A DNA stretch of 64,000 bases from Cafeteria roenbergensis (taxonomy: Eukaryota; Sar; Bigyra; Bicosoecida; Cafeteriaceae): the NCBI GenBank assembly GCA_008330645.1, contig VLTN01000002.1, forward strand, positions 186,001 to 250,000. Direction: 5' to 3'. The translations under genes were made by a program, and so were the position numbers. This document shows positions 1-64,000 of the stretch, piece after piece; positions within the stretch are counted from its first letter, which is position 1, and every line of letters starts with the position of its first letter. The notes beneath the pieces were generated by a model, which saw nothing but the letters and a program-made list of their open reading frames with translations, searched no databases and was not told where the DNA came from.

Positions 1-3000
1 ACGAGGACGGCTGCCCCGTTGCCAGTCATGCGCGAGGCGTCACCGCGCATGGCTGGCACGTCCCCCCCCACGGCCGGGCCCACAAAAGTGACGACGTAGG
101 CACGGGCGCCGGAGTCAGGAAAGTCCAGGGACGGGTCGACCGCTGAGACATCAACCGTGTCGATGGACGATAGCTGCTCTAGAGCAGCCTTGACGGCAGC
201 TGCGGGGGCATCGAAGGCGATTGCGTTCGTCTTTTCTCCGCGGAATTCGAGTGCGAACGTTCCAGAAAGGAGTGCAGCGCCTTGCCGAACTTCTGCGACA
301 TCGATGCGTCGGTTGCCCTGCAGTCCCTGCACATCCGCCTCGAGCATCGGCGCGTCGCCCTCAACTCCTGGGACGGACACAAACTCCACCAGCATTGCCT
401 CGGGAGCCGTGCTCGTCGCCGAGTCGAAGCCGCGGCACGCAACCGTCTGCGACACTCCCGTGGCAGAGCTCATCGCCACTGAAACGGTCGTCACAGTGTC
501 GAGACGCTCCAGCGCCTCTTGCACCGAGTCGCCGTTGCCTGTGGACTGGAGGGGGGCGTCCCATCGAATGGGCGAAGTCGTGTGGCCCCGGAACCGGAGC
601 TTGAAAGAGCCTCCAACCGCGTCGCACTCGACGGACTGCACCTCTGTTTGGGGGCTGGCTGGGCCGGCGCCGCCGATCCTGGCAGTCCCGGCCACTTGCA
701 CCACCTGAATCTCTGGACTCGCAGTTGCGTTGGTGCTCAGCACCTGAACCTCCGGGGAAACGCCCGCCGAAACGCGCACAAGCTGGACCTCGTCGTGCAG
801 CGGCGCGGTGTCCCACTCCACCCGGTAGGCGTCGACCGGCAGCCCGCCGTCGGAGGCAGGCGGAAGGAAGTCAACTTGCACGGTCTGACCAGAGCTGGAC
901 GACAGGGTCACATCAATTGGCCCGGAAGGAGGCTGCGGGAAGGGCACGGCAAGGGCTGGCACCGTCAGCCTCGAAGGCCCAAAGCCCACCGCATTGGCTG
1001 CAGATATACGGAAGTAGTAAGGGACGCCCTGACGCAGCGCGGGAACGTCGTAGAAGAGCGTGTCCAGGTCAGTGATCACCGCTGTGCCGAGCGCGAGCCC
1101 TCCCGCGCCGCTGTTGAACGCTGGGAGACGGCCCTCCTCAAAGGTTGAAACTACGACACGCGGACGCGTGCCGGTCATGTCAAGATCGTCGACTTCCAGG
1201 AGCGGAAGAGGGCCCATGTTCGTTTCGAAACGAATGGTCCAAGCAAAGCCGCCCGACGGGCGGCCAGCGCTGCGGGTGACGGTCACATCCCCGATGCTAG
1301 GCAGCTCCTCCAGCTCGCTGGCAACGTGGCTTGATGAGGCGTTAAACGGGATATAGCCGGTGCGGTGACCGTTGAAGGACAACGCAAACACGCCTCCAGC
1401 TGGGACGCTCGTCGCGGCCCTAAGAGACTGGATGGTAGTTTCGTTGGCATGCGCGATGCCCGAGATGGGGCCGGCAGCAGCAGTCACGAGGCCAAGCGAC
1501 CCCACCTCCCCGGCAACGCTGTCCAGCGTCACCTCAAGCCGATACCCGGAGGTGCTGTCGCCCGTGCAGTTGACTGTCACCTGACCGACATGGCTCTCCA
1601 GCGCCTCAAGAGCGACTTGGAGTGCCAGGGCAGTTCCGGCGCAGTCGGGCGCGACAGCGACAGGGTCGCTGGTGACGCCGCGGAGAGTCACGCCAAAGTC
1701 TCCACCGATTGTCTGCCCGGCGTCGGGCGTGAGGGAGATGAGCAGCAGCTCCTGAACAGTGCCGCAATGGACCTCGGTGACCGCCACGTCCGCACCAGAA
1801 CCGGCCAGCGACGCAGGCACTGCCGTCAGCGCCGGCACGTCCCCAGCGAGCGAGGTGAAGGTGACAAGCCACCGAAAGCCTCCGTTCCGGTCTGGCCCCT
1901 CGCGTTCGACTGCAACGGGGCCAGTTGACAATCCCGAAATTGCGCTCCTCATGGCCTCTGCAGAGGAGTCGTGAGCCAGCGGTCCCGTCGTGTCAGACGG
2001 CCCGCCGGGGCCGAGGAGTTCGAACGAGCCAGCGAGCTGGTTGCCGTCCTGCGAACGCCCAGTGCATGGCAGCCCGGTGTTTCCGGAGGAGCAGACCACA
2101 ATGGCAGCTGAGGGGCCAGTGAGCGCCTCAGAATGGGCAACGATGGAATCGAGGTCGCCGCGGTTGGAGTCCGAGTCGAACCGGATGGTCCAGCCCCTCG
2201 CTCCAAGCTTCGATTCCGGGCCCAAAGACGTCACCACAGCGCTGGCGACCCGTGGAAGGGCCACGATGGCTTCACGGAGCTCCGCCTCCGTTGCGTCGAA
2301 GGCAATAGGCACCGTGCGCTCGCCCTGAATCGAGAGCGCAAACGAACCGCCGAGCACCATTCCATTGAATAGCGTTTCGACGGACACCTGCGCACCCGTC
2401 CCAGTCAGCGCGGATGATGCCACGGCCAGCGTGGGGACGTCCCCTTCAAGGGACTGGAACGTGACCGACCAAGCGAATCCTCCCTCGGCGTCCGGACCGC
2501 TTCTGGTCACCGCGACTTGTCCGATTCCGGGCACAATCTCCAGAATTTCCTCCACAGTCGTCCTTGCCGGGCCCTCCCCAGCGGAGGCGTGCGCGTTGTG
2601 CATGATCGGTCCTGACACTGCAATGCCGCCGCCAGTGGATCGAGAGTCGAAGGCCAGGGCGAACGTGCCGCCAATGGACTCCAGCGCAGCTGCCGTCGTC
2701 CGGATAACCTGGACCTCGTCAACGTCTGCCGCAGTCGTCCAGATCTCCTGCACCTCGTCCACGTGGTCGGCGGAGGTGGTGATCGCCTGCACCTCGTTTG
2801 GGCCGAGGTCCAACTCGGTGGACACCACCTGGACTGCCTGGGTGCTGGGCGCGGTGTCCCACTCCAGTTTGTAGCTCGTCACGAGCGAGCCGCCATCGTG
2901 CTCAGGAGCAGCAAACCGGACACGAAGGGTGTCGTCGGCCACCACCAGCAAGTCCCCGAGTTGCGGGGCACCGGGCGACGTGACCCCGCCCAGATGGACC

Positions 3001-3238
3001 TGCTCATGAGGGTAAAGCACGCCTGCAATTCTCACAGGAGAGCCGGCGCGGGCAGGGGGGCGGGGATGCCAGTTGAGGCTCGTGGGCTTTGCGGCGGATG
3101 GGGCATGGCCATGCGAATTTCATGCCGTCCAAACTGGAGGGCAAGCTTACCATTCAGCGTTTCCACTGCGCTGGCCAGGTCGGCAATGCCAGCGCACAAT
3201 GCGGCAGTGGCCAGGCAGCCGAGGGCCAAGCCCCGCAT
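1..3238 (-). CDS. Secreted FN3 and beta-repeat protein (3' end outside window)
   Basis: The ATG at 3238 opens a signal peptide (MRGLALGCLATAALCAG...). Exon 1 (3238-3151) ends at a GTAAGC donor and joins at phase 1 to exon 2 (from 3022, acceptor ATTGCAG); the intron is 128 bases. Exon 2 then stays open to position 1, so the C-terminus is missing. Seen: an FN3-like module near 2970-2810, a second near 1060-770, and about six or seven copies of a repeat of roughly 90-110 residues. The repeat pattern is GGxFxLxFxGxxT, then xALExLxxIgxVxV, then GGFxWxVTFxS, then GDVPxL. An EVQ-x-I-x-TTA ladder follows each FN3. Such proteins are common in stramenopiles, and their ligands are unknown. Extracellular or cell-surface location is inferred from the signal peptide. 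A short repeat of the same type occurs in the EGF protein at 24957-27412. No catalytic motif seen. Confidence 0.8.
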
Positions 3239-3788
3239 GGTGCGGCCTGCGGGGCGATTTCACGCGCAATGGGGAGGGGGGGGAGGGGGGTCAGCGACGG
3301 CATGCCTCGAGGGCGCTCCGACAGAATTGACGGAACTGGCGGCGAGCAGTTGGTTTCCTCGAGGTGGAGGCAGGACCCCCCCCCCCCGCGCGACCCCAAC
3401 CTGTGCAGAAGCACTGGGTGCTGGCGCCCTGCCACACATTTCTTCAAATGCCCTCTCCTCGGCATGCGGCGGCGAGCGCAGCCCGCCAGATGTAACCGCC
3501 GGTCCCCGCGCCCCCCGACCCTCACCCTTGATTCGCGCCGCAGCGAACACTTCCTTAAGGCGAAGACCGGCTCTCTGAGATTGCGCTCGCCGCTTGGGCA
3601 AGCTGCACAAGCCGAGTGGCGCAGGCCGGAGGACGAAATGGCGAAGCAGCGAGCGGGCAGAGGCCGACCGTGCCAACGCACGGCGGCGAATCAGCGCACA
3701 AGTACGGCTCTCAACTTGCTCTGCCACAGTTAGCTGTCGCAGTTCCACGCGAGGGCACTTGCCCGTCCACCAGTCGCTGGGGGATTGC
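3239..3788. other. Upstream region of the secreted FN3 gene
   Basis: No gene is supported here. The stretch holds G-rich tracts near 3270-3290 and a run of 13 C around 3376. Open frames on both strands lack recognisable motifs. It probably carries the promoter of the gene starting at 3238 on the minus strand. Confidence 0.4.
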
Positions 3789-4280
3789 ATGGCGTTGCGT
3801 TGCGCTGGGAGCCAGAATTCTGTTCACCGCGTTCTGGTGGACGCACTTGGCCTCCGAGGCTGTGCGTTCCCAGACGCCGAGGGAGCTGCGGTCCCCCAGG
3901 AGGCGAGAGGCGAGCCGGCAGGAATCGGTCGGAGTGCAGCGCCTCTCGATGTGGGGCCCAGTTTGCCAGCAGTGGCTGCAGGACAGCAGCTGCCGGACTC
4001 GCAGCCGCCAGCAAGCGAATTGTGCGCCCATGTGCGGCGGCTCGCGGACGCCGTCGAAGCCCTTTCGGCCGAGCTGCGCGCTGCTCTTGCGGCCGGCCGG
4101 TGGCCGCTCGCTGGCGACGCAGTCCAGGCGGGGCCATCCCAAGGCCGGACAAGTGAGGCGACTGGGCCGATCGATGGCTGCTGCCAAGCCGGTGGTGGCC
4201 GGCCTGATGATGCCCTCGGCCTGCTTCGAATCGCGGCTGCGACTTCGGCGCAGTCGCGAAATTGCGCGTTTGACGACTAA
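3789..4280 (+). CDS. Hypothetical small protein, doubtful
   Basis: An ATG at 3789 opens a 163-codon frame ending in TAA-less composition typical of this GC-rich DNA and closing at 4280. I do not recognise it. A helical stretch around residues 85-115 (pattern ELCAHVRRLADAVEALSAEL) is the only feature that looks protein-like. It would lie on the plus strand between two minus-strand genes. An overlapping minus-strand frame (3711-4517) is equally open, so chance openness in GC-rich sequence is a real alternative. Kept only because the gap of about 1.3 kb would otherwise be empty. Confidence 0.22.
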   Translation: MALRCAGSQNSVHRVLVDALGLRGCAFPDAEGAAVPQEARGEPAGIGRSAAPLDVGPSLPAVAAGQQLPDSQPPASELCAHVRRLADAVEALSAELRAALAAGRWPLAGDAVQAGPSQGRTSEATGPIDGCCQAGGGRPDDALGLLRIAAATSAQSRNCAFDD

Positions 4281-4517
4281 GGACGTCTGAGTGCGCGTTG
4301 AGCTCCCCCCCCTGCCCTGGCAATGGCTTGACGAGCCAGGCCTAGTTGGTGGGGCACAGGTGTCGAAAGTGGGTGACGTTGCATGGACGGTGGGTGGGGT
4401 GGCTGGCTCAAAACACACAAGGGCCTGGCTGCGATGCTCGGCAACGACACTCAGCGTGCAGCCCCAGGACCAGACGGCAAGGCCGCGAGAGGAACGGTGC
4501 GAGAACGGTTGTCCCAT

Positions 4518-5766
4518 TCACGCCCGGCTTCCGTCAGCGGCAGCCGCTGCAGATGCGCTCGCGGGGGCCGCCAGGGCGGGCGCGTCAACGCCTCCGAGGT
4601 CAAAGTCGATGCCGTTCACTCGGAGCACCGTGATGGGCCGACGGAACGTGTTGAACTTCTTGTAGCCCTTTCGGCGGCGCTTCTTGAACACGATGTCCTT
4701 CGCGGCGTGGGTTTGCTGCTCCACAGCAAGGCTCACCGTCGCCCCTGGGACCTTGGGGCGGCCCACAACGGTCCGGGTGGCCGACCCCACGAGGAGCACG
4801 TCATCCACAGTCATTTCCGTCCCCACCTCCGCTCCGACGATGCGATCGATCACCAAGACGTCGCCTGCCGTGACCTTGTACTGCTTGCCGTTGATGGCAA
4901 TCGCTGCGAACGTGCGGGCGCGCTCTTCAGCGGCGTCCTCCGTCGGCGCCGTTGCTCCTACAGGCCAATGGCTGGCGACCGCCGGAGTCTCCTGCGGCAC
5001 AGTGGCAAGCACGGCCAGGCAAACGCGCAGCGCAAAGTCGGACGGGGCTCACGCGTCGCGCAGACGCGCCAAACGCAGGCAGGCGCCGGTCACGCGGGAG
5101 AGTGCATCCTTTGCTGTTGGTGCGCTGGAAGCCACCGGGGAGCCGGCCTGCCTGGGTCGGCGAGGCAAGCCCCTCTGGGGATAGCTGCTCCCGTTAACGA
5201 GCTGTCGGCTCAGCGCCTTGGCTGCCGAGCCCGAGGCTGGATTGCGCAGGCGCGCGAGTGCAGCAGCAGACGACAGACGGCCCGCGGTGGAGGCTGGCAG
5301 CACCCCACCGGCGGCTCACGTGCTCCACAACCGGAATCACGCCGGCCGGGCGCGGCTTGGTGCGACGAGGCCGGAGGTTGTGCATTTTCAGCGTTGTGGG
5401 CTTGAAGATGCCGATGCGAGCTGCCTGAGACTGCTTGCCACGCCGCGGCACTGCGGCACACGCGGGTAGGTCGCCAGAGCCGCGAGGGAGCGCGGTGGGA
5501 AGGGCAAGGAGGCGGGGGAGCAGCAAGCCGAGGCAGACGCACGCGCCGGCGCAGCTGCGGCGGACAGGCGCGGACGCGAGAGCCAGGTCCACAGGAGGCG
5601 AGGGCCGAGCAAACGGGGAGACCGCGCGCATGCGCGCTGAGCCCGCACGCGCAGCGGGGCTTGCTGCAGCCAAGCCGCGGGCGCTCTGGCAACGCGAGCT
5701 CGCCTCACCATCACGCGCCGCAGGCAGGGCCACGAGCCTGGCTGAGCGAAGAGCCACCGCCCGCAT
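4518..5766 (-). CDS. MRPL21: Mitochondrial ribosomal protein bL21m
   Basis: Exon 2 (4991-4518) carries the bL21 domain: a strand ending NGKQYKV, then VTAGDVLVIDR, then the basic segment FKKRRRKGYKK and a C-terminal strand ending RVNGIDFDL, followed by an Ala-rich tail. bL21 is a large-subunit protein that binds rRNA. The acceptor GTGCCGCAG lies just before exon 2, so the coding sequence must begin upstream. A minus-strand exon (5766-5320) ending at CAC|GTGAGC joins in phase 0 and starts with an Arg/Ala-rich presequence (MRAVALRSARLVALPAARD). The total is 306 residues, long for the family because of this N-terminus. The intron is 328 bases. The bL21 assignment is firm. The identity of exon 1, including its basic MHNLRPRRTKPRP segment, is inferred from frame and splice signals only. 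Confidence 0.78.
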
Positions 5767-6068
5767 TGCGTCCGAGGAGAGAGTGGCGACGTCCGGGAGG
5801 AGGGGCTCCGGAGCCTGAGAGGCGGGGCAAGGCCGGCCTCGGGGCTGGGGGGAGACTGCCTGGTGGCAAACTTTTTGGTTGTTGGCTGGAGCGTCGAGGC
5901 GCCGACGGGCCTTTTCGCCGAGCGGCAAGGCTCTGCCGGAGCAGCGACGCCCTCTGTCGACGACGTTCGTGGTTGAACGCGCCTTTTGCTTCCCCGGCTA
6001 GCCCGCGCGCCTGGCGACGGGGCCGCACTCTCCGCCCGCGCCAGGAGCAAGTGCCGCTTGTCGCCGAA
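5767..6068. promoter_or_regulatory. Divergent promoter, bL21m / SEC14-GOLD
   Basis: 302 bases separate the two start codons, which face away from each other. No TATA-like or other named element stands out in this GC-rich stretch. The regulatory role is inferred from position only. Confidence 0.4.
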
Positions 6069-7812
6069 ATGGCGGCCGCCCCGTCGACAGCAGCAGCAGC
6101 AGCTGCAGGCGACGAGCTCGTCGAGCTGACCACCACGCAGCTTGAGGCGGTCAAGGCGGCCGTGGCAGCCACCCGCCCCGAAGGCGAGCCGCCCAGCCTC
6201 TCAACTGCTGCCGAGGCGGGTCCCGAGCTGGTGAACGACCTTGGGTTCACCGAGGGCGAGTGGGCTGAGATTGTGGCCATGCGCAAGCGCGTGGCGGATG
6301 TGCGAGCGAGCGCGCACTGGCGAACGGCACAAGTGTACCACAGGTTTCTCGTGGCGCGAAAGCACGACGCGGACAAGGCGGAGGCCATGTACAGAGCCGC
6401 GATGGCCTGGCGCGAGAGCAGCGGAGCAGACCGGCTGCTGTGGGAGTACACGGAGCCGAAATTGATGGCGGAATATTTCGCTTCCGGCCTCGTCGGCGTC
6501 GACAGGTCGGGCTACCCGGTGCTCGTGGAGCGCATCGGGGCGCTTGATCTGGCCGGGCTGGGTGCTGCGATGGGGCCGAGCGCGTTCCTGAAGTGGGTGG
6601 CGTGGTACCACGAGCGGCAGGAGCGTGCAATGGCTGCCGCTTCAGCCGCGGCCACAGAGCAGCTCGGCCGCCCTGTGTCGCGGCACAAGATGACCGTCAT
6701 TGTGGACCTCAAGGGCATTACTCTCAGCCACCTCTCGTCCGCTACCATGAGCGTCCTCAAGCGCAGGACCGGTGAGTCCCGGCCCTGCCAAAGCTGCCCG
6801 CGCGCCGGCTCCGCTGTCCCGGTAGGCTCCCCGCGCGCGAGCCGCCACTCCTCTACCTTGGTCTGGCATACCAAAGCCTGCCGCCTGCCCCTCCCGCCCC
6901 CGCCGCCCTCCTCCGATCGCGAGCGATCCCCCTCCCTGCCTCCCTGCCTGCCTCGCCCCTGCGCCGTATGCAGCATTGGAGGAGGCCAACTACCCAGAGG
7001 TGGTGCGCCGTGTGTTCATCGTGCGGGCCCCCGCCATTTTCGCCGGGGCCTGGACCCTTGTCAAGACCTTCGTCGACGCCGGGACTCGTGCCAAGATGAG
7101 CTTGATGGCAACGGGGTATCTCCCGACTGTCGAGGAGATCGTGCCCCGCGACCGCATCCCAGCGTTTGTCGGGGGCGACTTTCGTGACGGGGAGGACGAC
7201 GAGTGCGCGACATCGATTGGGCTGGGGGGGGCCGTGCCCCGCGCGTTCCTCGTTGGCCCGGACGGTGAGGCCGACTCCCACACCGTCCCGGCAGGCGCCA
7301 CGCTGGCGCTTGCCTTCACAGTCCCTCGTGGGGCAACCCTGCGCGTCCGCTGGGCGTGCCCGGCAGGAGACACCTTCCGGGCAGGGGTTGTTGGGGAGGC
7401 ACCGGGCACTGTGAGCGCAGCCTGCGGCGCGGTTGGAGACGAATCTGTGGAGGGTCCCGCGGCCGACGTGGGGCCCGCGGGAACCCTTCGCATCCGGGCA
7501 GTGCCGCCGGCCAGCAGTGCCGAAATCCCGCCGGTACCGAGCAGCGTTGCGGCTGGCGCCACCGGCCTGGTCACCGTTGTCGGGCCGTCGGCCAAGGCCA
7601 CGGACGGAGAGACTCCCGGGGAGGGCGCCAGCGTCACGCTGGCCTGGACCAGCACGGCGTGGGTGTCGTCGCAGCAGCTGGAGGTGCGCGCAGAGGCCAG
7701 GTGGGAAGCCGACTCCACAGGGGACGCGTCCAAGCGCGGGGCCGAGGCCGAGCGTGACGCTGAGGCGGGTCCCGCAGCTGCTGCGGCCGCCGGTGCCGCT
7801 GCGCCGTCTTAA
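6069..7812 (+). CDS. SEC14-like lipid-transfer protein with C-terminal GOLD domain
   Basis: Two exons, 6069-6771 and 6974-7812, join at phase 1 (ACC G|CA). The donor is GTGAGT, the acceptor TATGCAG, and the intron 202 bases. The 513-residue product has an Ala-rich start, a CRAL-TRIO N-terminal helical region (about 60-125), and the SEC14 lipid-binding fold (about 130-325). Typical SEC14 features include RSGYPVLVERIG, MTVIVDLKGI, and EEANYPEVVRRVFIVRAPAIF followed by a TLVKTFVD helix. The last part (about 345-490) is a beta-rich segment with VPAGATLALAFTVP, which fits a GOLD domain. Proteins with this order, such as SEC14L2 and patellins, carry phosphoinositides or other lipids between membranes. 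The specific lipid cannot be told. The gene ends with TAA, and a GT-rich tract begins 39 bases later. Confidence 0.88.
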
Positions 7813-7850
7813 TCGGTCCGACAAAAGAAGAGCTCCACCCTGCGCATGCT

Positions 7851-7909
7851 TGCGTGTGTGTCTGTTTGTGGGTGTCGGTGGGTGTCTGCGTGTGTGTTTC
7901 TGTGTGGAT
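7851..7909 (+). repeat. GT-rich tract downstream of the SEC14-GOLD stop
   Basis: An irregular run of TGTG and GTGT on the sense strand starts 39 bases after the stop codon. Similar tracts follow two other plus-strand genes (42292-42332 and 55409-55436). A role as a downstream polyadenylation element is inferred. Confidence 0.5.
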
Positions 7910-8075
7910 GGAGGGGGGAGGCAGCAGGGGGCTGAGAGCACGCAACGCCCCGGTACGGGGTTTGGTGCCCCTGGCGCTCAACGATCACCGCGGCGCCGCA
8001 CAGCCAATCTGCACGCAGAGCCGCGCTCCCGAGTCTCCTCCGCCACCACGCGCAGAGACGTCGGCAACGGCGGTG

Positions 8076-9287
8076 CTACGAGCCGGCAGGCGCCTCGCCC
8101 GCCTTGGCCGCCTCCACAAGGCCCAGCTCCGCGTCCATCGCGGCAATGGAGCGGGCCACCACGCCCGCCGTCTCTGCCTGGTAGCCCCCCGACAGCGCCA
8201 TGGCAACAGCGCGCCTCCTCCCCCCACTAGCCCGGAACAGCCTCGCGCCCTCGGGGCTCGTGCCGAGTGCGGGCGACGCCGCGCCCCCGCGAGCGCCGAC
8301 GCCGCAGCAGCGGAACACGATCGCGTCGCGCTCGCAGACTGCACTCTCTGGCAAGTCCATCCCGCCCAAAGGGTCGCCCACCAGCACGTCGGACCCTGCG
8401 TTGTACAGCACCAGGTCCGGGTCGAAGGCTGCCAGCACCCTCGGCAGCTCAGTCCGCAGCCACTCGAGGAACCTGTCTCCTCCATCCCCGGCGCGGTGGA
8501 AGAACCTAGCGCCCCGCTCCGCCAGAGCTGGGCATGCTGCTGCGGCGGCATCGCCCGGAAAGAGGCCGGGGTGGAACGCGTCCACAACGGCCACCCGCGG
8601 ATCCCATCCCATGTCGCGCTCGATGCCGTCCCCTTGGTGAACGTCCAGGTCGAGGTACAGCAGCCGGCGACAGCCAAAACCGCCATCAAGCGCGCGCTGC
8701 GCGGCCATGGTGAGGTCGTTAAACACGCAAAAGCCGTGCCCGAACCCGTGCCGGGCGTGATGGAACCCACCGCCCAAGTTGATCGCCCACGCGCTCGGAC
8801 GGGCCAAGGCCAGCTCAGCGGCGCAGACGGTGCCTGCGCTCGCGAGCTGCATGGGCTCCAGGACCCTCCACCACACCGCCCAGGAGGGCAGGAAGCCCAG
8901 CGGGGGCAGCTCCAGCGCCATCACGGCACGGAGTCCGTACCCCAGTCGGGCGAGCCACCACCAGCCCTGGGCCCGCGTCAGCTGGGCCAGGGACAGCTGT
9001 GACGGCACGCACTCCTCTCCGCGCTCCAATACGCCGGCATCGACAAGCGTGCGGAACACACGCGAGTACTTTGTCGAGTCGAACGGGTGGGCCCGCTCGA
9101 GCCCGCACGCCGTGATGTCATAGCGCGGCGAAAACACGACCGGGACACCACCAGCCCTGCCCAAGCAGCTCGCAGTCCCAGGCGCGTCGTCTCCGGCCAA
9201 GCAGGCGCACGCTGCAGGCACCCCTCCCCGCAGAGCAAGCGGGTACAGCAGCCAGGCGGCAGCTGTTGCCGCAATCCAAGGCCCCAT
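8076..9287 (-). CDS. HDAC11: Class IV histone deacetylase (HDAC11-like)
   Basis: A single exon encodes 403 residues; the ATG at 9287 is used because the family motifs begin about 50 residues later. Seen: SPRYDI and HPFDSTKY near residues 52-70, GGGFHH (the paired catalytic histidines) near 172-177, DLDVHQGDG (zinc ligands Asp and His) near 212-220, AGSDVL (third zinc ligand) near 296, and SGGYQ (catalytic Tyr) near 365. The order and spacing match HDAC11: LPPxGFLP, WAINxGGGFHH, RDxIVF. So this is a zinc-dependent lysine deacylase; human HDAC11 prefers long-chain fatty-acyl lysine. There is an insertion of about 30 residues, GARGGAASP onward, before the SGGYQ block. The N-terminus has a hydrophobic stretch (WIAATAAAWLLYPLAL), unusual for an HDAC. 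The stop is TAG. Confidence 0.92.
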   Translation of the reverse strand: MGPWIAATAAAWLLYPLALRGGVPAACACLAGDDAPGTASCLGRAGGVPVVFSPRYDITACGLERAHPFDSTKYSRVFRTLVDAGVLERGEECVPSQLSLAQLTRAQGWWWLARLGYGLRAVMALELPPLGFLPSWAVWWRVLEPMQLASAGTVCAAELALARPSAWAINLGGGFHHARHGFGHGFCVFNDLTMAAQRALDGGFGCRRLLYLDLDVHQGDGIERDMGWDPRVAVVDAFHPGLFPGDAAAAACPALAERGARFFHRAGDGGDRFLEWLRTELPRVLAAFDPDLVLYNAGSDVLVGDPLGGMDLPESAVCERDAIVFRCCGVGARGGAASPALGTSPEGARLFRASGGRRRAVAMALSGGYQAETAGVVARSIAAMDAELGLVEAAKAGEAPAGS

Positions 9288-9713
9288 GCCTGGCACGCCT
9301 CGCGCTGCACCATCTGCGAAGCTCGCGGCACGCGGACACGCCCTCCATGTCGGCTTGAGCAGCCGACGCGGCTTGCTGGATGACGGCAATAGCCCAAACT
9401 CGAGTTTCAGGCCACATTCCGGAGCGCGCGCCTTTTCGCGCGCGCCACTCACCCGCGAGCCAGGCAACCACCCCGATGCCAGCGGCAAAGCAGGCGAAGT
9501 CGCACAAGGTCGTCCAGCGCATGGCGTCTCCCCGGCCGCGGCGCTCGAGAGTGGCGAGATTTCCGAGCGGCAGAGCAAATTAAACCCCCCATGCCAGCGT
9601 CTCTGCAGCAGACGCGAGCGGCAGCCAGCGCCGGCTTGTCGTGCAGGCGCGCGCGCTGGGCCTGGGTCCGGTCACTGGGAGGAAAGCCGCCCCTGCACGC
9701 CTCGCAGCGCGCG
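9288..9713. promoter_or_regulatory. Divergent promoter, HDAC / INTS3
   Basis: 426 bases lie between two divergent start codons. A small inverted repeat near 9424-9447 has GC stems around CTTTT and contains TTTTCGCGC, which matches the E2F core consensus. Whether it binds E2F here is untested. No other element recognised. Confidence 0.35.
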
Positions 9714-12700
9714 ATGGCCAAGGCGGCGCCGACCGTGGCCTTGTGCACCCGCGACGTCCTGGACCCAATTTCGGCACTTGAGAAGGTGTGCCCCCTTGGC
9801 CTCGCGAGCAACTGTGACCCCCGCCGCAGGGGGGCATCGCGCAAACACCCAGCGTTTGCGGAGACCTGCCTGCGGCAACGAGGGCCTGCTGACGAGCGAG
9901 CGCTTGGATGCGCCGCGGCCTGCAGCAATGCCAGCCGACCTTTGTTTTGTTTTTTTGCCTGCTGCTCATCGCAGGACTTGCTGGAGCATTACGAACGACT
10001 GGCCCCGCTCCTCTCTGCCCCGGCGTCTGTGGAACACAGTCGCGAGCTTGTGGCGCGGGCTGGCGGGCTGCGGCAAGCCTGCGCGGGCTGCCTTGTTGCG
10101 GTGCTGCTGACGCCGGCTCGCGCCCGGCCGCTGTTCGACCACGTCAAGGCGCTGGGCGCCCGCGGCCTTGGGGCGCTGTCGGAGCTTGTCAAGGAGTCCA
10201 CCATGGTCTTGTTTGAGACGTTTGCGGACCAGGTCCGCTCGCAGATGCTCTGGGTGTTCAACGAGCTCATCATCTCCGGGCCCCAGCAGCACGCGGCCGC
10301 CCAGAGCGCGATCACCGGCGTCTTAAGGTTCATCAGCAGTGAGCCAACAGCGACGTCCGCTTGTGCCCCCGGCCCCCTGCCGTCCTCCGCCCTGGGGGCG
10401 TGTCACCCCCACCCATTGCTCGCCCAGCGCCTGCCGCGTCGCTCGCCCAGCGCCTGCCGCGTCGCTCGCCCGGCTCCGAGCACTTCCCCTTGCCCCCTTG
10501 CCCCCTTGCCCCCGCCCCACCGCAGCCGGTGACACCTCCACGCGCAGCACCAACCTGGTCGCCCGCCTCCTCGGCCTCCTCAGCCACCAGCGGTCCTGGG
10601 TCGTCGCTCAGAGGTCGCTGCCCGCCCTGCTCCTTCACCGGCTCACGGTGCTCGCGGACGACCTCCGCATGCGGAACCCCAAGCTCTCGGCCCAGGCCGC
10701 CTCCCTCGCCGCGGCCGTCGTCGCCAGCGCCCCGGACTCCTCTGCCCGCGCGGGCAGGGAGGCGATCCTGCCGCTGCTCGTCGCGGAGCCGGGAGACGCA
10801 ACGGTGGAGCCCATTGTCGCAGCGCTCGTCGGCGCGGGCTCTACCGTTCTGACCGCCTCTGCCTCAAAGGCCGAGGCGGAGTCACCGACCGCCGCTTCCG
10901 CCGGCAGAGCCGCCAAATCGGGACTGCTGGCGCTCCTCCACGGCCGGTCGCAGCGCAAGTGCGTGCTCGCGTGCCTGCCGCCTCCGCTGGAGTCCGCGGT
11001 GGTATTCGTGCTGTCCAAGGTGCCGCGCGCCCAGTGCAGCGGGTACGCCGGCTGGATCGCCGACGACCTGCTCTCCGGCTGCGCCCGCCCTGGGGTGAGG
11101 CCGATCCCCACTGCGTCGCTCTCCACGGCAGCCGACGTCGCTCGCTTCTGTTGCGGCGTGTTTCACCCCAGCCCGCGCCTTGAGGCGGCGGGCGTGACCC
11201 CTCGGGCAGCTCTGCTGGCTGCGCTGGCCAACCGGCACCGCGCCGACGACGCCACCGTGGCTTCCCCCCGCGGCCGCCTCCTGCTCGCATGCGTTCTGGA
11301 CTGGACCCTGTTCAAGCCAGGCGACGCTGTGGCCGCCCTGCTGCCCGCCCTCCGCCTCGCCTCGTCCGGCGGCCTGGGCACCAGCACGCCGCGAGCCTTC
11401 GCGAGAGGGGCGCCCTCCTCGCAGGCGGCGGGGCGGCTGGAGGTGCTGTGGGCGCTGCACGCGGCATCGCTTCGCGTCAACGCCCTCCTCGCGCGATGCG
11501 GGGCCGAACCCCCCGCGGCTGGCCCGGACGCCCCGGAGCCGGCCTCGGGGCCCGACGGCGCCGCCGCCGGCCCCAGGCCGCGGCTGCTGGACCCAGTCAC
11601 CAAGCACGCCGTGTCGGCCGAGGCCGCCGTTGCACTCTCGCTCGCCACGCTCGACGCGTCTGGCGTGTGCCGCGGCCGCCGCCCCGCGACCGCGCTCGCC
11701 TGCCTGCTGCTGGGACCGGGGGAAGCCATCCCGCCGGCAGCTGCCGACGCCGTCGCGTGGCTTGATACCGCAGTCAGGCCCCTCCTGCCAGCCGCGGCGG
11801 AGGCAGTAGCCGCTGCCGCCGCCGCCGCCGCCGCCGCAGCTGCCGCAGCTGCCGCATCTGCCGCAGCAACAGCAACCACCCCAACTGCCCCCAACAATTC
11901 TCCCCGCCTCGGCGCGTCGCCTAGCCCCGCTGAGGGCGACCAGCCCCCGCGCCTCGCCCAGCAGCCGCCTTCCCGAAAGCGACCCCGCTCCGACTCGGGC
12001 GCGGACGGCAGCTCTGCCGAGCATGCCCCAGACTCTGCCGCGGCACCCGGCCCTGCCGCTGGCAAGGACCCGCCAGGGCCTCGCGACCCCCCCAGAGGAC
12101 CCTCGGACGGCCCGGCTGCCAAGCAGCCGCGGTCGGTCGGGCCCGCCCATAGCTCTGCCGACTTGGCCGCCGCGGCCGCGGCACTGCAGCCCCAGCTGGA
12201 CCAGCTACGCGCCGCCGCGGCGTCCCTGGCAGCGGCTCGGCACGCCGCCCGTGCCTCTTCCGCCTCGGCCGGTGCCGCCAAGCGCGGCGGCGGCGGGTTG
12301 GCAGCTGCCGCGGAGATTGCTGCAGCCGCCGCCGCCGTGGCCGCCGTGCTCGATGGGGCCGTGCCCCCTGGGGCCCCCGACGACGGCGCCGTCGGTCCGC
12401 TTGCCGTGGCCGCGGCCGGCCGCCTCCTCGCCCCCTGCCTCGTGGATGACGTCATCCACTGGGCGGGCGAGAGCGGCTCGCCGGCCGCGGTTTGCGGCGC
12501 ACTGGCGGAGGCCGTGTGCCGGGCCGCTGCGCGGGTCGACTCGGGGCACTGGGTGCGCTGGGCGGCAGGGGACGCGTCGGCAGCTCTGCCGGCTGGAGCG
12601 ACCCTGGCAGCGGTGCTCGTGGCCGCCGCCGACGGGGCGCTGTCCTCCGACGACCAGAGCGGCGAGCGCGCCGCCACCGCTGCAGCCTCTGCCGCCGACG

Positions 12701-13467
12701 CGGAGGCCACTGTCCCCGGCGCGCTGTCGCTCGCGCTGCTCCAGAGGGCTGCGGCGGGCGACGCCGCTGCGCTCCCGTGCCTCCTGGCTTCTGGCGCGGC
12801 CGTGCGCTGGCTCAGGAGCGACGACTGCCCAGCGGCCGGCAGCGCCCGCCCACCGGCTCTGCCCGCGGTTTCGCCGGAAGAGGCAGAAGGCGGGCTGCAG
12901 CGCTCGTTTGCCTCGGCGGTGGGGCGGGCGGGGGCCGCGGCGGCCACGGCGGACGCCGCTTCGCTGCTCTCAGGGTCGGCGTCTGCGCGGCAGCCCGGGA
13001 AGTGCGCCCCGCTGGCCTGGTGCCTGCCGGGGTGGGTGGTGGCGGCCGTGGCGAGCTCTGGTTCCGGCGGTGGCTCGGCTTTGCTCGACGCTGCGGGGCT
13101 GCGCTGTGACGGCAGAGTGTCGAGCAGGCTGCCTCCCTGCGCAGCCGCCGGAGGGGCGTGGCTGGCGGGGGCTGCGACGCAGCCCGGCGTCGCTGCTGCG
13201 TGGGAGGGCGCGCTTGGGCACGTGGCCCCAGCGGACGCGAGCACGGTTCGCCAGCGCCTCGCCTTCTGGCTGGCGGCTGGCAGCGACGCCGAGGCGTTTG
13301 CGGCAGGGCTGGCTGGCGACGGGGCTGGCCCGGCGTGGGCGGCTCGGGGCTGGGCAGAGCTGGTGGCGGCTGTGGCCGGGCCGGCTCCGGACAGCCTCCC
13401 CGCGATGCGCAAGGCTGTGCATGGCATCGCGCTTCCGCCCTGGGCCCGCGTGGCCGAGGTTCGCTAG
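9714..13467 (+). CDS. INTS3: Integrator complex subunit 3
   Basis: Three exons: 9714-9785, 9975-10338 and 10526-13467, giving 1125 residues. Donors are GTGTGC and GTGAGC; acceptors ATCGCAG and CACCGCAG. The N-terminal helical region matches INTS3: LVKESTMVLFETF, then QMLWVFNELI, then TRSTNLVARLLGLLSHQRSWV. Further along come GLLALLHGRSQRKCVLACLP, YAGWIADDLL, a CCGVFHPS segment and a LDWTLFKPGD segment, in the same order as human INTS3. The C-terminal half is Ala/Pro-rich with a polyalanine run near residue 560 and an acidic, Ser-rich linker. INTS3 belongs to Integrator, which cleaves and terminates RNA polymerase II transcripts, and to the SOSS single-strand DNA complex. Intron 2 contains a short tandem repeat near 10419-10470. 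The stop is TAG. Confidence 0.82.
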
Positions 13468-13707
13468 CGCCGCTCTGGGTGTGCTCGCACTTTAAAAAAT
13501 GGTGGCCTGCGTCTCGCTGTTGGGTGAACGTTTTCAAGCGTGGCGGCAAGCGAACCACGCCAAAGCTGTGGACCGAAGCTGCCTCTGCCGCCGGAACCAC
13601 GTCATTCGTTGCTTGCGGCCCAGTGCACACCGCCCGACAGCGCGAACACCCCAAGCTGCGCAGGCGCCGCTGGGCTGGTCGACCGCGGTGCGGGCGAAAA
13701 GGGTGCC

Positions 13708-16270
13708 ATGGACAGCGTGCTGGGCGAGTCGCCGACAAGAGTTGCATTCTCATCGCCGTTGCCGACGTTCGGCCTGGCAAGCAGCGCCCTGTCGCAGTCC
13801 GACCTGGCCGGCGAGTCCCCTTCGCGCTACGACGGAGCTATTCTGCGACGCGCACAGGCCAGGCTGCGCTTGTCCCGGTTTGCGGAAGGCGACTCGGGAG
13901 CAACGGGCGACAGCCCCGCCTCGCGCTCCCTTGCGGGCTCGGGCCTGGACCGGGCCCTGAACAGCATCGACGCCGCCTTCGCTGAGTACGGGCCCGAGAA
14001 ACGCAGAGGGGCGAGCAGGCCTGCGAATCCCGCAGCCGGGCGGGCAAGCGCGGTTGCGTTGCCGAGAAGGCCATCCCGCCGCGGCTCCGCCCGCCACTCG
14101 GCCGACATCGTCCCCGAGGCAGCCGGAAACGCGTCGCCGGCTCTCCCCTCGCCGCCACTGCCGCCAACACACGCCAAGCCTGCGGCAGTCGTGGCAGCGC
14201 AGGGTGCGCCGCCTGTGCGCCGGGTGCGAGTGGTGAAGCGCCCAGGCGCAACTGCGGCGCCTGCGGCTGCCCTTGCCGCCCCAGCCCCCGCACAGGCACC
14301 GCAGCCTGTTCGGCGGGTGGCAGCGGTTGCATCCGAGTCCCCACACCCGCAGGGTGCGCCAGGAGCGGCAGGGCGGCCGGCCGGCCCAGCGCTTGGCACC
14401 GTCGGTCCGGCCAGGCCGTTCCCGCGCACCGCTCGTGCCCTGCGCTCAGGGGTGGGGCAGTTGCACGACGCGGCGGACGACCTGCGCGAGGCTGTGAAGT
14501 CAGAGCTTCGGCTCACCATGAAGGCCTTTGCCGGGGGCGTGCGCGCCCTCCTCGGCTCCGCAGCCCGCGCGGAGGCCGAGGCGGAAGGCGCCGCAGAGGC
14601 TCTGAGGCGCGCGAACGAGCGAGCAGACGCGGCGGAGAGGAGAGCGTCCCAGCTGGAGGCGGAGCTTCTGAGCGCCGAGGCCCGTGCGAAGGAGGCGCAC
14701 GTGGAGGCCGCCCGCATGGCCGCCGAGCGGGACGAGGCCGCTGCCGCCACGAGGAAGCGTGAGCTGCGACCGCTGGCGCCGCCGGTGGACGGGGCCCCGA
14801 CCCCGCTGCTGTTCCCCACCGTCCCGCCGTTGCCCCGCCGCGCATTTGCTCCATCCTCGCCCCTCCGCTGCGCCACCGCCCCGCCGTTGCCCCGCCGCCC
14901 CGCTGTCACCCTGCGCAGTTCGGCACGCGCTTCACGAGGCACGCGGCACAGTGAGGGTGCTCTGCCGGGTGCGCCCATCGCTGCCGACCGAGGGGGGTTG
15001 CTCGGTCGGCGGCGCCGGCGCAGCGGTGCGCTGCCTGGGCGAGGTCGACGACGTCGACGGCGGCGAGGCCGTCATGTTCGTGGCCCCGGCAGGGGCCCCT
15101 CGCGGTCCCCTGCGGTCGTACGACGACGTGCTGGGCGGGATGCGGTGCGCTGCGGCGAGCGCCGACAGGGGGGTGGTGGAGACGGCGGAAGGTGACCAAG
15201 GCCGGGTCGTCCGGTTCGACCGGGTGCTCGGCCCGGCGTCGGAGCAGCAAGACGTCTTTGCGGAGCTGGCACCGCTGGTGGAGGGCGTGATGCGGGGCAG
15301 GAGCGCGTGCCTCGTGGCCTTCGGGCCGTCGGGGAGCGGCAAGACTCACACGCTCTATGGGCCACCGGCGCCGGCAGCGGGCTGCGGCCGCCGCGGTGGC
15401 CGAGGGGACGAAACTGCGGCTGCCCAGGCTGCGGCAGGGGGAGGGGTCGGCGCGACAGGCGGCCTGTGGTCGGCGGCGGGGGTGGTGCCTCGCGCGGCAG
15501 CTGTGCTCGCGGCGGCAGCTGCCGGGACAGACGCTGGCGGTCGCTCACGGCAGCGGCTCACGGTGGCGGCGCTGTCGATTTCCGCCGTGGAGGTGTACAA
15601 CGAGGAGGTGCGCGACCTGATTCACGAGCACGACCCCAGCAGCATGGAGCCGGACGGCCCGAGGCCGATCAGGGGCGGCATCGACGGGGCTGTCTGGCTG
15701 CGGGTGGGGTCCGCCGCTGACGCCTCGGCGGCCATCGAGACGGCGTTGCGGCGACGGTCGTCCAGGGGCACGGAGATCAACGAGACGTCGAGCCGCAGCC
15801 ACATGATCGTGAGGCTGCGGGCCTCGCTCGAGGCCCCCTGGCGGCGCAAGGCGGCGGGGGCGGGCGGCCAGCGGGGCAAGGCGCCCGCTGCAGCGAGCAG
15901 TGGCGGCGGCGCCGGCGGCGGCAGCGCGTCGTCCGGGCGCGCGGAAGCCACTCTTGCCATCGCAGACTTGGCTGGCAGCGAGCGGGCGAGGGCAAGCGGC
16001 ACCGTGCGGGCGGGCAAGGCGGCCGCGCTGGCGGAGACGGGAGCCGTCAACAAGAGCCTATCGGCGCTGAGCAACGTGATGATGGCGCTTGCGGCGCAGG
16101 ACAAGTTCGTTCCTTTCCGCGACAGCGCGCTCACGCGGTGCCTGCAGCCGTACCTGTCGGGCCGGAGCAGGACCGTGCTGCTCGTGGCCGTCAGCCCCGG
16201 GGCCAAGCACGCCGGGCTGACGCTTCGAGCCCTGGAGTTCGGGGCGCGAGTGAGCATGGTGCGTGGCTGA
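13708..16270 (+). CDS. Kinesin-14-type motor, C-terminal motor domain
   Basis: Exon 1 (13708-14758) encodes a disordered, Ser/Pro/Ala-rich N-terminus and, from about residue 270, a charged coiled coil (EGAAEALRRANERADAAERR). Exon 2 (14919-16270) begins with the neck LRHALHEARG and goes straight into VRVLCRVRP, the kinesin-14 arrangement of stalk then motor. The phase-1 junction is AAG C|TT; the intron is 160 bases with repeated CCGTTGCCCC units. Motor motifs: P-loop GPSGSGKTHT (about residue 488), EVYNEEVRDL, switch I NETSSRSH, switch II LADLAGSE, INKSL-type VNKSLSALSNV, and C-terminal LRALEFGARV. The total is 800 residues. Kinesin-14s are minus-end-directed and act in spindles or short-range transport. 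There is no tail beyond the motor. The stop is TGA. Confidence 0.9.
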
Positions 16271-16602
16271 GGGAACGCAAGGGTGCTGAAGCAGCGCGGG
16301 GATGGGGCGGGTAGCGGCTTTCCTCGCGATTTGGATAGCACCAATTCAAGCACATGCCCATAGTAACAAAATAACACGACTTGATTCGCAACAAAAACGA
16401 CGCGCTTTGTGCGCGCTGCCGAGCAAAAACAAACATGGGAACTACGGCTTGTGACGCCGGCCTGCGCGGCGCCCTCGCCGCCGCGGGTGACGGCCTCCGG
16501 CGTGCGGGAGCGAGGCAGCAGCGCCGGGCGGCGCTTGGCACTGCGGAGGTGGAGCGGGCACACGCGGGGTCGCCACCATGCCGGGTCAAGCAGGCAGGGA
16601 GT
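16271..16602. other. Convergent 3' region with lower GC
   Basis: 332 bases lie between the stop codons of two converging genes. Positions about 16318-16440 are clearly AT-richer than the flanks (for example CATAGTAACAAAATAACAC) and probably hold the 3' UTRs and polyadenylation sites of both genes. I see no tRNA or conserved RNA fold. Confidence 0.5.
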
Positions 16603-19600
16603 TCATGCCCAGCCGGCAATTGCGAGCGCAATTGCAGCCACGAGAAGCAGGGCCAGCGCCGCGACCGCGAAGCCGCGCCGCTTCGCAGACGCGCGACTTG
16701 CGCCGAGATCGGAGCGTAGCTGCTCCAGCTCAAGGCTGTCGGCTGGCGCTCCGACGGGAACGGCAAGTGCAAAGGCGGGCGCAGCCGTCTCGCTCACTTG
16801 AGGCGGCTGGCTTGCAGCAGCTGGAACGGCCAGTGCTTGCTGCTCAGCGGCGAAGGGCACGCGGGCCTGAAAGGGCGGCTCGGTGTCCTCGTCGTCAGAG
16901 CCCGGGCCCGGGTGCGAGCTCGCGCCCTCGAGGGTGCTGGCGTAGCCCCCCGGGAGAGGTGCGCCCGGCGACGCAGGCGCCGATGATCCGGGCGCTCCTC
17001 CCGCTGCGAACTCAGTCTGCGATCCGACATCAGCGCGCCCCTCGGCTTCGTCGTCAGAGTCGGGAGCGGCGGCGGCCGCCGAGCGCTCTGGCTCGGGCAG
17101 CTCGGCCAGGGACGCCGCGAGGGACGCGGAGCCCTCGCTCCTCGACCGGTGGCCACGACGGTCGTGGCGCGACGCGAGCCGCTCGAGGTCGGACGCGCGC
17201 GCCTCCGATGCGACGAGCAGGTTGAACATCGCGCAGCGACCGTTCTCCTGCACGTCTTCAGAGGCCGGAAACCGGGTCATGGCCTCGTCCACGCGCACCA
17301 CTCCGGAGTAGCGAGCCGAGACAGCAGCCACTCCCACCCGCTCAGGAACGGCAGTGACGCACGCCGCGTTTCGGATGCAAAGAAGACACAGGTTTGTCAG
17401 CTCTTCGTCGTCGGCGTACTGGTCCCGGGACACGAGGCTGATGCAGCGGGTGACCAGGTCAGCTGCGTGAATCGACTCCGGGAGCTCGCGCGCCTTGGCT
17501 GCAGAGGAGGGGAGCAGGAACACGAACGGGTGGGAACGACGGAGTGGGGGATTGACGGCCGAACTGGCTGGGCAAGGCCTGGCAGTCGCCACGCAGCCGA
17601 TCGAGCACCAGGATGCACCCAGCCAGAGCGCCGCAGCATCGGGGCGAGCTCACCTGAGGCCAGAATCGTCGAAACCAGGTGGAGCACTTGAACCACTCGG
17701 TGGCGATCCCTGCGTGCCTCGTAGAGCACCACATCCGCCGAGTGAAGGATGCCAGCTCGCGCGAGCGCCTCGGATCCCTCTGCACGGCGAGCAGAAGCAA
17801 CGAGAGCAGGGACGGGAGGCGGTGGTGGCAGGGGCGGCTCGCAGCGAAGAAGGCGAACGAGCACGAGAGCAAAACTTGTTCGAGGATGTATTCACTCGGC
17901 GCCCGCATGGGATATCCGGGGCCGGCAAACTTTTACCACGAGGTTCCTATTGGTGGGCTATATCGCAACGACTATGGAGCAGGGTCGAAATTCGATCCAT
18001 GAATCGCTTTATCAGTCACCGGCAATTGGGCAAGTGGCGCGAGGGGGGAAGGCGGCCCTCGGCGGCAAACTCACCGTCACTGTCCCCTCCTACTTCCGTG
18101 AGGGAAAGCGCCAGGCTGAGGGCCGCGTCCAGCAGGGCGGAGTTCTCCCGGTGGTGGAGCGATGCCGACACCGCGAGCGCTGCCAGTGCAGGCAAGTCCA
18201 GCTCCCCGGCGTCCGAGTCAGGCTCGCACACGGCAGGGAAGCGCAAGAGGTTGATGCAGAGGTTGAGGGCATCCTCCGTGACTTGCGTGCCTTCCGGCAG
18301 CTGCGAGTGGGCGTAGGCCGCCCACTCCAGCGAGCGAAGGCGCGCCATCCTCACCGCGCAAGCCTCCGACGCGATGCACGACACGTTCCTGATGGCGCTC
18401 ATGGCCAGACCGAGGCAGTGGTCGCGGTCCGACCAGGCAGAGGCGAACTCAATCACCGCTCGGGTGAAAGCGTGCACGTCAAGCACCTGGCTGGCCGAGT
18501 CCGCCTCGTAGGCCCTGGCGGCCACAATGCCGAGGCACTGCACTGCGCGGAGCTGCACCCGCCAGTCGCCTTCCTCGGGGGTGTCGTCCAGCGCCAGGGC
18601 CTCCACTCCTGCAACGCGCTCCCAGGAGTAGCTGCTTTGCGTCGCGGGCACCGAAAAGCGCCGCGGGGGCGCCGCGGCAGCCGCATCGGCCAGGGAGGGC
18701 TGCGACGCGGCGAGGTCCTCCTCGGTGGGCATGGCAACTGCAGCAGCGAATGCCGCGCTGCGGCGGAGGACGGCAAGGGCAAAGCGCTGGGAGAGGGCGC
18801 AGCACTCGTCCAGGCACGGCAGCACCCACACGACGATCGAGTCCTCCAAGTCGTCGTCCGAGGCGCCGGCCGAAGCTGACAGCGAGGACCCGGAGGAGTC
18901 GCGCCGGGAAAGGCGCGATGCAGGGAGAGCACGGCCGGATGTTCCGCTCGCGACCCGAAGCGGTCCAGAGCCGACACGGTCGCTTGGAGCAGCCCAGGCG
19001 CCTGCGCCCGAGGCCGATGCGGCCAGCTCTCCCAAGCCAAGGCCAAACGTCGAGGCAACGAAACGCCGCTCCCGGCGACACTCGCGTTTCAGCTCGGCTG
19101 CTGACTCGTGACCAGCGAGCTCCACGGCCCCCAACATCAACCGCAAGGGCGGGTTCGAGGCCACGCCCCCGTCCGATTCGCTGGTTGGAGAGGGGGGGGA
19201 GTCGTACGCCTCGCCGTCGTCCGACGAGCTGGCGCGCGGCCGGGCCGTCGCGAAAAGACCCCCGGCCCCTGACGAGGCAGCACCGGTAGCCACACGTATG
19301 CTCCGCGAGGCTGAAGAGAGCGGGGCGTCCCCGGCCTCCCTCTGCCCCGACGAGCCGGCCGAGCCCGATGGGCTCACAGGGGACGGGGGGCTAGAGTCCC
19401 GCCGTGCGAGCGCCCCCCAGACGTGCTCGCCGTCGCGGGCGAAGCTCGAGGACGCCGAAGTCGCCGGCGCAAGGACTCGCCAGCCGGGCGGGGCCAGGTT
19501 TGCCGACGCCGTGCGCGACGCAGCCACGATCGCTCGCATCGACGCCGAGTGCCGCTGGACGAAGCGACGGCCAGAGGCCTCGGTACCTGCGCCGCTGCCG

Positions 19601-21702
19601 GTGGGTGACAGCGGGTCGCCGAACGGCGGCGCGGCACCACCAGGCGGCAGCGGCCTCCGGGAGTCGCCCGCGCGCCCGACGGAGTCCAGCGTCATTGGCG
19701 GCTGCGGAATGTCCATGGGCGGGTGTTCCCCTTTGGACGGTTTGGTGGAGCGCTGCCGGGAAGGGGACTCCAAGCCATCGGTGATTCCCGCGTGTCGCCA
19801 TGAGGCACCGAGAGGCGAGCCGCCGTCAAGTGCGCTGGTTGAGCTGGAGCGGTGGCGGCCGGGAGACATGTCGACAGAGGCGTCCCGCTCGGCCCGCAGA
19901 GCTGACGAGGGCTGGGCCAGGGAGGGAGACACCGGCGCATCCTCGCCGTCGTCTCCCATCAGCGGCGGAGGGAGCCGGCGGAAGCGCTGGCTCGTCCGCA
20001 TGACTGCAACAGCCATGGGCTCGACGCCCACGACGCGGGCCATTTCGCGCTCGCCAAAGACGTTGCAGAACACCACTGAGACAGCGTTCGAGAGGGCCGT
20101 GCTGGCTGACGTCTCCGTGTCGCAAGACGACACCCTGCTCTGCCTGGCGGGGCGGACAACAATGCCCGAGGAGGGAACATGAATCAGCCGCGGGACCCGC
20201 TGCTTCGGGAAGAGGGCCGGCGATGCCAGCGCAGCCAGAGCCGCTGCGGGAGAGGGCCGTTGCGAAGGGTCGCCTGCAACGAGGGCGCGGAGAAGCTGCC
20301 GGAAGACTTGCGGGTACATGGGGCAGGCATTGACGACATCGGCCCCGTCGTCCGAGTAGCGGACGCCGAACCCGCCTGGGCCGGCCTCCACGCCGTCGCC
20401 CTGCTCGGGGTAGCGGGGGAACGGGGACCACCCGACGGCAGCCTCGAGCAGGCACACGCCCGCTGCCCACACGCCTTGACCTGCCAGCGGAAGGACGCAA
20501 ACTGGAGCAGGCGGAGGCAGGTCGTCGTCGGGGTCCGGAGAAGCGTCAATGTCTACGTCTTCGGCCGCGGTTTCATCGCCCCATCCGTCCTCGTCGCCTG
20601 CATCGGTGGCCTCGGCAGCGTCTGAATCGCTGGGCATTTCATCGTGCTCCAACACTTGCTCAGCCTCCTGCGCCACGGCTTCGTCTTCCGCATCGCCTTG
20701 GGCATCGTCTTCTGCGTCTTCCACATTTGCGCCGTCGTCGTCATTGTTGTCGTCGTCGACGTCTGCCTCCTCCGCAGCTTGAGCTGCTGCAGCCGCCCTG
20801 GCTTCTCCTTCTTCGTGCGCATGCAGCACCTCGGGTGCCAGCACAAGGCGGTTCAGAAGAAGCTCCGAAGGGTCAACCAGTGGCAAGTCGAGGCTGTCGT
20901 CTGGCGTCCGCCTCGCAATGCCGAAGTCGCACAGCACGGCTCGACCGTCGCGCGCCATGAGCACATTGTCCGCCTTGCAGTCCAAGTGCACAATGCAGTT
21001 TTCGTTCAGAAACGCAACTGCGGCAAGGAGGTCCGTCGCGAGGCGGTGGAGCAGCGGGTACGGCAGAGGCAAAGGCATCTTTGCCGACCACGCGTGGAGG
21101 CTGATGGGGTGTGCGTCGAGCAGATAGAATTGCGTGCGTGGCAAGGCACCGTCGTGCTCTTCCAGCCACGCGTCGTAGTGCTGCCGCATGTCCGAGGGCA
21201 GGTGCTCAGCCACCGACTCCGGGATGTCGCCAATGAACTCGGCGTGCAGCTTGATCACGCCCGGGTGACCTGGATCCGGGAGCGAGCAAAGAATCTGCCG
21301 TTCCGAGTCGAGCATGTCTTGGGCGTCTTCCACCCAGAAGTGAGACACAACCTGAGAGAGGCGAACGCGGGGCGGCGAAGATCACTGGCGATGTCAAATT
21401 GTTTCCCTGGCCAGGCGGCGCCTCAGGCAGTGGCCGCACATTGGGCCTTGAGAATCGGAGCTTGGGCCAGCGGCGCCCTCGGGGGCGCTGCTGCGCTCGG
21501 TGGCGGCCCGCGGAGTCGGTGCGCAGTGCATCGCGCACGCAGCCAGAGCACTCACCTTGAGCGCAAGGCGGACCTCATCGCGCCGCACGTCGAGGACCGC
21601 GCTGTTGGATCCGGAGCCCAAGCACCCCACGATGCTCAGGGACTCAAGGATTTCCTCCGGAGAGGGGTCGGTACCGGCGGCAGCGTGCTCGGCCAGCGCC
21701 AT
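16603..21702 (-). CDS. Protein kinase with helical repeats and C-terminal membrane anchor
   Basis: Four exons: 21702-21556, 21351-18075, 17779-17654 and 17498-16603, total 1481 residues. All junctions keep frame with GTGAG donors. The kinase domain shows GCLGSGSNSAV (glycine loop), ALKV (ATP-binding Lys, residue about 48), HLDCKADNVLM (catalytic loop, HLD for HRD, about 174), CDFGIA (about 191) and LAPEVL. A long acidic insert (about residues 230-330) splits APE from the lobe-closing GVWAAGVCLLE and DPSQRPSP. A Ser/Pro-rich linker is followed by ARM/HEAT-like helices (about 820-1300). The last 20 residues (VAALALLLVAAIALAIAGWA) form a tail anchor after a basic AKRRGF. The block before the catalytic loop resembles PINK1, but PINK1 has its membrane segment at the N-terminus. 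Substrate unknown. An outer-mitochondrial or ER surface location is inferred. Confidence 0.8.
17780..18074 (-). other. Intron 2 of the kinase gene, atypical composition
   Basis: This 295-base intron is AT-richer than any other intron here, with plus-strand stretches such as GGGCTATATCGCAACGAC and GGTCGAAATTCGATCC. It could shelter an intronic small RNA, but I could not find C/D or H/ACA boxes with confidence. Confidence 0.4.
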
Positions 21703-22507
21703 GCCGCCGCGCAGATGACACCGTTGGAAGGCGCTTCGTGAACCGGACAGCTGTTTGCCCGCTGCCCGTCCCCGCGGGGGGAGGGGGGCGGACGATGCGC
21801 GCTGGCCAGCCTCGCAACGGCGCCCGTGCCGAGCTGCCGGCGCGGGCGAAGGCGAGGCCTTGCTGTGCAGCGAGCTTGGAGTGCCGAGGATCCCCTTCGC
21901 GCTGCGAGACTGGAGGGAGTCAGATCGAGGACAGAGCTGCCGCTCCGGCCACGCAAGCCGAGGCGCGGAGGACGCTCCGCTCGCCGAGCCAAAGGTGCGC
22001 CAGGGGAAACCATGTCTAATGGCTTGCAGGGGCGGGCAAGTGCTTCGTCCGGGGGCGAACGGGGCGCCCGTAGTGCAGCCGCCCCAGACTGGGGCAAGGA
22101 AATTCGCGGCCATCTTGATGCGGATTCCGGAAGGTTCGCAGCACGGGCGAGCCCAGGCCCACAGGCCTCGTGCTGCACGCGAGCATTCCTCGGCATGAGT
22201 GGTCTTTGTGCGTTGCCGGCGTATGGCGCGGCGCTGACTGCGCGTTTGCCCTCGCGCATTGGGAGTTGCAATGGACTGCACGACCCGCAGACCTTGGCGC
22301 GCCCAGGCCACGCGCCGAAGGGGCCACGAAGGGAGGCACGCCGTACAACGCCGTGATGTCGGCCACGGCCGCACCGATCCAACGCGACTCGGCACCGAGC
22401 ACTGTTCGACCTCAAAGTTTGGCGCTAGCAACGCAGCACGCTGATCAGGTCCGGGAATCGGGATGCCCTCACTTGCCGGCGAGGCTCCGCCGGCTGGGCA
22501 CCGGGAC
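21703..22507. other. Upstream region of the kinase gene
   Basis: 805 bases lie between the kinase start and the last coding exon of isocitrate dehydrogenase, both on the minus strand. Open frames exist on both strands but none has a recognisable motif. It should include the kinase promoter and the 3' UTR of IDH. A 5' non-coding exon cannot be excluded. Confidence 0.4.
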
Positions 22508-24684
22508 TCAGGCTGCGAGCGGAAGGGAAGGGATCAAGGTCACACAAGCACGCCACGTGGTAAACAGAGACGGGGAGCTTCCACTCTTGCGCCTCGGGCC
22601 AGGCATGCTTGCAACAAAGGCAAACCAGACTCACCAGACGCCACCAGGGACTCAGTAAGGCGCTCGGCAAGCTTGTCGAGGAACTCGAAGGAGTTGAGCC
22701 AGTGGGTGCGCTCCATGCTGCGACACGCAGACGTCGGCGTCGCGAGGGGAACATTGGGGGGGGGGGGGGGGGGAGAGAGGATCGCGCAGGGAGCGCGGCG
22801 TTCCGAGCAGGCCACGGCAGCACAGGGCGGGGCAGCACAGGGCGGGGCAGAACAGGGCGGGGGGCTCACGCCTTGCCGTGGATGAGGAGGGCGAGATCCT
22901 TCGTCATGAAGCCCGCCTCGACAGTGCCGATGACGGCGGCCTCGAGGGCAGCCGCAAAGCCTGCGAGGCGCTCGTTGCCGTCGAGCTTGGCACGGTGCGC
23001 CAGGCCGCGGGACCACGCGAAGATTGACGCGATGGGGTTGGTGCTGGTCTCGCCGCCCTTCTGGTGCACGCGGTAGTGGCGGGTGACAGTGCCGTGGGCG
23101 GCCTCGGCCTCGATGGTTTTGCCATCAGGGCAGACGAGGACCGAGGTCATGAGGCCGAGGCTGCCGTAGCCCTGGGCAACGGTGTCGCTCTGCACGTCGC
23201 CGTCGTAGTTCTTGCAGGCCCAGACGAAGCCGCCCTCGCTCTTGAGGCAGTATGCGACCATGTCGTCGATGAGCCGGTGCTCGTACCACAGGCCGGCGGC
23301 CTCGTACTTGGCCTTGAACTCGGACTCGTACATGGCCTGGAAGATGTCCTTGAAGCGGCCGTCGTAGGCCTTGAGGATGGTGTTCTTGGTGCTCATGTAC
23401 AGGGGCATGCCGCGCTGGAGGGCGTACTCGAAGCAGGCCTTGGCGAAGCCCGTGATGGACTCGTCCGTGTTGTACATGGCCATGCCGACGCCGCCGGCGC
23501 CTTCAAAGTCGTACACGTCCATGGTCTGCGGGCCGGAGCCGTCGGCGGGGGTGAAGACCAGCTGCAGCTTGCCAGGGCCGGAGAACTTGGCATCAGTGGC
23601 CTTGTACTGGTCGCCAAAGGCGTGGCGACCGATAACCATGGGCTTGGTCCAGCCGGGCACAAGCCGAGGCACGTTCTTGATGAGGATGGGCTCGCGGAAC
23701 ACGGTGCCGCCGAGGATGTTGCGCAGCGTGCCGTTGGGGGACTTCCACATCTTCTTGAGGGAGAACTCGGTCACGCGGGCCTCGTCGGGGGTGATGGTGG
23801 CGCACTTGATGCCCACGTTGTGCTCCTTGATGGCCTCCGCGGCGTCCACGGTGACGCGGTCGTCCGTGGCATCACGGTTCTCGATGGAGAGGTCAAAGTA
23901 CTTGACATCCACGTCCACGAACGGGAACACGAGCTTCTCCTTGATCAGGCCCCAGATCTGCGGATCAGCGGCGGCAAAGCGGAATCACGCGCGAGGGCGG
24001 TGGCCCCCGCCACGGCTCGGCTCGGCTTGGCTCGGCTCGGAGCACCGACCTGCGCGTCCAAGGTGCGGAGGAAGGGCTGCCGAGCAGCGCGCGGCACGCG
24101 GCGTGCCGGCCGTAGCGGCAGCCTCACCACGCGGGTCATCTCGTCGCCATCGAGCTCAACCTGCGGTGGGGGACACGCAAGGGCGCGGGGCAAGGCGAGG
24201 CAGTGGCTGGGCAAGCATTCGCGACCCAGGTGCGGACCCTGCTCCGCGTCCCTCCCCCGGCCGCCGCGGCCATGCCTCCGCCTGAACGCCGCCAGCCACC
24301 CACGCCTACCCCGGCCGGAGGCAGGGCCGGAGCCGCCAGCAACTGGGCGCGCTCGGTGGCATGCGGGCATGCTCACCACGGACTTTTCCACGGCGATCTT
24401 CGTGAAGCCCGCGGGGGCAGCCACCTCGGAGGAGGCCTTGGGCCCAAAGCTGGGGGCAACACCAGCGGCAGCTGCGAGGGGGGGCGGGTACGGCCAGGGG
24501 TGGCGACCGCAGTCAGGCTTCGCGCGCCCAGGAAGCCGGAACATCAGCCACATCACCAAAAACGCATCAGCAAGCCCCAAGCTGGCCTGGAGGAGCCCCT
24601 TTGGTCAAACGCGCGCCCTCCGGGCGCGCACATCGCCAAGTCCCGCCGGGAGGGCAGCTCACAGGCAGTGGATGCGGCGGCCAT
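22508..24684 (-). CDS. IDH: NADP-dependent isocitrate dehydrogenase, six exons
   Basis: This gene converts isocitrate plus NADP to 2-oxoglutarate, CO2 and NADPH. Exons: 24684-24663 (22 nt), 24471-24377, 24160-24128 (33 nt), 23957-22870, 22717-22635 and 22512-22508 (CC plus TGA). They sum to 1326 nt and give 441 residues, the usual family length. Family motifs in order: [61 protein letters not shown] (substrate loop), [49 protein letters not shown] (NADP contact), NPIASIFAW and the C-terminal [12 protein letters not shown] helix. The exon-exon joins rebuild conserved motifs exactly, so the model is strong. The N-terminal 30 residues are Ala/Ser-rich with little basic charge, so compartment is unclear. 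Intron 4 contains an 18-G run. Confidence 0.93.
22756..22773 (+). repeat. 18-base G run in an IDH intron
   Basis: A pure G homopolymer lies inside the intron 22869-22718 of the IDH gene. On the transcribed strand it reads as C. Its length may be uncertain because homopolymers are prone to sequencing error. Confidence 0.8.
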
Positions 24685-24956
24685 GGCTGCGGGCAAGTCC
24701 TTGCAGGTGGCGATTGCGATCGAGGCCGGCGGCACATCCGCCACGGACTCCCTGCCCGGGGCTCTGCCGGCCGCGCGGTTGGACGCGGACTGCAGCAGCC
24801 TGCGGTTGCGCGGAAACTTGCCGCCACCCGCTCGTCGACCTCGTGGCTTTCGAAGGAGGCCAGAGAGCACCCACCCGGCTGCCTCCCCATCCCCCGCGCG
24901 CTGCCCAGGCGGCCGGTGCCCTGAGGCTCCTCCTGGGCGCAGGCATTGCGGCGCGG
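24685..24956. promoter_or_regulatory. Divergent promoter, IDH / EGF-like protein
   Basis: 272 bases lie between two divergent start codons. No specific element recognised; function inferred from position. Confidence 0.4.
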
Positions 24957-27412
24957 ATGCTGCAGGCAGGCGCCTTGCTGCTTTTCGCCGGGCTGGTCGC
25001 CGCGTCTTGCCCAAACGACTGCTCGGGCCACGGACGGTGTGGGGACCACGGCCGGTGCGCCTGCTTCGGCGATTGGTTCGCAGGAGACTGCTCCATGCGT
25101 GAGTGGCCGCCGCCGAAGCCCAGCTTCGTCGACGCCGCGCAGGTCGGCGTTTGTTGGTCGTGCAAAGCCCCAACCGATGTGCCTGCCCCACTTCCCGTGT
25201 TGCAGGACGGTGCCCGCGAGACGTGGCGTGGTCCGATGTGACCCTGCCAGACGGCACGGCCCACAACGTTGCCGAGTGTTCCAATCGAGGGACCTGCGAC
25301 TACACAACAGGCAAATGCACATGCGACGCGCTCTTCGAAGGCAAGGCTTGCCAGCGACGTGAGCCTCGTCGACGGAGCCGCGGTCACTTCGAGCAACCTG
25401 CGAGGCTGTGGTGTTTGCCGGCCCCGGCCCGCGCGCAATCGCTCGGCTGCATTCCACTTGCCACGTGCCCTGCCTGCTTGGTGCTCGCCATCGCCGCAGT
25501 CAAGTGCGCTGAGGATTGCGGGGACGCCGGCATCTGTCAGTCCCTCCACACGCGCTCCGAAGAGCTGGAGGCATCGGAGGGCCTCTTCCACTACTGGTCT
25601 CCCTGGGACGCTGAAAAGGTGTTTGGTTGCTCCTGCGACCAAGGTCATGCCGGCTACGCCTGCCAGCACTTGGCCTGCAGCAGGGGCACTGACCCCATGA
25701 CGGAGGCCCAGGCCTGGCCCACCATCGTGCTGCGGTGCGACTACGATCCTCAGTCGTCGCCGGACGTGGCGTTCCGGCTCAGCCGCGGAGGCAAGCACAG
25801 CGGCATCGTTCGAGCCAGCTCAACGGCGCACGACCTGAGACAGCAGCTGGAGGCAATGCCGGGGCTGGGCCGCGTCGAGGTGCGCATCGACAGCAAGTCA
25901 GGCAACCTCAGCACGGTCTGCGGAGCCCCGCAAGGCAACGGCAAGTCCGAGGGGGTTGTCGTCATCGGGCTGCGCGACAGGCCCCGCGACTCTCCCCCGC
26001 TTCTCCTAAAGCACGCCGACGGAAGACAGCTCGACGGCATGCTGGCGAACAAGATCGTGACTGCCACACGTGGCGAGGGCCTGGTCCGAGGAGGCGACAG
26101 CGATGCCGACGTTGTGGTGTCCAACACGGGCACTGTGGAGAGCGTGCCGTGCTCTGGCCGGGGCTTCTGCGAGGAAACTGGGCAGTGCATGTGCGCGGAG
26201 GGCTTCGGTTCGAGCGACGGCCACGGGGCGAGCGGCTCCCGCCCGGACTGCGGTTTCGCGATCGGCGGGAAGGACCAGGTGGCCGCGTGCCCGCGAAGCA
26301 CTCTCCACAGCGAGGTCCCATGCTCGGGGCACGGCCGCTGCACGGGCATGCCGTCGTGGCGCTGCGAGTGCGATGACGGCTGGATGGGGCCGGACTGCAG
26401 CATTCGGGGGTGTCCTTGGGGCAGATCGTGGTTCGACGTGCCGGTGATCGGCCCCAACGTGGCTCATCAGCCGTCCGAGTGCAGCGACATGGGCACCTGC
26501 GACCGTCTGACTGGACAGTGCGACTGCCGCGAGGGATTCGGGGGATCGGCCTGCGAAGTCATGGAGTGCCCCGGGACACGGCCGACGGAAGAAGCCGGAC
26601 GGGTCGCCGACAAGGAGGGGCGGAAGCAGGTGGCAGCGCCGTGCTCAGGGCACGGGCAGTGCCTGACGATGCGGAGGCTGGCGGATTTCGCCACGGACAA
26701 CGGCGTGCCGGTGTCGGTGGCCTATGGAGAAGATCGCGGCGACCCGCACCAGTGGGACAGCACAAGCGTGCGCGGCTGCAAGTGTGACGATGGGTGGGAG
26801 GGCCACGACTGCGGTCGGCGCTCCTGCCCCCGGGGAAATGACCCCGCAAACGACGGGTCGCCCGGGTCTGGGCAAAACAACGAGGAGCAGTCGCTGCAGT
26901 GCATTTTCGTCTCCGGCAACCCAGCGTTCCGGTTGGCTTTTCGAGGCGAGTCGTCGCAACTTATCCCGCACACTGCTTCGGAGGCGCAAGTCAAGGGCGC
27001 GCTGGAAGCGATGGGCACCATTGGCCGGGTCGAGGTCTCGTTCGGAGGCGCTGCACAGGCTTGTACGACAGGAGACGGCACTGCAATCGTCATCCACTTT
27101 GAGACAGAGCATGGGGACCTTCCGAACGTGACCGCCGTGTCGCAGGACGATCTCACGGCGGGAGTGCTCAAGATCAACGCCACAGCCACTGAGCTGGTCA
27201 GGGGAACAACAGAGACCGCGGAGTGCAATGACAGGGGGCTGTGCGACTACGGGATGGGGCAGTGCGTCTGCTTCCCGGGCTGGGGCTCAAGCGACGGCAC
27301 CAATCGCCCAGGGGTGACAGGGGACTGCGGGTACAGGGTGCCGTACAGCCTGCCCAAGGACAGGCAAGCCGCATGGCTCAGGCGACGGCGCCAAGTAGGG
27401 ATGGAAGAGTGA
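24957..27412 (+). CDS. Secreted EGF-like repeat protein
   Basis: Exons 24957-25098, 25206-25358 and 25500-27412 join in frame (phase 1 both times) to give 735 residues. A signal peptide (MLQAGALLLFAGLVAAS) leads directly into a first EGF-like module, CPNDCSGHGRCGDHGRCAC. Around seven more modules follow, many of the form CSGHGxC...CxCxxGWxGxxC, as in teneurin and tenascin EGF repeats. Between EGF modules lie two copies of a non-EGF repeat (about residues 235-340 and 585-680): FRLSRGGKHSG... and FRLAFRGESSQL..., each followed by LEAMxxxGRVEV. This matches the repeat of the FN3 protein at 1-3238. No transmembrane segment is seen at the C-terminus, so it is probably secreted or matrix-bound. Cysteine pairing is extensive. 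Ligand and role unknown. Confidence 0.86.
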
Positions 27413-27496
27413 GCGAGCTTGCTGTGTGACTGCCGCAACGTTGCTTCGCATCACGCCAAAGAAAGTTGCTCCGGATTGGTGGCACACAAACGCCGC

Positions 27497-30400
27497 TCAC
27501 GCCCTGAACCCGCCGGCATTCGCCCGCCCTGTGGGGCTCAAAGGCACCGCCTTGGGCGACGCGGGAACGTCGCTGCCGACGCTGCCACTGCTTGACTTGG
27601 TGCGAACGTGCCTGGGCTTGCCGGCTCTGGGCGCTGCGGGGAACCCGGTTGGCTCTGCCTTGATCCGCCGACCGTGCATGTCATAGCGCGAGCGAATGGC
27701 CGAGCCAGGGGTCGCTGCCCCGCGCGTGGCACCTGCTGCGGCGCGCCGCGCCCGTCGGACCGGCGTTCGGGCTTCCGAGCCCCCCCCAGCCGCCCCTTGC
27801 CGGCTGTGCGCCGGCACGTGCACGTGCACAGGCACAGGCACAGGCGCTGGCACACGAGGAGGCGACGCCGCTCGTGCGCCGGTCAACGCGGCTGTCTCGG
27901 CCAGTGCCGCAGTGTCTGTGCCGCGCCACAGCGCCATGCGTGCCAGCGCGTAGGCCGACGTGTTGGGTGAGGCCAGCGCGGCCTGGTGGCGCTGCAGGAA
28001 CGTGGCCGCCAGCCTTCCGGCTGGGGACCGCCCGTCCAGCAGGCTCGGCGACGACGCGATGCGCCGCGGGCGAGAGGCGTGCGCCCCCGCAATGGCAGCG
28101 TCCAGGACCCGGATCGGGGAGGGCGGACATCCGAGCGCCGAGGCCGAGACGTCGCTCTCCATACTGGAGGACGTTGCGGCCCGAGCCCGGGCCTGGCGAG
28201 ACCCGGCCTCTGAGCCGACTTCGCCAGCCACCACCATGCCGTGCCGGCTCCCGCCCCCGGCCCCGCTCGCGCCTCCGCTGGGCTGGGCAGAGCTCGAAGC
28301 TGCTCTCGCGGCAGCGGCGGCGGCTGCGGCGACCTGCGCCTCCGCAGCGGCGGCTTTGGCACCGGACGCAGCTGCCGCAGCCTCTGCTCGGCGGAGCCTG
28401 TCTTCAAGAGCGGAGATCCTTGCCTGCGCCTCGGTCAGCTGATCGCTGGTCTTCTTCAGCCGGCGCTTCAGCTTGGCAGACGCACCCGGCCCGGCGCCAG
28501 CCGAGCCAGCGGCCCGCACCGCCCTGGCCCGCTCGGCAAACTGAAGCGTCCGGAGGGTCTCCGGCGCGTCGGCAGCGTCTGGAGCGACGGCTGCGAGCAG
28601 CACGGTCGCGGCCCCGGGCCCGACTGCGTCAGACAGCACTGTCGTCAGCAGCGAGTCTCGCCATGGAACGTGCCCGCCGCCCTGCCCGGCACCCGCGGCG
28701 CCACCCGCCTTCCTGGCCTCGTCCCCCTTTGCAAGGGCCTGCATGACGTTGCCAAGGGCAGACAGGCTCTTGTTGATCGCGCCGGCCTCCTTGGCCCGGT
28801 CGGCCGCCTCCTGCTTGCCCATGGGGCCGCTCGCCGCAGACGCCGCCGGAGTCGAGGCGCCGTCCATCGCTCCTGTGCGCTTCAGCCGCTCGCTCCCAGC
28901 AAGGTCCGCGAGCACAAGCTTGCCCTCCGGCAGCAGCCTGCCCGCGTCAACCTCGTCCTCAATTGCCTGAGAGAGCGCACCCGACGAGACCGACGTCGCC
29001 CCAGCGGTGTTCGTGGAGTCTGTGCTCTGCCTGGACCGGTACAGCCCCAAGACCACCACGCAGTGGCTCCGGGAGGACGACGCGTTCATCGATGTTGATG
29101 AAGTGGCGCGGCGCGCCGCCACGGTGGCCAGAAGCCTCGCCCCGTCCGCCTCGCAGGTCACGGCAACTGCCACCGCACCAGGGAGCTCCACAGCCCCGTC
29201 GCGCCTGCGCGGCACGATCTTGCCCTCGATTGAGGACGAGCCGGAGCGCTGGTGGTGGTGCGCGTGGTGCTTGCCGCGCCCAGCAGCAGAGCCAGCAGCA
29301 GCCGCGCTGCCCAGCCCGTCTCGGAGCAGGTCGATGACTGCGTCGTTGTGGACCTCCACAGCGTTGACGCGCACCACCATCTCCCCGGACTGCACTCTCG
29401 CGTCCGCCAGCGCCATGGCAAGCGCCCTCGGGACCACCCCGCGCCCGGCCCTGGCCGCAAACTCGCCCTCCGCCCCAGCTGCGGCCCCGCTTCCGGCCGC
29501 CAGCCTCGCCGCGCCGCCCTCGAGCCCCATCGTGTGTGTCTTCCCAGAGCCCGTCTGCCCGTAGGCCAGCACGCACCCCACGCCCCCTTGAAGCGCGTGG
29601 GCCACAGCGGGCTCCGCCTCGTCCCACACGTGCGCCTGCGAGCACGACGGCCCGAGCACTCGGTCCACCGCAAAGTCGGCCGACGAGCCGGCAGCGCCGC
29701 TCACTGCCGACCGGAGCCGCACCGTTTCGACCCCGCTTGCAGACGGCCCGCTGACTCCGCCCTCGCGGCTGGACCCCGGCATCGCAATGGCCATCTCAGC
29801 CTCGGCCTCGGCCTCGCCGGCGCCGCCGCCCGCAGCGGCCCACCCGGCCCTCGGCGGCCGCACGCGAACGACGACCCGGACCCTCGCCCGCGACCGCAGC
29901 AGCTCGGCCTTGGCGACCATCGCCTCGGCCCGGTACAGCGCGACCGACGCCGCCCCTCGCGCCGCCGCCTGCTTCACGGCCCGGGCGGCCTCCCGCTGGA
30001 TCGTCTGCACGAAGAGCACGTGCTGCTGGCGCAGTGTCTGGACGTCGGCGGCGAGCGCTGCAGCGGCCATGGCCGCGGCCCGCGGAACGGGCGCGCGCGA
30101 CGCGCCCGCGGGCTCTGCCGCCGAGGCCACGATTGGCGATGCCATGCCGTCCGCCATCGCGCTCGGCCTGCGGCTCCGTCGGTCCGCAGAGCTGGATGGG
30201 ATTGACAGCGGGCGCAGGGCACTCCCAGTGGAGGAAGACCCGAGGCTGGCCCGAGACCGAGCGCGGGACAGGCGGCGGCCGGGTGATGGCCTAGCGATGG
30301 ACAGACGACCCCCCTGCATGGACCCAGCCCGGCGGAGCGAGGAGGGGCCTCCCGACCCCACGCGGTCCAGCGACGGCAGCCGGGCAGAGGAGCAGGTGGA

Positions 30401-31894
30401 GTCCCTGCCGGCGCCCGGCCCGGCCGGCCCCCCCACAGACCAGCGGGGCACCAGCGCCCCGGCGCGAGCGCCGGCCTCCGACGCCGCGGCAGACGCCGGG
30501 CGCGGGGAGCGGGCGGCTGCAGACACTGCTGCCACCGCGCCTGTCAGCATGGCGGCAGCGTAGCCGGGGAGGAGCAGCACGGTGCCCGGCAGCGCTGTCC
30601 CGCCTGGCGAAGTGAGCTGCTGCAGCGCGGCTGGCACGTCCTCGTCGTCGGGCTCGTCGCCGTCGTCGGCTTTGCTGCCTGCATGGCCGCCGGCGGAGGC
30701 GACGGCTTCTGCCGCAGCCTCCAGCTCTGCCTCAGAGGCAAGCCAGGAGTCGTCCGGGGGGTCGGTCACGAACCCGCAGGCGAGGGCCGCGGGCTCTCCC
30801 GGCCGACCCGCCGCCACCGCCCTGACGAGGCTGAAGCAAGTCGACCAGAACAGGTTCGCGCGCTCCTCCCTCAGACGGTGGAGGTGGCCGTGGGCAGCGC
30901 CCTCGTGCGCCACCACACCGCGAATCTCGCGCGCGATGGCAGCGGGGCCGAGGACCTCCACCCACACGCCATCGGCGGTGTCCGCTGCCGCGGCAGAGGC
31001 AGGCACCACGCAGAGCCGCGGCACCATTTGGCTCCCACACGAGGCGCAGGGCACAGAGTAGCTAACCCCGCCCCCGCCCCCGCCCCCGCCTCCGCCGCTG
31101 CCGCTGCCGCCCGCGCCCGTCGTCGGGGCGCCGGGGTCGGAGGCTCTCTTTCCCGGATCAGCCCGGCTTGCACGCGCGACCGCTCTGGCGGCAGCGGTGT
31201 AGGTCGAGTCCTCGCCGCACCTGTGGCACGAGCAGCCGGCGCCCCGCTCCGCGCGCAGCCCGGCGGGTCGCAGCACCGCGTTGAGCGTCTCGAGGTCCGG
31301 GTCGCGGTCTGCAGCGGCCGCCCCCGCTCGGGGCCCAGCACCTGCAGAGCCGTCCTTCGAGGCGCGGAAACCCTCCCCGCCCTCGGCCTCCTCGTCCCCG
31401 TCCTCCTCCTCATCGCCGCTGATTGCGGAGCCGGCGCTGGCGAGCAGAGCACCCGCCGACGTCACCGCCACGGCAGTCAGCCCCGACATGGCCAGAGCGC
31501 GAACAAGCCTGCTCTGCGCCTCCAGGAGGCCAGCGACGGGGCTGCCGCCGGCGGCGGCGGCGGCGAGCTCAAGCAGCGCCCTGTGGGCCTCGAACACCGC
31601 CCGCACGTCGCCTGCGAGACACGCCGCCTCAGCCGCCGCCGCAAGCGCTGCCGGCCGCCGACGACCTTCCGCTGCCTCGGCAGCCGCCCCTGCCTGCTCT
31701 GCCAGCTCTGCCACGCTGCTCGCGAACACCGGGTTGCATGGCCGGGACCAAGCGTCGTGCGGCAGTGCGGCGGCGGGGACTGGGACGCCGGCCCCGACAG
31801 CGTCGCTCGCGCTCCGTGCCGACACGCCCGACGAGAACGCGCTCTGGCCCGCGCGATGGCCTCTCCTGCTGGTGGGAGAGAAGATCGGGCTCAT
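27497..31894 (-). CDS. Kinesin motor module with DENND4-like C-terminal region (probably 3' part of a DENN-kinesin gene)
   Basis: From the ATG at 31894 the frame is open for 1465 residues. Residues about 40-140 are Ala-rich helices, like the repeats after DENN domains in DENND4. Then come two Cys pairs (CSCHRC near 225, CASCG near 285) and a segment, LGPAAIAREIRGVVAHEG...LFWSTCFSLVRAV, that aligns with the conserved C-terminal region of DENND4. A Ser/Arg linker and a helix lead into a complete kinesin motor (about 672-1123): RVRVVVRVRPP, P-loop GQTGSGKTHTMG, VNAVEVHNDAVIDLL, NASSSRSH, LADLAGSERLKRTGA, INKSLSALGNVMQAL, LRTLQFAERARAV. A coiled coil (KLKRRLKKTSDQLTEAQARI) and a disordered tail follow. 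Kinesin class unclear; the neck helix before the motor recalls kinesin-14. A DENND4-type segment inside this frame argues it belongs to the same gene as the DENN module upstream. Confidence 0.85.
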   Translation of the reverse strand: MSPIFSPTSRRGHRAGQSAFSSGVSARSASDAVGAGVPVPAAALPHDAWSRPCNPVFASSVAELAEQAGAAAEAAEGRRRPAALAAAAEAACLAGDVRAVFEAHRALLELAAAAAGGSPVAGLLEAQSRLVRALAMSGLTAVAVTSAGALLASAGSAISGDEEEDGDEEAEGGEGFRASKDGSAGAGPRAGAAAADRDPDLETLNAVLRPAGLRAERGAGCSCHRCGEDSTYTAAARAVARASRADPGKRASDPGAPTTGAGGSGSGGGGGGGGGGVSYSVPCASCGSQMVPRLCVVPASAAAADTADGVWVEVLGPAAIAREIRGVVAHEGAAHGHLHRLREERANLFWSTCFSLVRAVAAGRPGEPAALACGFVTDPPDDSWLASEAELEAAAEAVASAGGHAGSKADDGDEPDDEDVPAALQQLTSPGGTALPGTVLLLPGYAAAMLTGAVAAVSAAARSPRPASAAASEAGARAGALVPRWSVGGPAGPGAGRDSTCSSARLPSLDRVGSGGPSSLRRAGSMQGGRLSIARPSPGRRLSRARSRASLGSSSTGSALRPLSIPSSSADRRSRRPSAMADGMASPIVASAAEPAGASRAPVPRAAAMAAAALAADVQTLRQQHVLFVQTIQREAARAVKQAAARGAASVALYRAEAMVAKAELLRSRARVRVVVRVRPPRAGWAAAGGGAGEAEAEAEMAIAMPGSSREGGVSGPSASGVETVRLRSAVSGAAGSSADFAVDRVLGPSCSQAHVWDEAEPAVAHALQGGVGCVLAYGQTGSGKTHTMGLEGGAARLAAGSGAAAGAEGEFAARAGRGVVPRALAMALADARVQSGEMVVRVNAVEVHNDAVIDLLRDGLGSAAAAGSAAGRGKHHAHHHQRSGSSSIEGKIVPRRRDGAVELPGAVAVAVTCEADGARLLATVAARRATSSTSMNASSSRSHCVVVLGLYRSRQSTDSTNTAGATSVSSGALSQAIEDEVDAGRLLPEGKLVLADLAGSERLKRTGAMDGASTPAASAASGPMGKQEAADRAKEAGAINKSLSALGNVMQALAKGDEARKAGGAAGAGQGGGHVPWRDSLLTTVLSDAVGPGAATVLLAAVAPDAADAPETLRTLQFAERARAVRAAGSAGAGPGASAKLKRRLKKTSDQLTEAQARISALEDRLRRAEAAAAASGAKAAAAEAQVAAAAAAAARAASSSAQPSGGASGAGGGSRHGMVVAGEVGSEAGSRQARARAATSSSMESDVSASALGCPPSPIRVLDAAIAGAHASRPRRIASSPSLLDGRSPAGRLAATFLQRHQAALASPNTSAYALARMALWRGTDTAALAETAALTGARAASPPRVPAPVPVPVHVHVPAHSRQGAAGGGSEARTPVRRARRAAAGATRGAATPGSAIRSRYDMHGRRIKAEPTGFPAAPRAGKPRHVRTKSSSGSVGSDVPASPKAVPLSPTGRANAGGFRA

Positions 31895-34800
31895 TGCCCC
31901 AGCGAGCTCTGCCAGCGTGGAGCCCCGAGCGGCGCACCGAGGAAGGGGGCAGCCGATGGGGATCTGACGTGGCGGCCGGCGTGCGCGCTGCCGGCGGCGG
32001 CCTCTGCTTGGTCGAAGTCTGCCGCCGCAGCCGCGGCCGCGGCCGCAGCCGAAGCCCTGTCCACTCGCTCCTGCTCGTCGATGAGGCGCTGCACGCGCTC
32101 CCGCACCATGCGGCGCCGCTTTCGCGCCGTGAGCGGGGCCCGCGGCGGCCACGTTCCGCCCACGGGCGCGGGATTCCGTCGCCCCAGCGCCCGAGAGAGC
32201 ACAGACGACATCCACGACGCGGCTCCAGCCGGCTTTGGGGCGGGGGATGCCGCCGCGGCCACTGCCGCCGCATCGGGCCCCACGGCTCGTACACCCGCCG
32301 AGAGGCGGTGCCTCCGCTGCTTCGAGCTCTGCCGCCGCTCAGCGCGGTGTTTGGCTGCCTCAGCCTGCGACAAGCCAAGAGGGGTGGCCAACAAACATCG
32401 AGTCAAAGGCTGGCGGCGCCGGGGCGAGCGATCGCATCAGCGGCGTGCGATCGCCTCAGCAGCGCAGCGAGCCAGCAGGGCAGGGGCCCGCGCGCGCAGC
32501 ACCAGCTGTCTCGGCTGCTGCAACGAGCACCGTACTCCGAAGCGAGACGACAATCGCTGCGCTGCAACCCGTGCCGGTCGGCGCCCGAGCTCACCTCGCG
32601 TCTCTCATCGCTGGCGCGTCTCTCGTCCGCAAAGGCGCGCTCTGTAGCGAGCAGGTCCGGGAGGGGTGGCACGCGCAGGGTGAGCGTCGCCAGAGCGTCG
32701 GCGACAGCGGCCAGTTGCGGCCCGATGGGCACGGGGGGCGGGCCGGACGCGGCGGAGCGCGGACCGCACTCGGGGGCCTCGGCGATGAACGTCTGAAGAG
32801 GCGCGTACCGGGGGTCGGCCAGCAGGCGGTCAGCGGTGCTGTCGGCGTCGAGCAGCGCGTCCAGAAACCGCAGCTGCGAGGATGCAGTCGAGAGAACGCA
32901 TTGGTTTGGGGGGGGGGGGGACAGATGGCGGAGGGCGTGGGCGGAGGGGCCTTGTGCAGAGCGCAGCGCGGGCGGGGCGCGGGCGGGGCGCGGGCGGGGC
33001 CGGTGGAGTTTCCTCGCCGGGAGAGCGAGGCGGTTCGGGGCCGGCGCGCAAGCAGCGCAGATGCATCCCATTGCTCTGAGTAGCGCTGGTGCATCCCATT
33101 GCTCTGAGCAGCGCTGGTGCATCCCATTGCTCTGAGCAGCGCTGGTGCATGCCATTGCTCTGAGCAGCGCGCGCATGGCCAGGGCTCGTGCGGCGTCCGC
33201 TCCCTCTGGGGAGGCATGCGCGACGCGTCTCACGTCCATCTCGTCGTCAGTGTCGACCGAACCGCGGCGGTCGCAGTAGCAAGCCAGCGCCTGCGTCTGC
33301 AGCAGCGCCTCCAGCATGGCGGAGAGAGCGCTGTTCCGCTTGACAGCCGCTCGCGCCGTCCCAACGTCCAGTACGACGTGGGCCCCACCGAGCAGCTCGG
33401 GGCCGAACGACGGTCCGCTGCGCCCGCCGCCCGGCGCAGCATCACGAGCGGGCGAAGCTCCAGCCGCAGCCGCAGCCGCGGCCGCAGCGCGCGCAGCCTC
33501 CGCTGCCTCGGCCTCGTGCCTGAGACAGAAGGCGTCGTCAATGGCGCGCAGCAGCGGCACCCACACTGCGGCAGAGGCAGCCAGCAGGCGCGACGACCTG
33601 GGGCCGCACCCGCCCGCGACCTGGCCCCGGTCAGGGGGCTGCAGAGCCTCCGCCGCAGCGGCGGCCACCTCCGCCGCCGCAGCGGCGGCCGGCCCTCCCC
33701 TGCCAGCGGCTGCGGTGCCGTCGTGCGGCCGCAGCCTTGCGATGACGGCCGCGAGCTCCCGCTCGGCGTCGGCCGGTATGGGCAGAAGAGACGCCATCGC
33801 CCGCTTTCCCGGGGCCACCGTCCCGGCCCCGATGTCCACAACCACAACGTCGGAGGGCAGAGGGCCAAGTGCGGCCACGGCGTCCAGCCGCTCGCGCGAG
33901 GCTCCGATGAAGATGGGGCAGGGCGCCTCGAGCACCGAGCGCAGCGGGAGAGTGTCGGGCAGAGCCGGAATCAGGGCGTGCTCCCACCGAAGGGGCCAGA
34001 GCTGGGCCAGGGCGGCGGTGCAGAAGGGTGCCAGCAGCGCTGGGGCGTGCGACGCTGGAGCCACGACCACCACCTTTGACTCAGCGGCGAGGGCTCGCAG
34101 CAGGCGGACGCAGCCGCGCGGGGAGAGAAGGCGACCGGGCAGGCTCAGGGTCCAGTCGTCGAAGAGGAACGGGTGGGCGTTGAGGGGCGGGCGCGACAGA
34201 GCCCAGGACGCGTCCCCAAGGGTCAGCTGAACGGCGCCCAGGCCGCGAGGGGGCAGGGGCACCCCGAACACAGCAAAGTGCGCCGCCCTCGCCGCTTCCT
34301 CCGCGGAGCAAGCAGCCCCGCCCAGCACGTACCTGAGCGTGGCGTGGAGCTGCCGGAACAGCGGCAGCCTGCCGACGCAGCACACGGCAACCCGGTCCTC
34401 GCGCCGGCCGGAGGCAGACGGGAGCTCCACGGCGCACCCGTACTTTTGCGTGCGGGCCTCGTCCGTCAGCACAAAGGCTGTTGCCCGCGGCTGGCCGGAG
34501 GCCGGCTTGTCGCCGAGGAACTGCAAAGCAAGGCGCGGAATCGCATGGCAGCGCCGCCGACAACACATCCTCGCAAGACGCGCATGCACGCCGTCGCGAG
34601 CGTCCGCGCCCGATCCGCAATGGTCCGCCGCGCCCCGAGGGCGGGCGTGCTCATCGCCCCGGTGCGCGGCAGTCGCGCGGCAAGCACGCTCACCATGCCC
34701 AGCTGCTCCGCAGCAACAGGAGCCTTTCCAGCTCCCGGCACAGACCACACTGCGAGGACCACGCGATACGTTGAAAAGGGCGGGCGCTCGGTCCGGGGCT

Positions 34801-34963
34801 CGCGCTTGGCCGCCGCGGGCGCGCCTGCAGCAACAAACTTGCAAACGCCGCAGCTTCCGGAGCGCCTCTCACGCTCCTCCCAGTCGTCCTCGCCCATGCG
34901 AATCGCGACGACGGCTTCTAGGAACGTCATGATGCCATCCTCTCTGGGGGAAAACGCGCTCAT
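31891..34963 (-). CDS. DENN-domain Rab GEF module (probably 5' part of the same DENN-kinesin gene)
   Basis: Exons: 34963-34694, 34520-33234, 32873-32595 and from 32364. Junctions are all phase 0 with GTGAG donors. The uDENN part contains TAFVLTDEARTQKYGCAVEL. The cDENN core has LLAPFCTAALAQLWPLRWEH, ALIPALPDTLP, EAPCPIFIGA and VVVVDIGAGTV. The dDENN part has MLEALLQTQALACY joined across the 360-base intron to LRFLDALLDADS. DENN domains switch on Rab GTPases by nucleotide exchange. After dDENN comes a charged helix (DERREAEAAKHRAERRQ) and a basic one (LTARKRRRMVRERVQRL). Read on, this frame stops at 31893-31891, overlapping the ATG of the kinesin module by two bases. A 62-base intron (31968-31907, GTCAGA...CAGAG) would instead join both frames into about 2213 residues, but its signals are weak. 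A frame error in the sequence is another possibility. Confidence 0.82.
32970..33002 (+). repeat. 11-bp G-rich tandem repeat, three copies
   Basis: Three near-identical units of GGGCGGGGCGC lie in the third-intron region of the DENN module. A 13-base G run sits nearby at 32908-32920. Both could form G-quadruplexes on this strand. Confidence 0.75.
33061..33170 (+). repeat. 28-bp tandem repeat, four copies, intronic
   Basis: Four consecutive units begin with GTGCATCCCATTGCTCTGAG; the first and last differ by one or a few bases and the last is cut short. The array lies in the 360-base intron (33233-32874) between two dDENN exons. If read through, it yields a repetitive peptide, but splice signals remove it cleanly. 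Confidence 0.9.
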
Positions 34964-35112
34964 GGCGCCTGGCTCCCGTGCCCAGGCGTGCAGCAAGCCC
35001 TCTCGCAACGGGCGACAACCGGGCGTTGGCAGAGCCTGCGAACCTGCGAGAATGGCGAGCCCGACTCCCAGCGTCGCCCGCCGAGAGCACCGGCCGACGA
35101 GAAGTGGCCGCG
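34964..35112. promoter_or_regulatory. Short divergent promoter, DENN-kinesin / pyroglutamyl-peptidase
   Basis: Only 149 bases separate two divergent start codons, one of the tightest shared promoters in the window. No named element seen. Confidence 0.45.
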
Positions 35113-36045
35113 ATGGCCGCACGCGCTGACCACACCCCGGCTGAATCCGCGGAGCGCGCGCCGGTGGCAGCCTTCGTGACGGGGTTCGGGTCCTTCGCGG
35201 GCGTCAGCGACAACCCCAGCGCCCGCCTGGCCGCCAGCCTGCCAGACGTTGCGGCGGCAAGCGCCGGCCCCGATCGGAAGTGGGGGTTGGAATCGTGCGA
35301 GGTCGTGCACGTGTCGCGGCGCGGCTGCCTTGAGGCACTGGACCGGATGGAGGCAAACGCGCCCACGGACAGGCCGAGCGTGTTTTTGCATTTTGGAGTT
35401 GCCGACGGCTCGTCGTGCGCGCGCCTGGAACGGACTGCGTACAACCTCGCGCATTTTCGCGTCCCTGACGAGTCGTGAGGCTGCTGGGGGAGCGGGGCCC
35501 TTGCGAGCGCCGATTCGCGTTGAGAGGGCTGGCACTGCAACTCGCCCTGCGCTTGCTTCGCTGCCGCGCCGCCTCGCAGCGGGGAGGCACCCAAGTGCGA
35601 GAAGGTCTTGCCCGAGTTCGACCTTGGGCACGCATGCAAGGCCGAGCTCGACTGTGCTGCCGTGGTCGATCGCGTCGACGACCCGGCGCGCAGACTGACG
35701 CTCTCCGACGATCCTGGCAGATTTGTGTGCAATTTCCTCGCGTTCTCGTCCATGAAGCGAACCGCGGCTTGGAACGCGCCGGGTACGGCGCCGAAGCGGC
35801 TGGCCGTTTTCTGGTGAGGCTGCATGCCGTCGCGCGTCCGCCGCCGGACCAGGCTGGGCAGCTGCCTGCGCCGCTGTTTTCGTTGGTATCCGTGCCTGGC
35901 AAAGCCGAGGACGGTTCCCTCCGCTCTGTGTCCCGGTTCCCGCAGCCACATTCCCGCGCTGGGCGTGCTTGGCGAGGACGCCGGACTGCAGCTCGCGTTG
36001 GACCTGCTGGACGCCCTTGCAGCCGAAGCGTTGGCAAGCACTTGA
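35113..36045 (+). CDS. PGPEP1: Pyroglutamyl-peptidase I (family C15)
   Basis: This cysteine peptidase removes N-terminal pyroglutamate from peptides in the cytosol. Exons: 35113-35474, 35580-35813 and 35946-36045, total 231 residues. The junctions TC|C and TG|C rebuild conserved sequence. Seen: VTGFGSFAGVSDNPSARLA near the start (family GFGPF..NPS motif), VFLHFGVADGSS, a GRFVCNF motif with the catalytic Cys at about 171, and FCHIPALG with the catalytic His at about 200, formed by the last junction. The C-terminal helix LALDLLDALAAEAL fits the family. The first exon read alone ends at 35478 and would lack the active site, so splicing is required. Introns are 105 and 132 bases. The family is usually about 200-215 residues, so the length fits with a short N-terminal extension. 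Confidence 0.9.
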
Positions 36046-36237
36046 GGCGATGAACAGGAGCTGAATTCTGAGCGAGACGATGCCACATTCACACGCACGG
36101 AACTTCGCTTGCCATTGATTCAATGCACCCCACGCCCTTCCCCCCTGCCTCAAGGCCTTGGGGGAGCGTAGCAAGACACCCCCACCGGCCGCCCGGCTGC
36201 AGGCACTCGCTCGGGCAAGCGGGGGGGGCGGCAGGGG

Positions 36238-36801
36238 TCACTCGTCGCCATCCTCCTCAACAGGCGTCGCCAGACCAGTCAAGTCGAGCTCCGCGGCGGC
36301 TGCTGCGGCCCTCGGAGGCGCCATGGACCCTGGGCTCCGGCTCGGCGACATGGCCTCCCGGAAGCTCTTGGGCCGGCCCGCGCCGAGCGACCGCTTCTCA
36401 AAATACGGCTTCGAGGTTGCAGTGAGGCTTGAGCTGTGCCGCAGCGCCCCTTGCAGGAGAGACGCGTCCATCAAGTCCTTTTCCGTCTGAACGCGCTCCA
36501 GAAAGGCCATGCTGTCTTCCAAGCGCCTCCGCTCCTCCTCGGCTTCTGCTGCTTCGACGGCAATGTAGTGCTTCTGAAGGATTTCGCCGTACGCACGCCG
36601 CCCGCGCTTGGCCCGCACCCTGGCCTGCATCTTAACAACCACGAGGGCCACACGCGCGGCAGTGCCGTAGTCCGTCCCGAGCTCCAGGGCCTCGGCAACT
36701 TCGACAATCAGTTCTCCGGAGATGCCGTGCCAGAGGCCATCGCCCACCAGCGCCCTCTGGAGCACAGAGTCGCTCTGCCTGCGTGCACGGGCCGCGGCCA
36801 T
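36238..36801 (-). CDS. IQ-motif protein, function unknown
   Basis: The ATG at 36801 gives 187 residues in one exon. A likely IQ-like segment is ARVALVVVKMQARVRAKRGRRA (given here in part: VVVKMQARVRAKRGRRA), near residues 50-70, which could bind calmodulin or a centrin-type light chain. It is followed by an acidic, probably helical stretch (EAAEAEEERRRLEDSM) and a Ser/Pro-rich C-terminus ending PVEEDGDE. No enzyme motif. I do not recognise a family. It converges with the pyroglutamyl-peptidase gene (192-base gap). The frame is open further upstream, but that part is compositionally like non-coding sequence and has no ATG that looks better. Confidence 0.6.
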   Translation of the reverse strand: MAAARARRQSDSVLQRALVGDGLWHGISGELIVEVAEALELGTDYGTAARVALVVVKMQARVRAKRGRRAYGEILQKHYIAVEAAEAEEERRRLEDSMAFLERVQTEKDLMDASLLQGALRHSSSLTATSKPYFEKRSLGAGRPKSFREAMSPSRSPGSMAPPRAAAAAAELDLTGLATPVEEDGDE

Positions 36802-37523
36802 TGTCGGCCCGGGGTGGACCTCGGCAGCGCGCGCGCCCTCGGCCTGCTTGTGCGGCCCAGGGTGGCGGCGGCGGGTGGTGAGCACTGGCGCCCACTGCCG
36901 ACGGCTCTGCTCGCAGTGCAACTGCCGTCTCGAGTGCGTTCCGAGAGCGCGGGCGTGGCCCTTGGCAAGCCGAATCGCGCAGAACGGCCGTGGAAGGCGC
37001 GCGCGGGGGAGGCTATGGCCTTGCCTGGCGGAGGCGACAGCGTCTCGTCGCTGCGCGCTCGAGTCGGCTTGCCGTGCCGATCTCCATGCCGGTTGCGCTT
37101 GAACCAGAGCTGCGATCCCCCCTGCAAGGTCCTCGGGAGCGCGGGGCAGCGCGCGGGGCGGCGGGCCTGGGGAACGGGTGCAATGTTCGCAACATGATCG
37201 TCGACGGGGGCAGGCGTGAAGGTGGCCGCCGTGCGGGCAAACGCTGGCACATGTCGGATGACGTCCACACACACTCGAGCCACCGTCGCGAGCAGCAGTC
37301 TCTGCGTGCCACGCCAAGGGCTGCGGACCGCACTCGCGTTTTGCCGCCGGGTTGCGCTCGCTGCCCCACCTCCGCGTTCGCGGTCGCGCCGTCGCCCTGC
37401 AGGGGGCTGCCAAGCGACCGGCGCGCGCTCGTCGCCTAGTCCGGGCTTGTTTTTTTTTGCGTTTGCGTGGCGAGGGGTCGCGTCGGCCTGCGAGTCCGGC
37501 CGAGGCGCTCGCGACGTTCGGGA
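36802..37523. promoter_or_regulatory. Divergent upstream region, IQ protein / PTEN-C2-RING gene
   Basis: 722 bases between divergent starts. A run of nine T lies at about 37450-37458, 65 bases before the RING gene ATG. The rest is GC-rich without recognisable genes; open frames on both strands have no motif. Confidence 0.4.
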
Positions 37524-40500
37524 ATGCTCTCCCTGTTCTCGCGCGGCCGGGACGCGCCGCAGGACGGGCTGTCCAAAGGGACCACACCGCCCCGTCAATT
37601 CGTGCCCAAGGTCAAGGCGCGAAAGCGGCCGAGCCTGATTGCTCGGTCCATGGCCAGGCTCGGCCTGCCTGGCAGCGGGCAGTCAGCCGAGCCCGCCGAC
37701 GGGGCGCTCCTGCTGGTCACCGACAACATTCTGGTGATGGACCCGCGGCACGCGCTGCCCGTGCACCGCGCGTGCGGGGCGTGGGGCCTTTCGCAGTCGG
37801 CGGCTGCCATGCCACAAGCCAGTGCGACGCTGGAGAGAGTCCTCGACTGGTGCAAGAGCCAGGACCCGGAAAGCGCCGTGACGGTGATAGATTGCGGCGT
37901 TGGCGCCTGCATGTCCCGCGTTGGCGGCGGGTGGCCGCTCGGGCGGCCGGGGCGGTGCCATCCGTCGCTCGGTTTCTGGAGCACCGTAATGCGGGCCTCC
38001 CCCGCTGACGCCCACGCGGTGCCCAACGTGGCCGAGCTCGCCGACGCAGCGCTCGCGTGCCTGCGGAGCTGGTGCGGGGTCGCCCCGGCGCCGCCCACGG
38101 GAACCCATGGCGAGAGCTGCCCCCCGCGTCCGCCTCGCGCCGTGCTGATTCTTGCTCCGTCAGCCACGTCCACTGTCGCCATCGTCGTCGGCTGTCTCAT
38201 GGCGGCCCACGCCGTGACCCAGGCGGCGTCCCGCGCGTCAAGCCGCTGCCGCATTTCGCGCCCCCCGCGCGCGCTCGGCGTTGCAATGGCAGCGGGACTG
38301 CCCCTCAGTCAGCGGCCCGGCGCCCTCCCGGCCCCCGCGGTGCGCACGGCCACGGAGTCGGCCGTCGTCCTGCCCCGCACCTCGGTGGCCTTCGTCGGGG
38401 CAGCGGGAAAGAGGCGGCGCTGGTCGCAGCGCGAGGCGCGCTCCGAAACCGGCACTGCCGCTGCCTCCGCTGCTGCGGCAGGGGTCGGCGGGCCCGACGA
38501 TGGCTCCCCGACGCGCGCGTCCTGCTCGCCCCGTGGGGGCGCCGGGTCGCCCACTGTCCGCCGCGCCTCGCGTGCCACGGACGCTGCCGTCGACGCCGCA
38601 GGCCTGGACCCAGGCTCCGCCTCCAGCGAGGCGGCCGCGCCGCTGAGCCCCGGCCGCTCCGGCGCAGGTTGGCTTCTGGGCTCACGCCAGCCCCGCGTGG
38701 CCCGCCTCGTCGCTGCCGTGTCGAGTGCACTGCGGCCCCCGCAGGCCGCGCGGGCCGCCGCCTCCGCGCAGTTTCGCGCCTCTGTGAGCGACGAGGCCGG
38801 AGTCCCGCCCTCCCCCGACATCCCCCCCGGAACATCCTCCGCCCTGCCGGCGCGCGCGCCGCACCCCGACCAGTTCGTGGCCCTCATCAACGCCGTCTCC
38901 ACGCACGGCTCGCTCGAAGCCGTCGGCCTTCCCAGCTGTGATGCCATCACCAACGCATCAGGGCGCCTGCACGTCGCGTTCGGCGACGACCCCAGCACCC
39001 TGCTGTCGACGCCAGGCCTGCGTGGGGGGCTTGCACAGATGCATGCATACTGCAGCCGCGCGGCCCCGCGCTGGAGCCGGCTCGCGGTGCGCTGGGCCGC
39101 AGCTGCCGCCGCGGCTCGGGCCGACAAGAGTGCCAGCGCTGTGACGACGGAAGGCAGCGCCGCTGGCTGGGCTGTGGTGGCAGAGCCTTCCCTCCGCACC
39201 GGGGACCTGGCGGCGACGCTTCGCGCCGCAGCGGCGGCCTTGGCTCGGTCGCAAGCGGCGGCGCCTGCGCCGGCACCCGCGGCCGCAGCGGGTGCGCCCG
39301 GGCCGGAGCAGCCTTGCAGCGCGAGTGCGGGTTCGGCATCCGGAGCGGCTCTGCCCGGCGCCTTCTCCAGGCCACCCCGGGAGGCGGCCGGCGCGGCGGT
39401 CGCACCCGCAACGGACGCAGGCGCGCCTGTGGGCGGTGCGTCACCGACCGGCCCCGCCGCCGGCTCGCCGGACGCCCCAACCAGGGGCTCAGCCAATGGC
39501 GCCCCGCTCACGGCGGTGCTCCGGTGGGTCGAAATCTCCCACGCACCTCTGACGTCTGAATCTTGCAGCTTCACGCCGGGGGTGACGGTGGTGGACCGCG
39601 GGCCGGAGGGGGGCGCGCGCATTCTCTTCTCGAGCAACGTGCGCGGCAGGCGCGTCTACGCGTCCGGCTCCGGCCCCGTGCTCGTGCCAGTCGACTGCCT
39701 GGTGACCGGCCTGACCACCGTCCGGCTGGCCGACGTCGCATCGCGCTGGCGGGACCCCGACCCCGACGAGGACGGGCCGCAGCTGGTCATGGAAAACAAC
39801 GTGGTGGCTGCCATCAGCGTGCACCCCTCAACGCTCGTCCCCAGGCCGGCAGAGCTCGCCCTCGCAGACAGCCTCGCCGGGCTGGCCGGGCCAGGGTCCG
39901 ACTCCGACGCCGGCGCTGGGGCTTGCACTTGCAAGGGCGCCGTCGGCGCGGCCGCGGCGTCCACCGCGGCCACTGCCGCCTCGTCTCCAGCCGCTTCCGG
40001 GTCCAGGTCCGGGTCCGGGTTTGAGCCGTGGACCGCGTCGGTCACTTTTGACCGAGCGCAGTGCGGCATCCCGGCTGCGGACCACCGGTTCCCGGACGGC
40101 TTTTGCGTGTCGCTCGTGTTCAGCTCGGTGCCCGACGCTGCCCCCTGGAAGCTCTACCGGTCTGTGAAGGAGGGAGTGGTGAGCGACGACGAGGCCGAGG
40201 CAGAGGCGCCGGTGCCTCGCGTGTTCGCGGTCGCCCCGCTGGACGCGCCGGCCCCGCCTCGGCTGGCGTTCGGCCGCTGCGTCCACGAGGACTGCGGCGT
40301 TCTGACGCCGATTCCGCTGCGGGCTCTGCAGGCATCCGCCGGCCGCGGGCCCGAGTTCACGGCGTCTTTCGACGCTGAGGACTCGGGCTCCGGGGCGCGG
40401 GCTGACGACCCGCCGGCGGCGTTTTTGCGGCGGTCTCGGGAGCGGGCGCGGCGCAAGGGCGCAAGGCTGCTGGTCCCGAGGGGGGCGGCCGGTCGGCGGG

Positions 40501-42116
40501 CGCTAGACCTCCCTGCCGGAATGCCGTGGGGGGACAGCAACAGCGACAGCAGCAGCGTTGCGAGCGACGCAGAGGCCTCTGATCGCGGTGCTGCCCGGCC
40601 GGGGGACGGCGGCGCCGAGCCCCGGCCGGGCAGGGGAGGCCTCTTGCCGGAAGGCGGCCAGAGCCGCGGCGACAGGCTTCGGCTTGCCGTGGACACGTTT
40701 CGCTCTTGCGGCGCCGACGCGGCCAGGCGCGCCGCGCTGGAGGCCCGCCGGGCCAGCGCCGTGCTGTGGGCCGGGGGCGGCGGGGGCTTCCCGCTCGTCA
40801 CATGCGCGTGCGTGGGGTGCGGCAGGCGGGTGCAGGTGCCCCCCACGATGTCCGTGGCCTGCGGAGAGGCGGAGGAGTGCATGGTGTGCGCGCCCTACGA
40901 GGACGACACCGCGGCCCAGCACGCGGAGCCGGCTGCAGACGCGGAGGCCCACCCCTTTGAGGTTGACTCGCGCTCCAGGGCAGGCGAGGGCGCCGCGGTG
41001 GCTGCGCTGGCAGCTGCCAGCCGGCGCCGCCAGGCGGGTCTCGACCAGGAGCTCGGCCGCATCCTTGCCGCCACGCGGCTTGCCGTGCCCAGGGAGGTGG
41101 CCAGCGAGGCCCAGGCCCTGCTCGGGACTGCGGGCGCGTCGGACGAGGACCTCATCCTGGTGCTTGCGGTGCTGGAGGCGCGGGGCGCCGGCGCAGCAGC
41201 GCCTGCCGGGCGGGCGTCTGAAGCGGGAGGTAGCGGCCGCGCTGGCACTGCCGGCGCGCCGGATGACGACGCCTCCATCGCCGCGCGCCTGCAGGCGGCC
41301 GAGATGCGGGAGTCTGGCGCGTCGGAGGCGGAGGTGGAGCAGTTCCTCCAGGGGGCAGGCGTGGCCGCCGCCGAGGCAGGGCCGGCGCGCCGCGGTGCTC
41401 CCCCCGGGGTCGTGTCCGGCCGCGCGCCAGCGGCCCCGTCCACCGCCGCCTCCGCCGCCACCGCCCCCGCGGCCCCAGCGGACTCTTCCGCGCGGCCCCC
41501 CGGCGGACCCACGACCAGGACCCGGGCGGGCGGCGCGACCGCGCCCCCTGGCCCGTCCGCGTACGCCTCCCGAGCCCGGAGCACCCGCGAGTCGGCCCGC
41601 ATCGCCGCCACAGTGAGGGGCACCGTGTTCGGTCGGGCCTCCATGAAGGGCGCGTCTCCGGAGGAGGTCGACCGACTCGCTGTCATCGGCATCACCGCCG
41701 AGGACCTGGCCACCGCCCGCGCCACGGAGGACGACTCCGTTCCGTCGAGCGACGTGCCCGAGTCGGTCCGCGCGCGTGGCCGGCCCTCTGCGGCCTGCGT
41801 CGTCTGCTGCGAGGACTACGAGGAGGGGGAGCGCGTGCGCGTGCTGCCCTGCCTGCACCGCATGCACGTGCGATGCATCGACCCGTGGCTGCTGATCAAG
41901 GCGGAGTGCCCCGTGTGCCATGAGAGCTCGCGGGGCGGGATGAACAAAGACGTCGTTGCGCTTGTGCGGGCCCTCAGCGACGCCGCGGCGGAGGGCTTCG
42001 AGGGCCACGACGAGCGCGTGCGCGACCTGCTCGCGGGCTTTCTCCCTGCGGGAATGGCTGGCGTTGACGCCGTGTTCCGGCGGTACTTTGCCGCGGTGGA
42101 GGCCGCAAAGCACTAG
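37524..42116 (+). CDS. PTEN-like pseudophosphatase and C2 domain fused to a RING-H2 finger
   Basis: A single exon encodes 1530 residues; the ATG at 37524 is the first in frame. Residues about 62-245 resemble the PTEN-like domain of auxilin/GAK and formins: LLVTDNILVMDP, a TLERVLDWC helix, VPNVAELADAALACLRSWC, then VLILAPSATSTVAIVVGCLM at the place of the phosphatase P-loop. The CX5R catalytic signature is absent, so no activity is expected. Residues about 660-870 look like the PTEN-type C2 domain (AVLRWVEISHAPL, VTVVDRGP, WTASVTFDRAQCGIP, FPDGFCVSLVF), which binds membranes in relatives. A Cys-rich patch (CACVGCGRRVQVPP...CMVC) is near 1090-1115. The C-terminus has a RING-H2 (about 1424-1468): CVVCCEDYEEG, LPCLHRMHVRCIDPWL, CPVC. 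It is therefore probably an E3 ubiquitin ligase recruited to membranes. Ala/Ser-rich linkers are long. Confidence 0.82.
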   Translation: MLSLFSRGRDAPQDGLSKGTTPPRQFVPKVKARKRPSLIARSMARLGLPGSGQSAEPADGALLLVTDNILVMDPRHALPVHRACGAWGLSQSAAAMPQASATLERVLDWCKSQDPESAVTVIDCGVGACMSRVGGGWPLGRPGRCHPSLGFWSTVMRASPADAHAVPNVAELADAALACLRSWCGVAPAPPTGTHGESCPPRPPRAVLILAPSATSTVAIVVGCLMAAHAVTQAASRASSRCRISRPPRALGVAMAAGLPLSQRPGALPAPAVRTATESAVVLPRTSVAFVGAAGKRRRWSQREARSETGTAAASAAAAGVGGPDDGSPTRASCSPRGGAGSPTVRRASRATDAAVDAAGLDPGSASSEAAAPLSPGRSGAGWLLGSRQPRVARLVAAVSSALRPPQAARAAASAQFRASVSDEAGVPPSPDIPPGTSSALPARAPHPDQFVALINAVSTHGSLEAVGLPSCDAITNASGRLHVAFGDDPSTLLSTPGLRGGLAQMHAYCSRAAPRWSRLAVRWAAAAAAARADKSASAVTTEGSAAGWAVVAEPSLRTGDLAATLRAAAAALARSQAAAPAPAPAAAAGAPGPEQPCSASAGSASGAALPGAFSRPPREAAGAAVAPATDAGAPVGGASPTGPAAGSPDAPTRGSANGAPLTAVLRWVEISHAPLTSESCSFTPGVTVVDRGPEGGARILFSSNVRGRRVYASGSGPVLVPVDCLVTGLTTVRLADVASRWRDPDPDEDGPQLVMENNVVAAISVHPSTLVPRPAELALADSLAGLAGPGSDSDAGAGACTCKGAVGAAAASTAATAASSPAASGSRSGSGFEPWTASVTFDRAQCGIPAADHRFPDGFCVSLVFSSVPDAAPWKLYRSVKEGVVSDDEAEAEAPVPRVFAVAPLDAPAPPRLAFGRCVHEDCGVLTPIPLRALQASAGRGPEFTASFDAEDSGSGARADDPPAAFLRRSRERARRKGARLLVPRGAAGRRALDLPAGMPWGDSNSDSSSVASDAEASDRGAARPGDGGAEPRPGRGGLLPEGGQSRGDRLRLAVDTFRSCGADAARRAALEARRASAVLWAGGGGGFPLVTCACVGCGRRVQVPPTMSVACGEAEECMVCAPYEDDTAAQHAEPAADAEAHPFEVDSRSRAGEGAAVAALAAASRRRQAGLDQELGRILAATRLAVPREVASEAQALLGTAGASDEDLILVLAVLEARGAGAAAPAGRASEAGGSGRAGTAGAPDDDASIAARLQAAEMRESGASEAEVEQFLQGAGVAAAEAGPARRGAPPGVVSGRAPAAPSTAASAATAPAAPADSSARPPGGPTTRTRAGGATAPPGPSAYASRARSTRESARIAATVRGTVFGRASMKGASPEEVDRLAVIGITAEDLATARATEDDSVPSSDVPESVRARGRPSAACVVCCEDYEEGERVRVLPCLHRMHVRCIDPWLLIKAECPVCHESSRGGMNKDVVALVRALSDAAAEGFEGHDERVRDLLAGFLPAGMAGVDAVFRRYFAAVEAAKH

Positions 42117-42291
42117 GCTCGCCGTTCGTCGCTGCAACATGCCCGCGGACGCGCCGCTTGCGTTCGCCGTGCCTCACGGCCGAGCTCTGTATTTGGGCAG
42201 CCAAAACTGGGGCCAGGTTGCTCCGACACAGTCGATCTACGTTCCCGAGTGATTCCAGTATTGCTCTCGTGCGGCCCGGCATGTGCCCCCG

Positions 42292-42332
42292 CTGTGTGTG
42301 TATCTCAAGAAGCGCGTGTTCGTGTGTGTGCG
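42292..42332 (+). repeat. GT-rich tract downstream of the RING gene
   Basis: TGTGTGTGTA and GTGTGTGTG lie 176-216 bases after the stop on the sense strand, like the tracts after the SEC14 and uL13m genes. Confidence 0.45.
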
Positions 42333-42507
42333 GCACTCGCACCCCTGGCTAGCGTGCAATGGTTGGGGCTATCGGCGAGAGAAGCGCTACGGAACGCGCG
42401 CTGCCTCTGGCTGGGTGGCCTGGCGGTGCTCCGTGGTCGAGCGGGAAGGGAGGCGGGGGCACGCGCACGCAGACGCACGGCCATTCGCGTGGCAGGAGAG
42501 GCCCGCA

Positions 42508-42558
<51 letters not shown>

Positions 42559-42559
42559 C
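42508..42559 (+). repeat. AGGC microsatellite, 13 copies
   Basis: Thirteen perfect tetranucleotide units end one base before the stop codon of the CTL gene, placing them in its 3' UTR. Length is likely to vary between strains. Confidence 0.9.
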
Positions 42560-42560
42560 C

Positions 42561-45127
42561 TCACGAGTACGTGGGCCGGCCGTCGGAGGCGGCGACGGGC
42601 ACGCGCTCCCCGACTTCGTCGGAGCCGCGGTCCCTGTACTCGGCCCCGGAGCTGGAGCCCTCCTTGGAGGCCTTGGAGTTGAGATCAGCAATGGCGGCGC
42701 TGGACTCGCTGTCGACGAAGCCCCAGTCCTCGTTGTAGAGGTAGCACATGAGCATGGCGTCGATGGCGATGGCGTACACGCTCATGAAGAGGCTGCCGAT
42801 GGTGTACGACACGCCGAAGATGACGAGGCACGGCCAGAACGGGGAGGCCACGTAGTCGGCGGACGTCTCGTCGGCGTACATGGGCACCATGGTGAAGACC
42901 GCGAAGCCGATGGCGGTGGTGATGCCGGCGACAAAGAGCTTCCCGATGAAGAGGAAGACGGTGGACATGCCGGTGAGGGCGCCCACGCGGAGGAAGTTCC
43001 TGGCGATGTAGGAGAAGGCCATGACCGTTGAGGGGCAGAAGCTCTGCTTGGACAGGGCGACCATGACGTACGCGTTGCGGTTCACGTAGCGCATGCAGCA
43101 GTCGAGGCACCAGAAGCAGCACCAGCAGAGGCAGCCGACGGCGCGGAGGAACGTTGAGTCCTTGTTGCCCCGGCGGATCTTGTCGTAGATGTACACGAAG
43201 ATGGCGCGCAGGGTGCGGATGATGGCGATGATGGCGGAGCCGAAGGCGGCGGTGCCCACGTGGTAGCGGAGCACGGTCCTGCAGGCGAAGAGGGTGGTGT
43301 TGGGGATGATCTGGCGCTTGCCGTCCACGGTGGGGGAGAAGAACCAGTGCGTGGTGGCGAATGCGATGACGAGCTCCGAGAAGGCCTGGACGAACTGGGT
43401 GGCCCAGAAGAGGCCGAAGAGGTGGACGAAGAGCGTGTAGCGGATGGTGTCGTCCACCACGAAGGTGCGGAGGGTGCCCGAGGGCACGCCCGGGACGTCG
43501 ACGGACTTGATCTCCCCGAGAGAGAACAGGAGGACCGTGGTGGCGCACCAGAGGGCCGCGATGGCGAGCGTGAGCGGGACGAAGAACACGGGGAGGAAGA
43601 CGACGCCCCACACGTCGCGAAGGGCCTTGCCTGCGTGCTGGATGAGGCCCACGGCCAGGAAGATGCGCCGCCACATGAAGACGATGATGCAGATGTAGAG
43701 GGCGGCGACCACCTCGAGGGCGATGCCCCCGTAGAAGGACATCTGCCAGTTGGTGTCCTGGCTGTAGGAGTCGGCCACGTTGTCGTAGGAGTCGGCGATG
43801 GCGTTTGCCTTGAGGATGAAGAAGGCCCCGCCGGCGATGAGGGAGGCGCCGAAGCCGATGATGGCCACCGCGGTGAGGATGCCGGCGCAGAACTGCACGA
43901 AGTAGAGGTACACGAAGGAGATGAGGAGGGCGCCGAAGCCGAGGCCGAGCATGGCGGGCCAGGCTTGGCTGAGGGACGCGACGGCGCTGGCCCAGGTGCC
44001 GGCGCCCACGGCCTTGTCCACGGCCATCTGGAGGCCGGTCATGTTCGAGTTGACGGCGCTCTTGGGAAGGCAGTAGCCGGCGATGCTGCGGGCGGGCGCC
44101 GTGGTGGCGAAGATGGTGCCGGGGCAGCTGTCGAGGGAGTCGAGCTGCTCCGAGTAGGTGGCGCCGGTGCCGAACACAGTCTGGCTTGAGTTGTCGTAGC
44201 AAGCGAGCTGCACGCCCTCGAACGGGCCGCTGGACACAGGGGCCGCCGGGCACGCGGGGGCGCACACCACGACGGTGCTGGCCGAGAGGTCCGGCGAGCT
44301 GGGCACGGCCAGCGGCACGCCGAGCATGGACGAGCCTCCGGGCACGAAGGATCCAGCCGAGCCCTTCTCCACCTCGGTGCAGGAGCCGTCGTTCATGAGC
44401 TTGGACGGGGTGCCGCAGATGCACCCGCGGTAGTCAACTCCGTTGAGCACGCGCTTGTAGTCGCCGTTCTGCAGCGCCAGCCCGGCCAGGCCGATCATGC
44501 CAGCTGCGGCAGGCGCAAACGCGAGGGGAAAGCGACCAACGCATCCTTGTATTGAAAAGCTGCGCTGCCGAGAGAGCGCCTCGGCTGCGCTGGCGCCCGG
44601 GCGCGCGACCGCACCCGTGGAGTCAAAGACTCAGCTTCAGTGGTCCGAGACACAGAGCCGCCGCCCCTTCCCTGCCCAGCGCGCCCCAAACCGACAACGC
44701 CCCCAAGGCGCGGGCCTCGTGTGCGCGTGTCCCGTGCTTCTCCCTGACTCCAGCTCGCGGGAGCGAACGAAAGCCGGCGCGCTCAGGAAACGCGCCCGCA
44801 ACGCAGCGGCCGGCGAGGGTGCCTGCGGTCCGCCGCGCAGCGGCGAATGGCTCCCCTGTCGCGCGCGCCTCACCGAAGAAGATGATGAACAGCAGCAGGC
44901 ACAGGATATCGGTGCACCTCCGGTCCCCCTCCTGCGGCGAGCGTGCAAGACAAGGCCAGCGGCGCAGATTTTTGTGGTGCTCAAATCGTTCCGCGAGCTT
45001 TCTCGAGCGCCGAGGCGCCTGCGGCCCTCACCTTGGGGCTGAGCGGAGGCGCGGGGTCCTTCTCGGCCTCTGGCTCCTTATAGCTGCAGCAGCCGCATAC
45101 CGATCGGCTTTCCTTTCGCCCCGACAT
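42561..45127 (-). CDS. Choline transporter-like protein (SLC44/CTL family)
   Basis: Exons: 45127-45032, 44931-44874 and 44503-42561, total 698 residues. Junctions are phase 0 and phase 1 with GTGAG donors and CCGCAG acceptors. The N-terminus has the family hallmark DRRCTDILCLLLFIIFF, then GMIGLAGLALQNGDYKRVLNGVDYRGCICG, then a long lumenal/extracellular loop with several Cys. About nine further membrane segments follow, for example LGLGFGALLISFVYLYFVQF and FVHLFGLFWATQFVQAF. Conserved motifs include the FRTVLRYHVGTAAFGSAI-like AFGSAIIAIIRTLRAIF and CxCCFWCLDCCMRYVNRNAYV. CTL proteins move choline or related amines across plasma or mitochondrial membranes. The C-terminal tail is cytosolic and acidic/Ser-rich. 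Exon 1 encodes a Cys-containing start (MSGRKESRSVCGCC) that might be lipidated, which is inference. Substrate not assignable. Confidence 0.93.
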
Positions 45128-45383
45128 CGCGGCGAGCGGTGGAAGAATCCTGACAAAGCAAGCGGGCCCGCATGTTTGCACCCCGGCAAGCACGGGGCAG
45201 AGCCGCATGCGCTGCGACGCAGCCGGCTTCCGCAACCCGGGCCTGGCCGCGGAGGGCAGCCCGCCACGCGCTGCCAGGGAACCGCACGGGGCTTGCACTG
45301 TGCAGGGCCCATCGAGGCGGGGGGACGTCTCAGGAGCTGCCTTGCGGGGACAGTCCGCAGGGAACGAGTTCGAAGGGGCGGCG
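45128..45383. promoter_or_regulatory. Divergent promoter, CTL / RlmN
   Basis: 256 bases between divergent starts. An upstream in-frame ATG at 45207 exists for the RlmN gene, so transcription probably begins close to the CTL side. No motif recognised. Confidence 0.35.
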
Positions 45384-46844
45384 ATGCGCGCGCTTTCCCG
45401 CGCGAGCACGGCGGCCGCGGCGCCTTCGTGGCTGCTCAGGCGCTGCGTCTCGTCGTTTGGGGCGGCGTTGATGCCAGCAGGAGCGGAGGCGGCTGTTGCG
45501 GCTGACACTGCGGGAGAGGACCAGGAGCTGGTCAGCAGCCTGCTGCGCGCCGGCACTGACGAGCAGCCTCAGCCTGTGTCCGCGCCCCGGGCGAGGAGGA
45601 GGCGGGACGCCGTGCGGCTGGACGACCGCACGGGACGGTTTCCTGTCGTTGGGGCTCCCATGGGCGAGCTGACTGCCTTCTTGAAGGAGCGCGGGCTGCG
45701 GCCCGGCCACGCCACCGCGCTGTTCACGGCCTTGCACCGCGATGGGGTGGAGGCCGCGGACGCGCTGGAGATGCTCCCGCCGCAGGCGCGCGCCGTGGTT
45801 GCGGACAGCTGCGACCTCTCGGAGCCCGAGGCGGTGATGGACTCGGTGTCGGCCGACGGCACCAGGAAGTGGCTGTTTCGCGTGGGCCAGGACGACAGCG
45901 AGGTGGAGACGGTGTTCATCCCCGAGTCGGACGGAAGGGGCGTCCTTTGCGTGTCCTCGTCCGTGGGCTGCGCGCTCTCCTGTCGGTTCTGCCACACGGG
46001 CACGCAGCGGCTTCGGCGAAACCTTCGGCCGGGCGAAATCGTGGGACAGCTCCAGGCGGCACGCCGGCTCCTCGGCCGCTTTCCGGGCCCCACCCCGACC
46101 AAGAGCGGCCCCGACGGGGGCGCGGTCACCAACGTTGTGTTCATGGGGCAGGGCGAGCCCCTGCTCAACTGGAGGTCGGTCAGCGCCGCGGCAGAGGTGA
46201 TCACGGCCTCGCGCGGGGGCGTGGTCCCTCCCCGCAAGGTCACCATCTCCACGTCCGGCGTCGCCCCCGCTATGCCACGGGTCGCCACGGAGGCCGGCTG
46301 CTCGCTCGCGCTGTCTCTCCACGCCACCACCGACGAGGTGCGGAACAAAATTATTCCGCTCAACAGGTCCTGGGGGCTGGCGCAGGTGATGGAAGGCATG
46401 CGGCTCTACTCGCTCGCGCAGTCGCCCCGGCCGCCCTCCCGCCGGGAGCTCAGGCGACGCGAGCGGGAGGAGGCGGCGGTGCTTGCAGGCACCGCGCCGG
46501 GGCCTGCAGAGCCCCCCGTGGACGCTGCCGGCCGCCCCGTGGGCCGCCGCCTGGTCATGTTCGAGTACGTGATGCTCGCCGGCGTGAACGACTCGCTGGA
46601 CGACGCCCGGCGCCTGGCAGAGCTGGCGCGGCCGTTCAAGTGCCACGTGAACCTCATCCCGTTCAACGCCTGGCCGGGGGCGCCGTTCCAGAGCAGCGAG
46701 GACGACCACATCCGGCGCTTCGGCGCGGAGGTGCTGGGGCTGGGGGTGAGCTGCAGCGTGCGGTGGCCCAAGGGGGATGACATTATGGCGGCCTGCGGGC
46801 AGCTGCACTCGGAGCGCCACGGCGGCGCGCAGCTGGCCCTCTGA
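45384..46844 (+). CDS. rlmN: RlmN-family radical SAM adenosine C2-methyltransferase
   Basis: One exon, 486 residues from the ATG at 45384. This start gives a basic, Ser/Ala-rich presequence ([20 protein letters not shown]), suggesting mitochondrial import; an in-frame ATG at 45207 would add 59 residues. The radical SAM cluster motif CALSCRFC (Cys about 196, 200, 203) lies in [15 protein letters not shown]. Also seen are [41 protein letters not shown] and [11 protein letters not shown], which holds the C-terminal catalytic Cys. These match RlmN, which methylates C2 of A2503 in large-subunit rRNA and A37 in some tRNAs in bacteria. An insertion of about 35 residues, rich in Arg/Glu, sits between [12 protein letters not shown] and [13 protein letters not shown]. 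Organellar rRNA or tRNA as target is inferred. Confidence 0.92.
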
Positions 46845-47055
46845 GCGGCGCAGTGCGGTGCGTGCGGCTTGGGCGAGCGCGTTTGGCGAGGCCGCGAGAG
46901 GGGCGCGCCGCGCGGCCACGGACCGGGTTTGCAACGTTTCGAATCTCGCCCCCTCTCAGCCACGAGCGCGCACAATGGATTGCTTTGCCTGGCCAACAAG
47001 CGAACCACGTCGAGGGGCCGCGATCGAACCATGAACGGACCGCCGCGTGGGGCCA

Positions 47056-49042
47056 TCACTCGAGCACCCACGTTGGCTCGTCGTCGTCGTCGCCCACCGC
47101 GCCGCTGGCCCGAAGCTGAGCGAGTGCCGCGGCGATGTCGGCGGGGCTCAGCCCAGTGCCGGCCGCCCCGCCGCCGCCGCCGCCGCCACCGCCGCCGCCG
47201 CCGCCCACGGTGGGCCCTGACCGCAGCGGTGCCGGCTTCGGCCTCGGCGCTGGCTGCTTCCAGCCGAAGCGACGCCGCGCCACCCCGAGCAGCGCGCGGG
47301 CAGCCCTCGCCACGTCATCGCTCACCGCCCCGGCGCTTCCGTCCCCGGCTCCTGCCTCGCGGAGGGTCCGGGCCAGGCCGGAGAGGGCCCGTTCCACAAA
47401 GTGGGTCGAGTCGGCGCTCCGGGCGTGCTCGTGAGAGGAGCCCAGGCCGCCGCCGCGGACCCTCGCTCGCCACGACGCGGCCGTCCGCTCGCCAAGCGGC
47501 GCCGTATCCCCCTCTGCATCGTCGTCGGCATCGTCGTCGTCCTCGTCGTCGCCATCGCCAGCGCCGTCACCGCCTCCGCCCGGGCCCTTCCCGACGCCCC
47601 CCCTGGCCCCACCGCGCCCCTGCATGGACCCGGAGATGGCCTCCCCCATGCCGAGGAACTCGGCAGGCGCCAGGGCCAGTTGCCTCCTCAGAACAGCCAA
47701 CCCGCCCCGAAGCAGCCAGCGGTCGGAGTAGGCAGCGCCGTCCCCGGGCTCCTCGGCCTCGTCGTCATCGTCCGCCTCGTCGTCCTCGTCCTCGTCCTCG
47801 TCCTCATCGTCCTCGTCGTCCTCGTCGTCCTCGTCGTCCTTGTCGCCGTCTCCCTCGCTGCCGTGGGCGCTCCGGCCCAGCGGTCGCCGGCCGGAAGCGT
47901 CGCCCACCGCAGCGGCCCCGCCAGCCGACGCCTGCGCAGCCGCAGAAGTCGACGATGACGACGACGAAACCGCTGCTCGCGTCGCTCCGCCACGAGGCCC
48001 TGCGCGGGACTGGGCCGCGGTGCCCGACCCGCCCCGCTTCCCTCCCGTCCCTGGCTCCGTGCCGACCTCGGCTTGCGTCGCCAGCATCAAGCCCTCCGCG
48101 CGGCACACACAGTCGCACAGAGCCTTCCACCGCTCAAGACCCTCTGCCTTCTGCCCCAGCAGCAGGCACACGAACGACAGCTCAAGCTCTGCCACCACGA
48201 CCAGCCGCGACCACGCCGCATCGCTCGTCGGGGAGGGGCGCCCTTCGTCGCCGGCAGAGCCGCCTGCGTCCCCTCGGCCGCGAGGGACGTCGCCCACGGG
48301 AACGGAGCCTTCCACACGCAGCGCTCCCAGCCTGGCCGTAGTCGCGTCGATCACGCGCCGCAGCGCGGACGACGTGTCGATGGCATAGGCAGTGACGTCG
48401 GCGGAGCCACACGCGCCGGGGGTAAGCCCCGGGACCGCGGCAAACTCGGCCACCTGCCCCGCTCCCAGCGCAATGGTCGTGCCCTCGGCAGAGCCGGGGC
48501 CAGCGACGCCCGCCAAGGCGCGGCCTGGGCCCAGAAGGCCCTCCTCCTGCGCCCGCCGCCGCGCCACCGCCTCGAGAGCGGCATCGCTCTCGTCAGCAGG
48601 CGCCGGAGCCCCCGCCCGCCCGCGCCCTGCGGCACTCCCCGCCACTGACGCCGCCGACGCCACTGACGCCGCCGACGCCGCGCCTGCTGCTGCCGCTGAC
48701 GATGAGGAGGGCGTCGAGGCGGAGGACGACGACAGCGCGGCCGTCTCCGCCGCTGCCGACAGCAGCGCCGCTGGAACGCTGTCCGCGCCGGCATCGGGCC
48801 CCAGACCCGCAAAATACAGCCCCCTCGGCAGAGCTGGCTTAGCCGCGGCCGGCAGTGCCGGGGAGGCTCTGCCGGCCCCGCTGGCCGCGGCCGGGCTCGT
48901 CGTTGCGTGCGTCCGGGCATCCGCCTCGAGGCTGCGCTGGCCTCCGCGGCGCAGCTCTGCCAGGCTGGCCGGAGATCCGTCCCACAGCATTCCGAACGCG
49001 GCAGGGCCGGCTGAGGAGGTGACGGGCCGCGCCGGGGTCCCA

Positions 49043-49085
<43 letters not shown>

Positions 49086-49707
49086 TCGTCGTCGCACCGT
49101 CTGCCCTGGCTGCGCCTGCAGAGCTCGGCGCTGAGCTGGCAGCCACGGGGCGCGGCGAGGCGGCGGATACAAGGAGCCGCTCCAGCACCCCGGGCGCGGC
49201 CAAGTGCCGCGTGTGCCGCCGCCACTCGAGGGCCACCGGGGACTGGAGCGGGTAGGCTCCGAGCCCGCCGTCGAACTCGAGGCGACGCACGCCTGCTGCC
49301 AGCCTCGCAGCTTGCTCGCGCCCCACGGCCGGGTGCCGCTCCCCAAGCACGAGTTCCTCCCCCGCCTCGTCCCACTGCAGGACCAAGACGGACTGCGCCA
49401 CGCTTCGGAAGAAGAAGCCGGTCCGCGGTGCCAGCGAGCCGGTCTTCCGGTCCCTCGCGCTCGAGTACAAAAAATGCACCCCAGGCGGCACCATCTTCAG
49501 CCCTTGAAACTTTGGCCCCACGGAATAGGTTGCAAAGTCGATTCCCAGCTCGGTCCCAGCCGGCACGCCCAGGCACAGCACGGAGCCCGTGGCGGCGAGC
49601 GCGGCCCTTGCCATGTCAGGCGAGAGGCTCATTGCCGCGGTGAGCGAGGCGTCGGAGCCAGCCATCGTCCCGGCATCCGCCGCACCATCAGCAGCAAGCG
49701 CCGCCAT
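47056..49707 (-). CDS. AAR2: AAR2 splicing factor homologue, enlarged
   Basis: One exon, 883 residues from the ATG at 49707; the frame is open upstream but only with a non-ATG start. The N-terminal domain matches AAR2: LCLGVPAGTELGIDF, VGPKFQGLKMVPPGVHFLY, RTGFFF, VLQWDEAGEEL. The C-terminal helical domain is recognisable in pieces: VVAELELSFVCLLLGQKAEG, ERWKALCDCVCRAEGL, WLLRGGLAVLRRQLALAP, and RAARALLGVARRRFGWK, which corresponds to the last helix. AAR2 holds PRP8 during U5 snRNP assembly. Known AAR2 proteins are near 350-400 residues. Here Ser-, Ala-, Asp/Glu- and Gly-rich inserts more than double the length, including a 15-Ser run (49043-49084) and a long Asp/Glu run (near 47755-47850). 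It ends DEPTWVLE. The neighbour gene starts divergently 242 bases away. Confidence 0.88.
49043..49084. repeat. GAC trinucleotide repeat encoding polyserine
   Basis: Twelve GAC units on the plus strand read as TCG (Ser) in the AAR2 gene on the minus strand. A second trinucleotide-rich patch near 47755-47850 encodes the acidic run of the same protein. Confidence 0.85.
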
Positions 49708-49949
49708 TCCCTGCTTGGGGTCGCCTGCCACTTGGAGGGGGGGAGGCGCAGGCGTCCCCAAAGTGCGCGAGGCGGCGGCGGGCGAGCAGAGCCTCTCGGC
49801 CACGCACGCGGCTCCTCCACTCCTGCCGCGACCAGGCGCCCCTGTCCCCGGAGCAGGACCCCCAGCCTTGGATCAGGAGCCGCGAGTAGCGTGCCGGGTG
49901 GAGCGGCGTATGCGCAGCGGCGAATAGCGCTCGGCTCCTGCCCCGCCAC

Positions 49950-52900
49950 ATGCCCCAGCTGGCACAATGGCGAGCCGAGGCCAAAGGCCTCATCCTGTCG
50001 GGGCGCTTCCCCGACGCCGCGCGGCGGCTGACTGCAAGCCTGCTGATCGCCATGAGCGTCGGTGCGGTGGATGCCGTTGGCGTCGAGGTGGCGGGCGGGA
50101 GGCTGGTCAGCGCTGCAGCGCTCGCGTTTTCAATGCGCGCCGTGGCGCTGCTGGGCATGGGCTGCCCGGTCAGGGCCGTGCTCGACGCTGCAGAAGCTGC
50201 GCGTAGATCCCCGCTGTACCCTGCTGCGTGGCTTCGGCTTGCGCAGGCTCTATGGGTCGCTTGCTCGTGCGAGGAGCCATTTCGCGCTGCCTGGGCGCAA
50301 GCTTGGGAGGACATTGGCGGGGTTGGCTTTGGCTTTTCCGACGCGGCGTGTTCTGTGGACCAGTCAGACCGCACGACACGCCGTGAAGCACGGGTGGCGC
50401 GACCCGGGGGCGCGCGAGCCGGTCAACGGGACGCCCGATTCTCGGCTCAGCGCTTCGCCGAGTGGGCAGGGATGCTTGCCTCGCTGGACGATCCGTTGGC
50501 TGCCCTGAGCTTGCGCGACGTGTACGCGCTCGCTCTGGGGAGGGAAGTGGCCTCGGCGGCTGCGCGGGCCGCCTTCGTGGGGCGCGGCTCGGCCGGGCGC
50601 AGCGACACCGGATGCGGACACGGCGGGTGTGTGGCGGAGCTGGGAGACGACTCCGCGGCGCACCTCGACCCGCTCGTGGTTCCGTGTCCGGGCGTGAGCC
50701 TAGACGGCGGATCTTGTCGCCGCGGGGGCATTGCCCTCGCCCGCGCCCTGGAGCGGGGCGCCAAGGCCACGCGGCCAGGCGGCAGTCGCGTTCGCCCCCA
50801 GAGCGCAGTATGCGGGGAGGGCGCTTCGGTGCTCCTCCGTGAGTCGCCCGTCCTGGCAGTTCCCCCGTTGAACCACGACACAGAGCCCGCTGTGGCCGAG
50901 TTGCCTGCCGGCGCTGGCGCCGGCGCTGGCGCTGGCGCTGGCGCCGTTGCCGTTGCATCCGCCACGGTTGCCGCTGCCACTGCCCCCTCCTCCGCCGCCT
51001 GGGCGACGAGGCGGGCCAGCCCGGCTGGCGGCCAAGCCAGCCGCCAGTCTGCTGCAGGCCAGATCGCGGCAGAGGCAACCGCAATCGCCGCGGGGGCGCA
51101 GTCCTCGCTGCTGGCGGCGTGGGCCGGCTCGCTGCGCCTGCAGCACGGGTCGCTGCCCGGCCAGCTGCGCCGCCTTGTCCCCCCGGAGCACCGGCGAACG
51201 GGCCGGCTGCCTCTGCCGAGCTCTCGCGCTGGGAATCCTGGTGTCTGCACCGATCGCGGCCCGGCCGCGGCGGCGCGCGCTGTGAGGTCTCCAGACGGGG
51301 ACCCGCAGGCGGGACCACGCTCACCCCAGGCTGCCGGGCGTACCTGCAGCGGAACGCGCAGCGGCGCCGTCGCCAATGGCAGCAGCGGCTGGCCAGACGA
51401 CTCGAGGGCAGCGCCCGGGGGCAGGTCGCTGGCCTGGCCGGCACGCGCTCCTAGCAGCTGGACGCGGAGCAGCGTGTCAGGCACACCTGGCAACCCGTCT
51501 GGAGGACGAATCTCTCCTGCCGAGGTCCTCGCCGCGCTGCTCCGCGGGCCGGCTGCGCTCCTGCCGGCTGGGGCAGCTGCGGCTGTTGGTCCCGGTGCCA
51601 ATGCTGCCGCCCAAGCCGATGTCGATGCGGCTGCCGCCGGGGACCCGCTCTGCCGCGGCCTTGTGCTGGCTGTGTCTGCCGAGCCTTCTCCTCCCGCTGC
51701 CGGCGGTGGCGCCGCAGTTGCTGCCGGCGGTGGCGCCGCAGTTGCTGCCGGCGGTGGCGCCGCAGTTGCTGCCGGCGGTGGCGCCGCAGTTGCTGCCGGC
51801 GGTGGCGCCGCGGCTGCTGCCGGCGCCGGACCGCCTTCCTTGCCGTATCTGCCGGCCAAGCACAGCGGCAGTGACCCAGCGTCGCTTGCGCGACCTGAAT
51901 GCGCTGCTCCGGGAGACGTTGACCCGGCGTGCGTCGCCACGCCTGTGGAGGGGGCTGCTGGCTTGCTCGTGGCTGACCCAGCCTCCCACGCCGTCCTGAC
52001 GGCAGCGATGCTCGCCATGCGCCTCCCGCTCGTTCCCGGCCAGCCGGCTGCGACCCACGGGGCTGTGGAGCCGCTCGCTTGGGCTGCCCTGCCCCGCGAA
52101 GGCCGCTTGGCCCTCCTCGCCGCCGGAGCCGCCCGCCTGGACCGCCTCGGCGTCCGCCCCACGGGCATCTGCAGGCTCGACAGCGCGTCCCCCCAACCCT
52201 TCCCGCTGCCCTCCACCCCTCGCTGGGTCGACGAGACAGCCCGGGCAATCGCAAGCGCGATCGGTCAACCGAGCCCCCCCACTTCGGGAATGTGTGCAGA
52301 GCTCGTTGCAGAGCTGAAGGCGTCTCTTTGCGCGGTGTGCCGCAACGGCTTCGCCGTGCCACTGCCCCGCTCAGCGGGCGTCGCGTCTCGCGCGGCCCAC
52401 GGGCCGACCCGCGACTGGGGCACCGCCCTGTTCGTCGTGGCGGCCATGGTGAACCACAGCTGCGAGCCGACCGCGACAGTGCGCTTCGGCCCGGAGTCGG
52501 AGTCGCCCTCGTGCAGATGCAGCGTGCCGGCCTCCTGCGCGTGCCTCGGCGCTCGTGCAAACCCGTTCACGTTGCGGATCGAGGCCCTGCCAGGGGGGTT
52601 CGCGTCTCTTGGCTCTAGCCCCGGTGCAGAGCTGACAGTCGCCTACGGGCCTCTGGCAAGCGAGACGCCCGAGGCGAGCCGGCGACGGCTGGCCACCGCG
52701 GCCGACCACTGGTTCGAGTGTGAGTGCCCGGCCTGCTCGAGGGCGCCGCGCGCGGCCCTGCCCGAGGGAAGGCCCACCGGGGAGGCGGGGAGTGGGGAGG
52801 GCGACGGTGCGGGGCTCGGGGGGGGCGGGCGCGAAGGGCGCGCGGGCCAGGGCGGGTCCCGGAGGCGCCGGCAGCAAGGCGCTGGGCGGCGCGGGAAGGC

Positions 52901-53642
52901 CCCTGAGCGGGAGGCGGCCACCGTCATCCCGTCGCCGTTCGACCCTGACGCTGCTCTGCTGGCGCGGGTGTCTGCTGGCGGGGAAGTCGTGCTCGTCTGC
53001 GCGTCGAGTGGCCGCACGGTGAGCGACGCGGAGGCCATTCGCCTCTCGGGGCGCCAGCGCGCGGCGCAGCGGCGAGCGAGGGAGGGCCTGGGCTTCCTTG
53101 CGACGCCAGAAGCAGGGGGCTTCGTCGGCTGCTTCGGCGCCTCCGGGCTGGGGGGGTGGCCGCCAAAGTCGCTGGGTTCCAAGGCTTGGCAGGCGGAGGC
53201 GCGGGCCGCAGTCGCCAAAGGCGGGAAGATGTGGCAGCGCGTGCGTAGCTCGGTCGCAGCGCTTGCGGCCGGTGCTGACGAGGTTGGGCGCTGCCTCGCC
53301 TTCGGCTCGCGCCCTCGCGACGATTGGGCGGCTGGCGTGGCAGGGGCCTGCCTTGCTGCGCTTGTGTTCGAGGTGGCGGCCGCTTCGCCGCCGCTCCGAG
53401 ACAAGTCCATGGCTCTCGTTAGGGCGGCTGCCGCCGGCGTCGAGGCCAGCTTGGGCCTGACGACACCGTCACGGCCTGGCCCGCGTCCTGCCACGTGCTC
53501 GACGCAAGCGACGGTCAGGACAATCGCTCGGGACTTTGCCCTCGTCCTCGTGGCGGCTGAGGACATGGCAGGCAGTCGTCGCACAGCCGCAGAGCTTCGG
53601 GAGCTCCGTCGCTCGTGCGCAACACTCGGTGCGAGACCTTAG
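49950..53642 (+). CDS. SET-domain protein with N-terminal helical repeats (SMYD-like)
   Basis: One open exon, 1230 residues. The first 120 residues look like TPR helices (AALAFSMRAVALLGM, YPAAWLRLAQALW). The SET fold appears in two parts. The first is near 285-305 (GASVLLRESPVLAVP). The second is near 770-925: CAVCRNGFAVPL, GTALFVVAAMVNHSCEPTATVRF (the NHSC motif that binds SAM), ELTVAYGPL, and the post-SET Cys cluster FECECPACSR. Between the parts is a 460-residue low-complexity stretch with a GGGAAVAA tandem repeat. SMYD proteins also have a split SET, but with an MYND zinc finger, which I do not see. Predicted role: lysine methyltransferase, histone or non-histone. The C-terminal region is helical. 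A cryptic intron in the low-complexity part is possible, since frame openness alone proves little here. The stop is TAG. Confidence 0.78.
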   Translation: MPQLAQWRAEAKGLILSGRFPDAARRLTASLLIAMSVGAVDAVGVEVAGGRLVSAAALAFSMRAVALLGMGCPVRAVLDAAEAARRSPLYPAAWLRLAQALWVACSCEEPFRAAWAQAWEDIGGVGFGFSDAACSVDQSDRTTRREARVARPGGARAGQRDARFSAQRFAEWAGMLASLDDPLAALSLRDVYALALGREVASAAARAAFVGRGSAGRSDTGCGHGGCVAELGDDSAAHLDPLVVPCPGVSLDGGSCRRGGIALARALERGAKATRPGGSRVRPQSAVCGEGASVLLRESPVLAVPPLNHDTEPAVAELPAGAGAGAGAGAGAVAVASATVAAATAPSSAAWATRRASPAGGQASRQSAAGQIAAEATAIAAGAQSSLLAAWAGSLRLQHGSLPGQLRRLVPPEHRRTGRLPLPSSRAGNPGVCTDRGPAAAARAVRSPDGDPQAGPRSPQAAGRTCSGTRSGAVANGSSGWPDDSRAAPGGRSLAWPARAPSSWTRSSVSGTPGNPSGGRISPAEVLAALLRGPAALLPAGAAAAVGPGANAAAQADVDAAAAGDPLCRGLVLAVSAEPSPPAAGGGAAVAAGGGAAVAAGGGAAVAAGGGAAVAAGGGAAAAAGAGPPSLPYLPAKHSGSDPASLARPECAAPGDVDPACVATPVEGAAGLLVADPASHAVLTAAMLAMRLPLVPGQPAATHGAVEPLAWAALPREGRLALLAAGAARLDRLGVRPTGICRLDSASPQPFPLPSTPRWVDETARAIASAIGQPSPPTSGMCAELVAELKASLCAVCRNGFAVPLPRSAGVASRAAHGPTRDWGTALFVVAAMVNHSCEPTATVRFGPESESPSCRCSVPASCACLGARANPFTLRIEALPGGFASLGSSPGAELTVAYGPLASETPEASRRRLATAADHWFECECPACSRAPRAALPEGRPTGEAGSGEGDGAGLGGGGREGRAGQGGSRRRRQQGAGRRGKAPEREAATVIPSPFDPDAALLARVSAGGEVVLVCASSGRTVSDAEAIRLSGRQRAAQRRAREGLGFLATPEAGGFVGCFGASGLGGWPPKSLGSKAWQAEARAAVAKGGKMWQRVRSSVAALAAGADEVGRCLAFGSRPRDDWAAGVAGACLAALVFEVAAASPPLRDKSMALVRAAAAGVEASLGLTTPSRPGPRPATCSTQATVRTIARDFALVLVAAEDMAGSRRTAAELRELRRSCATLGARP
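51696..51815 (+). repeat. 24-bp coding minisatellite, five copies
   Basis: Five units of GCTGCCGGCGGTGGCGCCGC plus four bases, the last diverged. In frame they encode GGGAAVAA repeats in the linker of the SET protein. Unit length is a multiple of three, so copy-number change keeps the frame. Confidence 0.9.
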
Positions 53643-54301
53643 CTTGACCTCGGGCAAGTGCGTGGTGCGGGAAGCGGCGCCGAGCTGCGTGTGAGACAAA
53701 GCCCCGAGTGGCAAGGCTGGAGCCCCGCGTGCAGCGCCACTCAGCAACGCGCAAGTGTGTGGGATCCGCTACGCACGCGCCGGGCCTGGAAGCGGACACC
53801 TGCGAGAAGGGGAGAGACCAAAGGATCAAGGGCAGAAGAGCGGCGGGCGCAAACCGTGACTGCTAGCCAGACGAGGGCCGGGAGGGCAAACCCCACACGC
53901 ATGAGCCTCGGGTAAAAAATTAGAGTGAATAACGGTGAGTCGTCATCGCGGCCTTGCGGCAGCGGATGCGAAAAAAACGTTAGCTTTCGTCACGGGCCGG
54001 CTGCTTGGGCGGCGACTGCGGAAAACACTCACGCTGGCCGAGCGGGGAGCGCCGCCCCTAGGCTCGCCCGTGCGAGCCAGCGGCAGACGGCGCCCCAGCC
54101 GCAGCTCCGAGGGCCCGCGCCCCAGCCCCTTGCGGCTGTGCGCGCGGCTGCGTGCGAGGTGGGGAGGGAGGGATCGACGGGCGCGCTGCCGCCCGCTGGT
54201 CAATCGCCAGTCAAGGGCGCGCTCTGCCGGCGGGTGCCAAAGCCCAGCCTTTGCGCCGCCTGCAGCCGCCAGGGCGGGGGACACCCAGCGAGCGGCCCGC
54301 C
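53643..54301. other. Intergenic region, SET gene / uL13m
   Basis: 659 bases between two plus-strand genes. A short AT-rich patch (53912-53937, GTAAAAAATTAGAGTGAATA) stands out against the GC-rich background and may mark the SET gene 3' end. The rest probably holds the uL13m promoter and 5' UTR. No gene seen. Confidence 0.45.
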
Positions 54302-55192
54302 ATGGCCTCCGCATCCTTCCGCGCCGCGGCGGCGACGACCCGCGCCTGGCACACGGTGGACGCAAGCGGCCAGGTGGTGGGCCGGCTGGCTCAGCACGTC
54401 GCACGCCTGCTGCAGGGCAAGAACAAGCCGCTGTACACGCCCGGCGCCGACTGCGGCGACTACGTGGTCATCCTGAACGCGGACAAGGTTCGGTTCACCG
54501 GCCGTAAGGCGACGGACAAGGTGTACTACTGGCACACGAACCACCCGGGCGGGCTGAAGCAGCGCACGGCCAAGGAGATGCTCGAGAAGGCGCCCGAGCG
54601 CATCCTGGAGCGCGCCATCAAGGGCATGCTCCCCAAGAACCGCCTTGCCAAGTCCACGATGCTGCGCCGGCTGCGGGTGCAGCCGTCGGAGGAGAACCTG
54701 TGGTCTTCGCAGTGCAAGGCGAGCGAGGCAGCAGCTGGCACGTACCTGGAGGCGTTTGCGCCCCCTCCGCCGGCGGAGTCCACCGCGGCCGCGGCCGGCG
54801 CCGAGAGCCACGAGGTGCCCTTTTTGCGCCAGCACATCCGCGTGGGCGAGCCGGAGGCCATCGACCTGGATGCCATCGGCGAAGAGGCCCTTGGCGAGCC
54901 CGACTACGACCTGCTGCGCACCGTCTTCGCCAGCGTCTGGCAGAAGGAAATCGATTTCTGGGCCCTTCGCGACGAGGTGGTGCCCGAGGACATCTACGAC
55001 AAGCACGGCCTGCCCTTCCCGGGCGCGGACGCGGAGCCGATGACGGCGGCGGCCGCGGCCGACCGCGTGGCGGAGCACGCCAAGCAGTACTGGGAGACCA
55101 CGGGCAAGAAGGAGCAGGACGAGTCGCTCGCTGCGCTCAAGGAGTTCAAGGAGTCCGCGGGCGAGAAGTGGAGGGGCGCCCCGCTGGCTTGA
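54302..55192 (+). CDS. MRPL13: Mitochondrial ribosomal protein uL13m with C-terminal extension
   Basis: One exon, 296 residues. The uL13 core (about 15-135) is clear: [69 protein letters not shown] and [21 protein letters not shown]. The protein binds 23S-type rRNA of the large subunit. A short, weakly basic N-terminus ([15 protein letters not shown]) may act as a targeting signal. After the core there is a 150-residue acidic extension ([41 protein letters not shown]) not found in bacterial L13; mitoribosomal proteins often carry such lineage-specific additions. Initiation at 54302 is supported by the good fit of the N-terminal domain. The ATG context is GCCATGG. Confidence 0.93.
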
Positions 55193-55738
55193 GCCCGCCC
55201 GCTCATTCGCGGCCCTGCCTCTCGCAGCTGGCCGTGCCGGCGCGCTCAGCCGGTCCCACGGCGGGAATGCGGGTCGCCACTTGCTCGCTGCGCGGCCCTT
55301 CGACCGATGGGGGCCTTCAGGAGTGGCGGAGGAAGCCCTGTGCGTCGGCGCGGCCTCGCGGCCTCAGTGGCGCCGGCCCCTTCTTTGCTCGCTGGGCTCG
55401 CTCGCACCTGTTTGTGTGTGTGTGCGTGTGTGTGCACGCTGCCGGGCCGGGCACCGAGCAATTCCGCCAAGAGTGTATGCGCTGCCTGCAGTTGCCGCCG
55501 CTGTTGCTGCGGGCGGGCCGACCCCCGGCTCGCCGCTCAGCGTCGGCTCTCAGCAGCTCTGCCAGCCGGAGCTTGAAATCGTTGTGCAAGCGCCAGCGCC
55601 CCACCGCCACTCGCGCCCGCGCGTCCAGGGCGAGCTGCGCGCTCCCTCGGCCGCCGCTCCCCGCGCCTGGTCCGGCTGCGCGTCGGCTGTTCCTGGTTCT
55701 CGCGGCCCGTGCCAGACAGCCTTTGACATCCGGCAAAA
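55193..55738. other. Intergenic region, uL13m / BDP1
   Basis: 546 bases between two plus-strand genes, containing a GT-rich tract at 55409-55436. The part nearest 55739 should hold the BDP1 promoter. No gene supported. Confidence 0.45.
55409..55436 (+). repeat. GT-rich tract downstream of uL13m
   Basis: TTTGTGTGTGTGTGCGTGTG and following TGTG lie 217 bases after the stop codon on the sense strand. It is the third such tract downstream of a plus-strand gene in this window. Confidence 0.5.
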
Positions 55739-57202
55739 ATGGCGGTTCGTTCCGTGCAGCGCACGCAGCGGCCCACGGCCCCGCGGCCCGCTGCTAGCGC
55801 GATCGCGCCACGGGACCCCAGCGCGAGCTCCAGCGCGGCCAACCGGGCGGTGCCTGTGGCGCGCGCGGTCGTGCGCAAGCGGCCCCGGGACGAGGCGGGG
55901 CAGGCAGCGAGAGCGGCCACTCGGCGCCGCGTGCCCCACCTCCCGACCGGCCAGCTTCGCCGCACGGGGCCGGACACCGTCATGACAGACGGGGCGACGA
56001 GCGTTGGCGCCTCGTCGGTGATGTCGGGCGAGGAGGGAGACCGCGGCCCTGCCGGGCGCACTCGCAGCCTGCGCGACTTGTGCTGGGACGACGGCAAGGG
56101 CGAGCCCACCGCCGCGCTCCGAGACGCGCAAGCCAAGAGCGCGGCCGGCAAGTCCCGGCGGAAGAAGGGGGCCCGGGGGGGTGCAGCCGCGAGCGGCGCC
56201 GCGGCCGAGGCGCCGGAGCCGCAGACCCCAGCGGCGCCCGCTCCGGCGCCGGCAGCCGTGCGCATCGGCCCGCGTCTGCAATTCGTGAATGGCAAGATGA
56301 TTGTCGACCGCACCTCGCTGGTCGTGGGGCCGCGGTCCGCGGAGCAGCTGGCCGCGGACGAGGCAGCCATGGAGGTGGTGGACGACACGGGCACGTTTGC
56401 AACGTCGAGCTCGTTTTCGTCCCGGGCCAAGGCGCTTCGCTGGACCGAGGACGAGACGCGCTGCTTCTACAAGGGCCTCCGCACCTTCGGGCTGGACTTT
56501 GGGCTTCTGGCCACACTCTTCCCGCGCAGGAGGCGGTCGCAGATCAAGGCCATGTACAGCAGGGAGCTGCGCGCCAGGCCCGCGCTGGTCAACGCGGCGC
56601 TCATGTGCCCGCTGCCCCCCGACGTGGACACGGTGCGCGAGCGCATCAAGGAGCACCAACAGCGCGAGAAGGACGCAGAGCGCGCGAAGCGTGTCGGCGT
56701 GGGGGCGCAGTCGGACAGCGACGACGAGCCAGTGGGAGACGACGCGGAGGGCGCGGAGGAAGGCGGCCCGTCCGGCCCCAGGACGATGCGCACCCACGAG
56801 GAAGCCTTGGCTGCTGCGGCTGGCGAGGCGGACGATGCCGACGAGAGCATCGGCGCGAAGACGTTTGACGCAGCTGCGCTGCTTGCCGGCGTATCGCTGC
56901 CTGCAGCCCGGCGAGGGGGGACGTCCAAGAAGAAGCAGCGCGCCCGAGCAGCTGCAGCTGCCGCAGCGGTGCCGGCGGCGGGCAGCGGCCCTTCAACTGC
57001 CGCGCTCAAGGGCAGCGCTGCCGCTCCGGCCGCTGCTGCGGGAGACGTGGAGATTGAGGGCGAGCTCGAGGACGAGTTGGGTGGCGACGCTGATGAGGAG
57101 GAGGACGACGAGGACGCTGATCTGGAAGATGACGACGACGGCGGCCTCTTGTCAGCGACGATGGCAAAGGCGCGCGCTCGCAGGCACGAGCACGACGACT
57201 GA
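55739..57202 (+). CDS. BDP1: TFIIIB subunit BDP1 (B'')
   Basis: One exon, 487 residues. The diagnostic core is near residues 175-290: PRLQFVNGKMIVDRTSLVV, followed by the extended SANT domain RWTEDETRCFYKGLRTFGLD, FGLLATLFPRRRRSQIKAMY, then RELRARPALV. This matches BDP1 proteins, in which the region before SANT contacts TBP-Brf1-DNA and opens the promoter for RNA polymerase III. The N-terminal part is basic and Ala/Pro-rich; the C-terminal third is acidic (DEEEDDEDADLEDDDDGG). The length is close to yeast Bdp1. The gene has the same direction as its neighbours, with 187 bases before the next ATG. It serves tRNA and 5S rRNA transcription, though no tRNA gene lies in this window. Confidence 0.92.
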   Translation: MAVRSVQRTQRPTAPRPAASAIAPRDPSASSSAANRAVPVARAVVRKRPRDEAGQAARAATRRRVPHLPTGQLRRTGPDTVMTDGATSVGASSVMSGEEGDRGPAGRTRSLRDLCWDDGKGEPTAALRDAQAKSAAGKSRRKKGARGGAAASGAAAEAPEPQTPAAPAPAPAAVRIGPRLQFVNGKMIVDRTSLVVGPRSAEQLAADEAAMEVVDDTGTFATSSSFSSRAKALRWTEDETRCFYKGLRTFGLDFGLLATLFPRRRRSQIKAMYSRELRARPALVNAALMCPLPPDVDTVRERIKEHQQREKDAERAKRVGVGAQSDSDDEPVGDDAEGAEEGGPSGPRTMRTHEEALAAAAGEADDADESIGAKTFDAAALLAGVSLPAARRGGTSKKKQRARAAAAAAAVPAAGSGPSTAALKGSAAAPAAAAGDVEIEGELEDELGGDADEEEDDEDADLEDDDDGGLLSATMAKARARRHEHDD

Positions 57203-57389
57203 ATAGCCGTGACTTGACGCGCGTTGCGTTGTGTGCCTCGCTTCTGCGCCCCGCTCTTGCCGTCAAAGCACTGGTTGTGATGTGGGAACGAAAATGCGAT
57301 CGACCAACGCTCGCGATTCATCATGGAAAAATGCTCTTGCAGAGCGCCGGGCAACTGCCCGAAACGAGCAGCGCACACTGTTGCACGCA

Positions 57390-57689
57390 ATGCAAACGCC
57401 GCGCAGCGGGGGCTTCGCTGACGACGAGGGCTGGATCGAAGCAGGTCTCACGCCCCGGCGCCTGTCGGGACCGAGGCGCGCGCCTGCCAGCGGCCAGCGG
57501 AGCGGCGGGGCGGGCAAGCGACGCCCCGCCAGTCGCTCGCCACCGCGCAGCTCTGGCCGCAGCAGCACCAGCTCGCGTCGCGGCGTATCGCGCAGCTCTC
57601 GCGTCCCGGGAGGACGGTCTCTCGCCTCCTCTTCCGGAGCAGCTGCTGCGGCTGACTTGCCGGCGGCTGGAGCAGGCGACGCGGATGAC

Positions 57690-57721
<32 letters not shown>

Positions 57722-58947
57722 CGACGACGACCAGGACAGCTCAGAACCGAAGCTGTCGCCTGCCGAGCGCGCCAAGCTGGCTCTGCGTGCGCAGGCCCGA
57801 GCGAGCGCGGCCGAGCTGCTCAGCACCATTGCTGACATCAGCAGGGCGCAGCGCGCTGTGTACTCTGTCGGGAGTGGGGCTGGAGCGGACGACCTTCTTT
57901 TGCCCCGCCAGCTGACGGTGGGCAAGCTCGCCCTCCGGGAGCATCAGCGCAAGGGGGTCGCGTGGATCTGGAAGCAGTGGCAGTCGGGCCTCGGCGGATG
58001 CATCCTCGCCGACGACATGGGGCTCGGCAAGACTGCGCAGGCGCTCTCGGTCCTTGTGGGGCTGTTCGAGCGACACCGCCAGACGCGGCGCATGCGGAAC
58101 CTTGCCCAGCGCAATCCCGCGGCGCTGCGAGCAGCGTGCCGAGGCGGGAAGTGGCCGAAGGTGCCATGGCTGCTGAAACCCCCAGCGGAGGTGACCCAGC
58201 TTGACCTCGGCACCCCAGGCCCCCATCTGGTCATCGCCCCAACTTCGCTTGTGTCCAATTGGCTCGCCGAAGCGAAGCGTTTCGCCAGCATGATGAAGTG
58301 CACTGCGCTGGTTGGCTCCCGCGAGGAGCGCAAAGCCATCATTCTCGACCTTCGGCAACGCCCCGCCCGACACAACATCGTCGTGACCAGCTTCTCAATG
58401 CTCGATGACGAAGGCGTTGTGACTGCGCTCAAGGTGGGCCGCTTTTGCATGCTCGTGGCTTCGTCGCCTTCGTGCGCGGCACGGCATGCGCCTCCTACCT
58501 CGCGCTGGCCGTTCCCATGTGCCCCTGCTCGCCCCCGCCGCAGGATGCAGTGCCTTCGTGGCAGGCCATTGTGGTCGACGAGGCCCATCACTTGAAGAAT
58601 GCCTCCACGAAGCGCTTCCAGCGCGTGTCGGACCTGGAGGGGGAGTTCCGGGTCCTGCTGACCGGCACGCCTGTGCAGAACAGCGTGGGCGAAATGCTGA
58701 GCCTTCTCCGGTTCGCAGCGTCCGACTTGTTCGCGGGGGCCGTTCCCGAAACGGATGCCTTCGTTCTCAATGACGGCAGGGCCGCCAGCGACGGTTGGGA
58801 CATTGTCGTCGAAGCGTTCGTCGAGGAGCTGCAGGCGCTGACTGAAAAGCACCGAGACCCCGAAGGCGTCTCCGTCCCCACTGCCGCCGACAGAACCGCA
58901 AGTGCTACCCCCGCAGCCAAACCCGCCGCCGCGACGTCCTCCTCCGC

Positions 58948-58978
<31 letters not shown>

Positions 58979-60865
58979 ACAACCCCAGTGCTGCCGCAGT
59001 CGACGGCAGATGCTCCACACCGGGTTGCGGGCGACAGGCCTGCTGTCCTTGATGCCCCCAGAGGGGCCCCGTCGTCGACTTCCCTGATCGACACGATTCG
59101 AGGGATCATGCAGCCCTTCATTTTGCAGCGCACCAAGGCCGACGTATCGCTTGGCCTCCCTCCGAAGCTTTCGCGGGTGGAGTGCATCCCCATGCTGCCG
59201 GAGCAGGGAAAACTGTACGCCGCGATCGTGGAGACGCTTCGCCTCCTTGCGGCCCGCCGGGCTGCCCCAGCGTCAACCGGCCCCACGCCCGCCACGGTGT
59301 CTTCCGCCAGCGAGGCGTCCGCAAAGGCGGGCACACCAGAGCCACGTGGCTTGCCAACTAGTGGGCCTGTCGACGCGGCCTCTGCAAGCGCAGCGGAGCG
59401 CCGCCGCGCGAGCTGCGAGGCTCACCGGCAGCGGCTACTCGACGGCCCGTTCGTCGGTGGCGTCACCAGCGCAGTGCTCGCAGGCAGCCAGAGCTCGCTG
59501 CCGGGAGCGCTGATGCTGATGCGCCGGGCCGCGGGCCACCCTGCGCTGCTGCGCTCGGTGTACCCGGACAAGCTGGCCCTGGCGCTGGTCAAGGCGGCGC
59601 ACTTCTTGGATAGGCTCAGGGATGCCAAGGCGGATGACCCGGACGCCACGTCTGCTGCGGACGACGCGGTGGGGCGCGTGAAGGCGATTGCGGCCGAGCT
59701 GGGAGTGGGGCAGACTGCCAACCGGGCGGGCGAAATTCGCTTCTTCGCCGAGACCGGGAAACTCTTCGGCGAGGACGGTGACCATGACGACGCCGCGCCC
59801 CCGGGGGCCACACAGGTCACGGAAGCCATGCGAGTGCGGACGGCACTCATTCCCGCTGCATCGCAGGTGGGGCCAACGCCCTCGCTTGCCGACTTGGGCG
59901 CGTGGGCAGAAGGCAACCGCGCCCTTGCCAAGGAAGGCGAGCAGGTCCTTGGGATGAGCGACTTTGAGCTGAGCGAGCAGCTGTGCGCCTTCTACCCCGA
60001 GCTGGATTGCTGGCGGCTCCCGGACCAGTACCTGCTCTCGTCCAGCAAGGTCCGCGAAACGCTGCGACGCATTCAGGAGGTGCGCGCGCGGGGCTCCAAA
60101 GTCCTTGTGTTTTCGCAGTTCAACATCGTGCTCGACATTCTCGAGGCCGTCCTCCGGGCCTGGGGCCAAAGCTGGCTGCGCCTGGACGGGTCGACTGCAG
60201 CGGCAGAGCGCCAGGAGCGATGCGACGCATTTTGCTCCGACCCTGGCGTCGGGGTTTTCCTCCTCACCACAAGGGCAGGCGGGCTTGGCCTGAACCTCGT
60301 GGCGGCTGACACGGTCATTCTGTTCGACTGCGACTGGAACCCGCAGAACGACCGACAGGCAGAGGACCGCGCGCACCGCATGGGCCAGACGCGGCCAGTG
60401 AACGTGATCCGGCTCGCGTCCAAGGGGTCCATCGAGGAGCGCATGCTCCGGGTGGCCGAGAGCAAGCGGCAGCTAGAGCGGGTCATCCTTGACACGCCCT
60501 CCCAGCCGAGCGACAAGGACATCCTGGACGCGATGATGCGAGAAGAGCTTTTGGGGGGCGGTGAACCCGCAACAGGCGAACCCGCGGGCAATGCGTCCCC
60601 GGCAGCCCTGCCCGACGAAGACGGCGCCAGCGCAAGCGAGCCCCTCCCGCGGAAGCGCCCTCGCATGCAGTCGCAGGTCACCGCGCCTGCTACCGGCACG
60701 GGAGGCTACTGCGGACTGCCGCCTGCGGGTGCCAAGCGGGGGGCGCCAGCGGCCAGAGCCGCTACGGCAGCGCCGCCGGCCGATTCGCCTCGCTGGTCCG
60801 CGAAGCCGCTTCTCGTTGAGCGCTCGTTGATCGCGACCCCACCTGCGTCGCCGAAGCGGGCGTGA
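57390..60865 (+). CDS. SMARCAD1: SNF2-family chromatin remodeller, SMARCAD1/Fun30 type
   Basis: Exons 57390-58433 and 58544-60865 join in phase 0 (donor GTGGGC, acceptor GCCGCAG; 110-base intron), total 1121 residues. Seen: an acidic run of at least 16 Asp (about 98-115), then LALREHQRKGVAWIWK, Walker A DDMGLGKTAQAL (about 207), APTSLVSNWLAE, DEAHHLKN (about 359, just after the junction), LLTGTPVQNSVGEMLSLL, and the C-lobe VLVFSQFNIVLDILEAVL, WLRLDGSTAAAERQ, TTRAGGLGLNL, WNPQNDRQAEDRAHRMGQT. A MSDFELSEQLCAFY helix between the lobes and FSQFNIVLDILE point to SMARCAD1/Fun30, which slides or exchanges nucleosomes during DNA-end resection and heterochromatin upkeep. No CUE domain seen. An earlier in-frame ATG at 57294 is possible. 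The C-terminus is Pro/Ala-rich. Confidence 0.87.
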
Positions 60866-60953
60866 CGGCGATGCGCGTGCACGTGCTGACCCCGTCCCCG
60901 ATTGCAGCTGCGAGCCTCGGTGGAGCGGATGCCAAATCGTCCCGAGGCCAGCG

Positions 60954-61358
60954 CTAGAGCTCGTCCGGGGGAGCCGCTGCACCACCCGCGGCAGTCCCCG
61001 TGATGCCCAGCGCAGCCCAGACCAGTGCCCACACGCCCCTGAGCAGGAGACCGCCCCCAAGCGTGAGGAAGACGCGCTCGAACAGAATGTAGGCGATCAC
61101 GATCGACAGCACCAACAGGCCGAGGTTGCGCATTTGCACGTCCACCTCGTGCTGGCGCTTGATGCGGTGCGTGAGCGCCCGCGCCTGCTCGAGGCTGGAG
61201 CCGATGCCTTCGTGCACTGCGGCCGTCTCGGTCAGCCGCTGGCTGTCGGCCACCAGCTGCTCAACCGTGGCGTTCGCTGCGCGCGCCGAATCGGACACCA
61301 GAGTCGTGGCGCGCCCCGCCCACGCATTGCGGCGCGGAGCCGGCCCACCCGGGTCCAT
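60954..61358 (-). CDS. SEC20: SEC20-like Qb-SNARE with ER-retrieval-type tail
   Basis: One exon, 134 residues from the ATG at 61358. A SNARE-like heptad region runs from TTLVSDSARAANATVEQLVA to RALTHRIKRQHEVD, followed by one membrane segment (NLGLLVLSIVIAYILFERVF) and a short lumenal tail ending PPDEL. Yeast Sec20 has the same plan: SNARE motif, membrane segment and a lumenal HDEL. It works with Ufe1, Use1 and Sec22 in Golgi-to-ER traffic. The polar centre of the motif is hard to place by eye, so BNIP1/SEC20 is preferred over VTI1 mainly from the pattern LxxRIKRQxExD and the DEL tail. The N-terminal domain is much shorter than the family norm, so an upstream exon may be missing. The gene converges with SMARCAD1 (88-base gap). 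Confidence 0.65.
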   Translation of the reverse strand: MDPGGPAPRRNAWAGRATTLVSDSARAANATVEQLVADSQRLTETAAVHEGIGSSLEQARALTHRIKRQHEVDVQMRNLGLLVLSIVIAYILFERVFLTLGGGLLLRGVWALVWAALGITGTAAGGAAAPPDEL

Positions 61359-61519
61359 GCCAGTCGCAACCTTCCGCACTGCGAGTGCGCCCGCGTGCCG
61401 CCTGGCAGCCGACGGTGGTGGCCTGCATTCGGGGGGCTGCTGCCGGAGCGGCTCTGCCGGCTGCGGCCGCGGCCCTTTTCGCCTGCACCGCGCACTCTCG
61501 GCGCAGGCGGGGCAGAAGA
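61359..61519. promoter_or_regulatory. Divergent promoter, SEC20 / RPB12
   Basis: 161 bases between divergent start codons. No element recognised. If SEC20 has an upstream exon, it would have to lie beyond this gap. Confidence 0.35.
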
Positions 61520-62113
61520 ATGGCAGACGCGTCCTTCGCTGCTGGGGCTGCCGCTGCGGGCGGCGCCCCCGTTCCTGTTGACGCCCCGGCGAAGCTGCAG
61601 TACGTGTGTGGCAGTGAGTCTTCGGGCCTGAACTTGCGGCCAGCCCTTTTCCCGCCCTGGCAGCCTCGGAGGTGCCTGGCGCTGGCGTGCGCGGTCGGCG
61701 AGGGTGGCCAATCGCAGCCCCAGGCAGCAGCTCTTGCGCCCAGCCGCGCCCCGCTTTGCCCTCGATCGCTGCGGTCGTCGGCGGCGGCGTTCGGCCTGGT
61801 CTGCTTCTGAGCCCAGCTCGCCCCAACACCCTCCCCCTCCACCTCATCCCCCCGTTCCGCTGCTGTTGAACCCGCAGACTGCAACGCCCTGAACAACATC
61901 AAGCCGAGGGAGCCTGTCCGGTGCCGCGCTTGCGGCTACCGCATCTTGTACAAGATGCGCACGACGAGGCGTGAGCCGGAGCACGATGACTCGCATGCCC
62001 GCCAAACTCGCGCTGCCGGTGCCGGCTGCCATCCCTTCCCCTCCGCACCTGTTTGCTCCGCCCCGACTGACCCGCTCCTGCTTCCCGCAGTGACCCAGTA
62101 CGAGGCGCGTTAG
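61520..62113 (+). CDS. RPB12: RNA polymerase subunit RPB12 (RPABC4), shared by Pol I, II and III
   Basis: Exons: 61520-61613, 61878-61970 and 62091-62113, total 69 residues. Junctions are A|AC and C|TG with GTGAG donors and CCCGCAG acceptors. The spliced protein has the whole family signature: [20 protein letters not shown], then [15 protein letters not shown] and the end LTQYEAR. The two CxxC pairs bind one zinc. The C-terminal eight residues come from the 23-base last exon, and the join rebuilds the conserved RTxRL. An Ala-rich N-terminal extension of about 28 residues precedes the zinc domain; most homologues have a shorter one. The gene would be invisible without splicing. Introns are 264 and 120 bases. 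The stop is TAG. Confidence 0.95.
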
Positions 62114-62636
62114 GAGTCTGCCGGCCGCTCCCGCCTCTCGAAGACCCTCAAAATTCACTGCGTGCGTCGTCCGATTTGCGTCAGGGCCGGTCGGAGCCCC
62201 TGCTTGCGTGTGGCGCTGGCACGTCGCCCCCAAATTGTGCGGCCAGCTCCGTGTCTCCGGTGGGTGCTGCCACGTTTCGAGGTGCGGCGCGACAGCGCGC
62301 ATACACCGCTCACAAGCGGCCACCCCCCCTCCCCGCCGCCTCGCATTGCTCGAGGGGCGGCACACGAACCGCTCAATCACAGTCGAGACCAAGGCCGGGC
62401 CCAGGGCAGCCCGTGTCGAGCGCCCTGCGTACCCGGCCTTGCCAAGCAACAAGGGACTCTTCACCGTGCAACCGCCAGCGGCGCCCGGAAGGCCCAGGGA
62501 GAGGGTCCGGCCGGTCATGGGGCTGCAGCAGCGCCATGACGCCCCTCCCTCACCTGTGGCACACCAACAAGTCAAAGCTGTCCCGCACGCACGCATGATA
62601 CCAAAAGCCGTGGATCAGCCGGTGGGTTCCTGACAG
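62114..62636. other. Convergent 3' region, RPB12 / FAIM
   Basis: 523 bases between converging stop codons, longer than most such gaps here. Open frames on both strands have no motif; I see no tRNA or structured RNA. Confidence 0.4.
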
Positions 62637-63726
62637 TCAAGTGGCACGCACCCCGCTCGCGACCAGCAGCGCTTCGGACGTCTCTGCCGCGTCGGCCCCC
62701 TGCTCCTCCACGGACGGGACACGCTCGCCCTGGTACACTAGCTCGGGCACGCAAGTGCCCTTGGGCCCGACTTTGGCCAGGACCTGGCACGTCTGGCCGC
62801 CGAACAGCGGCACGGTAAACGCGGAGCCCTCGCCCTCCTCAAGAAATTCCGCCTCGGCCGAAACCACCCGGCGGTTCACCAGCACATCATACGTCGAGTG
62901 GTCTGCGCGATCGAGAGAGGGCGTGGGGGGGGCAGGCTGTGGAGCGCAGGCCGCAGCGCAGGGCGGGCAAGAGCGCGAGGCGACACGAAGCCACGCGACC
63001 GCGACCGCGCCTGCCGTCCTCACCAAACTCGACCTCCACCCGGCAGCCAGCTGTATCACAGCTGGTCAGGGGAGGTGCGGTCTCCACCTCGCCGGGGGCG
63101 GCCCCGTCCGGGCCAGCGCGGGCGCCGCTCGCCGCAGCAGCCCCGCTACCCCCGCTCTCGGCCTTGCCCCCGGGCCCTGCGTCGGGTCCATCCTGAAGCG
63201 TGAAGGACCACATCGTCCCCTTGGCAGGGTCTCCGTGCGGGACACGCTCCCCGTTCACCACCAGCTCGTAGACGAGCTCAAGGCGCGGTCCGGCGCAAAT
63301 CGTCACCAGCGCGGGCGAGCCGTCCGCCAGCACAAAGCCGACGCTCCCGATGAGCCTGCGGGCAATCACGGCATGCCAGACGTCGGGAACTATCACGGTG
63401 CGGCAGCAGGCCGCGGGCGGAGCACCACGGGCTCGCTGGGCAGCAAGCTTGCCGTGCAACTGGGCACGACACGCACCTGTAGCGCAGGCCCGACTGGAAA
63501 ATGACCCTGTTGTCGAGCCACAGCGTCCGCCGCCCCGTGAAGGTGTTGTGGCGGAACATGACATCGTACCTGCGACGTGCGCGGGCAGCCACGGGAGCGG
63601 CTAGGGCCCACAAAGCGGGCTGGAAAGTTCCAAGGCGTCGGTTGCCGGCCGCGCCGCGACTGCACGTTGCGCAGCTCACCTGCCACCTGGCGTGCGCACA
63701 GACCACGACGAGGTAACCGACGCCAT
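62637..63726 (-). CDS. FAIM: FAIM-family protein (Fas apoptotic inhibitory molecule homologue)
   Basis: Four exons: 63726-63680, 63569-63477, 63355-63024 and 62902-62637, total 245 residues. Junctions keep frame (AG|G, AG|G, G|AC); introns are 110, 121 and 121 bases. The N-terminal part, TSSWSVRTPGGRYDVMFRHN then FTGRRTLWLDNRVIF, matches FAIM1 (HxVxFxHxxxSGKRxIxVDG). It continues RLIGSVGFVLADG and LELVYELVVNGERVP. A Gly/Ala linker of about 45 residues separates it from a second beta half: DHSTYDVLVNRRVVS, AEAEFLEEGEGSAFTVP and PELVYQGERVPSVEE. FAIM1 is a two-domain beta protein that limits cell death and protein aggregation in animals. The role outside animals is unknown. The gene shows no animal-like codon or composition bias, so it looks resident. 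Confidence 0.85.
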
Positions 63727-63952
63727 CTGCAGCGGGAAGGTTCGCCAGCTCGCAAGGGCGCTCGCCGTCAGCCTCGCGGGAGGGGAGGGGGCGCTCGCTC
63801 CGCCAGCCAGCAAAGGTGTTTTTGTTGCCGCGGCAACTGATCGCAGTCAGCCGGCAGGCGACTTCGCCCGGCAGAGCGGTGCGCCTGTGTCGCCCCCCGC
63901 GCGCCGCGATTGGGGCGGCCTGCCGGACATCCATCGCGCCCAGGCGAGGCTT

Positions 63953-64000
63953 GATGGCTGAGAGCGCTTCTGGGGCAGGGAGGCACGCAGCGCAGCAGGG
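63953..64000 (+). CDS. Possible start of a plus-strand gene, cut by the window edge
   Basis: An ATG at 63953 opens a frame to the last base (MAESASGAGRHAAQQG). It lies 226 bases upstream of FAIM in divergent direction, a normal spacing here. Sixteen codons are too few to judge, so this is only a candidate. Confidence 0.2.

Follow-up and report, generated by a model that had tools for sequence, protein, structure and literature searches.

A predicted protein of Cafeteria roenbergensis joins a DENN domain to a kinesin motor

The DENN protein MADD acts on Rab3 as a GEF and also binds KIF1A/KIF1Bbeta to move Rab3 vesicles (PMC10959120); this link, named in the first-pass annotation of the locus described here, is thus in print. 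MADD is both a Rab GEF and the motor adaptor for the vesicles of that Rab, and it and its motors are separate polypeptides that bind each other. A second connection is known from the worm, in which denn-4 acts on RAB-10 and RAB-10 interacts genetically with kinesin-1 (PMC4669152). DENND4A, DENND4B and DENND4C, with fly Crag and worm denn-4, are Rab10 GEFs, and full-length DENND4C carries PF10240, the MABP-type region ahead of uDENN. On the motor side, a kinesin survey described 105 domain architectures, most of them confined to one organism (PMC2867816). The gene reported here resembles the kinesins with lineage-specific extra domains in that survey in combining a motor with an added domain.

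Cafeteria roenbergensis is a marine bacterivorous stramenopile of which four strains have been sequenced (PMC6972860). Analysis of a stretch of 64,000 nucleotides of one contig (hereafter the window) revealed a gene with a DENN domain and a kinesin motor together, running from 34963 to 27497 on the minus strand. A Pfam search of the window placed the DENN domain (1.9e-18) directly upstream of the kinesin motor (1.7e-60) on the same strand, as had been read from the open frames. Both domains already stand in a single public C. roenbergensis model, FNF29_00400 (P0002, 2084 aa), with DENN at residues 94 to 280 (8.1e-18) and kinesin at residues 1353 to 1745 (3.5e-60). P0002 maps to the minus strand as six blocks from 34963 to 27500; its first ATG lies at 34963, its last codon ends at 27500 and the stop reaches 27497, which fits the limits 27497..34963 given by the first-pass annotation. 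When the frame is read as in a related protein, P0001, the predicted length is ~2189 aa (about 2,190 residues). The public gene models come from BRAKER, for which transcripts of strain E4-10P served as training data (PMC6972860), and are predictions rather than transcript proof. The apparent DENN-kinesin fusion noted earlier is well supported as a prediction: related proteins, codon bias, the reading frame and a splice pair all speak for it, and the DENN and kinesin halves very probably form one polypeptide. The gene is laid out as follows.

27497..34963, minus strand: whole predicted gene, from the mapping of P0002 in six blocks
34521..34963, minus strand: N-terminal part, exon structure uncertain, without MABP-type region or complete uDENN
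33234..34520, minus strand: DENN exon of 429 codons, taking in the end of uDENN and the cDENN (P0002 mapping)
33828..34388, minus strand: cDENN, PF02141, P0002 residues 94-280 (Pfam E 8.1e-18; DENND1B in PDB, 1e-4)
32874..33233, minus strand: P0002 intron GTGAGA ... TCGCAG, no clear codon bias, with a tandem repeat of roughly 30 bases inside
32595..32873, minus strand: exon after DENN with a charged, helix-like stretch at its end, at the position of dDENN, which was not detected
32365..32594, minus strand: junction intron GAG|GTGAGC ... GTCGCAG|GCTGAG, no codon bias inside, linking DENN frame and kinesin exon
32192..32364, minus strand: 57 coding-like codons, by codon bias, ahead of the first ATG of their frame
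31923..31926, minus strand: G-run at or beside a one-base frame shift, read through in P0001 and P0004
31217..31234, minus strand: first Cys group CSCHRC, by sequence (CACHRC in P0004)
30821..31048, minus strand: second Cys pair CASC and a 47-residue segment lining up with the DENND4C tail (P0004 block 102/118 identical)
28517..29884, minus strand: kinesin motor, RVRVVVRVRPP to AERARAVR, with GQTGSGKT, SSRSH and DLAGSE
27497..28516, minus strand: post-motor part with coiled-coil-like stretch, Ser/Ala-rich tail and terminal stop, by sequence

The tandem repeat, with a unit of roughly 30 bases (plus-strand GCTCTGAGCAGCGCTGGTGCATCCCATT), is present in about four copies at 33061-33170, within the intron that follows the DENN exon. 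Four related proteins were aligned, namely P0002, P0001 (1591 aa), P0004 (1524 aa) and P0003 (2166 aa). P0001 and P0004 each keep one frame from the linker after DENN up to where the kinesin ends, and stop short of the DENN exons; P0004 is 75% identical in the protein search and 81% identical to P0002 in the alignment. P0003 comes from a contig of 15,619 bases filed under Symbiodinium sp. KB8 and holds DENN and kinesin in one model, with 98% and 100% identity to the Cafeteria protein over the two regions searched. The record of P0003 carries the annotation KIN4A, Symbiodinium sp. KB8.

The motor region scored 204 bits against a Pfam cut-off of 29.3. The P-loop, switch I and switch II are the defining motifs of kinesins, and GQTGSGKT, SSRSH and DLAGSE are intact in all four aligned proteins. 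The best PDB matches were KIF3C, an unnamed kinesin, kinesin-5 and KIF4, and the three best paralog matches in the genome are 38 to 45% identical. By sequence, the motor is a divergent kinesin with no family assignment. The MADD partners KIF1A and KIF1Bbeta are kinesin-3 motors, whereas the Cafeteria motor has no kinesin-3 assignment.

In the DENN part, cDENN scored 65 bits (cut-off 23.4) and is nearly full length, covering profile positions 5 to 184 of 186; it is 23 to 29% identical to cDENN of the DENND4 proteins. Pfam gave no uDENN match at E<=10 for either P0002 or P0003, and only the end of this domain, its last strands (FVLTDE..YG), aligned with DENND4C, in a region where the N-terminal model is uncertain. 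With the same Pfam library, uDENN is detected in L009, another of the genome's DENN genes (4e-8), in a scan of the DENN loci that read minus-strand loci in the wrong orientation. Likewise, dDENN had no Pfam match in P0002 or P0003 at E<=10, and a candidate dDENN from pairwise alignment was rejected, since 920 of 2000 shuffles reached its score. No MABP-type region was matched in P0002, P0003 or the upstream frame. The module of uDENN, cDENN and dDENN that had been read here thus holds for cDENN by Pfam and in part for uDENN, while dDENN went undetected by Pfam and the pairwise test. Unlike DENND4, the Cafeteria protein shows no detected MABP-type region or dDENN and only a partial uDENN. The weak detection of uDENN and dDENN may reflect divergence or a wrong N-terminal model. 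P0002 sets two introns in 34521-34963, with donors at 34872 and 34693; P0003 reads through most of this stretch and splices its N terminus differently, and codon bias keeps to frame 0 across both introns. The public N terminus of P0002 may therefore be too short.

The open kinesin frame spans 1613 codons and extends far upstream of the motor, taking in the Cys pairs and the DENND4-like segment. When P0004 was compared with the read-through chain, identical residues numbered 50/50 in the MSSVLS block, 92/107 in the helical block, 51/58 in the first Cys block, 102/118 in the second Cys block, 25/26 in the LQQLTSPGG block and 372/457 in the motor, against 16/44, 8/15 and 11/29 in the loops; the post-motor part gave 60/72 and 202/268. 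The Cys-rich blocks are thus 86 to 96% identical, the motor 81% and the loops 36 to 53%, which indicates that the Cys-rich parts are conserved as strictly as the motor.

The first-pass annotation had described the start of the kinesin frame as bearing features of the C-terminal half of DENND4. The Cys pairs, the segment and the alignment are all present where it placed them, and the statistical significance of the likeness is weak. BLAST aligned 47 to 49 residues, ungapped, with VPYLSPLVLRKELE...FWNLVWYFRR of DENND4C; E values against fish DENND4C were 0.005 for P0004, 0.016 for P0001 and 0.037 for P0002, and those against human DENND4C were 0.033 to 0.16. In hhalign against DENND4C, the tail segment ranked second after DENN, and the pairing of CASC...VPRL with CPFC...LPLL ranked fifth, in the same order. 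The chain of blocks scored 90.25 against DENND4C; of 2000 column shuffles, 2 reached this score (fitted p 0.008), as did 15 of 2000 block shuffles (fitted p 0.03); control scores were 79.5 for the DENN part (622 aa, longer than the query), 68.5 for the reversed query and 53.8 to 65.8 for motor and tail pieces. In pairwise alignment, the scores of the window were reached by 16 (fish) and 23 (human) of 1000 shuffles, and that of P0004 against fish by 4 of 1000. The best alignment of P0004 with human DENND4C (59, 0/1000 shuffles) was discarded because it covers a Ser-rich stretch and not the motif. The paired-Cys pattern occurs in the DENN-kinesin locus alone among 9 DENN loci, in frames of at least 250 codons on the strand of the gene; the pattern was written after the gene had been seen.

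These values, with shuffle p of about 0.001 to 0.03, are suggestive of a DENND4C-like tail made up of the middle segment and the paired Cys, which stand in the same order in DENND4C. A chance likeness, with no DENND4 tail and a DENN domain of another or an unassigned subfamily, is a possibility to be taken seriously, if the less probable one. A profile search with 11 distinct vertebrate DENND4C core segments gave nothing significant among 1246 frames plus proteins (P0004, E 28; P0001, E 78), nor did an HMM of 116 DENND4C tails among the same number of frames plus proteins. Human DENND4C matches the DENN gene on C50 slightly better than the DENN-kinesin gene (39.2 versus 37.8 bits), and tblastn with fish DENND4C listed five other DENN loci and omitted the DENN-kinesin gene. 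Two overlapping pieces among 65 others, from the unrelated kinesin frame L007, scored 59 against fish DENND4C, higher than the segment, through low complexity; these 65 pieces represent one forward frame per locus with minus-strand loci unturned, and some are antisense. Against chance speak the colinear blocks and their rarity among shuffles, the finding of the same segment by BLASTP in three related proteins, and the scores of the minus-strand loci in each of their three minus-strand frames, where the others reached at most 48, from the gene's own DENN frame, and the tail segment 50 and 46. Weak matches to the tail region on C100, C36 and C4 (E 0.02-0.6) contain internal stops and were not taken as homologs. 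For residues 225-400 of the kinesin frame, the claimed DENND4 match is thus borne out by half: weakly in BLAST against two DENND4C proteins (E 0.005-0.16) and in shuffles, and not at all with the vertebrate profiles. The gene is best called DENND4-like, and the conclusion that it is a fusion is independent of this label.

From the N terminus on, the predicted chain would comprise a DENN module, a strongly conserved Cys-rich segment similar to the tail of DENND4, a linker rich in Ser and, in the centre, the kinesin motor. Given MADD and denn-4, the simplest reading is that the same chain of events takes place inside one molecule. With moderate confidence, we propose that the DENN part would bind, and probably activate, a Rab GTPase on a vesicle, and that the motor of the same chain would carry that vesicle along microtubules. 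Rab binding, the identity of the Rab, nucleotide exchange, transport, cargo and direction are what we infer from the domains. More tentatively, a single chain might recruit and activate its own Rab by a DENND4-type module and haul the vesicle so marked, which would make activation and motor recruitment inseparable. Exchange activity may have been lost, given the partial uDENN and the undetected dDENN. It is rather unlikely, although those two features and the double role of MADD as GEF and Rab3-binding motor adaptor (PMC10959120) would fit, that the DENN half of the fused protein is no exchange factor and, with uDENN and dDENN reduced, merely binds a Rab as cargo adaptor of the motor: cDENN is nearly complete, and divergence or a wrong N-terminal model may explain the weak flanking detection.

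Reading of the fused chain meets one obstacle in the window itself. Frame 1 reaches a TGA at 31893-31891, after a one-base frame break in the G-run 31923-31926, and frame 0 continues. P0001 and P0004 carry ...PLGGST[LM]AELAGAMSPIFSPT... in one frame across this break. P0002 bypasses it by an intron at 31935-31610 or so and thereby drops residues that P0001 and P0004 retain in conserved form; this intron looks like an annotation artefact around the break. The P0003 model likewise skips the stretch. Were the break a real allele of the strain, the DENN part would be truncated, the motor, if made, would start from an internal ATG, and the fusion would exist in relatives only. That this is so appears improbable: the break persists in assemblies polished with PacBio and Illumina reads (PMC6972860) and P0003 omits the same stretch, but it concerns one base at a G-run in DNA of 76% G+C, a usual site of error, and codon bias runs on both sides of it.

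Evidence that the two halves form one gene comes from the junction. Across the DENN exons the codon bias is that of frame 2; from 32594 to 32365 there is none, and from 32364 onward it is that of frame 1. The 57 codons at 32364-32192 score 0.27 per codon, a value reached by 0 of 158 off-frame stretches and equal to that of the DENN exon (also 0.27). As they precede the first ATG of their own frame, they would need splicing from the DENN side. The switch of frame coincides with the junction splice pair. GTGAG is a good splice donor; the 7.5 kb contain it at 6 places on the sense strand, and four of these are the starts of P0002 introns, of which the first two may be coding, by codon bias. The absence of a gap between the DENN and kinesin frames, as noted earlier, therefore needs qualification: the two adjoin, with the predicted intron 32594-32365 and the frame break at 31923-31926 between them. 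The contig of P0003 looks like Cafeteria DNA within a dinoflagellate assembly and, if so, the neighbourhood of DENN and kinesin is no misassembly of the Cafeteria genome. Two tandem genes, in which a DENN gene would stop behind 32406 and a separate kinesin would begin with an ATG near 32191 or 31894, are very unlikely: a stop does close the DENN frame, ~210 bases ahead of the next frame's first ATG, P0002 and P0003, the two public models, each include doubtful introns and the deposited P0004 begins at an ATG equivalent to 32191, but the coding-like codons ahead of the ATG, the splice pair, the lack of codon bias between the frames, the joining of the halves in two separate gene models and the possible DENND4 tail on the kinesin side all argue for one gene.

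In the surveyed genome (36.3 Mb, 167 contigs), 9 DENN loci are present, and among the kinesin matches listed only the fusion gene has one close to its DENN domain; contigs C32 and C20 also carry DENN and kinesin, more than 100 kb apart. Opposite-strand frames bound the gene on both sides. One, at 25103-27412 on the plus strand, is an open frame with EGF/teneurin-like repeats that converges on the gene; the other, at 34978-35478, has a weak pyroglutamyl-peptidase match below the Pfam cut-off. The window also holds a second kinesin motor at 15179-16255 on the plus strand (E 1.9e-57). Elsewhere, the DENN domain of L011 (G000:C32, 22707-23261) lies in an open frame that runs to 5338 codons; a DENN protein of that size would be unusually large.

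Two protein searches, each limited to 8000 scored candidates, gave 4 and 2 proteins; none other than P0002 and P0003 combines DENN with kinesin, and divergent fusions may escape at that limit. The search with DENND4C showed no kinesin domain in the best 120 of 2385 matches, of which the named ones are vertebrate. No DENN-kinesin fusion is named in the titles or abstract openings of the literature searched, and the terms 'DENN' and 'Rab' are absent from the main text of the kinesin survey (PMC2867816). Most likely, the DENN-kinesin combination is a new domain architecture, on file in a database record and apparently undescribed.

In the animal cases, the DENN Rab GEF and the kinesin are separate proteins; in Cafeteria, they would be one predicted chain. 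A relative retains at least the stretch from the linker through the motor, with 75% identity. Because Cafeteria can be cultured and its genomes are public, the link between DENN and kinesin is directly testable. If the reading is true, a single protein might both label its cargo and transport it, and a natural fusion of this kind would hint that direct coupling of Rab handling to a motor is useful in itself.
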